NCBI GenBank assembly: GCA_026120035.1
Contig: JALRME010000009.1
Coordinates: 124,001-188,000, forward strand
Source of the DNA: Coleophoma eucalyptorum
Taxonomy: Eukaryota > Ascomycota > Leotiomycetes > Helotiales > Dermateaceae
DNA: 64,000 bases
Direction of reading: 5' to 3'
Part shown: positions 1 to 64,000 of the stretch, piece by piece
Layout of the letters: the number at the start of each line of letters is the position of its first letter
How positions within the stretch are numbered: position 1 is the stretch's first letter
Notes under the pieces: generated by a model
Seen by the model: only the letters and a program-made list of their open reading frames with translations
What the model was told of the DNA's origin: nothing
Databases searched by the model: none
Program-made: the position numbers and the translations under genes

Positions 1-2
1 CT

Positions 3-313
3 AAGAATCCACGTGGAACTGCTGCAAGCAGTGTGTTGCATCCTACAGGAGGAAAGCATGCACCAGTATCCAGCAAGAAAGCAAGAAAATTGGAGAGGGC
101 ACAGAATCACGCAAGACAGCGTGCTTTAGAGAAGGCCATGGAGGAATCTGGCGAAGTGGAAATGACTGGTTAGCTGAAATGATCTTGCACGGCAAGACCC
201 AATATGGACGGATTGAGAGCTAATACTTTATAGATGCGCCAAAGACAACGAAGAAGAGTAACAAGTTGAGCGAAGCCGAGGATGAGAAGATGGAGGTGGA
301 TAAAATTGCTTGA
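3..313 (+). CDS. ALB1: Alb1-like ribosome biogenesis factor, 3' part (5' end outside window)
   Basis: Two exons, 3-168 and 234-313, joined by a phase-1 intron (GTTAGC donor, GAGCTAAT branch, TATAG acceptor). Translation without the intron hits a stop at once, whereas splicing gives a continuous basic then acidic tail ending in KMEVDKIA. The visible segment contains SSKKARKLERAQNHARQRAL followed by an acidic EESGEVEM stretch. This order (SKKRAKK-IER, then acidic, then Lys-rich) resembles yeast Alb1, which binds Arx1 on pre-60S particles during export of the large ribosomal subunit. The start codon and N-terminal half lie before base 1. The gene runs toward the MFS transporter on the opposite strand. 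The resemblance is from memory of a short, low-complexity basic region, so another small nucleolar or ribosome-assembly protein is possible. Confidence 0.55.
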
Positions 314-883
314 TTGGCGATATTCGTTTTACCCGCATGAGTCTGGCGTTGGGGCAATTACTGGCGTTACGGTTGGCCTTTAAAAGCTTTGTGACACGGA
401 TGATCCAATCTTGGAGTATTGGTACGCGATCTAATTATTGGGGACCAGTATTAAGTGCGATCGTTACCATTCGATCAATGGCAAGCATAGCGGCTCAGTC
501 ATGCAACAAAATCCAATACCCGAAGAATAGCGTATCTGTGCAGTATCTACAGATTGTAAATTTAGCATCATTCCTTCCTCAAAAATACAATTAATTTGTG
601 GAGGAATCCTCGAAGTCTCTTTAGTGGCTTGACAACTATGACATTCGTTGGTGAACCGGGCGATCTGCAAGTCAGATAGCGAATACGCAGCCACGATCGC
701 AACTGATCAGAGTCGTCTTTATTCTTCAGAAGTGTTGCATGTAATGTTCTCAAAAACACCTGCCGCTATTTCCTTGACAAATGCCGCCTATATTCTAACA
801 CCAACAAGTTTGCAAACATATCAGAAGATATATCCTCTTGTGATACCTCCATTCCAGTGATGGCTTGTATAGCTCCAACGTAC
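314..883. other. Convergent intergenic stretch
   Basis: This 570-bp gap lies between the ends of the Alb1-like gene (+) and the MFS transporter (-). The short open frames here have no recognisable content. It presumably carries both 3' UTRs and polyadenylation sites; nothing else seen. Confidence 0.5.
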
Positions 884-2637
884 TCAGATCCACCTCTTCC
901 ACTTAGCCAAGTATACCGCAGCTCCGCCCAACAGCCCTGTGATTCCTGAAAAGATAATAACACCACTGTATGGAGACCCATATCCTTGCTTGACGGTGTC
1001 TTGAGGAATAGACGTTAACAACTTAAATGTAGCGATACTGCAGAGGACTGGCCCCACACCTCTACCACCGGATAGAATGCCCATCATCCAAGTATCCGAC
1101 AGGTTAGGACACTCTCTGCGAATTTCTCTCGCCATACCTGAGTATGTACTGGTAAATCCACCTGCCCCAAGGCCATAGAGTACTACAAATATGGATAAAT
1201 GCGCCATATTATCAGCCAAGCCCCAGAGTACTAGTATAGACATACCCTGAACAGCCATGCTGCCAATCACGACGTATGAAACATCAGAGATATCACATAG
1301 TCTGCCAATTACTAGTGAACTGAAGGAGCCACAAACATTCTGGATCGCTGTCAAAACAATTCCATCCCAAGTCGAAAGCCCGAGTGCCTGTGCAAAAGTC
1401 GCTACAAACACTCCTGGTAGGAAGTATCCTGCGCTTTGGAGGGTGTTAGAACCTTGGTACACCCAAAAGACTCTATTTTTCAAGAAACTCCAGTCAAGAG
1501 GCCACGATGAAGCAGGCGCTAAATTCCAATTTCGTGGTCTGAGGAAACACCAATTGATTGGCGTTGCGAAAAGCAGAACAATGGCGAAAGTCGCGAGCGC
1601 GCTCGCAATGCTTTTATTTTTGAGAATGGGACCAAGGATAAACGGAATGGCAACACCTCCTACACCGGAACCTGCCTGCCTCACTAGTCAGTACGTAGTT
1701 CGAAGTCGATATATGGAAAGTTGTCTGCGCTATAGGACTCACCAGCATTATACCAAACGCAAATCCTTTGTTGTCGGCATACCAGTCACTAATATGACTA
1801 TATGCACTGTAGTATTGCATAGCTGCACCAATGCCATACAGCAGACCTTGTGTCATAATGAATTGCCAAGTTTCATGGGAACGAGACCCCAAGAACACGC
1901 CCACCGCAGCAATGGGCAAACCACACCAGCTGCAGACTTTCAGGGAAATTGAAAAGCGTATAAACAGCAGTTCAAAAAAAAAGCCAGACCCATACATGAT
2001 GCCCTGGTCACAGTTATCAAAACGATTAACTTTATCGAAAATATTGACTGACTTACAACTGCGGTTACGAAAATCATGCTGATTTCGAACTCTTTGCCCC
2101 CAGAGCTGCTCTCTGCAGCATAGTGTTTCTGAAATAAACCGAAGGAGAAAACGAATCCTGTCCTCGGTTGTCAGTAACGTAAGATTTACGCAGCTACTAC
2201 CAGACAAAAGACAGCATCTAGGCAAAACAAGATGGCATACCCCAGAGAAGAGCTTCAGTTATAGTTGCCATAACTAAAGCCATGATTTTACGAAATCGCT
2301 GGTACCGCTCTCCTCCACCAGTAGTGCTAGATTCTGGATCTTGCGTATTATGACTTGTTGCCAGGAGTTCATCGCCGCTAGTCAATCCTGAGGACACAAC
2401 GATGGCAGTGTTAGATGCAGGCGAGTCGATGGAAACGTTGATACCAGATATCGATGATACTGGAGAACCCTCCCTCGTGTCAGGGAACGGGACGCTCAAG
2501 TACCCGCTTCCGATAGTGTTGGCAGGCGGGAAAAGCTCGTTCATAGCAAGCAACGTTGAATTTTGGCGAGCTCTGCGCCGTTCTTGGTTCATAGGTGACA
2601 ACTCCATCTCCATCTCCGTTGCTCTTTCTACGTTCAT
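884..2637 (-). CDS. MFS transporter, monocarboxylate-permease (MCT) type
   Basis: Four exons on the minus strand: 2241-2637, 2057-2157, 1743-2003 and 884-1675, giving 516 aa. Donors are GTATGC, GTAAGT and GTGAGT, and the phases agree throughout. A cytosolic N-terminus of about 120 residues, rich in Ser/Thr/Pro and acidic residues, precedes about 12 hydrophobic segments. The first segment carries the GFVFSFGLFQKHY stretch typical of fungal MCT-like (Mch/riboflavin-transporter-like) MFS proteins. Later segments include the MLAGSGVGGVAIPFI and GGFTSTYSGMAREI regions. The family exports or imports organic acids and related compounds at the plasma membrane; the substrate cannot be told from sequence. 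It is divergent from the Zn2Cys6 regulator at 3829, so the pair may share a promoter. It ends tail-to-tail with the Alb1-like gene. Confidence 0.88.
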
Positions 2638-3828
2638 GTGTTAGTATATTCGTGTAGGAAGAAGGATGTGGTTACCAGGGTGTTTGCAAACTAGTATGCA
2701 AGAGAATGGGAAGTGTCTGAATGTCAAAGGTTTGGGAAGGAATACCTGAGGTAAGAAATATTTACACAGAGCCATGGAAAGAACGAACAGCGCAGAATTG
2801 TCTTACCTCGGCGATGAAATTCTCTCTAGGAGATACAACATACACTGGAAAAGAGGCTCTGAGTGAGTTAAAACATCGGAATCTTCACTGGACCGTGCCA
2901 AATTCTGTATTGGATTCACTAGTGTTGTGCATAACTCAATTCTGTTTGGAGGCATATTAGCAAACGGCGAGTTTCTAGACCAATAACGGTTATCGAGGCC
3001 TTTGGGTTATTGGAGGTATATTAAATCTAGTATTACTGTGAATTCAAGATAGATTTTGCAAATTTGACTGGTATAACCTTCTCGGTGGATTTGGCGATTG
3101 GCGTTCACAACTTTTGATTTACCCAACTTGATAGTCGTTGTAAGATATCAATATGAATTAAGTATTGGGTTAACAGAAGTACAATTGCTCGAATAACCTT
3201 TCAGTCATCTGCACCAATAACAATATATCTTGAGAGTAGTCTATCGTTGAGTTGATAAAAGCATAATTCCTAAGACCAGATTCGGTTTTTAGTCTATGTT
3301 GTAATCAACCATAGTCAGAAAATATCGGTGGCAGGGAGCTTGGATAACTATTGACAAGTTGTGGTCTAATGTACTTCACAAAGAGCAAGTCACTTGCTTT
3401 GGAATATTGTTACGGCTTGGAATTTGGTGGAGAGGTAGTAAATGCTTTGCTCTTTCCCTTGTAGGCATTCAACGGGAGCTTGAATTTTACAGGTAAAGCT
3501 CTATACCATCGCTTAATCGATAGTATCTTAACTTCCATAGTAAGTATCTTTATATCTCAGTATGTTATTTACGTCCCGCTGCCTTAAAACCACATCAGGG
3601 AGACAGACTAAGAGTGACACATTCACGTGCTCGTCTATTAGCCGAAGAGGACTCATCGGAGACTTAGTATTGCCGAGAATGTTCGGAAACTACTATTTTC
3701 CGACGGTGGTGCTGTGCCACAGGACCTCCTCATTCTCTATATGTTTTTTTGTCTTTCTACTAATCCACTAGGCCAATATATCATCACGCATATCCTCTTG
3801 GCTTGCTCGTAATCCCTGCGGTATCAAA
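2638..3828. promoter_or_regulatory. Shared divergent upstream region (MFS transporter / Zn2Cys6 regulator)
   Basis: This is 1.19 kb of AT-rich sequence between two divergent start codons. The ORFs inside (for example around 2721-2960 and 3562-3771) look random, and no coding content is recognisable. It must contain both promoters, but I could not pick out a specific binding site. Confidence 0.5.
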
Positions 3829-6154
3829 ATGGAGCCTCCAGACGTGGCACCCTCAGCAGCACTGCCGCTCAAAGCCCGACCTATCAAATCACACCCTTGC
3901 ATTCTTTGTACACGGAGGAAGGTCAAGTGTGACAGAAATCAACCGTGTCTGAATTGTCAAAAGGCTCGCGTAGATTGCATCGAGGCAATACCGATGCCTC
4001 CCCGTAAACGAAAGAAGAGATTTCCGGAAGGAGAGTTGCTTGCACGACTGAGGCGATATGAGGAAGTCTTAAAGAGATTGAATGTTGACATTGAGGAAGT
4101 TAATAAAGGCAACCTCGAAATCGTTCAGAGAATTGAAAATTTTCAGATTAGAGACGAGACGAATCAAGCGGGTTCGAGCAGTTCTGAATATCCCAATCAA
4201 TATCTCTCCCCCGCCGATAGTTCTGGTGCTGTTGAAAGGTAATCTCTTGAGCCCAGTCCATGTTCAGGCATGGTAAATGTTAGGTGTTGACAACTTATTA
4301 GTTCTGGCTTGACGGGCCAAAGTGAAGAAGTAGGTACTTCTCTAATTTTAGAACATGGAACCTCGCATGATTCCTATACTTACTCAATAAACATTTAGTT
4401 TCGAGACACCGAAGCATTACTGCAAGGGTCTTCTGAAGACGAAGCTATCGAGGCACCTATTATGACTACGTGGGGTGGCTCTTTCCAACAAGATGGCCAT
4501 GCATTATTAATGGGGGGCACGCCTTCAGACAAGAGCTTGTTCTCTTTTCACCCTCAGCCGGTTCATATATTTAGGCTTTGGCAGACCTTCCTTGATAATA
4601 TCAATCCTATCATCAAGATATTTCATGCTCCAACTATCCAGCATCAGATTCTCGAAGCAACAGCCGACTTGAGTCAAGTTCAAGGGAATTTGGAAGCCTT
4701 GATGTTTGGCATCTACAGCTTTGCAGTGGCCTCACTTGACAATGATGAATGCCAAAATATGTTCGGAGTGGATAGATCTAGTCTCCAGGAACGATATCGG
4801 CATGCAGCTCGTCAAGCTTTATTCAATGTATCCTTCCTCAAGACATCTGACTTTATGGTACTTCAAGCACTGACTCTGTACTTGGTAAGTTAATTATATT
4901 ATCTTCTCTCTCAAAGCTTACATCCTCTCATAGATATCTGCTATTCATGTTGTCGACCCAATCTCCTTATATTGCTTGACTGGAATTGCAGTTCGCATAG
5001 GGCAGAGAATGGGTCTCGATCATGATGTTGCTGGGAGTAGAACATCACCTTTCGACCTGGAGATGCGTCGAAGACTATGGTGGCAGATTGTCCTTCTTGA
5101 CAATAGAGTTGGGGAGTTTACAGGCGCTTTGAACTCAATTCTGACCCAACCATGGACGACAAAGTTTCCGCTCAATGTGAATGATAGCGACCTATATCCA
5201 GACATGAAGGAGCCACCCGTAGAAAGCAAGGGAGTTACAGAGATGGTTTTGGTTCTGGTTCGATACGAAATTGGAGCACATCTCCGCCGCTCAGGAGATG
5301 CTGTCAAGGGTTTCGGCCAGGCGAACGCTATTGACGAACTGAATACATACATAGACCATAAGTATCTGAGTAACTGCGACTCTCAGATACCACTCCATCT
5401 CATGGCAATGCTTACGGCCAAATCCGCAATAAGTAAGTTGCGTTTGATGATGCAGTATCAATTTACTCGAGCGTCTACTAGTCAGGAAAATATGCCATCT
5501 TCAGCAGAAAAGGACATTCTCTTCACAAACGCTATACACATGCTTGAGTATCATAATTCGATGCTTTCAAGCACCCCCACACGGCGTTTCTTGTGGAACG
5601 TTCACACGAATTATCCCTTCCCAGCATGCACATATCTTTTTGCTGAGCTCAGAACCCGTACTGTGGGTCCTTTAGCAGATCAAGCTTGGCAAGTGATAAT
5701 CCGATCAATGGAGTTAAGAAAGGATCCGTTTGTAAAGACTACCTTGCGGCATAGTCCTCTACACGCTGCTGTTTCAAGCATTACACTTAAGGCTTGGGAA
5801 GCGAGGGAGCACGCACTCCGACAGAAGCAACTTCCAGTGGCTGTGCCGCGGCTTATATCCCTAATCCGTGATGAGTTCATGCTTATGCGAGCACAAACAT
5901 CTAAGCCTAGAGAGGTGAATTGCCTTGCTAGTCTGGCTGGATCGGACTCATATAATCAAGGCACGGAGCCTACCAGTCAATACCCAAACGTTACACATAT
6001 GTATACCACCCAGGAAGCTCTGCAGCCGCCTGTCGCCATGGATATGGACACTACATCACTCATGAACTGGGGCTTCTGGGGCCCTCTCATGGCAAGTACT
6101 GATATGGAAGGTCTCCAAGGTGTTGATGCACCGCACTCATATTTTCAGATGTAA
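3829..6154 (+). CDS. Zn2Cys6 transcription factor with fungal-specific TF domain
   Basis: Four exons: 3829-4238, 4302-4329 (only 28 nt), 4399-4884 and 4934-6154, giving 714 aa. The N-terminal zinc cluster is at residues 24-50 (CILCTRRKVKC, then CLNC, then VDC), followed by a basic linker (PPRKRKKR) and a leucine-rich coiled-coil segment (LLARLRRYEEVLKRL) for dimerisation. The C-terminal half has the fungal-specific regulatory domain (PF04082 type), with AVRIGQRMGLDHD and FDLEMRRRLWWQI. The 28-nt second exon was placed because only this combination (GTAATC...TTAG, then GTAGGT...TTTAG) keeps the frame open between the DNA-binding half and the rest. Its neighbour across a shared promoter is an MFS transporter, which it may regulate. 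The target pathway is unknown. Confidence 0.87.
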
Positions 6155-6253
6155 AAAGGCATATGAACAACAACCCCAACAAAACATATACCAATGCTTG
6201 TTATGTCCCGATATCAACCTCGCTAGCTTTCAGAACCACAGAACTCTGAAAGC

Positions 6254-7853
6254 TCAGACCTTCTCTGCTATATCCTTCTTGATTCCATCCAAACTCCCGG
6301 TTGGACTCTTCTCAACCTGTTCTTCGCCGACAATGGTATCTGAAAACTCCCTTCTCAGCTCAACATAATCATATGCAAACTCGCCTAGCTCAGCATCATC
6401 CATTCCTAAAGCTTCTTCTTCCTCGCTAGCTCTCAATGATAAACCGGGGACCAGGTTCATTAAGAAGAGAATAATGCATGTACCAAAGAAAGAGTAGCAA
6501 AACCCGCTAACACAGTCTGCAAGTTGATATGCGAGTTGGATCCAGTGGTGATTAATCCAGCCACCTTGGATCTCGGAGAAACCGTCAAGATGAGCTATGT
6601 AGTCGCTTTATCCATGTCAGTGTGTTTTAATTCAAGACGTGGACTAGGAACTTACGCAGCAAAAAATGCTGTCAGTAAATTACCAACGATCCCACCCATC
6701 CCATGTTCGCCAAAGATATCAAGAGCATCATCGACCTTGATAATGTACTTCAACTTAGTGGAGTAATTGCACGCAATTGCACCAACTACTCCAAAGATGA
6801 CAGCTGACCAGGCGGGCACGAACCCAGAAGCCGGTGTGATAGCTACAAGTCCAGAGACGGCACCGGAGCAGAATCCGACAGTGGACCATTTATTTTCCAG
6901 GCGGTAATCCAGGAGCACCCAAGTCACCCCACCAACACATGCAGCAGTATGGGTCACCACGCATGCCATGACAGCTCTCATGTTAGCGCCCAGCGCACTG
7001 CCACCATTAAATCCGAACCATCCCACCCAAAGGAACACCGTGCCCAAAACGACATGCGTGACATTGTGTGGCCGATACGGCAAGCCACTAGAATCAGTGT
7101 ATCCGCTCCTTTTGCCAAGCATGATGCTGTAGGCAAGCGCAGCAGCTCCTGAGGAAATGTGTACGGGTGTCCCTCCTGCAAAGTCGAGACCTCCCATCTT
7201 GAAAGTCCAGCCCGCAGGATTCCAGGTCCAGCAAGCAATTGGGTCGTAGATGATCGTCGTCCAGATGAAAATGAATACGCAACAAGGCAGCATTCTGCCA
7301 CGATCCGCGGCAGCACCAATGGCAAGTGCAGGACTATAGAATGGTCAGAAAGAATCATGCTGCAAGGAAAAGGAACCTCACGTAATAGCCGCAAACATGC
7401 CTTGGTATATGGCAAACAACAAATCCGGAATCTTGGCACTTCCCACACTGGGCTGGGCGAGGACATTTCTGAAGCCGATATTTTCCAGATCACCAATATA
7501 TGAGCCAGCTGTATGCGAGAAGGTGAGAGAATAGCCCCAGAAGAACCACTGAAATCCCACTATTCCAACCGACATGAGAGAAAGCCAGATCAGCGAGAGA
7601 GCAGACTTTCTTCGAGCGAGGCCCGAATAGAAGAACCCGACACCGGGAATCATGAGAAGCACCAGGGCTGAAGCTGTTATCATCCATGCAATGTCTCCCG
7701 ACTGGACATTGGGCGTGGTGAGCTTTTGTTCAAACAGAGGAGCTTAACACTTCTAGATAGACCTACTTCATAGTAAATATTACAGTTGTCCGTCAGAGAG
7801 TCACATCCTGTTTGAGTCGTGCCATTGTAAGGGATTGCAAAGAGAGAGGACAT
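6254..7853 (-). CDS. Ammonium transporter (Mep/Amt family)
   Basis: Four minus-strand exons: 7767-7853, 7382-7722, 6656-7333 and 6254-6605, giving 485 aa, the usual fungal Mep length. The protein moves ammonium across the plasma membrane. Visible family signatures are the GDIAWMITASALVLLM start of TM1, FYSGL, the DFAGGTPVHISSG segment with the first pore histidine, and DIFGEHGMGGIVG with the second. Both pore histidines are therefore present (AmtB H168/H318 positions), as in Mep2-type transceptors, whereas yeast Mep1/Mep3 carry Glu at the first. The cytosolic tail contains the fungal motif SLRASEEEEALGMDDAELGEFAYDYVEL. The first intron (7723-7766) is only 44 nt; it is needed to join the N-terminal exon. 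The start is set by MSSLFAIPYNG. The upstream region contains GATA sites consistent with nitrogen control, which is an inference. Confidence 0.95.
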
Positions 7854-10550
7854 GACTTCCGCTTTCCACTGAAAGGCTTGTAATCTACTTCGGAAAGTTC
7901 GTTGGGGCAGGAAGCACTGGGAAATGCAGCGTGATGCAGGAATACATATATATAACCAGATTCCAGCAAGCCACCCAGACTCCGATGCATACCTAGACAG
8001 AAACCCAAAGTAATCCCGCACGCTGACATGCACCACGCAAGAAAGTTAAAAAAAAAAAAAAAAAAAAAACTCTGACCCAACATGCGTCCTATCGTATCTT
8101 CTTTTCTCTCCGGTGACCCCGACCTCATGTCATATCAATCTACGCGTGCCGTATCACTATGCAGCGGCAGTAGATAAGAGAATGGGAGAGCAGCCGCAGC
8201 AGACTAGCCCAGTCATCATAGCCCCGAATACCATGTCCCGGCTAGCGAATCCTGATAATGCACTAAGGCAAGTTCACCAGCTTGACTTTGGTGGCTGGAC
8301 CCCATTCATACTTGTGGGGTCTCTTGGCGTCTTGCTGATTCTCAAATCTGATCTATCTTGCTTCAGCCCAGACGGTTTCCATTGGGCTACTAGCTTTGTT
8401 CCAACGGCCACAGCTACAGCTACCACTACAGCACTTTACACAGGCACTTTGGACTGCAGGCAAGGAAAGCATGGTAAGCAAGGGAAGGGAAAGTAGAGGA
8501 GAAGGAAGAAGAAGCGAGCACATGCTTGCAAGCACGCTCACTTTCCACTCTGCAAATCATGTAAAGAGCACGCGAGCTTCAAAGGCCTCGGCCATATGTC
8601 CAGAACTAGGGCTGATCAAGCTGGCCAAAGGGAACGAGGCAAAGCAAGCACATGAGACCAGTTTTGCCAAGTGTCCGCCAGAGAATCAATGCAAATATCC
8701 CTTCATCGAAATCGAAATCGAAATCGTAGCGCCGTCCGGAAGGAAGAGGAAGGGAAGAAGAAGAGACATCAGCACACTCCCCAATCGACCAAATGTCTAT
8801 CTGGGCCAATCAAACCCCACAAATCCTTATCTGAACCCAAAGCGCCAGACAGAAGAAGCCCGCAGCCTCTAACCTCTAACCACGGCTCCCTTCGCTCCCC
8901 GGAAACCCACCAGAGAGCAATAAAAATCCACAAACCGGAAAAAGCTGCCATGGATCCCAAAAAGCCCCTCCCTCCCTTCTAAGGAGTGGACAGACATGCA
9001 GAAAATAAATTGGAAGATTGGGAGCAGAGTATTTCAATGTTTGGTTCAAGGGTCGTACGGGTCTGTTCCCCCTCCCTCCCCCCACCCCGCATGTCGCTTG
9101 ATTTTCCCTCTTGTTCGCTGGCTCTGGCCAGCGGCCTTGGCGGGTTCGGGGAGCGAGCTTGGCGGTTGAGCTTGATTTGACATTCCACTTCCTGGTGGCT
9201 TTTTCCCTTTGGGCTGGAGAGGCGGGTGAAGGGTTTTAGTATATAGATAAGGGATTGTGGTCGTGTTGGTCCCGGTCAGTGTCAGCCAGAGCGCCATCTG
9301 AGGGGGGGAGAAAAAAAAAGAGATAGATCGTGATTAGATGTTATCTTCTCTTGCTTTTTTTTAATACATTTTCTATCGTAAATTTTTCAAATTTAGAATG
9401 TGTTGGACTTGGAGAAAGACAAGTTATAGAAGGGTCAATCTTTTCTTTTTGGATTTCTGGAAGTAGGACCAAGAAAATAGAATCCAACATTTCCAACGGC
9501 CTGCAGCGCACTTGAAGTGGCCTACTCTATTCCACTGCAGAAGTGTTACGAGTTAGCGCAATGCGTCTACCAAAAGCTTGGCGGTAGTGGACGCAGCTCA
9601 GCAAAAAGATAAGAGAATACAGTAGTGTCCTCAGCTCCAGACTCATGGTCCATTAATGTCTTCAATGCCCTCCTCCGCTTGCTTGCATACTAAACATCTA
9701 TTTGCTCGCCAAGTTGTCAACCGCTGTGGATTGTATGGGCTTCCGGAAATATAACAAGCATCTACGTACGTAGGAGTTGGGCTTCATGGTCATCACGATC
9801 AGTAGAGAGCAGTGCATTCAAGTTAGAAGAATAAATATGGAATTCGCTTTGGTCATTCAAATGTGTATTTACATATAGGATATATGTGATTAGTGCATCT
9901 GGTGCATAACTATGATACTGAGGCAAAGACCGAGGAAGCCAAGCTCCAGGATCCCACGGTGACTAGGTCGGTACGCGTCAGAGTCTAGAGCTCTATGTTT
10001 TTTCAATTCATGGGCCGGTTCTCTGCGGCAGCATGAAGCCTCTATATGAAGACGTAAAATTAGGAGGGATAATATTCGGAACCAGACGCGACTGTAACTG
10101 AAAGAGAGGGAAGACGATGTGTGGAAGCAGGATAGGCGAGGTTCTTGCCCCTTGATGATTAAATCTGTACGCCTCTTCTCACTCAGCATCTCGCTCTTCA
10201 AGTCGTAATGCAAAGCGGTTCGCTTGCTTCTTTCCTGTCGTTGTACCTTTGAACTACCGCGAGCTAACTTTTGAAGCTTCCAACGTGCCAAAACGAGACT
10301 AGGTGCCTTTCTTACAAAGACCAGACTCGGTTCTCTCCGGTTCTCTCTGCTCTACTATATTCATAGAGACTTCAGAGTATTGAACGATAGCTTTAGTAGT
10401 AATACCTGTTGCGAGAATATGCAACGCGAAAGTTCATTGCATCCTGCACATGGCGATCCACGTCGGAATAATGGGGTCTTAAGCACTAAATTATATACGA
10501 AATTGGGTCAGCGGCTCCAATCTTTCGATGTCACACTTTTCCTATTTATA
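7854..10550. promoter_or_regulatory. Long non-coding region upstream of the ammonium transporter
   Basis: This is 2.7 kb without a convincing gene. ORFs such as 8396-8872 (+) and 9890-10291 (-) have low-complexity, Lys/Arg/Ser-rich translations and no family features. Visible content includes an A22 tract at 8048-8069, a short TCGAAA repeat near 8706-8725, and pyrimidine-rich tracts near 9065-9090. GATAAG sites of the AreA/Nit2 type (HGATAR) occur at 8173, 9246 and 9608, with the reverse complement at 8826. Clustered GATA sites upstream of an ammonium permease would fit nitrogen-metabolite control. That is inferred, since GATA hexamers also occur by chance at this density. Confidence 0.4.
8048..8069. 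repeat. Homopolymer A22
   Basis: An uninterrupted run of about 22 A lies about 195 bp upstream of the ammonium transporter start codon. It could be a nucleosome-excluding promoter tract. Confidence 0.9.
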
Positions 10551-13500
10551 TCAGCCGTATTCCCTGCCGCGCAAAAATATCTCCAAGACGTCCTTCATCC
10601 GGTCCTCCACGGCTCTTCGGTCCTTATCCTTCTGTGGCAGCGCCGCTCGGAAGACGACGGGCGCAAAGATCTCTGCATATTTCTTGTCGACTTCCTGTCT
10701 CTTTGTCACAGCCGGATCTGAGGGTAAGGGCGGTGGCTTTGCACGAAAAGTGAGAGATCTTCGAACCGAATCCATACCACTTTTGGCTGAGGATCCCCAG
10801 GTCGCCGCACGTGGAATGGAAAGCGGTGCGTTTTCGGCTGCTACTCTGGATAACATTGAGGTGAGGAATACAAAAGAGATGCTGTGATTTGGCGAAACTG
10901 AGAGAACATCCAAAACAAGTGCTTTCTGCTCCTCGACATCCTCAATATTCTGTGCGGTGCGTTCCTGCTCGAGTTTAACCCAGAGCGTCTCGGGAACTAC
11001 ACCATCGCTGATGCTTCCCAGAAATGAAATAAGAACTTCTGCCATTATCTCCATCCTTTCTATGGCTGGAATCTCCGGGGGAAAGCACTCAATCAGACTT
11101 TTATCGCAGTCAAGTGCTTCCAGAACGTAGACTTTATAATTTTGCCTTGTCGTTTTAGCTTTTAGTAGCCACGAACGCTCATCGAATGGCCACCCAACTT
11201 CCTCTTTGGGTCGTTGTAATCCCTCAACCATGTTCTCGTCTGCAGAAACTCGCTCGGAGAGCAATTCCACTGCTTCAGTGAGTTTGAAGAGCTCCCTTGG
11301 AGCAGACCAGCTAACTCCCTGGCCACGGTTTACAAATTTTCCACCCGAGCCTGGCAACAAGGCCCGTACGCCACCTTCAGGGATATGAATCAGCTCTTCT
11401 ATAGATCTGCCAAAGCAAGATTGTAGCCATGAGCCTCTGACTGGTATAAAATGATCTCTTCCTTCTGCAACACGAAGGACAAGAACGTCGTCAAGAGAAG
11501 ACTGGCCAGCATTGAGAGATCGGACTAATGGGATCTCATTTACGAACACTTCAAGAGTGGTGTGCATCGTGTCTCCAGGTTCAAGGACAACCTCATCGCC
11601 AATATCTTTATCCTGGGAATCGTTCGGAGATGTGGCCGAAAACTTGACACTTAGCCATTCCGGCGAAACCCGCTCCACACCTGAGAGGCTTGGCCGACTA
11701 ACAAATGAAAATTTGGCTGTGACCTGTCCAGTGTTTGCAATTGTGAGGTAACGGGACTTTTGTCTTTGATATGCAACTTTCCCAAAATCAACACCTTCCG
11801 AGCTCTCAGTAGATGGCTCTTTTGCCTGATCTTGATTACTCTGGGCAGCTTCCTCGAATTCCTGAGCATGGTCAATCACGACAGTGATTGTTGGTCGACC
11901 CTCATTCTCTGCACGATCAAGCTCTTTGGCCACCTCTGCTTGGACCTGTGACTTCAATTCCGGGACTACTGCATCATATTCAAGTGTAAAGACAGCATCA
12001 AGTGGCTTGTGGTCGGAGGAGAGCACTCGTTGATGTGAAGTGTAGGTGTCGAGTTGAATCCTGTCCACAAATCCTTCTCTTGTGACAACCTCTTCAGGCT
12101 GTGTTTCATCCATTCCATCGTCATACTCGTCATAATTGCCAGTAGTTGGGCTCTCTTCTGATCCATCCATCTCCGGATCATACTCAAACAAAACACTTTC
12201 GTCGTCCCCAGCAAGGTCAATTCCCCTCGCCTTCATCTCCTCGTCCTTTATTCGAGCAAGCTCTTCTTCTTGGGTCTTTCCAATATATTCGAGTCGATCT
12301 TGACGAGTCCGAAACAGAATGCGATCACACCAGCTTGGTGCACGCTTCTTATCACTAGAATCAAAAATACCCATACTGCCTACATCGTATTTATACGTCG
12401 GGAGAAATGTTATGGGCCCTTCTCGCCAGCCGTCATGGAAAGCTTTTCTTGTTTTCTGTACGAGTCGCAGCTCATCGTGTGGTAGTAGAGAATCCAAAGT
12501 TGCTTGCAATGATTCAGGATCCGCGTGTGGATCATGTTCAAAATCCTCGGGATCTGGTAATGTTGTGGAAGAAGCATCATCCCCACGGTCGAAAGTACTG
12601 CTCGTTCGTCTTACGGAATCATCCTCGGAGGAGTCCTCGCTATCCGTATGATGTACAACAATGCCGTCGCCATCACCTTCAAGGTCATCTACTATCTTCT
12701 TTTGATTTTTGGAGTCGGCAGCATACTCTCCTTTCGTGTGAAGCATAAGTAACCTCCTAATATCATCGCCGGGAAGTCCTTCGAGACGAAAATTCAGGTC
12801 GCCGAACCAGAAAGCGAAATCTTCATCTCCAATACTTTCCTGTTTATCTTCCAACACGCCTGAAAAACTAACAGGTGCAAAACTTGTCCTTCCCAGAATT
12901 TGTGAGACATCCCAACATCTGCGATCCAGATGCGCTGGATCATTTCCCGAGGCCAGGTGAGAATTGACGAAAACCATGCGTGTAGTCTCGCCCAAAACAA
13001 TTCTTGTAGATACGGCTCCTTTGTTCCCAAGATATCCCATAATTCCCGTTCCTACCGACACAGAGCTAACGGAACTAATTGTAGGCGCAACTGTAGGCGA
13101 CGCAACGATAAACATCAATAGACCAGACAATTGCTGCTCAGATACTAATTCATATTGTGGCGGCAGTGCTTCCAGGATAGCATTTCGCCATTTGGTTATC
13201 GGTCCATTATCCGTATATACCCTGCCGATGTACTCTTTCGCAGAAGTTAACTCAACAACTTCCTGTAGTCCCAGCACGTAAAGGCCAATATCTTGTCCTC
13301 CAGGTATGGTCCCTTTGTCTCCGAGAGGCACGGTGGGTTCCTTTTTCGTCCGTCTGGCCTCCTGTGCATCGACACTCTCAATGTCATTTTGGCTCTGGTC
13401 TTTATCGATGCCATCGGATATCCTTGCTCCAGTCAAATTCTTGTCAACTCCTTTGCCGTCGACAAACCAGGCACCTAGATCATGGTGTGTCCCAGGGCAA

Positions 13501-13661
13501 GCAGCAACGTTCCAAGTTCCAATTTTAACCTTGATTCTGTGAGGTCGCGTGTACTCAGCCCTGCGCTCGTGAACAGCTCGGGACAGCGATTGCGGGCTCG
13601 AGGTTACGGTGGCAATGGCTGCCAGGTCCTCCTCGGAAGATGGTTGCGCATCGGATGCCAT
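10551..13661 (-). CDS. Inositol-polyphosphate 5-phosphatase, OCRL/INPP5B type
   Basis: A single uninterrupted reading frame of 1036 aa. It removes the 5-phosphate from PI(4,5)P2 and related inositides on endomembranes. The 5-phosphatase catalytic domain spans about residues 40-560, with GTWNVA (about 46), GLQEVVEL, NSHLASG, FWFGDLNFRL (about 284), PTYKYD, APSWCDRILF (about 442) and SSDHKPLDAVF (about 549). These are all the core catalytic and metal-binding motifs. An acidic linker interrupts the domain. The region after about 650 looks like the ASH (beta-sandwich) plus RhoGAP-like tail of OCRL proteins. The GAP-like part has no visible arginine finger and is probably a binding module. It diverges from DCP1 across 676 bp. 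The start at 13661 is the first ATG in frame. Confidence 0.9.
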   Translation of the reverse strand: MASDAQPSSEEDLAAIATVTSSPQSLSRAVHERRAEYTRPHRIKVKIGTWNVAACPGTHHDLGAWFVDGKGVDKNLTGARISDGIDKDQSQNDIESVDAQEARRTKKEPTVPLGDKGTIPGGQDIGLYVLGLQEVVELTSAKEYIGRVYTDNGPITKWRNAILEALPPQYELVSEQQLSGLLMFIVASPTVAPTISSVSSVSVGTGIMGYLGNKGAVSTRIVLGETTRMVFVNSHLASGNDPAHLDRRCWDVSQILGRTSFAPVSFSGVLEDKQESIGDEDFAFWFGDLNFRLEGLPGDDIRRLLMLHTKGEYAADSKNQKKIVDDLEGDGDGIVVHHTDSEDSSEDDSVRRTSSTFDRGDDASSTTLPDPEDFEHDPHADPESLQATLDSLLPHDELRLVQKTRKAFHDGWREGPITFLPTYKYDVGSMGIFDSSDKKRAPSWCDRILFRTRQDRLEYIGKTQEEELARIKDEEMKARGIDLAGDDESVLFEYDPEMDGSEESPTTGNYDEYDDGMDETQPEEVVTREGFVDRIQLDTYTSHQRVLSSDHKPLDAVFTLEYDAVVPELKSQVQAEVAKELDRAENEGRPTITVVIDHAQEFEEAAQSNQDQAKEPSTESSEGVDFGKVAYQRQKSRYLTIANTGQVTAKFSFVSRPSLSGVERVSPEWLSVKFSATSPNDSQDKDIGDEVVLEPGDTMHTTLEVFVNEIPLVRSLNAGQSSLDDVLVLRVAEGRDHFIPVRGSWLQSCFGRSIEELIHIPEGGVRALLPGSGGKFVNRGQGVSWSAPRELFKLTEAVELLSERVSADENMVEGLQRPKEEVGWPFDERSWLLKAKTTRQNYKVYVLEALDCDKSLIECFPPEIPAIERMEIMAEVLISFLGSISDGVVPETLWVKLEQERTAQNIEDVEEQKALVLDVLSVSPNHSISFVFLTSMLSRVAAENAPLSIPRAATWGSSAKSGMDSVRRSLTFRAKPPPLPSDPAVTKRQEVDKKYAEIFAPVVFRAALPQKDKDRRAVEDRMKDVLEIFLRGREYG

Positions 13662-14337
13662 GCTAGGCAGAGGTGGTGTCGAATATGGAGGGAATCTAGA
13701 GCAGAGTCGGGGCTACTAGGTTCATTAATAGGATTGAGGTTATTGATAATTCGGCATGATGTGGGCAAGTTCCGGCTTGATGAGGTGCGATGACGTAGAA
13801 AACGAGGCTGAATAAGAATGGTTGCCGCAGGGGATAGAGGATCGTTGCACGGTGGCTGTGGGATATCAGCCAGGCTGGAGACAGTTCGATATTGGTGTGA
13901 CGCGTACAAATGAGGATGCAGACAGGATGTAGTCTCGAGGTGTCTTAGGAGATTAGTCCAGCAAAAAGAAAGAAGTCGACTGCTCGACTCGCCTGGAATC
14001 GCATGTGAGGTGGAGATGGACGATTCCCAAGAGCTGATCCCTGTCACCGCCTGGTTGACCAGCCTAGTTCTAAGTTCTGAGCATGCTGATCCCATTTGGC
14101 TGCGTACAAGGCTGGACTCCAATCCCAATTCTGAACCACAATCTCCAACCATCACCACTCCGCAACAAGCCACTCATCCACGACTTGATCCCAGGGTTGT
14201 TCGTCTGTGCAACGCTGACATCCCATCTTCGAGGAGTCGCCCTATCGTGGCCGTTATAACTTAGCACTTGCCTCCCTACTACTGGATTTTACCTTCATAC
14301 AATATCACCGCTACTTCAAAAGCCGCACCCCATCACC
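13662..14337. promoter_or_regulatory. Divergent promoter region (5-phosphatase / DCP1)
   Basis: This is a 676-bp head-to-head gap. A 189-codon open frame on the minus strand overlaps it but has a low-complexity Ser/Pro/Leu translation and no family features, so I read it as 5' UTR or chance. No specific site was identified. Confidence 0.45.
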
Positions 14338-15006
14338 ATGACGCCGCGAAAGACTGCCCGCCGGCAGCCTAACAACCAGCCACATACTGCCCACCCTCTT
14401 TCGAATCCGTACGACTATGATTCCGATATGCAATACGTCCCTCCGCCTCCTCGAACAAACACAGAACTAAATCTATCAGTCTTGCGAAAGTACAAGCCAT
14501 CGATCCGCTCTATACTGTCGATTGCTGCCAGTGCTGTTGTCTACAATTTCAATCCCCCCTCTGAGACCGAGGCTAATGGCTCGTGGGAGAAGGCCGGTAT
14601 TGATGGACCCCTTTTCGTGTGCGAGCAAGAACCAAATCCAGTTTCTGGTACGGAGCGCTTCTGCGTGGCCATTCTCAACCGCAGAGGTCTCGATAACGTA
14701 TTCATCGAGTTGAGTGATGTGTTAATGGTGGAGCTGACAGGTGAATATCTGCTCATTATCACGCCAACAGAAGATGGCGGCTCAAAGGGCAGAGGATTGT
14801 GGATGCATCCGGACAAGGATGATACCCGAGAGGTCAACAACACATTGATCGAAGAGTGCTGGAAGAGGGCGACAGTAGCACAGCCAGAGGCAACGGGAAT
14901 GGAGAAATCGTCAAGCGATGAGAGTTGGAACATTGTTGGCGAGCAATCAGGCATGGGTCGAAAGCTTAGTCTGAGAGATTTGTTTGGTCAACAAAATCCA
15001 CGATGA
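14338..15006 (+). CDS. DCP1: mRNA-decapping co-factor Dcp1 (EVH1-fold)
   Basis: A single exon of 222 aa. Dcp1 activates the Dcp2 decapping enzyme in cytoplasmic 5'-3' mRNA decay. The sequence shows the Dcp1 order: a basic N-terminal extension, helix LNLSVLRKYKPSIRSIL, then the EVH1-like core with VVYNFN, WEKAGIDGPLFVCEQE, FCVAILNRRGLDN and GEYLLIITP. A C-terminal MGRKLSLRDLFGQQ tail also fits filamentous-fungal Dcp1. The Trp in the SWEKAGIDGPLF segment is the family's signature position. The length is typical of fungal Dcp1, which lacks the long metazoan tail. The start is the ATG before TPRKTARRQ; no intron is needed. Confidence 0.9.
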   Translation: MTPRKTARRQPNNQPHTAHPLSNPYDYDSDMQYVPPPPRTNTELNLSVLRKYKPSIRSILSIAASAVVYNFNPPSETEANGSWEKAGIDGPLFVCEQEPNPVSGTERFCVAILNRRGLDNVFIELSDVLMVELTGEYLLIITPTEDGGSKGRGLWMHPDKDDTREVNNTLIEECWKRATVAQPEATGMEKSSSDESWNIVGEQSGMGRKLSLRDLFGQQNPR

Positions 15007-15837
15007 GGTTTGAGGTGCTTCCGTTATGACCAAGATCTATGACAGCCAGGCACGTTGCGAGATCAGATGCACTGTGTAGTCAAGGCAGACTAGTAGCCGC
15101 GGTGCAAACTCAGCAATCCCAACAAGCTATAAGACCACATTTCTGGTCTTACCGTCTATGATATTTCGGGGGTCGGTATATCTACTCCATCAGAAGAGAT
15201 TGCCAGAGGCTTGGAAAGGGCCATGTAGAATGTAAGCATGCGACCGATGTCAAGAAGCATAGCGTTGGGAAACCTAGACTTTTCAAAATAACATGATGAG
15301 ACGTTCCTGATACCCTCTTAATTTTTTTTCTCTTTGTAAATATGTATAAATATTCCCTTTTCCCCCCTTTCATAGAAAATGTCCATTTCTTACACTGAAT
15401 TTCAACCGCCTATTTGAAGGTAAGTCAATTTCTCCCTTATAATGCAGCAAGAGCCTAAGCAGATATCTAGGTCACTTCGAAGCCGTTTGTAAGGATTAGG
15501 GTTAAATTGTGGTACTAGAAAGGAAGGGAAGACCTTCCGCAAACCTTTACCTTAGACCAGAGAATCGACCATGAAGGGAACAATGCCTCTATTGTTCGTA
15601 TCCAGGCACGTGAGATGAAATAAGCATGCGTGAAAGCTGCATGCGTTCATAAGCCGAGTGCAGAAAACCGTCATCAGTCGTCGAGGATAGTAGTGTCTCA
15701 ATACAACAGGTCCTGGTTTATAAATATATTATTCAAGTCGTCCCGAAGCCCTTGCGTCCTAATAAGTGGGAGACCTCGACACGGTACGTTGAGAAAGTCA
15801 GCTACCTCCTACTCCTACCTCGTCAATAAAGCAAGCT
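15007..15837. other. Intergenic stretch
   Basis: This is 831 bp between DCP1 and the 2EXR gene, both on the plus strand. The ORF at 15630-16022 overlaps the next gene out of frame and is not supported. T-rich tracts near 15320-15365 could belong to 3' UTR signals. Nothing else recognised. Confidence 0.4.
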
Positions 15838-16986
15838 ATGGCTTCCCTAGACGAGTTTACAGTCTTCTCAGCACTACCCATCGAACTACGTCTCAAGATC
15901 TGGGAAAGAGTTCCGCAGCCAGAACGAGTTATTCAACAACTGCCATGCTCTCAAAACTGGGACGTACTACAAGGTCCTCGGAACGGAAGAAGAGGGGTGA
16001 GACAACACTGTGTCGCCCATGAGCATCCTGACTGGCATCTCCGGTGCGTCAGCAATAATAAAAATGATGCCATTTTCCCGCCTCTTCATACTTGCCGAGA
16101 GTCCCGTACTGTCTGGTTGCCGCGGTATTTTTCTCCTCCAAGATGCTTGGATCTTTCCCGCGACAATAAACAGCAGCACACTGAAAGAAAGAGCCCCGAG
16201 GTCTACAAGCTGCGGTTTGATGTACCTTTTGTCAGCTATGAGAAAGATGTTTTCGCTGTGTTTGATACCTTGTCATCATTTCTTGGTTTTGAGATTGATC
16301 CGTTCCTAGGATTTGACCGCAAACGTATTCAGAACGTTGCCATCTCAGAGAATGCCTGGTATGTGGCGGAGGCCATGTCAGCTGTCAAACCTCAAAGTCT
16401 ACCTGAATTGCGAACCATATCTATTCTAGTTCTAGGTCCCAATCCTGTCATGAACGGGCCCGCTACTTCTGGTTGGTATGAGATGCCTGCGGCCGACATT
16501 CAACACGTCGATTGTGATGTACGTGACATTTCTGATAAGCTTGTCGCTGACCACCCTATGTTTGGGAAATCTCGACTGCGTCATCTCGCATTTGAGCCTG
16601 ATCCAAAGTTACGACAGCTGGCTAATTATCTGAAACTGTTCAAAGCCTGGCTGTGGCATGGAAGCCACTGGGATGACCACGAGACTCGGATGCCCACAGA
16701 CTTTCAATGGTGGGATTTTAACAACTACCTTTTCAAAGAAGACATCGAACTTTGTCCATTAAGGCATCTTCTAGGCTGGTGCCCTGGTCATCACACCAAG
16801 GATGAGATGCTGAAATGGAGCGATAATTTCTCTGCTCAAGTCAAGTTTCTTGCCGAGAGGAAATGCATGGCTGAGCTGACTGCATTGTCGGTTCTTCAAT
16901 TAGACCCAGATGGCAATTATGAAAATTTGGTTCAATTTATGGAAACTAGAACTACAGAATTCGAGACCCGCAAGGGGTTGAAGTAG
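15838..16986 (+). CDS. 2EXR domain-containing protein
   Basis: A single exon of 382 aa. The N-terminus carries the 2EXR motif FTVFSALPIELRLKIWERV (residues about 7-25), defined by the 'ELRLKIW' helix. The middle has SNNKNDAIFPPLHTCRESRT, the 'LLHVCRESR' helix that recurs in this family. These proteins are very abundant and fast-diversifying in Leotiomycetes and Sordariomycetes, with no established biochemical role. No signal peptide or membrane segment is seen. The start ATG at 15838 lies just before the domain, the usual position. Confidence 0.85.
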   Translation: MASLDEFTVFSALPIELRLKIWERVPQPERVIQQLPCSQNWDVLQGPRNGRRGVRQHCVAHEHPDWHLRCVSNNKNDAIFPPLHTCRESRTVWLPRYFSPPRCLDLSRDNKQQHTERKSPEVYKLRFDVPFVSYEKDVFAVFDTLSSFLGFEIDPFLGFDRKRIQNVAISENAWYVAEAMSAVKPQSLPELRTISILVLGPNPVMNGPATSGWYEMPAADIQHVDCDVRDISDKLVADHPMFGKSRLRHLAFEPDPKLRQLANYLKLFKAWLWHGSHWDDHETRMPTDFQWWDFNNYLFKEDIELCPLRHLLGWCPGHHTKDEMLKWSDNFSAQVKFLAERKCMAELTALSVLQLDPDGNYENLVQFMETRTTEFETRKGLK

Positions 16987-17336
16987 ATGGGACGGTTTGA
17001 GTGCTATTAGAAGTTACTATTTTAAGAGCTCTATAGGTCTAATTACCTACTATAATTCATTTTGAACATCAAGTTATATGCAATAGGCTAGGATCGCATA
17101 CGATCGTTGAGAGATCGACTTCATACAATTGGAAATATCCTAAGGTCCATTAGGTGTTGTCTAAGTTCATCCTAGCAAAATTTAGTTGCTATATAGTTAT
17201 TAGGAAGGTTTGCACATGCACTGTTGTTATAATACGACTTGTCTCAAAAACCCTTCTATTTGTGTCTATGTAAATCTTTGTAATTTAATGATATGTGCTG
17301 TGGTTCAACTGGCCATAGTATAACAATAAACTTGAC
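16987..17336. other. AT-rich convergent intergenic stretch
   Basis: This 350-bp stretch lies between the 2EXR gene (+) and an SDR (-). It is AT-rich and holds no coding content; presumably both 3' UTRs. Confidence 0.45.
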
Positions 17337-18460
17337 CTACTTCCTGCTTGAAAGAGTATCGATGATAGATTGCTTGAGAGGAATGAAACCATCCCTACCG
17401 AACTCCTTCAAGAGTTCAACAGCACGTGGAATTTCCGCCACCTCAGATAAATCCTGGTCGTTGCTTAATGTGTTTTCAGGGAGCTTATGATCTGGCTCAA
17501 TCTCCTTGATAATGTTAACGATGTTGGAGAAATTAAAGGGTTCTGCAAAAGCGAAGATTCGCTCGTTCTCAACTTCGGGGTTGATAAGACCAGCGACATG
17601 GAGTCGTGCCGTGTCTCGAACGTCCACAAAGTATTCTGGGATTCAATAATTAGTATCCATAGTGAAGGTATAGAATCGGGTTTACATACGAGGAGGCACG
17701 TTTCTAACCGGATCGAAGTTGCCATCATAGAGGCTGAATACCCAGCCAGCGGTTGAGCCAGCCTGAGTAGGGAATGTCAATGGACCAAAATTGGCATTTG
17801 GAAGCACTGCATTCGTCACAAACCCGGGCTTTTTCTCGGCTACGAATTTCCATAGCTCCTGTTCACCTTGTGCCTTACTCGCTGCATAGACAGCGGAGCC
17901 TCTGGATGCCTCGTATGGGGCTGGCTTCCATGCCTCTTCGATAGCTTCAGTGTTCCAACTATCTTTTGTGATGGTGAATTTCTGGTTCGGCTTGACCATG
18001 GCTGCTGCCATCGAAGAAGAAGTGTAAACAAATCGCTTGATACTTGGCTCTTTTGCAGCCGAGGTGAGAATGCTGTTGAGTCCAGCAACAACTCCTGGAA
18101 TTACTTTGTGGGGATCCGTATCAAATGACATGTTCGACGCAACATGTGCAACACCAGATACACCTACATATTGTAAGATTGGACTCCGACTTGTCATATC
18201 GCGAGGGGAGCAATATTACCTTTCACTGCTTCATCAAAAGCACCATCGTTTTCCATTTCCTCAACAGCTACGATCTCCATCTTTCCAGGTCCATGTTTCT
18301 TTTCAAGGGCCTTTTTGACTTCGTTTCCCTTCTCCAGTGTGCGTGATGTTCCTCTGACCTTGTAGCCTGCCTCGAGAATTTGATCGGCAACATGACTCGC
18401 AATAAAGCCGTTTACCCCCGTAACCAACACCAAAGAACCTTTCGGAATCGTGAGTGCCAT
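17337..18460 (-). CDS. Extended SDR, aldehyde/ketone reductase-like (dihydroflavonol reductase superfamily)
   Basis: Three minus-strand exons: 18220-18460, 17690-18163 and 17337-17635, giving 337 aa, the normal family length. The N-terminal Rossmann motif is VLVTGVNGFIASHVADQIL (TGxxGxxA/G), followed by a GTSRTLEKG segment that suits NADP(H). The catalytic Tyr-Lys pair lies in AVYAASKAQGEQELW (YxxxK), with the Ser in RFVYTSSSMA. The C-terminal substrate region has DVRDTARLHVAGL. Introns at 18164-18219 and 17636-17689 are canonical. These enzymes reduce carbonyl compounds in the cytosol; the substrate cannot be assigned. The gene lies alone, downstream of a MITE-like element. Confidence 0.88.
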
Positions 18461-18796
18461 ATTTTTAAGATATATGTTTTGATTTATTATTTGATGTGCT
18501 CCTTTGCTTGCACTGTTCACAATGTGGTTGATGTGACCTTTTATGAGCAACTCCAGAATATATTTGTAAGCAGTTTCCACTTAAGTCAAGTTAACGCCGA
18601 TAAGTGTATTTGTAATCACAACGCAACAAACATGGTTAAAACTTATCGAACGCCAAGTACATTCTATAAATCAAGAACATATGTGATATTAAGTGCTCTA
18701 CGTATCACTGTGGATACACTTAAGTCCCATTGCCAAGTATGCAATGCAGGATGAGATTCTGTGATATCATCACAATCATTGTGCTTGCTAAATCGG
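18461..18796. other. Intergenic stretch upstream of the SDR
   Basis: This is 336 bp between the SDR start codon and the left end of the MITE-like element. It is AT-rich with no coding signal. It should contain the SDR promoter. Confidence 0.4.
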
Positions 18797-18798
18797 TA

Positions 18799-18846
18799 TG
18801 TTACAAGCGAGTGGGACATATAAGTGAGTGGGATACTTGAAAACAC
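18799..18846 (+). repeat. Left terminal inverted repeat of the MITE-like element
   Basis: 48 bp beginning TGTTACAAGCGAGTGGGACA. It pairs with 19178-19225 at about 90% identity in inverted orientation. Confidence 0.82.
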
Positions 18847-19177
18847 ACCAAATATCGCGATTTCTATACTATTATATCTTATCCAATTTTGAATTATATC
18901 TTATAGAACTTGATAAATAAGCTTCTTAGTATATAATCTAGAGATTTCTTAACCCCTGAGTACCTAGAATCTATGGTTATTAAAATATTAGAGACCGTAT
19001 GAAAGTCAAAGATTATTTAGCCTCCAAAATTTATACCTAAGTAAGTTATCTATGATAGATGTTAACTTGAGACTATGTATAATGTTTACATATCTATTGA
19101 AAAGACTCTATTCTAGGTTTTAGAAAAGTCAGCCTAGTGTTTAAAGAAATATGAGGATATGAAAATCGTGATTTTCA

Positions 19178-19225
19178 GTGTTTTCAAGTGTCCCACTGAC
19201 TGATATGTCCCACTCACTTATAACA
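19178..19225 (-). repeat. Right terminal inverted repeat of the MITE-like element
   Basis: On the minus strand it begins TGTTATAAGTGAGTGGGACA and matches the left end at 18799-18846. Confidence 0.82.
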
Positions 19226-19227
19226 TA

Positions 19228-20120
19228 CGTTATCTGAACGGCCTGAATAGTTTCTACAAGACCTTCATATCATCTATGCAACTAGCAATTGTATCTCTGG
19301 ACTCTCACAAGTCATATCTATTTTTATTTTTGCTATTTGCACTGTGGATTGGACGAAAGAAATAGAATTCCAGAGCTTCCATTAAAAATATTCTCGACGA
19401 TAATTGTTGGAATATCGTTATATCACCTACACGTGATCACTACATTATCACACGGTGTATATGTAGCGAGCAACGATGCAAGGTCAATAGAGAGGGTGGA
19501 TTGAAGGTATCATTGACATTGGCATTGTAGAAAGAAGGTGAAGGTCTGCCTGGAGGTCTATTTACATGTAGGTGCCTGTCGCGTGATCACATGACCCTTT
19601 TTTTTTTCAACAGTATATGTAGGGGTATATCGTAATACCCCTAAATATACATATATTTGGAATATCGATGTACTATACGTATGTGCATGTATGTGCAAGG
19701 AGGCAATCACATGTACAGTACTACATATCGCAGGGAGGCTGGATCAATACCCTATGGGGGTATTTATACGACCTCCATAACGCTCACTTATAAGAATCAT
19801 CTATGCTTTACCTTACCATTTTGACCTGTCTATTACAGCTATTGAAATAAGAGGTATATAGATCAACCAACAATAATCAATATCAGCACTAATTTATCAA
19901 AGAGCCAAGACTGCGATATTGCTACCAATATTCTTTTGAATTTTCCAGCAAGGAGCGTAAATCGATCGCCAGAACAATTCTGATGGCATAATTGGAGATC
20001 AAATAGCTAATATGAAGTGCTTCATCAGGTCAACTTGGTACATACAAAAAATATATTCGGTCTAAGACTGGCTCCACATTTTTTTCAGCAGAATAAATAC
20101 GTCAGAGAACCCCATATACT
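19228..20120. other. AT-rich intergenic stretch with hairpins
   Basis: This is 893 bp between the MITE-like element and the GNAT gene. No gene is seen. It includes a near-perfect palindrome at 19621-19642 (AGGGGTAT, 6-nt loop, ATACCCCT) and a related GGGGTATT-type segment about 130 bp later. These look like remnants of AT-rich mobile DNA. Confidence 0.4.
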
Positions 20121-20894
20121 TCATACTACAGCATTCTTGGGCATTCTTATCATATAGTAATATTTGAAAGTGCCCCAACCCATATCGCCATTGCCAGCGT
20201 ATGGTACCCATTTCTGCAGCTCCAGTTCCAATGGGTGCTCAACGTCCCGCCATCCAAGATGTTCGTATAAAGGATGTCCAAATGGCGTAGAGACGAGAAA
20301 AGAAGGTACGCCATGCTTGTCAGCGATTTCGTGGCCCCAGTTCATAAGAGCTGTACCTATACCTCTTCGCTGGAAACGAGGATGGGTTGAGAGGCTTGTG
20401 AGATAGATGCTCTTGGTACTACTCATCCACGCTTTTATAAACTTCTGATATTCCTTTTCTATGACGTCCCAAAGAGTAGGGCCTCCCGTTTCGTCTTGTT
20501 TACTTATATCGGCGTGCATCAGGAGACCTGCAGTAAATGTCACCTGCGATGACATTAAAAGGCTTTTATCTGCGTACTGCAATTTCCCATTCACAGACTC
20601 AAGTTCAGTATTTTGAAAGTTAACAAACTGCCAAGCTGCGGAAGCAGCAATCTCTTTCGTATCAGGATCGACAGCTTTTAACATTATGTAGTCCGACGCC
20701 TCCAACATTTCTGTAAACGCTTTCCTCATATGAGCGGTTACTGTGACAAGTTGCTCTGGCGAAGGACATCGAAGATAGAAAATGAGATTGTTTTCAGACG
20801 AGGCCGCGATTACCTGGTCCACTATCTCTGGAATATCATCCTTTGTAGCGATTTCAATGATCGGCGAAGGGTATCTCTTATAGGGTAGGCGCAT
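20121..20894 (-). CDS. GNAT-family N-acetyltransferase
   Basis: A single exon of 257 aa. GNAT proteins transfer acetyl groups from acetyl-CoA to amines. The acetyl-CoA-binding motif A is clear: LSTHPRFQRRGIGTALMNWG (R/Q-x-x-G-x-G/A). It is followed by EIADKHGVPSFLVSTPFGHPLYEHLGW, the helix/strand that completes the fold in this fungal subfamily. The N-terminus has the IPEIVDQVIAAS region typical of these proteins. I chose the ATG at 20894 (MRLPYKRYP) rather than the upstream in-frame ATG at 20999, because the extension looks like 5' leader and the domain starts soon after. The substrate is unknown. Confidence 0.85.
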   Translation of the reverse strand: MRLPYKRYPSPIIEIATKDDIPEIVDQVIAASSENNLIFYLRCPSPEQLVTVTAHMRKAFTEMLEASDYIMLKAVDPDTKEIAASAAWQFVNFQNTELESVNGKLQYADKSLLMSSQVTFTAGLLMHADISKQDETGGPTLWDVIEKEYQKFIKAWMSSTKSIYLTSLSTHPRFQRRGIGTALMNWGHEIADKHGVPSFLVSTPFGHPLYEHLGWRDVEHPLELELQKWVPYAGNGDMGWGTFKYYYMIRMPKNAVV

Positions 20895-21221
20895 GGCGAG
20901 AGACTGTTTGGTTCTTGTGGAGAACCAAGAGTTTATCCAAAGATTACAATCAATAATGATGGTGGTATGAATGCAAAAGACGTTGTAGAATGCTATCAAG
21001 CCTGCTAGGCCGCGATTGCCATATCAAGAACCCAGCTACACGTGGTTAAATATCAAATTCACATGACCCGATGAGGCAGGTGCGGGGACGGCTGTTAAAT
21101 TGTTTACTGAACCGAACGGATGTTATCATATCGCACTATTGCAAACCATAGAGTACTTCGAGCATGTTACGGATTTAATCAAAATACAATAGTTTTCGCT
21201 AATCTTCGAACAAGTGTTCTC
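20895..21221. other. Intergenic stretch
   Basis: This is 327 bp between the GNAT start and the SDR stop, both on the minus strand. It holds only the presumed GNAT promoter; nothing else recognised. Confidence 0.4.
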
Positions 21222-22091
21222 TTACACCAGGAAATCCTCCAATACTGTAGTCAACTGTGCATTGAGATCGAGGAAAATTCTCTCTCGCGTTGGTTCCAGG
21301 GCATCAAATATCTGCTTTGCCGGCCCAACAGCTATCTGCTCATCGCCATTCACCAACCCAGCCCAAGTAGAATCGATGAACTCTGGCAGCGGGATACCGA
21401 TCTGGTGTCCATTCTTCAAATCTGGTTGATGCTTCGCATCGTGTAATTCTGTCTGAACAGCAGGAGGGAAGATCTCGACCACTCTCACGTTTCCAGGTCC
21501 GCCCTTCATCTGTTCTCGAAGTGCAAGCACAAAGTGGTGCAGAGCTGCCTTGGAAGCCCCGTAGTTGGGAGCTCGTACCATTGGTATGATGCCGAGTTGC
21601 GAGCTGGTGTAGACAATGCTAGTCTGTTTTGTTTGCTTCTGCAGAATTGGAAGAAGGTGTGTGGTCAAATGTATGAATGATAAGTAGTTCGTTGTAAGCT
21701 CTGTCTCTAAGCCGTCCAGGTTGACTGTCTCCGGTCTGGTGAAATCAAAAGGTCGTTGGATACCAGAATTCAAGAAGATACAATCGATATCTGGATGGGA
21801 GGATGCAATAGTTGAAGCAAATTGAGAAATCTACAGCCAATTGGTTAATTCGATCCTATGTGCCGAGGAAAATTCTTGTGTGACTGGACTTACACGATCC
21901 AACTTTGTGATATCTAATTCCACAGCGGCGGCTTTGCCATCGCCATGCTTCTTAACGAAACTGTCCAATTTTTCCTTCCTACGTCCAACAGCAATGACAT
22001 ATACACCATTTGCTACAAGCTTTTCAGCCAAGGCTTCACCAATTCCTGATGTGGCTCCAATGAGAAGCACTTTATGATGCTGAAAAGACAT
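21222..22091 (-). CDS. Classical short-chain dehydrogenase/reductase
   Basis: Two minus-strand exons, 21894-22091 and 21222-21830, giving 268 aa. Cofactor motif TGxxxGxG is present as LIGATSGIGEALAEKL near the N-terminus, followed by VGRRKEKLD. The structural Asn motif is FLNSGIQRP. The catalytic Ser and the Tyr/Lys pair appear as YTSSQLGI and NYGASKAAL (YxxxK). The C-terminus has PPAVQTELHDAKHQ. The 63-nt intron 21831-21893 (GTAAGT donor, TGTAG acceptor) joins the frames cleanly. It resembles the DltE-like branch of classical SDRs. The reaction is an NAD(P)H-linked oxidoreduction on an unknown substrate. The 5' neighbour, 1.8 kb away, is a divergent secreted esterase. Confidence 0.87.
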
Positions 22092-23856
22092 TTTAAGTGA
22101 AGTGTTTGCCGTGGTCGAATATAGCAAAGTGAATATGGGCAAATTCCATAACAGATCAACCCAGCTTTATACTTAACTGAGAGAGAAACCCCGATTAATC
22201 TTAGATAATCCATTTCGTCGCTCACGTTCTTTTTTCTTCCGTGAAGCTTTAGTATTTCCTTCAGTGAGCCAGTCAAGTTCGTCTCCACAAGAGATGTACT
22301 AACATTATTGCATTACCAATACACCTATGATACCATTGCGAGATCAAACGAATATATGATTTACTCAAAAGAGAAATTCTTAAATGGTGGCCTGACGTTC
22401 TGTTGCATATCGCTCGAGATCGATTTCCTAACTTGGAAATTTTGAGGTTTTCTCGCTTCAGCCAAGGCCGCCTAGTGTCCACATGTCTCGAGTCATTGGA
22501 ATCTTAATCATCCAATGTTATTTCCTAAAACTTCCCCTGAACTCAAATTTTGAGATTTGCCATACTCATGCCCTGGTTCCCACTGTTAAAACATTGAGTG
22601 GACTTTTGCGTTTGATCTATTAATGGCTAGGAAGATCAGCAGCATTAATAGTGCGACCTGAGAGGGGTTCCGTTATTAGAGCCACACGGTGATGTTATTA
22701 GGATAGCTTTGATCAACTCAGAATCTTGAGTAGTGGGAGCGCATTTCAGTATTGAGATGATGCCTTTGATCTCTGGAAATCCGTGACTGCTCTTGTTGCT
22801 CTGATATTGAAACCAAAATCAGAAGTTCGGCAAACTATTCTGTTGCTGGCACATAATATTTGAAGATTAATCGCGTCGAAAAGTTGAAGGACAAGTAACC
22901 ATAATAAATCTTTCGGGCTGGATCTTCTTGAAATGCACCTTTCTACTCGTCGGTTAACATTAGCACTTCTACAAGCCGTTGGTCTCCAAGCTTGGTGTAT
23001 TATTTACTATTACGTCGGTTGAAATGAGAACTTGTGCAAAGTTCTCAGATGGCGACATAGTAAATCTCTTGCTTAGATTTGATAAAGGCATAAGTGAAAA
23101 GGACTAAAAGGGGGGGGGGGGCAGGGCGACGGATGTGAAGTATTGGAGAACCTTTCTATAAGTCTACATCTTTTGGGTCGATAGCATTGCCTCATTCGAG
23201 ATTACTATTAGTGTATCGTCGACAACGCATTAACACAGGACTTATGCAGCAATTGCGGAAATACAATATAAGGTTAAATAAAGCTAAGAGATCTGTAAGC
23301 AATGCAATAATCAATGTTGGCGACTTGCAGAAGCGTGAAGTCATGGATTTTTGCTGGCGTGGATTCTATTGGTGGCATCTTAGCCATAATTTGTTACCTG
23401 CATAAGCATCCCTTCTTCCGATGCCTTAAATAAGATGCTCTTTTCGGCGTTTGTTGTGCCAGTTACGATATCTTAAGAGCAATGTTGCATAAATCACGAT
23501 TTTTCCGGAATAATTGAACTTCGGTGTATCGACGACCGACCGAGATCTTGGTACTTTGTGACTTCTGCCATGGCGTTCCCTCTCCCGAGTGGTCAGTGGC
23601 ATTTATCCTACTCAAGCTTTCATACGTACCCCACCACCCCGCACATCTCGAGATATGATGTTATTACTTGCAGCAAACATATTTGCGCCGCGTGATCATT
23701 GGGTAGAGAGAGTTTTCATGGAGGTTCCTGTCTAAATACGTGTATATGAACGCAATGGAAGCCATTGTGCATAAGTACCCAAAGGAAATCTTGGCACTAT
23801 TTTTCCAACTTCTTTTCATTTCCTAATATCTATATCTGTTGTTTTGATTTTTCAAG
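22092..23856. promoter_or_regulatory. Divergent intergenic region (SDR / carboxylesterase)
   Basis: This is 1.77 kb with no convincing gene; the short ORFs have no recognisable content. It contains a G12 run at 23110-23121. The last 100 bp before 23857 are pyrimidine-rich, as in fungal promoters. Confidence 0.45.
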
Positions 23857-25613
23857 ATGGGACTAAAATTATTAACATTGTCCGTATTGACTACTTTACT
23901 CTTCTGTAGCCAAGTACAATCTCAAGATCTGGTCGCCTCCTTAGATTATGGCACATTTCAAGGCTCTTACTCCTCGACATATAACATAAGTTACTGGAGG
24001 AAGATACCTTTCGCTGCTCCTCCAGTGGGAGAGAATAGGTTCCGAGCACCACAACCTCCAGTTTCCATCCTGAATGGCACCTATGACTCGGATCAAACTT
24101 TTGATTTCTGCCCGCAGCGAACGGTAGACAGCAAGTCCTAGACATTGAACAATTCAAGCTGACTCTACTCAGGTGAATGGTACGGAAGACTGTTTGTACC
24201 TTGGATTGTTCTCAAGGCCATGGACAAAGTCTCAACCTTTGCGTCCTGTTGTCGTCGTGTATTATGGCGGCGCTTTCATACAAGGCGGCGGCTCATTCTC
24301 AATTCCACCAGCCGGCTACCCAGTTCTGAATGTTTCCGAGAGCAACAACTTCATATTTGTGTACCCGAACTACCGCGTCAATGCATTTGGATTTTTACCA
24401 GGTGCTGAGATTGCCGCCTCCCCCACCTCAGATCTCAATGCAGGATTGCTTGACCAACAAGCAGCACTTGTCTGGACGAACAAATACATTTCCCAATTTG
24501 GTGGTGATCCAAAGAATGTCAGTATCTGGGGCCAGTCTGCAGGAGGCGGGAGTGTGGTTGCTCAAGTTATTGCAAATGGAGGGAAGACGAACCCGCCTTT
24601 ATTTACCAAGGCATTGGCATCGTCTCCATTTTGGCCTAAGCAGTATGAATACGATGCCCCGGAAGCCCAGGCTATTTATGATACGCTTGCAAACTTGACA
24701 GGGTGTGCTGGTCCAGATTCCTTGCAGTGTCTAAAGACCGTGGATGTACAGACCATTCGAACGGCCTCTCTCGTTATTTCATCAAGCCACACGTATAATA
24801 CAAGCTCTTATACATGGGCACCTGTTACTGACGGAACCTTCTTGACCCAGTCTCTGAGCCAGGCAACTCTAAAAGGAGAGGTCAATATTGACTATGGATT
24901 TGGAATGTATAATCAACATGAAGGCAAGCTGACTCCGACTATATTTGAGTAATTAGCTAAACTACATCAGGTGAAAATTTCATCCCTCCTGGACTCCAAA
25001 ACACTAGCAATACGGGGACCCCCGTGTTCAATTCTAGTTTAGCATCCTTCGACAACTGGCTAGCTGGCTTCCTGCCAGGATTCTCCAAAGGGGAGCTAGA
25101 TCAAGTCAAGACTCTCTACCCTGCATCTGGATCTTCCGAAGAGCTACCAACTTACAATACAACGTATATACGGGCCGGTTTGATATATCGCGACGTCGTA
25201 CTAGCTTGTCCAGCATATTGGACCGCTAGAGCGGCACACAAGAAGAGTTATGTTGGCCAGTACACCATAAGTCCCGCGAAACACGGTAGTGACACTATAT
25301 ATGTAAGACAAAATCCCACCCACAAAAGAAATATGGGTGCTAATTATCTTCATAGTGGAATCAAGTCAATGCAGTACAGAAGACCCAGCCATTGATCTAC
25401 CAAGGATACGCAGGTGCATTTGCGTCTTTCTTCCAGACTGGAGATCCTAACGCCCATAAATTGACGAATGCTAGCGAACCAGGGGTTCCTGAGAACTGGC
25501 AGACGGGTGAAGAGTTCGTAATCGAGGCTGATGGGTTTGTGACGACAAAAGTGGATTTGCTCCATGAGCGTTGCGACTTTTGGAGGCAGGTCGCAAGGGA
25601 CATACCAATGTAG
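23857..25613 (+). CDS. Secreted type-B carboxylesterase/lipase
   Basis: Four exons: 23857-24123, 24173-24923, 24971-25302 and 25356-25613, giving 535 aa. A signal peptide (about 1-22, hydrophobic LLTLSVLTTLLFC, cut near QVQS) indicates secretion. The alpha/beta hydrolase landmarks are the GTEDCLYLGLF loop, the oxyanion GGAF in VVYYGGAFIQGGG, NYRVNAFGFL, and the nucleophile elbow GQSAGGGS. The elbow has Gln where cholinesterase-type enzymes have Glu before the Ser. The active-site His is probably the one in GDPNAHKLTN. Many N-glycosylation sequons are present. Intron 2 (24924-24970) is a GC-AG intron, required to give QHEGENFIPPG. These enzymes hydrolyse carboxylic esters outside the cell; the substrate is unknown. 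Confidence 0.9.
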
Positions 25614-26591
25614 CTGGAGCAATAATAATCTGGTTGTTGCCACTTGAATGCAGCCAACGTACTAAAACAGTTGCATGACACTCTTGGATACATTTCAAAA
25701 GGGATTGGATAGCTCTCATTGTGATTCACAGATATGGAAATCTACAATTGAAACTTGAATCTGTTTTACCAGGTCAAGAAGACCTGGCGTGTTGATTATA
25801 ATAAGCGGACACAGAACAATAGCACATATTCAAGGCACCCGAGGCTGAATCATAGAGAAACCGACTGAAGCTTTCATAAAAATACAGAAATTCCTTCCGC
25901 ATCAATAAGAACCCCAGTTATCAGTTTGCCATTCCCCAGTATCACAACCAGAGTTCCTGTACTCATCTAGTATATACCGGGGACCTCAACAATCACAGGC
26001 TCAGTTGTAGCGTTCAGTTCCAAAGCTCCTGTTTGACCCAGATTAATTGAGATGTTAAATCCAGAGACACTTCCACTCTCCACAATAAGTGGGTATTGAC
26101 TACTAGAATCGATCGGTCAACCATGGTCAAAGATGAGTGGCTATATTGAAACACAAATAATGGGCATAAGGCGAGTTAACAATTGCAGGACATTTATCTC
26201 GAATACTGGATCAATTAGATTATGACGGGGAGGTAAATAAAGTCCAAAATCACTCTGAAAGAGCGCAAATGTACTTTCTACAACTGTCCCTTCGTCACGT
26301 CCATACTATCTAATCTATGAGGGTATACTAATGAAAGTGATTGTGAGACAACAAGGAGTAATTTATGCTAAGGCTTAGTACCTTATGTCGTCTTCGGTAC
26401 TTCTCATGGCGCAATGAATGGATTCTACGACGACTTCCTTATGCTGGAACGAGCAGCAGAATTAGATGCGCCAGTGTAAGGTTCTTCCTCGTGACAGAAT
26501 ACGTCATTTCGAAATGTCTATCAATGTGTAGTATGAGGTCGAAAACTACGAAAGGAACGGCGAGCTTCAAGCTCAACCTTTCCAACCTCGC
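25614..26591. other. Convergent intergenic stretch
   Basis: This is 978 bp between the esterase (+) and the DUF7704 gene (-). No gene is supported. A perfect hairpin lies at 25769-25787 (CCAGGTC, loop AAGAA, GACCTGG), about 155 bp after the esterase stop. Confidence 0.45.
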
Positions 26592-27038
26592 TCACTTTTG
26601 CACTCCAAATCCCAGCAAGAAAGCAGCCCGCAATGCCGCACCCAGAACCAAAGTCCCATTATTGACCCAATCCTCGCCCCTGTAGCTCAACACACCCAGG
26701 AAAGCCGCAGGATCCGCGGTGTAGACGGCATAGATATGACCCAGATCACTGACCAGAATCCCCACGAGCACCGTGCGCCAGATGTTGAGGTTCTTGGTCT
26801 GGATCAGCACGAAGGATTCGGCAAAGGCGAGAAGAACGTAAAGGGCGGCGATGTTGGTGAGGAGGAGGCGCGTGAGGGGTGATGGCTCCGCGGCTGTGTA
26901 CGCCGACATTGAAAGTGGAGTGGTGGATTTGAGAAAGTGGGCGGGGGAGCTCATGATTAGATAGGACCCTGCTACGGCTGCGAAGGGTTCGAGGTACAGG
27001 AAGTAGATCCGATAGAGCAGGGAGATTTTGGGCGCCAT
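26592..27038 (-). CDS. DUF7704-type small membrane protein
   Basis: A single exon of 148 aa. Four hydrophobic segments can be seen: YFLYLEPFAAVAGSYLI, LLLTNIAALYVLLAFAESFVL, WRTVLVGILVSDLGHIYAVY and LVLGAALRAAFLLGFG. The EPF in TM1, and the pattern LVSDLGHIYAVY between TM2 and TM4, are what I associate with the fungal DUF7704 family of four-TM proteins. Function is unknown. The family tag is from pattern memory and a domain search would settle it. Confidence 0.72.
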   Translation of the reverse strand: MAPKISLLYRIYFLYLEPFAAVAGSYLIMSSPAHFLKSTTPLSMSAYTAAEPSPLTRLLLTNIAALYVLLAFAESFVLIQTKNLNIWRTVLVGILVSDLGHIYAVYTADPAAFLGVLSYRGEDWVNNGTLVLGAALRAAFLLGFGVQK

Positions 27039-27637
27039 CTTGGATGATGTGAACCTTCAGACGATGCAGTATTCAAGGTATAAATTGTCGTTCGATTGGA
27101 TTTGAGCCAAGGGAAAAAAGCAGAAGGTATGTATATGTCTTATATGAGGGAACGAGGGGACGAGAGGATGAGGGGACAATGTGTCGAGGGAATAGCGTTG
27201 TTTGGAAGTTGCCCCACGGGGTCCTTCCGCAAACTATATTTCTGACGGGTCAACTGTCATCCGAGCACAAACTACTTAAGTTTGATCTGACTTTGTGCAA
27301 CCGGTTCCAGTCCCTCAACTACTGGTTATCTAAACCACCATGGTGCTAGGTTTTTACTTGTGCTTCGACGGCAAAGACCTTATCCTAGAGGACATGCAAA
27401 TGAAATGTAATAAGAAACGAAAGATGAGTTTATGGCCTCATTGACTGCATGCAAGCACACGTCCACACAGGATAGGCAAGCGAGCAACGGATCGTGTCAT
27501 GTTATCTACTTCCGCCGCAAAACGAGCGTGATTCTGAAGGAGCGAAACCTTAGATGATCCAACTTTATGTTGGCCAAGAAAGTTCCAAGGGACACAATTT
27601 TCCAGTTTGTGCTACACCTTACATCTCCCGTATCGTC
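27039..27637. other. Intergenic stretch
   Basis: This is 599 bp between the DUF7704 start and the SDR stop (both minus). Nothing recognised beyond the presumed DUF7704 promoter. Confidence 0.4.
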
Positions 27638-28522
27638 TCACAGTACCATTCCACCATCTAAAAGCAAGCCGCCGTCAGCCGTCAGAATCAAGAAAGAGGC
27701 TTAGAAAACGACGAGATCAAGACCTACCAATCTCTACACAGGTGCCAGTACAATAACTAGCGCGGCACAGAAAAATATATGCCTCAGCAATGTCAATCGG
27801 ATCGGCCACAAACCCGACTGGTAGTTTCCCCTCCAGATCTGCAAACTCAGTTTTCTGCTGCTCCTTGCTCTTCCCCAGCTTGTCCCACAGTGCAGTCTTG
27901 ACTACACCAGGGACGACAGTATTGACTCGAATCTTCTTTTCGGCGAGATCACTCGCCAGGCCCTTTGTGAACGTGATAACACCGGCATTCAAAGCCCCAC
28001 CCACGGCCGCATTCTTGCCCGGCTTGACAGCCGCCATGCCAGAGGTAAGGACTAGCGAGCCACCCGGACGGATGATATCATACTTGAGGACGGCTTTGCC
28101 CACCGTAACGGCGCCCCAGAATTTCACGCCGAAGAGGTGCTGCGCTTCCGACAGCTCGAGGGACTCGAGGGACCCACGGATGATCTTGTCGACGGAGGAG
28201 AAGACAATGTGATCCAGTGGTGCGAGGCTTTGCAGTAGTGCAACGAAGCCCGCCTCGTCACGTACATCTCCCACTACACCCTGCAGAGTTCTGCCTTCCT
28301 GCACTGAGTTTTGCAGTCTGCTTTTTGCGTCTTCTAGCTTTTGCGAGTTTGACGAGATAATCGTTACATTGGCTCCAGATTCGAGAAGTCCTTGTGCTGC
28401 TCCAAAGCCAATTCTGTGTTCATGAGTATTTTATCCTGATAAATGGTGGAATGAACTTACCCAGAAGAACCACCAACCACGGCTATTTTTTGGTTATCAA
28501 GCTTCTTCTGGAACGTGGACAT
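27638..28522 (-). CDS. Short-chain dehydrogenase/reductase (classical)
   Basis: Three minus-strand exons: 28461-28522 (62 nt), 27728-28413 and 27638-27657 (20 nt), giving 255 aa. Exon 1 ends inside the cofactor motif, which is restored on splicing (VVGGSSG then IGFGAAQGLL, the TGxxxGxG equivalent). The conserved Asp after the third strand is in GDVRDEAGF. The usual catalytic Ser lies in VLTSGMAAVKPG. The canonical YxxxK is not evident: where Tyr-x3-Lys is expected the sequence reads GGALNAGVITFTKG, with Ala or Asn in place of Tyr. The C-terminus fits SDRs (RVNTVVPGVVKTALW). The last 20-nt exon supplies DGGMVL, completing the family's 'ID.GG' ending. The apparently missing Tyr may mean altered or lost catalysis. 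Confidence 0.82.
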
Positions 28523-29010
28523 GTCGCCGTGCGTTGTAATCTTCAAGTTCTAACGTTGGAATCGGTTAATTTGCGATTGAAATTGGGCGAGCTTCTTCGT
28601 GAGTAGGTGAAGCATATTTCACTCTTGGATAATTGTTGATTTGAAAGCACTATCTTGGCGGCTGAGAGTAATGCCGTAATTCCAATAAGCGATACCGTGA
28701 TTTCGGGAATAACTCTCATGACTAAAATATTTGACTTTGGAGATGATCACTTTCACTCAGCGTAGATTGATATCAGATGGCACAATGGATGCAGAATTCC
28801 GAAGTTAATGAGATTCTAACCTATCCAGATAAATATGAACGCCGGAATGATACGGATAACCCATGCTTATCTGCCACGGAACGCTCCTCAGTGGTATATA
28901 TATATATATGGTGACCGTTAGTGGCCGAAGCTCGTTTTGTGACCGTTAATGCGGCCGAAATCGAAAAAAAGATCATAGAAATGGTATTTGATAAAAAGAG
29001 ACTGGTGCCT
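28523..29010. other. Intergenic stretch with short repeats
   Basis: This is 488 bp between the SDR start and the QutR-like stop. It contains a TA dinucleotide run at about 28896-28909. Just after it is an imperfect direct repeat, GTGACCGTTA-nn-GGCCGAA, at about 28911 and 28939. Function unknown. Confidence 0.45.
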
Positions 29011-31494
29011 TCAGATCCTCTCGAGATCCTGATACCGCCTGCTAACCGCGGCTCTCATCACACCTCTAGGTGCTTTCCGTCCTGTCATCAATTCAAATTG
29101 TGCAATGCCCTGTTCAGGAACCATTTCAAGACCATCAACCGGAATCCAGGCTTTACGTGTCTCGGCACGCAAGCGACGAACTTGTTGAAGCAAAGGAGTG
29201 TTCAATGGCTTGTAGGCCATATCAAGTAGCACTCCACCAGTAGAGCTCGAAAGCCATTGCAGTGGAAGTTCATAATCGCTGCTTGGTCGGCCATCTATGC
29301 TGTGCGCCGGGACACAGGATATAATCATGGTAGGGTGATGATATCCGGCAGGCCACTCATCCTGCTTTGATTCTAAGACCTCCACCTTCTGATCAGGACG
29401 TTGTTGTTCCGATAGCCAGGTATTGAAATGATCTGCAACTTGCTGAGCATGGGCTGCAGTTCTATTGTGAATCAAGACACGGCGGCATCTAAGTTGAAGT
29501 AATGTGTAGACTGCGGACCGAGCCATACCCCCAGCTCCAAGGACAAGTCCTGTTGTTTTAGATGGTTGAATCACATTGCGTGGAGACAGGTTCCGCTGAA
29601 TGCAAGTTGTCATGCCGATCCAGTCAGTATTGTCGCCATACCATCCTATGACAGGCCCTACTCGTCCTCTATGAGACAATTGATCACCAAGTGTATCTCT
29701 CTGTCCATCTGGGGATGCCCGTAGCGGAATGAGGGTATTGACAGCACCAATGGCTTTTGCACGAGAGCTCATCTGAGCTAAGTTATGATATACAGAGACC
29801 TTGAAGGGATGGCTGATACTGCAACCACCAAAATGAGGATCTCGCGAAGCCGCCTGAAGGTCACTGAGGGCAGAAGTTTCTCTAATTTCATAGTCGAAAT
29901 TTAGACCACATGTCTGATATGCACCATTGTGCATGTATGCTGCCAAACTGTGTGAAATCCCGTCGCCAAATAGGTAGAAATGTAAGGGCTGTAAAACAGA
30001 ACGCCGATAAAGCTCTTGCATTATTTCTCTCGAAGTCATTGCAGGGTCGCCTACGTTACTAGAGGTAGCTTGCGATCGACGGACTGGAGTCAGAACCCCA
30101 TTGGTTAACAACGATTCCAAGCCACCCTGGCCGCTATTATATGCGATCAATGGTAAATGGAGACCTGGCAAAGCCTTGACTCTATTTCGGAAATCTGCAA
30201 CGTCATCATTGTCAGAAGAAGACATTGCTGGTTGAGAGATGCGGACCATATCACAGCCCAACTGCTCTGCCGCTTGGTATTTTGCATATCTCGATCGACT
30301 TGTCCAGGCTCCAGATGTTGGTGCAAGCTCCACGTAGTTTCCAATTATCTTGGTAGGCCCCTTAGCTTCGACCAGTGCAGATATCCGAGGATCTTCGTCA
30401 TCTATATTCACGACCAGAAAGTCAACAGCAAGACGAAGTCCCAACAAAGATAAGCTAAAAATAGAGTTTCTGTCCTGAATGTTCCTTTCGACGGAAAAAA
30501 TAATAGGAACCCCAACAAGGCGCCTGATAGAGGCAATATGTTTACTGATCAATGGCAAAGAATTCTCCGTCATGCTATCAACTTTGTACTCGATAGCGTC
30601 CTCGCTAGATTCGAGGTCTCGAATGTTGACCTCGTTCTTCACAATTTCCGAAAAACGTACAATAACGGCATGTGTGTACTCTCTCTGTTCAACTGGGAGA
30701 GCAGTAATGGAAATATGCTGCAGAAGACTATTCGGAGGGCTTACGGGTCCTGCGATTGATCGAACAAAAGCCCCGAAGTCTTCCTTTGCAGCCTTGAGCT
30801 TGAACGGGAAGTATTGTAATTGTCCGTCCAAGGCACCGTCCTCTCGATATGTTTCGCAGTTGGGATCGTAGAGATTATAATATTCAAAGTTGGAACATAA
30901 TCTATGGGCAAGATCTCCCTGTTCCATCAGTCGAGCCTGGGCATCATCTAGTCTCAATAACTGCTGAATCCTATTCATGCCTCGGCGCACATGTATGACT
31001 GGGTTGGTTTGGGAAAACTCCTTTAGATATGTCTGGGCACCAGTTGCAAGGGAGCCAAGTCCGCACTCAATCACACATCGCGTGCGATGCCGCTCCAACA
31101 TCAGCCCGACAACCTCAACATCCATTCTCCGGAAAGCTTCGTTGCCATGTTGCTTTAGATAAAGTGCTCTTGAAATACCTGTTATCGTCTCAAAGTAATG
31201 ATCTTCTGTGATGAAGCGCCAACCTAATGCTGTAGCAGCAATAAACCCCAGCGAACGCTTCCCGCTTCCCCGAAGACCGATCAGAACAATGGATGCGTCT
31301 GGAGCGAAAAGTTTTCTGGATCGCGCAGGTCCTGCAACTGGGCTTGTAAGGAGAAGCCTTGGGTTCGAATCCAAGCTCGGGCCCGTATGTATAGGTGCAG
31401 TCCCTCCGTTCTGGTTGGCGTCTGGTGAGCGCACGGCAGAGCTCGTCTCACTGATCGCGGTGGCCATACAAGGCAGAAAATAAGGGGGCGACAA
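29011..31494 (-). CDS. qutR: Quinate repressor-like protein QutR (AROM C-terminal homologue)
   Basis: A single exon of 827 aa. It has the three-domain order of fungal quinate repressors, which derive from the last three domains of the AROM enzyme. A shikimate-kinase-like domain is at about 68-245 (P-loop GLRGSGKRS at 73-81), a type-I dehydroquinase-like domain at about 260-480, and a shikimate-dehydrogenase-like domain at about 505-820. In the known system QutR/Qa-1S binds the activator and blocks quinate-gene expression until quinate or shikimate is present. Here the kinase P-loop has Arg where Ser/Thr binds Mg. The dehydroquinase His and Schiff-base Lys positions look replaced (NYVEL at about 386, MVRIS at about 416). 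The dehydrogenase-like domain keeps ISHS, SHPFK, GAVNT and GDNTDW. It is divergent from the QutA-like activator. The start could also be the Met at codon 10. Confidence 0.88.
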   Translation of the reverse strand: MSPPYFLPCMATAISETSSAVRSPDANQNGGTAPIHTGPSLDSNPRLLLTSPVAGPARSRKLFAPDASIVLIGLRGSGKRSLGFIAATALGWRFITEDHYFETITGISRALYLKQHGNEAFRRMDVEVVGLMLERHRTRCVIECGLGSLATGAQTYLKEFSQTNPVIHVRRGMNRIQQLLRLDDAQARLMEQGDLAHRLCSNFEYYNLYDPNCETYREDGALDGQLQYFPFKLKAAKEDFGAFVRSIAGPVSPPNSLLQHISITALPVEQREYTHAVIVRFSEIVKNEVNIRDLESSEDAIEYKVDSMTENSLPLISKHIASIRRLVGVPIIFSVERNIQDRNSIFSLSLLGLRLAVDFLVVNIDDEDPRISALVEAKGPTKIIGNYVELAPTSGAWTSRSRYAKYQAAEQLGCDMVRISQPAMSSSDNDDVADFRNRVKALPGLHLPLIAYNSGQGGLESLLTNGVLTPVRRSQATSSNVGDPAMTSREIMQELYRRSVLQPLHFYLFGDGISHSLAAYMHNGAYQTCGLNFDYEIRETSALSDLQAASRDPHFGGCSISHPFKVSVYHNLAQMSSRAKAIGAVNTLIPLRASPDGQRDTLGDQLSHRGRVGPVIGWYGDNTDWIGMTTCIQRNLSPRNVIQPSKTTGLVLGAGGMARSAVYTLLQLRCRRVLIHNRTAAHAQQVADHFNTWLSEQQRPDQKVEVLESKQDEWPAGYHHPTMIISCVPAHSIDGRPSSDYELPLQWLSSSTGGVLLDMAYKPLNTPLLQQVRRLRAETRKAWIPVDGLEMVPEQGIAQFELMTGRKAPRGVMRAAVSRRYQDLERI

Positions 31495-32277
31495 ACGTTG
31501 GTCGTAGTGGTTCGTACAGTCGGAAATTACCGCGGATATATCGACGATATAATGGTCCTTGCTAGAGCTTCTTGTAGATCAACCCGAGGTTGTCACGTTG
31601 GCGACAGGAGGATGGAGGGCGTTAGGCAGAGTGCTCGCAAATACATGGTCGCGTTAGATCATTGCAAGAGTTGTTCTCTCGGTAATTGGGTCGTGTCGGA
31701 TAGTCGGAGTATGCTCTGCTCGAGGTAGGTGTATCATAGGGGGGCTCAAGGAGTAGATGAGGGGGAAGAAGGAGTGTGAGGAGGAAGGGAGGGGAGCACA
31801 GGAATAATTGTTTGCTTTCATGTAGTTACACGAGCATGCATCAGCTACCCGGGTAAACTCTCCTCCGTTAAAGCAAATTCCAGCGCAAGTGCGAGTCCAC
31901 TTCTTCGCTGCGCTTCCAACCAGATCCAGTCACCCCCATCTCAATTCATGGACTCGAGCTAGACTCCAATCTCCATCCCCCAGACGTTGTTCTTCGCTGG
32001 CAACTAGCAATAATCAACAACGACGCCTCTGAAGTGTGGGGAAGGACTGCCATTCGTTTGGTATCATGGCTCTGAATAGTATCACTTATCTCCTTGCACA
32101 TCTCGATAATCCTTCGCTACCAGGTATCATCTCTCTGCTTTATTCTCTTTGCTGGTGAATCATACGAGCCACACCGTCTTCCTCGCCCCCAACCATCACA
32201 TTCTGTGCCCCCTCGATGCGCTTTTGTTGGACAACGAACGACGCCCGGCGCAGTCTCAGCGCATCGTCCAAACGGCC
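31495..32277. promoter_or_regulatory. Divergent promoter region of the qutR/qutA-like pair
   Basis: 783 bp lies between the two divergent start codons. The reading frame of the activator extends upstream to 32149, but only through a non-ATG codon, so I treat that part as 5' UTR. I looked for the activator's inverted-repeat site (GGATAA-N4-TTATCC type) and found no full match. Confidence 0.55.
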
Positions 32278-34796
32278 ATGAGTAACTCTCATTCAGCTGA
32301 GGCGACAGACAATCCTGTCCCAGACGCTCAATCAACCAGCTCCAAGAGAAAACGACAGACACCTGCACAACTTGCGGCCCGGGTCGCACGAGCTTGCGAT
32401 CGATGTCGGGGTAGGAAGTATAAGTGCGATGGCGGGCATCCATGCTCGTCCTGCTCCGTCAATGGGCAGAGTTGTACATATGATCCCATATTGCGGAGGC
32501 GTGGTTTGCCGGAGGGGTATGTTCGAGGTCTGGAAAGAATGCTCGGTCTGGCGATATCGAGGGATAAAAGCTTCGAAGATTTGGTTCTATCCATTGCAGA
32601 AAAGGGACAAGACGAGGACTTTGTAATAGATTTCCCCGCTCAAGGATGGGACGCAGGAAAGACGGAAGAGAAATTACACGAGTCCTGGAAGAACAGTGCT
32701 ATATCGAACAAGGTTGAAGCTCTCATCCCAGTATTGGAGTCTATGGAGGCCAAAGGATTCAAGCGACGTAGGGTCGACACACCCCCTCCTCTCCACTCTG
32801 TGCAACACCTTGAGCAAGACCAACGCCCCAATGGCTATTCTGAATATAACGCTCAAATGCCTCTAACGAATCCGTCCCCGCAACGTCACTATGGACTTCC
32901 GGCACCTGACTTCGCATTGCCCTATCAACAAACAACAGATCCTCAGATGCTGCAGGACTTTGCCTTCCGTGCTGCTGTGCCTAGACATTTGCCTGAACGG
33001 GCCGGAAGACTTTTGGATTCATATTTTACTTATACACATTGCTGGCTACCATTTATTGAACGCCATGATATCCTCAGGCTCTCTTACCGCTACCCTGATA
33101 TCTCTGGTGATCTCGCTCCCGGCTCACCTGGGACTGGAGAAGCCGCAGCTTTGTGGGCCTTACTGGCTTACGCTGACCATCCGACGATTGATTCGTCAAA
33201 TGTGGCAGGCAATGAATTCACGACAGAACGGCTTTACCTTGCTGCAAAGGCTCTAATACCCCCTGAGAGGTCGCTGTTTGAGCTTGGTCATGTTCAAGCG
33301 CTGCTAATTATGGTGTTGTACCACATGCGATATGCTTCTCTGAATGCTGCCTGGTTTCAGGTTGGCCAGGCAATTCGTATTGCCATCACTCTTGGCCTAG
33401 ACAAACCATCACAACCATTAGAGTTTAGCGACCAGCCCCGCAAGGTTGGAGGCCGTGATACTCATGTTTTCCTTGCATGCTTCACCCTCGATACTCTCCT
33501 TGCAGGCCGCCTAAACCGACTACCTCATCTGAGAAGAGACTCTTTACTACATCTAGGACCACTCTTTGAAGATGGCCCGGAGGAGTGGGAGCCTTGGATT
33601 GACCCACAAACTATAGCGCAGTCGTCCCTCCACTTTCGAAATCCGTCCTTTACTACCAGCACATTCAACCGTCTAATCGAAGTTCTTGTCGTACTGAACG
33701 AGGTCATATGCAACACATCATTGGGACTTGAGTGGGAGAAGCAGCATGCTGCACTCCGTGCTCGGCTGACTGACACTGCTACCAGATTTCGAAACCGGGC
33801 ACAGCGGCAGTCCAATCAGACGTTGCCTCATCATGCTGTATTACATTTACTTCATATGTCTACATTGGCTTACATGCGACTTCATACATTATCACACTCC
33901 CAGAACAAGAGATCCGCGCTTGGAGTCAGCCCAATGTCTTCTCAGCTAACCTCACAATTGCAGCAGTGCCTGGATGTTTTTGGACCGGTCCAGCATCCTC
34001 CCCTTCTTGGATTTTCTGCCTTATTGGCATTGAAAGAGGATGAGGCGTTCGCTTCGGGTTCGTCGATGGCAAACGATACTCTGTGGAAGGAACAGTTATT
34101 AGACATTGCTATAAAGCTTGAGGTCAGAAATAACGGCTTTCGCGAGATTCAGAATGCTATTGCGCTCTCAAAGTTCTCAGCTCTAGCCCATACAGATCCC
34201 CTGGTTACACAACCAGTAGTACCAAAAAAGTCTTTTGTGGAAAATGAGCCAACACATTTCTGGAGCACTCCAACTCATGAAAGCCCGCAGTATACGAATA
34301 CCAGACCTGAGTCGATACCGACTCCAAATCTACGAAGGGCTTCATCATCACAATTTGATGTTGGAAGATTTGACGGCTCTGGCTCGAATATCTCCGTAGT
34401 CTCACCGGCAAAATCGTCAAAGCATATGACAGGAGGTGAATTCGGAGATATTGGGCCATTCGAAACGGTCACGGCAATCATTGCTGAGACACCACCGGCA
34501 CTAAGTGCAGAAGTTGATACGAAGAGCAGCCATGCCAAAGAAAATTCTACGGGAGGCCCCGCAATTCCCCCAGAACCACAAGCTGAAGATGGCGATGCAG
34601 CTTTTTTGAGTTTAGCCCATTTGGATACCACACAATGGTATGCCTCTTTTTCCTGCTATCTGACGGACATTCAACTTACGATTATAGGTCTTCAAATTGG
34701 GAAGATGGGCTGGTTGAACTTGGATTTGCTAATGACTCTGTGTTCCGAGAATTCTGTAATGATCCTGATCGCCTTCTTAGCGATGAAGGCAAGTGA
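32278..34796 (+). CDS. qutA: Quinate activator-like Zn2Cys6 transcription factor QutA
   Basis: Two exons, 32278-34637 and 34688-34796, giving 822 aa, close to the length I recall for QutA/Qa-1F. The zinc cluster is at about residues 40-67 (CDRCRGRKYKC, CSSC, GQSC), preceded by a basic KRKR. The linker ILRRRGLPEGYVRGLERML resembles the distinctive 'KKRGLPTGYIRTLE' linker of quinate activators. The fungal-specific TF domain follows (YFTYTHCWLPFIERHDILRL, LYHMRYASLNAAWFQVGQAI). Without the 50-nt intron the C-terminus runs into unrelated sequence; spliced, it ends in SNWEDGLVELGF...DEGK. It activates quinate/shikimate catabolic genes in known systems. The adjacent divergent QutR-like gene strongly supports the call. 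No target enzyme genes are in the window. Confidence 0.82.
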
Positions 34797-35516
34797 GGTA
34801 GGCATTTTATGGAGTTCAAGCGAATGGGGTTTTCATATACACGATTTAGCGTCAGTACACTCTAGACTAAAGTCAGGAGGATTTAATTGTTACGAAGATC
34901 ATCTACACGTTCATATGCAGGAAGGATCACTAGCATGAATGAATCAGATAGTGCGGACAATAGACTGCACAGTAAAAGTAGAAGCCGAGAAGAGTCCCGC
35001 AACCAACTACCCCGCCTTGGTTTGCAAGACAATACTCCGCACACCACGTCTTTTTTTAGCCGTGCGAGACTCGGACCGTCCTCTAATACGTTGGGTCGAT
35101 GTTTGCGCTCTCAATCCTTTTCGCATTGTACCATTGGTGATGGACCCTGGATCGAGTCTCAGACCATAATCTACATCTTGCCATTTTCGCATGTAGAATG
35201 GAAGAAGAAGTGCGGAATTCAGTGGATATTGCGGACTTGGTCGCCAGCAGGTCCCCCGGGACTGATGCTCCCCACCTTTTAGCTTACCCAGTCCTGCGTG
35301 TCCACTTCGCTCCTCCCCACATTGCAGGGATACTGTGAGACGAGGATATGGATTGTCCCGCATCACCGAGGGGTAACTTTGTGACTTTTAATCAACGCAT
35401 CGCCTTCACTTTCAGTTCCAAACATGCGCCAAGCAGTGCAGTACTCTTTCTCATAGTCTTACAATCAAGCAATACAGACCAAATTGGTGTTCAAAGCATC
35501 TCAAACCTGATTCACA
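34797..35516. other. Intergenic stretch
   Basis: This is 720 bp between the activator and the DUF3500 gene, both on the plus strand. Overlapping short ORFs on both strands have no family features. It should hold the DUF3500 promoter. Confidence 0.4.
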
Positions 35517-36855
35517 ATGGGGTCAACATCGACTTCTTCCGCCGAATTCAAAAAGGCCTCAGCAGAGTTTCGGACACACCTCCCCGATCTTTCCTCACCA
35601 CGCTTCACCACTGCTAAAACCCAGGACGCGACCAGCTATGCGAAGTTCTTCAATGACAACAAGGCACCTCCGTGGTTACATGCTCTCACTCAGGCATGGG
35701 GGAAGCTCTTCAATGAGCCCTACAAAGGAGTAACAAGTGATGGTAAGCAGTTGCCAAAATTCGTATCTCTCGTTTTAACATGTAAAAGGCAATGTGATAC
35801 CTGGGCTTTATAAGATACAAGACGAAGGTGTCCCAATCGAAAAGATTACAGCCGCGGTCGAGAACGTGCTCTCAAAACTCGATCAGACACAAAAGGACAA
35901 GGTCCAATATCCAATCAACGCAAAGGAGTGGCGGGCATGGTCCAATCCAGAGATGCTACTGAGAAATTTTGGGATACGGCTGGAAGATATGCCAGAAGAT
36001 ATCACTCTTGCGGTTCTCGATGTCCTCAAGACCGCCTTCTCACCTGAAGGATATGAGAAAGCCATTGCTGCGATGGAGATCAATCACTTCCTTGGGGAAA
36101 TCTGCGAAATTCCTAAAATCATGAACCGATATTCATACAACTTTCTCCTCTTTGGCACACCTTCGACGACCAAATCGTGGGGGTTTAGTGTATACGGACA
36201 CCATCTCTGTCTGAACGTCTTCTTGAAAGGACCTCAGATTATCATTTCCCCTACATTTACAGGTGCTGAACCAAATATCATAGACGATGGCCCAAAGATG
36301 GGGACGTCAATCCTGCACCACGAGGGAGACCTTGGACTGAAGTTAATGCAGAGCCTTCCGAAAGAATCCCAGAAGAAGGCCGTGGTTTTTGAGAAGATGC
36401 ACGACCCAGGGATGAAACAGACTGGAGATCTCACTGTTGACCGTTGGAACAAGGACGATCAACGACACCTTTGCGGTGCATTCCGTGACAACCGGATTGT
36501 ACCATACGAAGGTGTTCTTGTATCTGATATGACGCCAGAGCAGAAGAAGCTCATTTCTGATATTGCTGAGCAATTTCTTCTCTATCACCCTACTCAAGCA
36601 CGACAGAAGCGCATTGCAACAATCGAATCTCATTTCGACCAAACATACTTTAGTTGGATAGGAGGCTATGGGGATGAAGATGCATTCTACTTTCGAGTCC
36701 AAAGCCCGGTCATCATCCTTGAGTTTGATCACCATTCAGGCGTTTTCCTGACAAACACTGAGCCTGCGAAATTCCATACACATACAATTGTCAGGATGCC
36801 TAATGCAGGAGATTATGGCAATGCGTTGCGGGAGGAGGATGAGAAGGTGTTGTAA
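35517..36855 (+). CDS. DUF3500 domain-containing protein
   Basis: Two exons, 35517-35742 and 35789-36855, giving 430 aa; the 46-nt intron has a GTAAGC donor and an AAAAG acceptor. The body matches the DUF3500 pattern as I know it: NRYSYNFLLFGTPSTTKSWGF, GHHLCLNVF, TFTGAEPNII, an EE/DQ-rich middle, YFSWIGGYGDEDAFYFRVQS, IILEFDHHSG, and the C-terminal FHTHTIVRMPNAGDYG. The histidine-rich motifs (GHHL, DHHSG, HTHT) suggest metal binding, but no activity is established. No signal peptide is seen. It follows the quinate-regulator pair by chance or in some unknown functional link. Confidence 0.87.
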
Positions 36856-36987
36856 TTTTTTGGACATAGCAACACATATTATCTTAGCGAGCATGTAACC
36901 AATTACTTATTTGGCTTGGATTACTCAAAGATTGCTATCTACAATTCCAGGTATCCTTTTTTTTTTTTAGCTCACTGGCCAAGGATC

Positions 36988-37977
36988 TTAGACTTCATGC
37001 TCAATATCTTTCACCCTGGGTAGCCTGTCTAGTTTCACGCCTGCATAATCCGCAACCATTTCAACCTATATAGATTAACATGAGCCCCGTAGTCACATGG
37101 GATCGAAGTATACTCACACACTGTTGCACTTTCTCCACATCTTCCATACTGGCACCCACCCTTCTTAGTCCTCTCAAATGCCATGCGGATTCTCTGGGTA
37201 GATTCTGGATCAAGATTCCACTTAGTGCCACCAGCTCGGTCTCAATCTCATTTAAAATGCTCATATCCGATAAATAGAGCCCATAGGTGATCTCCTTCGA
37301 GATCTTGTCAAAATCCTGGTGTGCCGCTAGTGGGCCAATGGTCGTGCCCAGGTTGTGCTTGTAAATCGTCTTTAGCCAGGCTTCACCACGCGCCCGGTGA
37401 GCAGCATCATTGGTCCAATTTTCTCTGCAAAGGTGGCATACATGTTAAGCTTGATATCTCCTCTAAGTTGTTGATTGGTCCGGAAAGAGGTAAGAAACTA
37501 CACATACCGCGAGAATGAATAATCTCGATCCTCCTCTCGCTCTATGGCGGCAATAGAGAAGATAGACTCAAGGGTCTTCACAACTCCGATCAGAGATGTC
37601 ATTTCGAGCAAGACCTCTCGAAGTCTTCTCACCAATCCTTGGCGGGCTGATGATGATGCATATGCTGGTTGGGCAATCAGGTACTTGTATAAGTACGTGG
37701 CATGCTCTGGTTCAACATATGACAATGCTGCCAAGGTCGGGATGTACCACCCATCTTCTCCCAGTGTCTTGGAGGGGAAGTGCGTTGAGACTTTGGCAAA
37801 GAGCGCGTTGGCTTTGGAGTCCATCTCCAAATCGGATTGTGCGCTGGAAGATGCTTGGGATGCCATTGCTGACGGTGCGTGAGCCGTGCTGATTCGTCGT
37901 ATGGTTGTTTGGAAGGTAATTGGCCTCGGCTTGTGTCCGTAGAATGAAAGAGAGGTCGCGATACGGAATCTTTTCAT
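36988..37977 (-). CDS. Carboxymuconolactone decarboxylase (AhpD-like) family protein
   Basis: Three minus-strand exons: 37508-37977, 37118-37424 and 36988-37065, giving 284 aa. The fungal CMD/AhpD-like pattern is clear: DGWYIPTLAALSYVEPEHA, KTLESIFSIAAIERE.D, NDAAHRARGEAWLKTIY, ITYGLYLSDMSILNEIETELV, WHLRGLRRVGAS and VEMVADYAGVKLDRLPRV. The AhpD CxxC pair is not visible, so peroxidase-reductase chemistry is unlikely in this subfamily. An in-frame N-terminal extension (37977-37867) rich in Arg/Ser/Thr and poor in acids could be a mitochondrial presequence; without it the protein begins at the Met of MASQASS (37866). Both starts are possible. Physiological role unknown. Confidence 0.83.
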
Positions 37978-38823
37978 TCTGGTCCTCTTTGGCCTTTTTA
38001 ACTTTCATCGCACCTTAGGGGCATTTCACATCTGGTAGAATCGCACTTCACTGCATCGGGGAAATCTGACAAGGTGTGGAGATGTCAGCAAATATAAATT
38101 GGGTCTCAACTCATCATCGTGACCCTCTCTCTTAATGCATCTTTGCTTACAAGCACAGCTTCACAATATGGAAGATGGGATGGATGCCAGATCGCAATCG
38201 CTCAACATTGTGGCATTGAACCTCCGCTCTACAAACGACCAGGTACAGCGTTGCTGTTTAAATCCGTAATCGTTGAAAGGGATTGGGTGGTTTCTTAATC
38301 AGCGATTCGGCATTTACAGATCGCATTCCGCCACTTATGAACAGTTCACTAGTGCAATTTTCAATCCGGTTGTCGGACTAGGAAGACAGGGTTGTGACCT
38401 TCCAACATGTCACAAAAAGACATCACGCCACTCAATTCACTTGCCAAGAATTTGAGATGTTCACCACTTGGGTGCATTCATTTGCCTGTTGTCAAATACA
38501 TTTCGACGCTGAGTTATGTTCTGCTGCTGCATCAGTCTGTTCCTTAAATGACCCAATGCCAGTGCGCACGGCACGGTGGGGTTTGTTTTGCTGGCTTACT
38601 GATCGCGGCCGTCGCCACCGTCGCTGTTGACGGCCGTAGACGGACAACTTTACAAAATTCAAGAAACTAATCGGACAAAGAAATTCATGTGAAAGAAAGG
38701 AAAAAACCTTTGCACAACCAACCATATGTACCATTGCTTATTCGGGCGCCTTTTCATGCCTAACCAGGCTAACCAGGAACCATTCGATTCCGTTCATCGC
38801 ATAAGTGTCATAGCTTAACAGTC
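37978..38823. other. Intergenic stretch
   Basis: This is 846 bp between the CMD-family start and the next SDR stop (both minus). No gene or repeat was recognised. Confidence 0.4.
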
Positions 38824-40044
38824 TCACTCCAGGCCTAACATCTCCGTGGCAGTATCGATAATCGTGTCCTCCAAACCCCGAAATTTGAGGCCCAAGAACC
38901 ATGTCGCTCGCCTGTTACACATGTCATATGCGGATTCGGGTAACGAGGTAGCCTCCGGGTTTCCGAGCGGCACTTGCTCTGCAAGCTCGGGTACCTTGGA
39001 TCGAAGCAGGTTGCAGACTTGTTGATTTGTGAATTGATGGGCGCTGATGATGATTCGCTTCGTTTTGGGCGCTGCAGTTGCGTGCGTGGAAAGGATGTGG
39101 GCTTTGGCGAGATCCTGGGTTAGACATTAGTTCTCTCTCTCTTGCGTCTTATCAGTTATCCCTTGATCGACCATCTGCCTTCTCAGAGCTACAAGAAATA
39201 CCTAGCTACCCAGTCTGTTTCTGCAATTAAGCGAGCAGAAAATATCAAAAGTACTTACTCTCACATCGACAAAGTTAAATATTTTTTGCTCTGCTAGTTG
39301 TCCCGTCTTACCAGCTGCACAGAAGGTCTTCCAGAAGTAGTAGTTCGAGATATTCAGCTCGCGCGAACTTTCGAACTCATCAACTGGTGGTCCGAAGATT
39401 GCAGCTGGACACAACACCACAAGCCCAAAGGATGGATGATACTGCTCCATGAAGTCATATGCTGATGAGTAGGTCAGTAGATCTCAGTACAGAACCAAAT
39501 CAGAAGCCGTACCAGCACACTCCATGTACTTTTTACTTGCTTTGTACATGACGTACAATCCTCCTTTCCGAGCCTCCTCCCAGGTGATCGGATTCCAATC
39601 CTCTTCGGTATAATTCTTGCCTGGTGTTGGGCTTGCGTAGTTTATGATCGCCGACGAGCTACTCGTAATAACGACGTTCTTCACATTCTTGCCGTCGCTG
39701 CTTATGGTCTTCAGCAACTCAACCGTAGATCGGATGGCGGGGTGCTTTTCAGCTTTCGCATATGGAACTGCCGAGTCCTTGAAGAATGAAGGCGTATGAA
39801 TTACAGACACGATACCGGGGTAGCCTACGAACACCGGCCGGAAAGCATTAGGTTCGGTATAGTCCGGAAGGACCCATGTCCTTAACAGTGAATTATTCTG
39901 GAAAAGTTCCTCGAGTTGTTCTTCGGCTTGCTGGCTGCGCACGACGGTGAGCACGTGCTGGTTGGCCTCGAGGAGTTGTTTGAGGATATGTGTGGCCAGG
40001 AAGCCGTTGGCGCCCGTGAGGAGAGTGATGCCCATCATCAACAA
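38824..40044 (-). CDS. Extended SDR, NAD(P)-dependent epimerase/aldehyde reductase-like
   Basis: Three minus-strand exons: 39513-40044, 39259-39461 and 38824-39114, giving 341 aa. The Rossmann motif is ITLLTGANGFLATHILKQLL (TGxxGFxA). The catalytic Ser stretch is NVVITSSSSAI and the Tyr/Lys pair is GLYVMYKASKKYMEC. The substrate-side motif LCPAAIFGPPV is the family's 'P..V.GP' turn. Splicing through a 51-nt and a 144-nt intron restores NFVDVR then DLAKAHILS, the conserved 'DVRDvA.AH' helix. The start could be any of three clustered Met codons (40044, 40038 or 40035). It belongs to the same broad superfamily as the SDR at 17337-18460. The substrate is unknown. Confidence 0.87.
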
Positions 40045-40975
40045 TGATTTTCGCCGATAGAATGCTTCCAGAAAGTCCCGTCCATATATGTTTCAAAGCA
40101 AGTAAAAACTACGTGTTTAGGAAGAGGGCTTGCGCCGCTATTTCGGAGACTGTAGAATTGGAGATACCGGACTTTAGGGTCGTGTGGCTTCGACGGGGAA
40201 TCGGTCGGCTTTTGTAAGCTGACCCAGCAGCGCTGGCTTTGAAAAACAATCTTCATCCTTCTCGTAATACAATGTCGGCGCCAAATTTCTTGTTGCCAGA
40301 GGCAGCTCCATCGTCGATGGCATCAATGGCGTAGATCTATCTACACAATTACGTCAATAGTAGAACTGCTCGAACCCATGCCTCGCAATGTGGTCGCTGT
40401 GCCTCCTGTTGGGAAAAGAGAGCATTCGGCAAATGCGGTCTCCGTCTCATCCGCCAAAACCGATCGCTTAATATCGCAAAGCAGGCAAAAGTCAGCGGCC
40501 GGCCGCGGATATAGAACATTGCATAATTTGTCTGGCAGATTTGCTATTACTGGAATGGGAAATTTAGTGGTGGTTTGATCTATATGCAATCTATGGGAAG
40601 TTTGTCACCATTGACTTGTCTTTTATTCCTATTTTATCTATCCATGCCCGGTCTCCCGTACCAACCATGATATAGAAAACATTAAACGAGTGTCGTGTGT
40701 CCCCCGCCCTCCAATAACGCACTCCAACCCGTCCCATGCAGACTTACTGTATTCTCTGCAGGTATCCATATTCCCGAAAAGCGAATGCGTCTTTGCCTCG
40801 GTACGTCACCTATAGCATGGCATACTATAGAACAAATAAATCTCCGCAGTCTATATCGATTGAGGAATCAAGTTATAGGTGAGACCTTGGCTTTGTTTAC
40901 CGCGACGGCCGCTTCCTATCATGGATGGTCAGAAGGTTTCGTGTCGGAACTCTAAATAAAGATAAGGCTTACAGC
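40045..40975. other. Intergenic stretch before the micro-exon gene
   Basis: 931 bp without a supported gene. It contains the promoter of the SDR at 38824-40044 and the 3' side of the micro-exon gene. Confidence 0.4.
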
Positions 40976-43035
40976 TTAGAAGGCGGCGGCAGGTGTAGGT
41001 CTTGGGAAGCGAGCCTACGTTAAAGTAAGTATTTCAAATAGGCATTGTATCAGAGATCAGAGACTTACTTTAATGCTTCCGGTAGCACCGGCAACACCAG
41101 ACTGAAAGTAGACGTTAATTATCCGATCTATCAATCTCTTTGTATTGCATATAAACTTACGGCCTTAGTAGAGGACTTTGCTGCGGCACGAGCCTACGTG
41201 AAAGTAAGTATTTCAAATAGGTATTTTATCAGAGATCAGAGACTTACCTTAACGGTTCCGGTAGCACCAGCGACACCAGACTAATAGAACATGTCAATGA
41301 TCCGAGCTAGTAATTTTTCAGTACCATGTAAACTCACGGCGTTGGTGGTCTTTGCAGCGGCACGAGCCTGTATTGAAATAAGTATTTCTAACTGGCATTA
41401 TATCAGGGATCGAGGACTTACTTTAATGCTTCCAGTAGCACCGGCAACACCAGACTGAAAGAACACGTCAATTAACCGAGCTATTAGTCTTTTTGTATTC
41501 TATATAAACTTACGGCCTTGGAAGAGGACTTTGCTGCGGCACGAGCCTGTTTCAAAGTAAGTACGTCTACTAAGTAGCACATCAGAGATTAGAGACTTAC
41601 CTTAACGGTTCCGGTAGCGCCGGCAACACCAGACTAAAAGAATATGTCAATGATCCGAGCTATTAATCCTTTTGTATGCCATGTAAACTTACGACCTTGG
41701 AGGTGGTCTTTGTAGCGGCACGAGCCTATGTCAAAGTAAGTACGTCTACTAAGTAGTACATCGGAGATCAAAGACTTACTTTAATGCTTCCGGTAGCACC
41801 AGCGACACCAGACTGAAAGAACACATTAATTATCCGAGTTATTGATCTTCTTGTATTGCATGTAAACTTACGGCCTTGGAGGAGGACTTTGCTGCGGCAC
41901 GAGCCTACGTGAAAGTAAGTATTTCAAATAGGTATTTTATCAGAGATCAGAGACTTACCTTAACGGTTCCGGTAGCACCAGCGACACCAGACTAATAGAA
42001 CATGTCAATGATCCGAGCTAGTAATTTTTCAGTACCATGTAAACTCACGGCGTTGGTGGTCTTTGTAGCGGCACGAGCCTGTATTGAAATAAGTATTTCT
42101 AACTGGTATTATGTCAGAGATCAAAGACTTACTTTAATGCTTCCAGTAGCACCAGCGACACCAGACTGAAAGAACACGTCAATTATCCGAGCGATTGATC
42201 TTTTGTATTGCATGTAAACTTACGGCCTTGGACGAGGACTTTGCGGCGGCACGAGCCTGTTTCAAAGTAAGTACGTCTAATAAGTAGTACATCAGAGATC
42301 AAAGACTCACTTTAACGGTTCCAGTAGCACCGGCAACACCAGACTGAAAGAACATGTTAATTATCCGAGCTATTGATCTTTTTATATTTCATATGAACTT
42401 ACGACCTTGGAGGTGGTCTTTGCTGCGGCACGAGCCTAGATCAAATTAGCTTTTGACAAGTAGTATACTCGATAGTAAACGACTTACTGCCTTGCTTGCA
42501 CCAGCGGCCTTCAATTTAATGTCAGAATCCATTGAATTATATGAACTACAATACTCCAGTGACTTACGGAAGGAGTAGCCTTGGCTGCGGTCTTTTGCAG
42601 AGCGATGTTAGTAAGAGAAAGTGAGCATAGGAAACTTTGGAAATCATTAACATACAGTTCCAGCCTTAGTTGCTGATGCTCCTGTAGCACGTGCTACGAG
42701 AGCAGACTGCATAAAAGTTAATGGCTATTAAGTAACTCCTTCGGGTTGTGGACATACGCCAGCTTTAGAACCCTAGAAGAAGTTAGGAAACGGTCTCTAA
42801 TGAACAAATAGCACTGCGCAAGACTTACAGATGCCTTGGCGAATCCTACACCAGCCAATCCAGCAGGGTATCTTCTCTGATTTTGCTCATGGTTGTAATC
42901 GCGAGGATAGGCATGGACGTCTCGTGCGTTGACATCGCTGGTGATCAAGTCGCTTGAAGGGACTGGGTTGGAGTGTACAGAGGCAAGGGCAGAAAGGAGA
43001 AGGACGAGAGAAGTGGTTGGGGCGGTGAAATGCAT
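40976..43035 (-). CDS. Micro-exon gene: secreted Ala/Gly/Lys-rich repeat protein (22 exons)
   Basis: Minus-strand exons in order: 42829-43035, 42758-42772, 42656-42706, 42568-42591, 42488-42508, 42403-42435, 42311-42343, 42224-42256, 42133-42165, 42049-42078, 41959-41991, 41872-41904, 41780-41812, 41693-41725, 41601-41633, 41514-41546, 41422-41454, 41338-41367, 41248-41280, 41161-41193, 41069-41101, 40976-41014. Every exon is divisible by 3 and all 21 introns (51-64 nt) are phase 0, giving 292 aa. Residues 1-22 are a signal peptide (MHFTAPTTSLVLLLSALASV...). A pro-region ends in a dibasic QRR (54-55), a possible Kex2 site. Residues 107-280 are eight pairs of an ARAAAK/ARAATK-type 10-11-mer and an SGVAGATG(SI/TV)K 11-mer, each residue block on its own exon. 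The tail is ARFPRPTPAAAF. The product would be secreted and strongly basic. No known domain; function unknown. Confidence 0.85.
41069..42490 (-). repeat. Tandem array of eight ~178-bp exon-intron-exon-intron units
   Basis: The unit is micro-exon, intron, micro-exon, intron. Starts of the SGVAGATG-type exons are 41069, 41248, 41422, 41601, 41780, 41959, 42133 and 42311, that is spacings of 179, 174, 179, 179, 179, 174 and 178. Exon sequences alternate (GSIK/GTVK and SS-K/TT-), showing a dimer period. The 30-nt variant exons recur 711 bp apart (41338, 42049), showing a tetramer period. Introns are as conserved as exons, so whole genomic units were duplicated. Confidence 0.9.
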
Positions 43036-44970
43036 GATTGGTGAATGTGTAATAAGTATAGAGTAGTTAAACGAGTAGTATAAAGTTGGAAACCTGAATA
43101 TTAGACCAGCTATAGGATAAACTTTTCTTCAAAAAAATATATATATATAACAAAAAATGATATTGGTGAACGTAACAGACAATGAAGAAGAAAACCAGGA
43201 CTTTTGGGGTGCTTGAGAAGACTATATACAGGTCTCTAACTCATTAGGAGGCGAGTCTTCATCCGAAGTGACCTCGGATGACACACGAGCCAAGAGAACG
43301 GCCAAGAAACGACTAAGAAACAAACTCACGGACCGTATTTAAATATGGTCTTGCTTGTTAGGTTTTGATTTGTTTGAAGATCATCGAATTGCGAGGTGGT
43401 CTATTCTCGATGCGAATGGAAACGCAAAGACCTTTGGTAACAGACAGCGGTGAAAGCCTCGACTGATGTATGTGAGACGTCATGAGGCTCAAAATTGACG
43501 ATCTGGAGCGGGAATGTTGTAGCCGAATTGTTTCACTCATTTTACTCATGCCACATTCCATTTGTCGAGGTATGAGCAGGCCCTATTGCTGATGATCCAA
43601 TGCTCTGTAGCGATAAACATTCTCAATACGACGAAGCAGGAATGGTCCGCTCGGTTCCGCATAAATGTCCCATCCGTCGTACTCGTAGATGCGGAGTAAC
43701 TATGACTATCTGGGGGTATTTTAAGATATCCCTCATTGAAGACTCCACAGAGATGCGACTGAGTGTCCAGGAATCTGAAGGCAAGATACAGAATTGGGAT
43801 ACAGTGGTTCTAACAAGATTTAGATGATTACAGGATAGGGATAAGCCTGTATTCCGTTGTTTTTAAGACTTTGGACAAACGTCGAAAGAGGGGCATTCTA
43901 GGAGATTTGATTCTCAGCTATCATCTCAAGTGATTAAAAACTACCCCAGTGTCCGCGACTACTTTCCCATCATGACATGAGCTTCTGTTAACAGCGCGAC
44001 ATAATTTGGCTCAAAGTGTTGATAACAATAATGCTATTAAGTCTTACGTCCACGTCACAACATGTAGACCCATATAAACCGCTATTGATAGAATATATGA
44101 CAGAACGAACTATCCACAATAAAATTCTCGAAGCATTGGGTGAACATTGTGACTAGCTATGGTTCAAAGGAAGTGCTATGCATCATTGTCAACATTTAAG
44201 CGACCGGGATACGGTCGTGCTTTTGAAGTTACAGCTTAGACCTCGGCAGTCGTCATTGGAGAGCGGTAGTTTTAGACAACTCGATACTAGCCAGCACGCT
44301 GAATCGCCTTAGTTATAGAATTTCACAAATGTTTCGAGAGGGAAATCCATTAGCACATCGTTAAAGCCCCAAAGTAAATGAAATCGCCTCGCCTAACTAT
44401 GCCTACATGAGTAACTTAGTTTTTAACTTGAACAGCTTCAATTAGGTATGTTTAAGTGCGTTCTTCTGGGATATGATTAGAAGAATTGTATGTAGATGAA
44501 TGGCCATCGTTTTCGGGTTATTCCCATTGGTAACTATTTCATTGGTCTCTAACAGCACTGGTTTCAATGTATTTTCCCGCCTCTAACCTAACCTGCCTAG
44601 CAAAGTTTTGAAATCTAATTAAGCGAGGAACGTATGTCTTGGCAAAGCCTATGCGATGCTGTGATACAAAACGTTGCCGGTGTCATTGATATTTTTTGAT
44701 ACTCTAGAACCTCTTAGTAGCGTACGCAATGGCATTTTGAGGAAATCAGTGAATCAAAGAATCAATATAGTTTCTCGGTTTGAAGTTGTCAGGTACCTAG
44801 AAATGCAAAGGCTGCTCTCCTCCAGTCAAGTACAACATTAATATAAAGCCGTTGTACTACACCGATGTCTAAAGAAGCACTCGAACAATTTTGACATCTA
44901 TGAATGGAAAGAGTGGCATGTCGCTCATCGCAAGAAAAATGAATATCTTGGCATGTCATCAATCAGCATG
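43036..44970. other. Intergenic stretch
   Basis: 1.9 kb between the start of the micro-exon gene and the GNAT stop. It includes a short TA run at about 43138-43148. Scattered ORFs under 80 codons have no features. It contains the promoter of the micro-exon gene. Confidence 0.45.
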
Positions 44971-45726
44971 TCAGAAATCCCCTTTCTTGGCTCGGGGTAG
45001 CCTCTTCATGTATCGCAAGACATAATGTCCCCAGATCGCACCACTGCCTTCCTCTGCAGGAGGAGGGGCCGGAGCCCAAGCATCAAGGTCGATATCCAGA
45101 CACCCAATGACTTCAAAGCCGGCCTTCTCATAGGTCTTCCAGGCTGATTCAGAGGAGTGTACCCAGGTAAAGACGCCAAACTTGTCGGCAACATCGCCTC
45201 CCCATTTCAACATCGCCTGGCCAACGCCTTGGCGCTGGTACCGGGGCGCCACGTTCAGCCCGATCAAATACATACATTTCGTTCCTGGAGGCATCAGCTT
45301 CTCCATCCAGTGCTTCATATCTGCATCTGTCATTTCCATTTCACGTTTGATGATATCATCCTCGTCATCCGCAGTGGCCTCTGGGACCTCGTCATTCTTT
45401 GCCACGGTTTCCACCTCAGGTGTTGGCAGCGGCTCGTCGATGGGAGCGGTCTTTGGAATTTCGTCCTTTTCAAACCCGCGAAACGCAAAGCCACACCAGC
45501 CAAGTATCTCGCCAGTTGTGTCGTCGACGGCTTTCAGTGGCACGGCCTTCTCTGCAACGAGGTATCTTGCGAGCCCTTCTTTCGTACCCCCCTCGTGATC
45601 GTATGGATTCTTGCCTAGGGCCTTCATCTGAGTATGCCTATCTGTTAGGAAGCATTCGCCACTGATCTTGGCAAGTGCCGGGATATCAGCATAGTTTATT
45701 GGTTGAAGCAATATTGATCTGGACAT
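44971..45726 (-). CDS. GNAT-family N-acetyltransferase
   Basis: A single exon of 251 aa. The N-terminal strand/helix INYADIPALAKISGECFLTD and the acetyl-CoA site LNVAPRYQRQGVGQAMLKWG (Q-x-x-G-x-G/A) mark the GNAT fold. It is followed by DVADKFGVFTWVHSSESAWKTYEKAGFEVIG. An acidic, low-complexity insert (about residues 95-130, with EVETVAKNDEVPEATADDED) separates the two halves. The same fungal subfamily includes the GNAT at 20121-20894, with the same QRxGxGxAxxxWG layout, so the two are distant paralogues. Substrate unknown. Confidence 0.87.
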   Translation of the reverse strand: MSRSILLQPINYADIPALAKISGECFLTDRHTQMKALGKNPYDHEGGTKEGLARYLVAEKAVPLKAVDDTTGEILGWCGFAFRGFEKDEIPKTAPIDEPLPTPEVETVAKNDEVPEATADDEDDIIKREMEMTDADMKHWMEKLMPPGTKCMYLIGLNVAPRYQRQGVGQAMLKWGGDVADKFGVFTWVHSSESAWKTYEKAGFEVIGCLDIDLDAWAPAPPPAEEGSGAIWGHYVLRYMKRLPRAKKGDF

Positions 45727-46814
45727 CTTCGCTTCGGCGCAATGGAGTATAATGTGTAATGGCAGGTGGTTATCCTTTGTTATCCCTTCAATACACTATG
45801 ATTGGAGGCGAAGTAATAGTTTCTTAAAGTATATAATAGCACAAAATTGCAGTTTATACTAGTTCTATAATCGTCAAGGTCTTCGGGTTTGTATATTTAC
45901 GTTGTACTTCGTTGAGGTGAGTTTATATCCTCAACTCCAATGTCACGTGATAATAAATTGACAGGTGTTGCCCGGCATGAGTCACTCGCCGTAGAAAGAT
46001 TGAAGATAAAAGATAATGCTGCATGCAGCGCATGTAGCGTTCTGTTCGGACCCTAACAAGAATATACTGGGCATTTGCAACAAAAGCACAATCTTTCGGT
46101 TAGAGCCATGATTCCTCGTAGTCTGATTACTCCACCACAAGGCTACGAACACACAATCTTTACGAAGCTTTAAGCGAGCCTTCCGAGGCATCCAAGCCGG
46201 TTTTCGTGATAAGTACAAAAGTACCTTATCCGCTAAAGGCCTCGGCTTCTGGGGATATTGTGACCACTGCGGTGGGGTATGGTATGGCATAGAACGGCCT
46301 GGCCTGGCCAACGAACCAAAAGTATCTCCACGAACTAAGCAAAGCAAGGTAACCCAGGCCGAAATCATGCAATTGCTAGTAATTGATAAATTGTAAAGCA
46401 TTAAAATCACCATTCCTCTTTGTCCTGCAAACTCTAATCGATGCCGAGGTCCCCTGGTTGTGTTCGGAACACGACTCAATCAATTCTAGCGGCCGTTGGT
46501 AGCGTTTCTTGAAAGCCGGGAGGTGATTCAAATCTGCGGAGTCAAGATTCTAGAGCATAAAACTTCTTCCTTTTTCCCTGTCAAATGCCGAGCCGGGGTG
46601 TTCGATACGATGGCACTTGCTTCGAATAATGACAAGTGTTGTTTCTGATCTGCAACTTTACATTTCTTCGTTCTGCCCATTTGCGCACCTGACAGGACCG
46701 TGTAGGAGACTCTCGTTAATAATCATTGAAGGAATTATCTACTTTCATTGAGGCGTTATCTTAAACATAGTGAAAATCATCTTTCTCGCTGCTGAGGCAA
46801 AGCAACGGATACTC
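45727..46814. other. Intergenic stretch
   Basis: 1.09 kb. One minus-strand open frame at 45982-46479 (165 codons) exists, but its translation shows no domain or plausible signal, and I do not support it. Nothing else seen. Confidence 0.4.
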
Positions 46815-48345
46815 TCAGTCATCCCTAGTAACCACAACCTCCCGTGTCTGATAGATTTGATGATTCGAGTTGGGGAAAATAAACTCCTCGCTGCTGTTAT
46901 TGTCCAAATTGCCCGCGACAACAACTGTATTACCATCCTTCCCATCCATAGTATCATGTCCGCTTCCAAGTACGATATGCCCATCTCGTTCTCGATTGCC
47001 AGTGCGCATAGTCTGCATAGCATATGACATGCCACGCTGGTTACTCTTATTCTTGGTTCGTCCACTCGAGGAAGTCTTCTCACGAACCGATCGTATTAAA
47101 GGCGAGAGAGGCGGTATGCTGGCCACGATTATTCCCAGGTTGTTCTCTACCATCGACCACATAATAAGTTCCGAGCTGTCGATCGCATTCGCAAGGGACT
47201 TGATCGTTAAGATTCGGATGATCTGGATAACAGTGATGAAGGCGCCGAGGGAGAAGATTCCAAGCAGGATAGCTTTCTTCTGCTTTTGAATCTGTGCTTT
47301 AAGAAGCATAGGAAACGGTGTCAACATACTATGCTAGGTCAGCATAGGAAGCATGAATAGGTCTCTTAGGTGAGCATACATTAAAACATCAAAAACAATA
47401 GTGATCGATGCCATTGTCGTATACACAGGCACAGAACTGAGACAGCTTCCGCCCGTAACAGCTGGGTCCCATTCTACACCAGGAATCAGTTGGTTTCTAC
47501 TTATCAAATCGCATTGATTCCGGGATAAGAAATTAAAAGACCAAGAGCTGAAGATACGTACGCTTTGATACCTGTCTGGTGTCAGCTAACTTCTATTAGA
47601 TCTGCAGGTCTATTACTTACTGGATTGCATAAATTGATTTGAACCATTAGGAAAGAGAAGTTGAAGGCTGTACATGCCACTAGAAGGATTATAATAGTTG
47701 TACGATGAGCTCGTTCTACTGCGATTCGGAGGAACGAGAATAACAAGCTAAGCTTGAATCCGAGGATACTCGCGATATACCTGATTGCATGTCAGAGTCA
47801 AAAGTCGAGGTTTAGTTCACAGGATGCTGCTTACAGCGGAGCACCGGCAAATTGAAGCTGCCAAATTATTAGAGGTTAATATGACAGTGGGAAGGTACTT
47901 AAAAGCTTACAAGACCAAAATTATAATAGTTCTCGTTAGGCATATCAGACAAATTTTGAAGTCCCAGACCCCATTTTGTTTCTGCCTTCTAGGTCAATAA
48001 GTCGCATAACGCAATTTTCTTGAAACTTACGCATATAGGTCACAATTGAGAACCCCAAAGCGCAAAACTGTTCTCGTCAGCTAACGTCTATTTTCGTGAT
48101 CCGGAACTGCTTACCCAAGTAGCGACAATGGCCCAGTCATCTGTGCTAAGGTAAATATATTGTCACGGTGAAGTAGTGGAGAGGTGTCACGAACCTATAC
48201 CGGTCGCTTTGATCATATATATTCGAACATATAAGCGTAGAGAGACAATGATTAGTGACACGGTACTGAAGGTCACCCCCACAGCTACAATCTTCGGTGC
48301 GTTCGTGGGAGCATCCGGATTGACAGTGTTGAAGGTCCAACCCAT
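46815..48345 (-). CDS. Fungal rhodopsin-like (Pth11-type) seven-TM membrane protein
   Basis: Nine minus-strand exons: 48201-48345, 48115-48140 (26 nt), 48031-48067 (37), 47911-47981, 47835-47857 (23), 47621-47780, 47562-47575 (14), 47380-47496 and 46815-47328, giving 368 aa. It has the fungal rhodopsin-domain (PF20684) layout: LIIVSLRLYVRIYM, then TDDWAIVATW (the conserved 'DDW/Y' start of TM2), TKWGLGLQNLSDMP, FLRIAVERAHRT, a CNP turn, GVEWDPAV..GSCLS, TMASITIVFDVLI..PFPMLLK, and RIL.IKSLANAIDSSELIMWSMVENNLGIIVASIPPLSPL. The cytosolic tail is Ser/Asn-rich. The family includes Pth11-related receptors, but most members have no known ligand. The small exons rest on frame and protein continuity. 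Confidence 0.83.
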
Positions 48346-50613
48346 CTTGTGATCTTCATGTGAAAAGAAGTAAGATCAGCAAAAATCGTTCACATCGACT
48401 CCACAGGTGTAAGCTTGAGGGGAGGCTTGGAATTATGTAGGCTCCATCAACAGGGCCTCAATTCAAGCTTCGGGCTAATCTGCACAATTCAAGATTCCAT
48501 GGTAACGTACAGCGATACCACGTCGTCTGTATCAAACCCTCACAACGTGGTTTGAGCTGCGTCGCAGGGGCATGGGAGTCAAAAAACCCTCCGAAGCTCA
48601 AAGGTCATCAAGTCAGGGCAATCGCAGGTTCACACACACTCTCTCTCGTCAAGTCCCAATTACATTGGTGCTTTCCAACTATCTCAACTTTGGTTGTACT
48701 GTCAAAGTTCATGATGGCCCACACTGTCGCAATCATACCCTCAAGATACCCTCTTGGTTTGTTAAGAACAGGGAGTGTGTGGACAATGTGGACTGTATGT
48801 CTTGTGGCAAGACTTGCGAGATGAGTGTGCGAGGTAGAGAACCCCATGTCTTTCGGGATGAAACCAGTGTCTCCATTCTTGCGCGGTGGAAAAGGGAGCT
48901 CCGTTCTTGCAGTGTTCTGCACTACAAGTTACCGATGCCTTGCCACTAAGCTATTACTATTGCCCACTGACCTCATTTATATGTACCTCATTCATATGTG
49001 CCCCATTCTTAAGAGCTTCAGTTGTGTGTACCTCATCCATAAGTGCCTTTTCTATTCCTTCCGTATGTGTGACTTTCTATTTCCTCCGTGTCGGGCAATT
49101 GCCACATGAGCGAGCCGGCTCAGAGAATATACCTGGTTCTAGATAGGTAGGGTAGGAGCTGTAGCCGTCAAACTGCTGGGATAAGCGAAAAGCCGGCTAC
49201 CGTGAATCTAACAGGGTCTTGGTTATCTCCCCGCTGAATTTGTATCGGGGTCAGTTTATGGTGGCCTCCAGAGGTCCACAGGATTTCCCATGTACCCACG
49301 AGAGGGTCTCAGAATTTCCGTAATCGTACGTTATTCCTTTCGCCTATAATTGTTTTGCGGTCTACATTATAGAGACTAAGCAATATTTGTGTCGTTATAG
49401 TTCTCCTTGCAAATGCCGAAGCGTCCGGTACCCACTGCCATTGAGGCTGTTTGTTGGCTTGAGTGGCTTGCAGGTTTGGCACCCCTGGTACCAAACTCCC
49501 TCTTACCAGATCAGAGTTAATGCCCCGATGCTGTGCCACTGGGCCTCTTTAAATACCCATCGCAATGTAGTCCGGTATCTTTGGTAAAAAATGCTTCGCG
49601 GCTTGCCGTGTCGCTTAATTTCGAAAGGTAAAGACAGGAAGGAGGATACAAGAAACCCTGGAAGGACCGAATAGCCGGCAATTGGGTTTGCGACGGTATT
49701 CCTTACCTATTCCTTACCTACTCCTCGCCTACTTCTCACCTATTATGCAATAAGTCGCTGGGAATGGTACACTGGTATAAATTTATCATCCCCTATGATG
49801 ATGACGCGTTCACATTGCCGCTGTTTAATACTCACAAAAGCTTTTGCTTTTATTTTGATTTTGATTTTACATTGTCTGGCACAACCACTCCGCATTACAG
49901 TTTTCCAGATTGTGCGCGATGGCTTGTCACAGTCTGCTGCTGTACGGGTTTACATACCGGCGCGCTGATCTTGGGCATTACAAGTTAGAAGAGTGTGTGA
50001 GTGCCTACAGCAAATCCGGAGGTCGACGGTTCGCTCCACCTTTGGCACTTTTGTGATTGAAGGGGGCTGCAGGGAAATGGGGCCGCTGTACGCGGGTGGC
50101 TTGGAGGAATATCTACCTTGCAACTTACCCTGCCCGTGCATACAACCAATGCTGTACGGCAGTGGGAATAATCTTGGTCGACACCGTCCTGCCGCACAAA
50201 ACAAAACATTGCTCAATGTATTTAAGCATCAAGCACCGTGATCTACCAAGTCATGGATTCGAAGCAATTTGAAGGAATATTTAAAAAAGGTAGGCAAAGT
50301 ATGTTTTCGACTCGGCGGGTGGCCAGCTCGGCAGTTGGGTGCACCCGCAAGACTTCATAACGCCGCATTGCTTGCCTGTGGAAACATCGCAGCATACTAA
50401 AGCGGTAATGGCCGAATTCGTCCATAACTTGGCGGAGATTGCTTCTAGATGAGGTTCTGCTAGATCTACCAGGTACCTTGCAGCATTGGGGGATCTGTAA
50501 AAACGTGGTGGCTGCAGCATACGATATCAATTGGTAGAGAAGATAAATATCCCTCTCTTGACCACAGGAACTTTCTCCCTCAACTTCGGTTCTTATCATC
50601 CACCGCTGCGAAG
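48346..50613. other. Intergenic stretch
   Basis: 2.27 kb with no supported gene. ORFs near 48572-48949 (+) and 50243-50599 (-) lack family features. A short pyrimidine-rich degenerate repeat (CCTTACCTATT-like) occurs at about 49703-49745. Some stretches near 49120-49320 look like old repetitive DNA, but I could not find matching ends. Confidence 0.4.
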
Positions 50614-52447
50614 ATGAAGTTCACTCTCTTTTCCTTTTCCGCTGCTGCACTTGCGGCCACGCTGCTCCCTTCTGAATGTGAAGCAACTACTTGTAGATGC
50701 CTTCCAGGAGACGCCTGCTGGCCATCAACTACAGCATGGGATACACTCAACTCGACAGTGGGAGGTCGGTTGGTTGCGACCGTGGAATTGGGCAGACCGT
50801 GTCATGATCCGTACTACAATGCGACTGAATGTGCGTATTTGCAGTCTGAATGGCAATACCCAGATATCCAGTAAGCAATTCTTGATTTTCTTCCCCCCCC
50901 CCCCCACCCCCCACTAATTGACATGGCTAATCTGCGGTCTGCAGTATGGAGTCATCCTCCTCTGTAATGGCACCCTTCTTCGCCAACCAGAGCTGTGATC
51001 CTTTCCAGCCGGAATCAAGAGCCTGTCTGATTGGAAACTACGTTGACTATGCTGTCAATGTAAGTTCGGCAGCCGACATCTCCGCAGCTGTGGAGTTTGC
51101 ACAGGCGAACAATATTCGTTTTATTATACGAAACACGGGTCACGAGTAAGAGCCATCTATGAACTTTGATTGGACTGAATGTAACCCTTTTATAGCTATC
51201 TTGGAAAGTCGACTGGTGCTGGCGCATTATCAGTATGGACTCACTATCTCAAGGATACCTCAGTCCTTGATTATGAGAGCACAGCATACACCGGAAAGGC
51301 CATGAAATATGGTGCCGGTGTTCAAGGATACGATGCTATCTATGCTACTACGGCTGCCGGCTTGGTAACAGTAGGAGGCGAATGCCCAACTGTTGGTGTT
51401 GCTGGAGGTTATACTCAGGGTGGTGGTCACTCAGCTCTCAGTACAACCTTCGGTCTCTCTGCCGACAATGTCCTTGAGTGGGAGGTCGTTCTTGCTAATG
51501 GAACCATCACTACTGCAACTCCTTCTATCAACGAAGACCTTTACTGGGCCATGAGTGGAGGTGGAGGAGGAACCTACGCCATAGCCACGTCAGTCACCGT
51601 GAAGGCACATGCTGATGCTACTTTTGGTGGTGCGCTTTTGGTTCTTTACGCCTCAGCTACAACCCAGGATACATTTTACGAAATCATTGACAAGTTTCAT
51701 ACTCTTCTTCCAGCCATGGTTGATGCAGGATCCATGGTGGTTTACTACTTCACCGATACATTCTTCCAAATCGCACCAATCACCGTATACAACTCCACCG
51801 CTGAAGAGACGGAAGCCATTCTTGCGAATTTCACCACTGTCCTGAACTCTTACAATGTCTCTTATACCCTCAACACATCCACCTCAGCTTCTTATGAAGA
51901 GCATTACAATACATACTTTGGACCACTGCCATATGGCAACATTCAGGTCGGAATTGCTCAATACGGTGGTAGACTTATCTCCCGGGACAATGTTGCCAAC
52001 AACATGGATGCACTCTCAGTAGCCTACCGAAACATCACCGAGAACGGTGTGACATTCATCGGTGTTGGCACCAACGTCTCTTCATCTGCAATTACATCCG
52101 GAATCAGCAATGCCGTTCTCCCAGCATGGAGAACAGCTCTTGTGTCCGCCACGCTTACACTTCCATGGAACTTCACCGCGCCTTGGGCGGACATGATTGC
52201 CCTCCAGGACAAGATGACCAATGAAATCGTACCTCAGATGGAGGCAGTCACTCCCAACAGTGGCACCTACATGAACGAGGCAGACTTCAGACAACCAAAC
52301 TTCCAAGAGGTCTACTTTGGTGCTAACTACGATACTCTGTTGTCCATTAAGAACAAATACGATCCAGATCATCTGTTCTACGCTGTCACTGGCGTGGGAA
52401 GCGAATACTGGACGGTGGACAGTGACGGACGTATGTGCGTTGCCTAA
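50614..52447 (+). CDS. Secreted FAD-linked oxidoreductase (BBE-type, bicovalent flavin)
   Basis: Three exons: 50614-50870, 50945-51145 and 51196-52447, giving 569 aa. Signal peptide at about 1-20 (LFSFSAAALAATLLP). The PCMH-type FAD domain (FAD_binding_4) includes DISAAVEFAQANNIRFIIRN, then TGHDYLGKSTGAGAL with the His that binds FAD covalently. GGECPTVGVAGGYTQGGGHS carries the Cys of the second flavin bond. The BBE domain forms the C-terminus (SIKNKYDPDHLFYAVTGVGSEYW). Many N-glycosylation sequons fit secretion. The family oxidises sugars, alcohols or secondary metabolites with O2. Intron 1 contains long C runs (50893-50912). It stands alone, not in a recognisable cluster. Confidence 0.92.
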
Positions 52448-53007
52448 ATCAAATGAAGTATTTAGATATTGATTTTATGTATTTATTGAATAAAAAATGA
52501 AAACTGTAATTACGATACAAACCTTTTTTGTCCCGCTATGAATAGAAAAGGAGTTGATAAACCGATATGCAGGTGAAGTAATAATCGCTGAAAAGCAAGA
52601 AAATATCCCACTCGCATACTCCATCAAGAATTATTATGACAAAGATACAACCCGTATAAATGACTTAACGAGTAGAACTATGAGCCATCTAAACTCATGT
52701 CATAAAGATTTCTCAGTCTTGATATCTTGAAAGTGAATTTCTCCCCATGCAACAAGTCTGTCTGCTTTCTTGCGCGCATCCGAAGGCATCAGCGCTACAA
52801 CCTCAAAGTCGACGACCACACTTATAAGAAACTCTTCCAAAACATCACATGAGCCATTGATAATCAATCCTTCAACTGACTAAGATTCCTAACCGCCATT
52901 CACAGCTTGATCTCACCCTCAAATATCTCAAGCATCAACTCTGAACGCTCATAGCCTTTCATCCTCGAGACAAACGTTTGGAAATACCTACAACCCAAAG
53001 CTTCACA
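52448..53007. other. Intergenic stretch
   Basis: 560 bp between the FAD oxidase and the MYND gene (both plus). It is AT-rich, with no gene or repeat recognised. Confidence 0.4.
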
Positions 53008-53661
53008 ATGGACGCTTTGGCCAAGCAGAATGCACCTCATGTTGGACCCGAGCTGTTCCTCAAGTACATCGTGTACTGTGGAAGTGATCGCACGAAGCTT
53101 GAGTTTGCAGACCATATACCTCCATCTTGCTACACTATTGAGGGGCCGGGGATTTTCAAGTGCGTTAAGGACGAGTACACTAAATTGATACCACAGGTGA
53201 TTGATCGGCACTGGGATGAAGTCTTCAGGGCAGTTGCTTGGCGATGCTATATTTGCAACAAGCCAGCAACCGGACTTGTGCATTCACCGAGGGCACTCAG
53301 TTCCACAGGCCCTCAACTCTATCCGATTATTGAAGATTACGTTGCCCCTATATGCAAGATTACATCCTCGTGTCGTGGCAAGGCTAAGGATATTCTGCGC
53401 TCCTGCATCCGTGATGGTGTGCCGCCAACCGAAATTGGTCGTGGAGGCTGCGAGGCTTGTGGAACGAAAGCAGGGCTATGGGTTTGTGGAAGATGCAAAA
53501 CTTCTAGGTCAGTAGACACAACCTTTGGATCAGAATTGAACTTAGCTAAAGTCACCTCAAGCTATTGCTCCAGAGAGTGCCAGGTTGAAGATTGGGTAAC
53601 TCATAAGAAAGACTGCAAGAAAGCCGATGCTTCGATTTCTGTGTCAGCAAAGAGCAGCTGA
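53008..53661 (+). CDS. MYND-type zinc finger protein
   Basis: Two exons, 53008-53507 and 53562-53661, giving 199 aa. The C-terminal MYND finger, CEACGTKAGLWVCGRCKTS then SYCSRECQVEDWVTHKKDC, has all the expected Cys/His ligands in order once the intron is removed. The intron is 54 nt (GTCAGT donor, AGCTAAAG branch, CAAG acceptor) and has no in-frame stop, so a retained form adding 18 residues inside the finger is also translatable. MYND fingers bind proline-rich partners; the N-terminal half has no recognised domain. I use the ATG at 53008 because the frame upstream has no earlier ATG. Confidence 0.84.
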   Translation: MDALAKQNAPHVGPELFLKYIVYCGSDRTKLEFADHIPPSCYTIEGPGIFKCVKDEYTKLIPQVIDRHWDEVFRAVAWRCYICNKPATGLVHSPRALSSTGPQLYPIIEDYVAPICKITSSCRGKAKDILRSCIRDGVPPTEIGRGGCEACGTKAGLWVCGRCKTSRSVDTTFGSELNLAKVTSSYCSRECQVEDWVTHKKDCKKADASISVSAKSS

Positions 53662-54133
53662 ATGTAGTAATCCATACCAAGAACCACGATGGGCTATAGT
53701 TTCTTTGTAACAAAATCAGAGAAATATTAACCAAATCCTTGCTCCTATCCAGGGCTATAAAAGCCAAGAAATTCAAATAGGTTGGCGATACTTACGTCGC
53801 TTAAGATGCTGATCATCAAGGGAGATATCGGCTTTCATTTGGGCATAGTCATCGATGTTCCCAGAAAATTCAAATAGCAAGATCGAGATTCAGTAGAGAT
53901 AAAAAGAAGCTTAGCAGTGAATTACAGCTATAGGGCTGTCAATACAAGCCAAAGTTCCCACTCAAATCATAGGAAAGAACAAGAAGTATTTTAATGTGCA
54001 ATAAATTTTTTGAAGTTATAATTGCTAGACCTTTTTGGGTATCAAGTGGTTGGTCCGCTGATTAAAAAATGGAGAATATCAGATACCTCGACCGCTATGC
54101 TAAGTACAAAAACAAAAAGCAAATGTTAACCTA
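53662..54133. other. Convergent intergenic stretch
   Basis: 472 bp of AT-rich sequence between the MYND gene (+) and the carboxypeptidase (-). No gene seen. Confidence 0.4.
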
Positions 54134-55933
54134 TTATGGTGTGTTGCTCAACCCCATTCTCTCCCGTCTCTCCTTCACCAACAGCTTCTTGAAGTGCTTA
54201 TGTGTTGCCCTAAACTTTTTCGGTGGTAGTGACACGAAGTCTTCGGATGTGACGAATCTGGACTTTTTGACGGGGGCTAAATCTGGTACATGTGTCGTTG
54301 TATTGTAAACGGATCCTGGGGGGGTAATCTTAGTCTGGATTGTACCTGGGCCCTCCATGAATGTGCTAGTTTGCGTTCCCTGCGTCGTCACATTCTTCCC
54401 CAGTGTCATAGGCATCTTGCCCGTAGCGATATCCATGCCCGAGATGGCGCGCTGAAACATTTCCAGCGTGGCAGCAGGTTGATAGAAAGGTGCTTCGTGG
54501 CCTGCAAAATAAACTCGCGTGAATGAGAATCCGTCCGCCTGCTTGGTCTGTCCAACAACAAGACCATCGTTTGTCGTTAGGTTTACGAACCCGGCCTGCG
54601 CCCATCCTGGTGCATTGACATTATTTGCCACAACTTGTCCTCCAATCCAATTGCTGTCGTAGTCAGCATCACCGGCGTAGGTGGTAACGGTAACTCCTTC
54701 TTGCAATATGGTCTGCATGGCTGTATTGATGATTGCTCCAGTGCGACTGTCGTCGCCTGTGGAGTTGAAAGCAATGAAGGCTTGGACGGAGGCTTGTGTG
54801 AAATTGGTGAAGGCACCAATGGCCTGAAGAACATTCTCCTTGTTGAGATAATCAACATAGTAGTCCGCAGGGAATGGATCTGGTGCAAGCTCTCGGATAT
54901 CTTCTTCATTGCGTCCTGCATTGATGTCGAAGAAATCTTCTACCTCGGCTACGCAGAAAGTATCGGCAGCCGCACATATATTGTCGATATCGGCCGGTGG
55001 TGGATTTGCGTTGCATTTTGCTTGCTGGTCTTGACATCCCCCTGGGCCCCAAAGGTTTGTGTACAGCTGCTGTTCCTGGGCGGCCGTATAAGGCTTGAGG
55101 TTATAGGTATTGCCAGGAGAAACGGTATAGTTGTAGTAAGCTGCGAATTGAACACGAGTATCGTAGAATCCATTCTCAATCATCAAGGTCTTCAATGGAA
55201 TTTCCACAGTTCCTGCAGCTTTAACCTTGTTCTGCTTGACAATGTAGTCGGCAAAGATTGGTCCATAATGCCCACCATACGAGGCCGTGTTGATATGCAC
55301 TCCATTCGAGGAGTATTGTGGGAAAGCACCCATGAATCCTTGCATGGCGCTATAAAAATCGACAGCAGCCGCTTGCGTGGAGTTTGCTGTCAAGCTCGGA
55401 TCAGGCGACGAGTATGTACCGCAGCCGGGGTCAGCGGTTGTACAAGTGTCGGTAGGCGTGATGATGAATGTCTGGTTACTTTGCGAGGCCTTGGTTGCGA
55501 TGGTGTATGAAAAGCCCACAGTAGCAGGTTGATCAATGAAAAGCATATTGCTATTGTTTGACCAAGAGTAGGGATTATTGACAACATTTCCAGCGGCATC
55601 AATAGTGCAAGGACCAATCTCTTGGAACAGTCCATTCATAGAGGAAGCGCCAGGCCCTCCATCCAACCTCACTGTCAAAGGAGCTTGTGTCGCGTTGACA
55701 GCTCTGGCCTCAAAGAACCAAAAGAATACATGTTGGTTAGGGCCTACGTCGGCGTAGCCTGAATAACTTTTGACATTGGGATTGGTTTCGCAGGTACCGG
55801 CGGGGACTTCTTTGTAGCGAACACTTACTCCACCAGCGCCCTGAACTGTTTTCAAATCCGTAGGTGGAGTGACGAACTGAGCAGAGACATAAGTACCAAA
55901 AATTATTAAAGAAGAAATAGAATTAAAAAACAT
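54134..55933 (-). CDS. Secreted serine carboxypeptidase (peptidase S10)
   Basis: A single exon of 599 aa. Signal peptide at about 1-18 (SISSLIIFGTYVSA). Peptidase S10 features are VFFWFFEARA, RLDGGPGASSM (oxyanion region, normally WLNGGPG), NPYSWSNNSNMLFIDQPATVGFSY, the nucleophile region NTASYGGHYGPIFADYI (normally GESYAGHY), the acid YAGDADYDSNWIGG, and the His in YFAGHEAPFYQP. The triad is therefore present. The usual Glu before Ser is replaced by Ala, and the family's LNGG Asn by Asp, marking a divergent fungal subgroup. Several N-glycosylation sequons. It removes C-terminal residues from peptides, probably outside the cell or in the vacuole. Confidence 0.9.
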   Translation of the reverse strand: MFFNSISSLIIFGTYVSAQFVTPPTDLKTVQGAGGVSVRYKEVPAGTCETNPNVKSYSGYADVGPNQHVFFWFFEARAVNATQAPLTVRLDGGPGASSMNGLFQEIGPCTIDAAGNVVNNPYSWSNNSNMLFIDQPATVGFSYTIATKASQSNQTFIITPTDTCTTADPGCGTYSSPDPSLTANSTQAAAVDFYSAMQGFMGAFPQYSSNGVHINTASYGGHYGPIFADYIVKQNKVKAAGTVEIPLKTLMIENGFYDTRVQFAAYYNYTVSPGNTYNLKPYTAAQEQQLYTNLWGPGGCQDQQAKCNANPPPADIDNICAAADTFCVAEVEDFFDINAGRNEEDIRELAPDPFPADYYVDYLNKENVLQAIGAFTNFTQASVQAFIAFNSTGDDSRTGAIINTAMQTILQEGVTVTTYAGDADYDSNWIGGQVVANNVNAPGWAQAGFVNLTTNDGLVVGQTKQADGFSFTRVYFAGHEAPFYQPAATLEMFQRAISGMDIATGKMPMTLGKNVTTQGTQTSTFMEGPGTIQTKITPPGSVYNTTTHVPDLAPVKKSRFVTSEDFVSLPPKKFRATHKHFKKLLVKERRERMGLSNTP

Positions 55934-58782
55934 TGTAAATATGCGAATACCATTAACAGACGGTGAATCGTGGACAAAAGAACGCTCCCCTTAGTGTGAA
56001 TGAATGACGAGAAGTTCACGATATTATGTGAGAGCGAAAAGACCGTCGGCTAGCCCGCTATTAAGGCACGTCCCGCCATAAAGCGCAAGAGTTGAGAGGA
56101 AAGCGTGATAAAACCTTTCGAGAAGCTGGCCTAGACTTCTTGCAGCGCTGATATCGAGATGTTATTGGGAGAAAGCAGCCAGAGTTGGAGTCGGCCGTGT
56201 TTCCCTGTCGCTTCTGAGGCGAGAAATGTATCAGGCAAGCGATCTGAGCTGGGTTTCCAGGGCGCGTGTAGCCACAACTGCTCGTGCCCGTTTTAGCGAC
56301 GTTTCAAAGCCAAGAGTTCAGACGAGCATGAGCGAACGGTTGTCGAGTTTCGTTTCATGTAGTAAGAATTCCTCATGGTAATTTCCACCACGTCAAGGAC
56401 TTTATTCGCGCTGTCCAGATGGGTGGTGGGGAATATGTGCGATTATTTGTCGGCCTCTCATGTTGCAGTAGCAAGGCTTGCAACTCAGGAACCCCAAGTT
56501 GGGCTGTGTTCTAAACAATTCAGCTGCTTCAGAAGTGCACTGCCTTCTTTCTTACTTGAAGTATGAGCATTAAAACGTGAGATAGCTAACCAATAGAAAT
56601 GTGTATGCTCCACGGGAGTTTAAGCTTAATGCTGATTTGCAGTCTCCGGGACAATCATCTTACTCTTCCGGGACGATCCCCAGACCTTGGCAGCCACTGG
56701 TAACTCGCATATCCGGGCTGATTTCAGGAATCTACCCGCCTCCTTGGCCATTGATGCTTTGTTGTCTGGCATAACCATGTTGTGATCGGAGTTGACCTCC
56801 TTCAATGTATCCTCGGGAGCTGTGGTCTTTACAGTTCGCTATCACCACGATATGATCGCACCAAATATTTCTATCTCGTCACGAGGGTGTTACAAAACAA
56901 TAGTTGGAATAGAAAAGCTAGGTAGCAGAGGCTGAATTCGCGGGCTACTGCATACTATGTCGTCTTAACTACTGAATCTATTAAAGAAACTAATCAACTT
57001 TCCTCTACGACCACTCGCGAATTGCATAACTGTTAAGTTGGTAACTGGGGCCATTTAAGCAATTTTGAAATCTCTGAATATCTTAAATGATGTCCCAAAT
57101 TATAGCACCCACATTCTCCACGTTTTTCAAAGTCATTCAGAATTTTTGTCTAACCATAAAAAGAATACAGGGCGTAGCCTTAAGAGCAGGACATGTTAGA
57201 CATTTATTGAATACGGGCCGTGCCAGTAGATAAAACACTATACTCATACGTTCAAAGAGTGTTCCTGACGTTTGTCGATTTTCAGATTGACCTCTAGTGA
57301 GTAAGGCTGGATCATTATGTGCTGACAAAATGTGAAGAGCTGTTCCTGCGCCTACTTATAGCTTTCACTGCTCACATTAGCGTCCATCTCTATTTCCCTG
57401 AGAAGATCTCTTACGATTTTTCTCGACGCTTACTTGAATAGAATCTGCATTATACTTCTATCATGTCTAGGGACACTCTTGTTACTCTCGTCATCATAAT
57501 GCGCAACCACCCCCCCCCCCCTTCAGCAATTCTGACTTCTGCATCTGTTCGCGATCGCAACGCCTTATTGCTTGATTTCGTAGTATCGAAATTATCAAGA
57601 TGTTTTCCGTAGTCGCCCACCGTTCGAAATCAGAATCAAGGCTGAATACATTTTGTTGTAAAGGTGGAACAGGGTTGGAATCGTAGCTATAGTATAATCA
57701 TCTTCAACTCTGTTGGCTGGCGAAGGAATAGTTTTCGCCTTTTGCATCGTTTGTGCCTATTGCTAAGTTTCATACTTTCCGTAAATTTATCTCACTTCCT
57801 GAATCTATTTACTAAGTAGTATCTAAATAGCGACAGGCTGATGGCTTAAATATTTGTTCTTACCGATGTTTTTGCGAAGGATTAACTCCGCATTCTGTCG
57901 GCAAATTAAGACCTTGCGTAGGTGTGGATGTAACATGATTTCCAATCATTAGTTATGATACCGTATATCTTTTCCCCCTTGTGATGAATGCATGAACCCT
58001 CAGTCAATACCAGCAAAGTGTTCCACCTTTGAGTGTACTCCGCACGGCATCAACTGGTTGTCACCTAGATACTGAGTTTCAATATTTAGGTCTTGGCGTT
58101 CTTAATCGCTCGGACACTTGTAGCAATTGTAATTTTTTCAACTCGACAAGCTACCTTGTGTAAAGAATTCTCCTGTCATGATTGCCCTACAGTTTTAATG
58201 ACCTTTAGTGTATGACACCCAACGGTGCTCTTTAATTTCGTCGTGCCTACTCGTAAGTTGTAGCTCGCAGTGGGGCGAATTCCTAGGTTTGCTCCACAGT
58301 GCCGAATACTTTGGAGCGGCCCGTTAGAGATCTTCACTGTGGGGTCTTGTTACTGTGTTCGGAGTGTGGCCCGGTGGCATGCTAGTTTTGTACTTCATCA
58401 CATTTTCACGGCCCTTAACTTGAGCTTTCGCCATACTGAAGTAATTGTTCTCTGGGCAAATAATATACTGTGTTTTTGACGTTAGTCACTTCTAAGCATT
58501 GTACCTGCCTATAAACAATCCCCTGTATCCCAATGCGGTTTTGGTATTCGGTAGTAAGATGTCGTTTCCTGAACTCTCGGTGCCTGAGAAGCAGCAGTGG
58601 GGATACTATGCAGAGAAACAAATTGAACAATTGTGCCTAATGAGGCAGCCTGCATGTCTCTGCATCAATTCTACCCACATGGAACGCTTTTCTAGCCGTG
58701 ATCCCAATTCCGTTCTCATCTTGAATCTCATAGTATTGTATCTTCTATTTCATTATCGAGTCAGATACACTAACACAATATC
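55934..58782. other. Long gene-free stretch
   Basis: 2.85 kb upstream of both the carboxypeptidase (-) and the P450 (+). No ORF has recognisable content. A C12 run lies at 57510-57521. No repeats with matching ends were found. It may hide degraded mobile DNA or non-coding RNA. Confidence 0.45.
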
Positions 58783-60430
58783 ATGGCGGTTCTGCCAATC
58801 CTTTTGCAAAGTGTTTCGCTGCTTTTGACAACACTCATCAGCTATACCATTTGGACTTACTTTGCATCACCGCTGAGAAATATTCCAGGGCCTTTCTTTG
58901 CAAAAATTTCAAATTTGTGGCGTTTGTTTGATACTTACCAAGGTCGTTCTGAGCTCACACATCAAATACTTCATGAAAGATATGGCACTGCTGTACGCCT
59001 TGGTCCAAATGTAGTCAGTCTCAGTGATCCAAAACTTCTACGAACTATTTATAATACCAGAGGAGACTACTTGAAGGTACGTGAAAGGCCTGAAGCTCGG
59101 ACTTCTTTGAGAACTGGGCATTGATAATATCAAGAGTGACTTCTATACCGTTAATGACACCAAAGTCGGGTCGCAAATACTCAAGAATGTTTTCAGCACT
59201 CAAAGCAACGAGCATCATACAGCAATAATACGACCGGTTCAAAAGTTCACAGGATGTCCAACCTCCTCAAATGCGAGCCTTTAGTCGACGTTACTATCAA
59301 AGATTTATGTGAAAAACTGGATGTAAAGTTTGCTAATACTGGCGAGGTATGCAAAATGGACGAGTGGTTAATCTTCTTCGCCTGGGATGTCGTTGGCCAG
59401 CTGACATTTAGGAAGCCAATGGGCTTTCTAGACTCTGGCAAAGATCACTCCGGACTTTTGTCAACTGCCGATAAAGCTCTTGACTATTTCGCTACAGTCG
59501 GTCAGATCCCAGCCTTGGATCACTGGCTTGCGAAAAATCCAGTCCGACCTGTTGGGCCTCCGAGTTTTGATGCTGCTGCAGTTTTCTGTGCACAGCAGTC
59601 AATTACTCGGCAACAGAGTGCGGCCGAAGTTTTCAATAAAGAGAGAGATATGCTGGACGATTTTCTCGAGATGAAAAATAACTCTCCTGAGACCATGGAC
59701 GACAGTGCAGTAATTACTGCTCTGCTAATTAATATTATTGCTGGCGCGGACACCACCGCCATCCTGTTAAGATCGACGGTTTACTACACTCTGAAGAACC
59801 CAAAGGTTTACCAGAAACTCATGCAAGAATTGGATAAGGCTAAACTAAGTCAGCCAATAACTTATACAGAAGCAAACAATCTGACATATTTTGATGCCAT
59901 TGTTCGAGAGGCTGCTCGTGTCCATCCCGGTGTCGGATTGCTTCTTGAACGTGTTGTCCCTTCATCAGGGTTAGAGTTGGAAAATGGACAGTTCATACCT
60001 GCTGGAACTATCGTTGGTATGAACCCGTGGGTGATGCACCAAAACAAGGCGATATATGGACAAGATGCTTCTGCATTCAAACCCGAGCGTTGGCTGCGCT
60101 ACGAAGACGAAGGGGAGACTCAAGACGAATACCAAGCTCGCCTGAGCACTATGAAGCAGAGTGATCTTACTTTCGGAATGGGCAAGCGTATCTGTCTGGG
60201 CAAAAATGTTGCCTTAATGGAGACGTATAAAGTCCTCACCACTCTGTTCATGACATATGATGTAAGTTTACTCCAGCTCCAACACATCCAAGTTTTAACC
60301 TGATGATGCTGGTTAGATGAGCCTTGTAGATCCAGAGAAGGAATGGAATACACAGAATTCATGGTTTGTAAGACAGACTGGAATTGACGTCAAACTTAAA
60401 CGTCGATCTACTGTGAAGGTTGACAACTGA
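58783..60430 (+). pseudogene. Cytochrome P450 with a single frameshift
   Basis: Exons 58783-59076, 59135-60261 and 60317-60430. The N-terminal membrane anchor is ILLQSVSLLLTTLISYTIWT, with the proline hinge at NIPGPFFAKIS. The I-helix is IIAGADTTAILL, ExxR is in VREAARVHPGV, the PERF-like motif is FKPERW, and the heme loop is FGMGKRICLGKN with the axial Cys. Exon 2 starts in frame (SDFYTVNDTKVGS to AIIRPVQK), but the following conserved MSNLL segment at 59254 is in another frame. The two points are 119 nt apart, where 120 are needed, so one base is missing near 59240-59253. No intron explains it. Otherwise the gene is intact, so this is a recent lesion or a sequence error. The layout suggests a benzoate/pisatin-demethylase-like fungal P450. 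Confidence 0.8.
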
Positions 60431-60724
60431 ACGTTACCTTTGTGTGAAACATAAAGCGAGCAAAGTCGCAGCAGTGCCTTTGGACAGAATTAATCTTGGC
60501 AAGTAGCAGATTATACATTGTACATAGGCTATTATCATATTTTTGAAGTCAAACTTATGTGCTTGTTCTTAGTTGTATACCTCACGCATACTTTATCAGT
60601 TCTTCCTACCAACTCCTTGAATTGTATTCCTCGCTGAATCTAAACTACGTACTATCTATCTCTCGGTATCCTATGACAGCTAATATCATTCTTGTGAAAA
60701 TGATTCTCACCATAATCTCATATT

Positions 60725-62666
60725 CTATGCCTCTTGAACAATGGCTCTGGTAGCATTCTTATCAATAGGCAAGTCTACCCCAGCAAGAGCATCACCGACA
60801 TCAACCTTGCCTTGCACAACAACTTCCAAATCGGGCACGTCACTGTGTTTCTCGCCGTCAATCAATCGATCAATCTCCTCCATGGTCTTGCCGCGAGTCT
60901 CGATCCAGCAAAAGAAAATGAACGCAAATTCAAGTACATCCCACCCGGCATTGATCATGTAAAGCTTCCACGAGATAGCTGCCAGAGCGAAGGGGAAGGC
61001 AAATGTGACAAATAAACTGTGTAGAGGTCAATTAAAATGGTCACGAAGTTTCTGTGAGTATGGAGGTACTAACCCAAGAAGATTGACGGTCATAGTCCAC
61101 ATTGCCATACCAGTAGTTCGGATCGAGTAGTTCAAGACTTCTGGGGGGTACATAGTCGTCATGTTGGTGCATCCAAAACTGTAACTGCCTTGAAAGAGGA
61201 ATATCATCGCAACAGTAGCAAAGACACCCGACTGGTTTTGACCGGAACCGAAAGCTAGTAATTATCAGATAAAAACTCGAAAAGGATCCGGGCTGAATGG
61301 ACATACCAGCTGTCAAACCTCCAACAATGAACATGAACACTGTCAACAAACCAACACTGATCAATGCCATAGGACGTCGGCCCATCTTGTCAGACAGTTG
61401 AGACCCAATCATGGCAATGACAAGACAAAATGCGCTTAGGCAGATGTTCTGCCAAGTCAGCTAATTCTCGCTCAAGAGAGGATGAGACACATACGATCTC
61501 TAGTTGAGTGTGGGAGCTCTTGATGCCGGCGTTCGTCAACATAGTACCAAGGTAGTATGAAACAATACTATTTCCTGCCCATTGATCAGTGAGATTCTCC
61601 ATCTAATAATGGTTTTCTTACCACTAAGAGAATTGAGCACAGCAACAGAACATGCAAGCATAACTCTCTTCCTTGATCCCTTGGTCTTGATAATCTCCCA
61701 GTATCCTAAACTCTCTCCATTCTCCTTCTCCCAGTTGAGAGTGTCGATGATCTCCTTGTATTGCAGTAACGTGACCGGGTCGTTCACGTCGCCATTAGAG
61801 TGAGTACGTGCAATGATGTCCAATGCCTCATCATTACGGCCGCGATAAGCAAGCCATCTTGGGGATTCAGGGGTGAAACCAAGGATGATTAGACAGAGAA
61901 TACTGAAAATTGCTTGCAGTGCTGCAGGAATTCTCCAACCGGCATCGCCAGCATATGTTGATGTCCCGTATGTCACACCCGCTGCTAATAAACTGCCTAT
62001 TTAGAAAGTCAGTATTCTGTCCTTCTGCTTCCTAGCGCTTATCATATTACTTACCGACGTACCAAACAGCGTAGATCAAACTAAGGCCTCTTCCACGGAA
62101 GGAGACAGGAAGTGTTTCAGCGAGCCATCTATATGACCGTCAGACTCTAGGTTTCCATAGAAAGAGACAGCACTTACGCAGGTGCCACAGTACCACTTAT
62201 ACCACTTCCAAAACCCAGGCATATTCTCCCAAGGCAAAACATGGCTACATTCTGCGCAGCAGCCATGAGAACAACACCAACCAGCTTGACAATGGCTGAA
62301 AGAATGATTGATCGCTTTCTTCCAATGATATTTGCAACATATCCAAAAGCGATGCACGAAACACTTGACCCGATATACGTAGATGAGGTTAGTAGCGCTT
62401 TCGTCGCAGTGGTGAGCTGGAAATAGTTTTTATATGCTGGAAGGATATTGAGACCGTTCCTGTATTTCTTAGTTATAGCCTTGTTGTAGATTATCTGATC
62501 TACTCACATCAGTGCGGTATCGTATCCCGAAGTCTACCAGCACATTAGAAAGAAAAGAACCTTGCATCTCAGCATGCTAAGTACTTACTACTGCAAAAAT
62601 TCAAGACGCAGAGATGAGGAGCGCAACATTCAGGTAAGAGTTCGTTCCATACAGCCATGGTGCCAT
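60725..62666 (-). CDS. MFS sugar transporter (possibly disrupted by an in-frame TGA)
   Basis: Nine minus-strand exons: 62589-62666, 62508-62533, 62178-62459, 62055-62128, 61622-61996, 61495-61574, 61307-61448, 61074-61254 and 60725-61016. Sugar-porter motifs are GRKRS after TM2, GRICLGFGSGIS, PESPRWLAYRGR after TM6, SDKMGRRP after TM8, and the terminal IETRGKTMEEID. The set resembles fungal lactose-permease-like sugar porters. The N-terminal exon is inferred from its GTAAGT donor and a good TM1 (NVALLISAS...IFAV, then TSGYDTALM). It contains a TGA at 62601-62603, codon 22. Either the gene is a pseudogene, or its start lies elsewhere, or the base is an error. The start at the ATG of MAPWLYGT is tentative. 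Confidence 0.78.
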
Positions 62667-63499
62667 CGTGTATTTTGGTTCTGGGTCAATTGGATGGACA
62701 TAGAGCAAATGAAAGAAGAAACTCAACTACATTGTTCAGACGCAAGGGAAACGGTTATAACCTGTATCCAAATGCCAGGTAATCCAACTGCATCATTCTC
62801 CTTATGGAAATGTAAATACAGGTCGGAGATCCGTTGCTTATCACAACAGTGGGACAATACCCCAGGTCCTGTGTACATGCTCTAGAATCTCCCTGCTTAT
62901 GAGAACTGACAGGGCACAGATTGGAGGTCGATAAATTGCAGAATGGTGGTTTTGCATTCGCAAGTCACGAGGGCTCCTTATCGACGGGGAGTTCAAAAAT
63001 TAGATAGGAAATGATTGGACCGAATGAATCGTCGCCATATGTACGTGCTGGCATAGCAAATATCGTGCGTGAATTGCGCCAAACACAATCTTCAAGAATT
63101 CAATGCAAAGCAGGTGTTGAGAGATAAGCATCGGCGGAATGTCATCTGGGGGTTTGTTGGCCGCTGGCCAAAGACGCACTGGTAATTGTCGATTGTGCTT
63201 TCCAGTTTTCAACATAATCCTTGATTATACATAAATGGAGATTGAGCACGAATCTGCACCTGTGCTTATCTTTTCCTCTCCTAGTTTTCCTTTTCTTTGA
63301 AACAGTAGAACAAGAGTTGGACCGCGAAAGGCTTCTTGAAAGGAGAGCATAAATAAAAGGAGTAGGACAAGGAAACCTACTACTGTTTCTGGACAACTAT
63401 CGGTCGGATCTTGTGTTGCATCTGGGTATTATTAAATCAATAGTTCCTATAAATGGCCGCCTTACCAAAAGCGAAATCATAAATGGCAAGATAGACTGG
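62667..63499. other. Intergenic stretch
   Basis: 833 bp between the transporter and the hydrolase (both minus). Upstream non-coding exons of the transporter could lie here. Nothing else recognised. Confidence 0.4.
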
Positions 63500-64000
63500 C
63501 TACCTCCTTAATACCTCCACAACCATTCTATACGCCTCATCTCTCATTTTTTCTTCATGGCTGCCCTTCTTGGGACGCTTATCCCAGCCATGGCCACACC
63601 CTTCAACCCGCTTGTGCAAGACATACTTCCCAGCACCTTCTCGCCTAATTCTCCCCGCCAGCTCCGCACCCTCATCAGCAAGATAGTCTTGCGCAGGCGT
63701 TACAATGAATACAGTCGCAGGAAATTGCGCGGCCGGAGCATAGAATGGTGATACTCTGGGATCATAAGGATCGTGACTTTGATAATAAGCACCGTCAAAA
63801 GTTCTGGCCAGGAAAGGCGGGATCCGGTCCCCTGAGTCGTCGGGCGGCGTTTTGGTTTCAGGCAAGCCTGCCATATCGGCTGGTGGATAGAATGCAATGA
63901 CGGACCGAAAAGTATCGCGAGGTAGCATCATAGATGATGCCGCGAGAGAAAGATTTGCGCCGGCACTGAAACCACTGATGGATATCCGAGAAGCATCGTA
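63500..64000 (-). CDS. Alpha/beta hydrolase fold-3 esterase, 3' part (5' end outside window)
   Basis: The last 166 codons of a minus-strand gene cut by the window edge. The visible part starts at RISISGFSAGANLSLAASS, the nucleophile elbow GFSAG of the hormone-sensitive-lipase-like (fold-3) esterases. It continues with VIAFYPPADMAG, the acid in FIVTPAQDYLADEGAEL and the catalytic His in EGCGHGWD. All three catalytic residues are thus present. The HGG oxyanion motif would lie upstream of the window. Such enzymes hydrolyse short acyl or carbamate esters; the substrate is unknown. Confidence 0.87.
   Translation of the reverse strand, partial: YDASRISISGFSAGANLSLAASSMMLPRDTFRSVIAFYPPADMAGLPETKTPPDDSGDRIPPFLARTFDGAYYQSHDPYDPRVSPFYAPAAQFPATVFIVTPAQDYLADEGAELAGRIRREGAGKYVLHKRVEGCGHGWDKRPKKGSHEEKMRDEAYRMVVEVLRR

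Follow-up and report, generated by a model that had tools for sequence, protein, structure and literature searches.

A tandem micro-exon array in Coleophoma eucalyptorum as a candidate gene for a secreted repeat-peptide precursor

The locus at 43035-40976 on the minus strand of the analyzed window (the whole stretch of 64,000 nt from the genome of Coleophoma eucalyptorum) is, judging from its sequence, a real, intron-dense and unusual protein-coding gene. A secreted basic repeat precursor appears to be its most likely role, the odds of a cut and an uncut product being not very different. The reading that we tentatively place first is a tandem-duplicated gene for a Kex2-type secreted peptide precursor, with mainly constitutive splicing.

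Gene structure and coding evidence

Reading and splicing of the minus strand gave 22 exons separated by 21 phase-0 GT-AG introns. Their positions, and the symmetry of every exon (all lengths are divisible by three), agreed to the base with a preliminary description of this DNA, which had presented the locus as a fungal gene of symmetric micro-exons encoding a repeat protein; the spliced model supports this, the signal-like start being judged by eye. The exon lengths are 207, 15, 51, 24 and 21 nt, followed by fourteen exons of 33 nt and two of 30 nt, and a last exon of 39 nt including TAA. The spliced coding sequence comprises 879 nt and encodes 292 aa; 19 of the 22 exons are no longer than 36 nt and make up 582 nt (66%) of it. 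Introns of the whole gene are 51–64 nt long. The splice sites, described earlier as canonical, are so at the donors (16 GTAAGT, 3 GTGAGT and 2 GTATGT) and at 19 of the 21 acceptors (YAG), but not in introns 3 and 4, which end in AAG. Since a stop in the incoming frame is present in 20 of the 21 introns, reading through the array offers no alternative. The features of the gene model are as follows.

42829..43035, minus strand: exon 1, 207 nt; signal-like stretch (by eye), pro-region with NAR, YPR and QRR, and start of the part free of D and E; cleavage sites putative
42758..42772, minus strand: exon 2, 15 nt, GSKAG
42656..42706, minus strand: exon 3, 51 nt, SALVARATGASATKAGT, with LVAR inside
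42568..42591, minus strand: exon 4, 24 nt, TAAKATPS, AAG acceptor
42488..42508, minus strand: exon 5, 21 nt, AAGASKA, AAG acceptor
41069..42435, minus strand: exons 6–21, eight A and eight B exons alternating in 8 units of 174–179 bp (gene model and tandem repeat search)
within 41069..42435, minus strand: A exons, ARAAAK.. or ARAATK.., 30 or 33 nt
within 41069..42435, minus strand: B exons, SGVAGATG[TV/SI]K, 33 nt
41069..42435, minus strand: introns between exons 6–21, 54–59 nt, phase 0
40976..41014, minus strand: exon 22, 39 nt, ARFPRPTPAAAF and TAA

The window was also searched on both strands for chains of introns, using six donor forms, HAG acceptors, a YTNAY branch-like motif, symmetric open exons of 12–60 nt and introns of 44–75 nt. 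One run of 21 introns was found, at the array; elsewhere on the two strands, no chain reached three introns. As none of that length appeared either when the minus strand was shuffled 20 times by dinucleotides, a chance origin of the intron chain was rejected. The last acceptor of the chain is at 41001 and that of the gene model at 41015, because the search accepts any acceptor. Duplication passed the same symmetry on to all 16 repeat exons, which therefore do not count as 16 independent coincidences.

Variation among the copies was compared by codon position. In the eight B exons, 7 of 33 columns are variable, five of them third positions and two among the 22 first and second positions, and pN/pS is 0.20. 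For the A exons, the six of 33 nt were used out of eight, leaving out the two of 30 nt; they vary at 8 of 33 columns (4, 1 and 3 by codon position), with pN/pS of 0.56. In the eight introns after B exons, 24 of 45 core columns are variable and the donor changes little; the difference from the first and second positions of B exons (2/22) corresponds to Fisher p = 0.0004, a value that is descriptive only, the copies being related. Figures for the A-introns were based on the five introns of 59 nt (5/8). The B exons thus give a clear coding signal and the A exons a weak one.

The spliced protein had no homolog at E ≤ 0.001 in the protein database among the 8000 candidates scored (those sharing most words with it), and exon 1 gave no match, with four candidates found. 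Both searches covered proteins of 0.55–1.75 times the query length, and a relative annotated at about 121–160 aa would be missed by both. No known Pfam domain was detected in the product at E 0.01, and no relative of solved structure for the 125 residues searched (best E 0.51). In the genome (45.3 Mb, 101 contigs), the array matched itself alone with the protein searched to E 10, and a paralogous family was rejected. For the neighboring ORF at 35794-36855 (DUF3500), the closest protein is from Coleophoma cylindrospora (93% identity), followed among named matches by one from Phlyctema vagabunda (74%); Coleophoma belongs to the Helotiales (Leotiomycetes). The annotated proteins of C. cylindrospora were included in the searched database, yet the spliced protein and exon 1 remained unmatched; in that species the gene may be absent, unannotated, or annotated at a length outside the searched range. 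The earlier suggestion that gene callers miss homologs is thus possible, given an annotated relative with this neighbor identity and no match, although absence of the gene from the relative would look identical. According to the Pfam domain search, a shikimate-kinase/dehydroquinase/shikimate-dehydrogenase protein, a Zn2Cys6 factor and the DUF3500 gene lie side by side at 29011-36855 of the window; these genes presumably resemble a quinate-type regulator pair.

Predicted product and its processing

The protein starts with the hydrophobic stretch LVLLLSALASVHS, signal-like as judged by eye alone. It is followed by the pro-region NPVPSSDLITSDVNARDVHAYPRDYNHEQNQRR, which contains five D/E and four R and ends in RR. 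The 237 residues after QRR contain no D/E and 38 K/R, with a computed pI of 12. QRR, located before the repeats, is the one dibasic site in the whole protein, and a KR/RR Kex2 site between repeats is absent throughout the array. All eight B-exon ends join AR as [V/I]K|AR, with an aliphatic P4, Ala at P2 and Arg at P1, and the candidate Kex2 site spans the splice junction (VK|AR). The expanded aliphatic-x-x-R motif is present between repeats at 8/8 of these ends with Ala at P2, cutting being predicted only. Nine of the 11 Arg residues in exons 2–22 stand at [V/I/L]-x-A-R (eight [V/I]KAR and the LVAR of exon 3), the two others belonging to KAAR, where exons 5 and 6 meet, and to the FPR of exon 22; Lys, unlike Arg, is found throughout. 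The amino acid differences among B exons (T/S, V/I) leave P4 aliphatic.

According to PMC8528282, a review of fungal Kex2 processing, Kex2 acts with Arg at P1, a preferred but variable Lys at P2 and an aliphatic P4, a pattern used as LxxR; Ala is outside the six P2 residues ranked highest there. On the preferred reading, the short introns would be removed one at a time, yielding mainly one full-length mRNA, and the product would be secreted, losing its short pro-region at QRR. The Golgi protease Kex2 would then cut the strongly basic, D/E-free repeat part at [V/I]KAR, within the expanded motif, to release 21–22-residue peptides of the alternating types AAAKSS[S/T]KASGVAGATGSIKAR and AA[A/T]KTT..SGVAGATGTVKAR. 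Cutting at these sites would give a first piece of 50 residues and then seven such peptides, two kinds alternating; the KAAR of exon 6 has no aliphatic P4, and the first repeat unit would therefore stay attached to the preceding region. The hydrophobic moments of two peptides tested were 0.17 and 0.19, not strongly amphipathic, which gives no indication of a classical membrane-active helix.

The Kex2-type precursor is favored by the aliphatic P4 at nine of the 11 Arg, which fits the motif given in PMC8528282, by the retention of this P4 despite the T/S and V/I differences, and by the absence of D/E next to 38 K/R after QRR. The gene model, the 21-intron chain, the pN/pS of B and A exons, the conserved donors in more variable introns and the duplicated units point in the same direction, as does a second array in the same genome with KR in most micro-exons and a UstYa gene near by (see below). 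Against it stand Ala at P2, whereas Kex2 prefers Lys, the KAAR of exon 6, and the weak coding signal of A exons, where third positions account for 3/8 of the variable columns. In addition, the 64-kb window contains no match to UstYa (PF11807/DUF3328); among the matches found in the genome, the only one on the contig (C101) is at 764351, 597 kb away. Membership in a dikaritin RiPP cluster was rejected for this gene, no UstYa match being close to it.

A somewhat less probable, though still plausible, explanation is that the same constitutively spliced gene encodes a secreted repeat protein that stays uncut. Here the pro-region alone would be removed, and the mature 237-residue basic A/G/K/S/T protein would act whole, for example on the cell wall or other polyanions. 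The single dibasic site before the repeats, the very even composition with its extreme charge and the lack of a UstYa match near by are all consistent with this, but the placement of 9/11 Arg at [V/I/L]xAR, in a protein with Lys all along its length, argues for cutting, and the structure search revealed no relative hinting at a role of the whole protein.

Growth of the array and the question of exon skipping

Tandem Repeats Finder placed the array at 41022-42437 with periods of 179 and 353. The unit is about 178 bp long, repeats of higher order measure about 355 and 711 bp, and two unit types, TT..TVK and SS..SIK, alternate. Pairwise identity among the eight A+B units ranges from 77 to 99%; units four positions apart share 88% (U1/U5), 91% (U2/U6), 99% (U3/U7) and 84% (U4/U8). 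U1 is equally similar to U4 and U5 (88% each), the closest unit to U4 is U1 (88%), and U8 is nearest to U6 (85%), slightly above U4, so that U4 and U8 are not mutual best matches. The simplest account would be that a four-unit block doubled and that units later exchanged sequence locally, units 3 and 7 most of all. The array looks to have grown by tandem duplication of a two-exon unit (exon-intron pairs), and its micro-exons may serve mainly as a frame-safe unit of duplication, by which changes of copy number at the DNA level would preserve the reading frame.

The preliminary description had proposed that exon skipping generates a combinatorial set of peptides. This proposal found no support, and splicing diversity, which is unproven, is not favored as an explanation. 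The eight B exons encode two near-identical peptides and the eight A exons six similar ones; as the repeat exons are near-duplicates, skipping would mostly alter length or repeat number. Fungal introns of 50–60 nt are generally spliced by intron definition, under which a whole intron is more readily removed or retained than an exon is skipped.

Two classes of introns alternate at 41015-42402 and differ in their branch-like motif, each kept in 8/8 copies: A-introns have ATTRAY 12 nt before the intron end, and B-introns have TACTTAY near the end. In 7/8 B-introns, CTGAY occurs only far upstream, 34 nt from the end and close to the donor. If the motif of B-introns is weaker, the A exons could be the skipped ones. 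Regulated skipping yielding many secreted isoforms, as in schistosome micro-exon genes (MEGs), nevertheless seems unlikely. The symmetry of all exons, by which any skip stays in frame, the 66% of the coding sequence in exons of up to 36 nt and the difference between intron classes are in its favor, but near-identical exon peptides would provide little variety, and both intron classes look used, as each keeps its motif. It is very improbable that the locus is a relic or non-coding tandem array, untranslated as modelled, for although neither homolog nor paralog was found and the A-exon signal is weak, the B-exon pN/pS is well below 1, the frame is intact across 22 exons and the splice sites are conserved.

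A second array and comparison with known systems

The genome was searched for the pattern GTAAGT, a 26–40-nt exon and GTRAGT, which gave 122 matches versus 227 for the reversed control. Among 100 of the 122 matches, extending up to contig C79 and including none from the window's contig C101, runs of adjacent matches occurred on C3, C24 and C43 only. The run on C3 is a microsatellite and that on C24 is antisense to an apparently ordinary coding stretch, and both were rejected. On C43, direct reading identified a second micro-exon array:

G000:C43:165002-166000 (L009:4003-5000): signal-like first exon and symmetric phase-1 exons

The exons after the first are 36, 42, 54, 39 and 39 nt, then, beyond 97 N, 39 and 42 nt, all symmetric and in phase 1; a shorter acceptor choice is possible for the 54-nt exon. 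KKR precedes SFDG or NFDG in 6/7 micro-exons, the first having TRGFDG. A UstYa match above the family cut-off lies at C43:161533-161706, 3.3 kb from the array, and the adjoining ORF L009:722-1168, which matches UstYa below the cut-off, probably belongs to the same UstYa gene as an earlier exon. The C43 gene itself probably encodes a dikaritin-type precursor in which each repeat has a micro-exon of its own. No further copy of this array was found in the genome. The chain search applied to it returned five introns, with one exon chosen differently from the direct reading; since it went no further than the N run, this search understates gapped arrays. Both genes have a signal-like start and tandem symmetric micro-exons and appear to encode secreted repeat precursors; the C43 array differs from the window gene in phase (1 versus 0), in having KR in most repeats and UstYa near by, and in its unrelated sequence. 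A second, unrelated array in one genome means that the micro-exon architecture recurs. The broader proposition, that such arrays for secreted repeat-peptide precursors arose more than once independently in filamentous fungi and that splicing of the window gene sets which peptides are released via VK|AR, is considered improbable; on this view, with the Kex2 site written across the junction, skipping of either exon kind would remove a cut.

Among known systems, KEPs (Ustilago maydis Rep1, dikaritin and epichloecyclin precursors) share with the window gene a signal-like start, a pro-region and tandem repeats with a possible Kex2 motif per repeat. The product appears to be a secreted protein with tandem repeats, secretion being judged by eye only. 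KEPs use KR/RR, whereas the window gene has [V/I]KAR, spreads each 21–22-residue repeat over two micro-exons and has no UstYa match near by; it would work like a KEP, but the definition by dibasic sites keeps it out of that class. In the KEP literature, the words "intron" and "exon" occur 0 and 0 times in PMC6339444, PMC7329392, PMC7099791 and PMC12048977, and 1 and 0 times in both PMC9769878 (a cDNA remark) and PMC9233826 (where it concerns how intron-dense basidiomycetes are).

Schistosome MEGs are similar in the very small symmetric exons that form most of the coding sequence, up to 75% of it according to the review PMC4015677, and a signal-like start, in the window gene judged by eye, may be a further likeness. 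In the window gene, by contrast, 16 exons are tandem near-copies. MEGs are seemingly confined to platyhelminths (PMC4350168), whereas the host here is a fungus and the protein search gave no homolog from any lineage at E ≤ 0.001 among its 8000 scored candidates. SP7-like effectors of arbuscular mycorrhizal fungi are comparable in description, combining a signal peptide with imperfect hydrophilic repeats; they are reported to have one conserved intron, located ahead of the first repeat (PMC11333574). Xlr2 of Trichoderma also contains a micro-exon in a filamentous ascomycete, but only one, of 20 nt, and the gene encodes a transcription factor; PMC11121469 states that functional microexons were undescribed in filamentous fungi before this case and that experimental tests of fungal microexons had been limited to Schizosaccharomyces pombe. 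Neither a fungal micro-exon array nor a RiPP/KEP precursor with an intron per repeat was found described in open-licence PMC literature. The earlier remark that no fungal counterpart is described agrees with this outcome, but a second, unrelated array, that of C43, lies in the same genome.

Because secretome surveys in fungi begin with predicted proteins, they could systematically miss secreted repeat precursors written in 15–54-nt exons. With two unrelated arrays in one genome, one of them close to UstYa, a portion of the RiPP/KEP repertoire of fungi may be hidden in this manner. The array in the window also provides a compact natural test of fungal splicing of 33-nt exons between 54–59-nt introns, and of exon-intron pairs as the duplication unit for peptide copy number.

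The profile search detected at least 47 exon-level UstYa matches on many contigs, perhaps reflecting a large set of RiPP clusters. The surroundings of 30 of the 47 matches (about 1.5 kb on each side) and four wider stretches were scanned (L009–L044, 148,678 bases with overlaps counted twice), and no chain of four or more introns beyond that of C43 was found there. At L042:3128-3282 (G000:C7), in a locus with several UstYa matches, a 54-nt KR repeat lies beside an N run and is intron-free between copies, which indicates that the architecture of one micro-exon per repeat is not universal.
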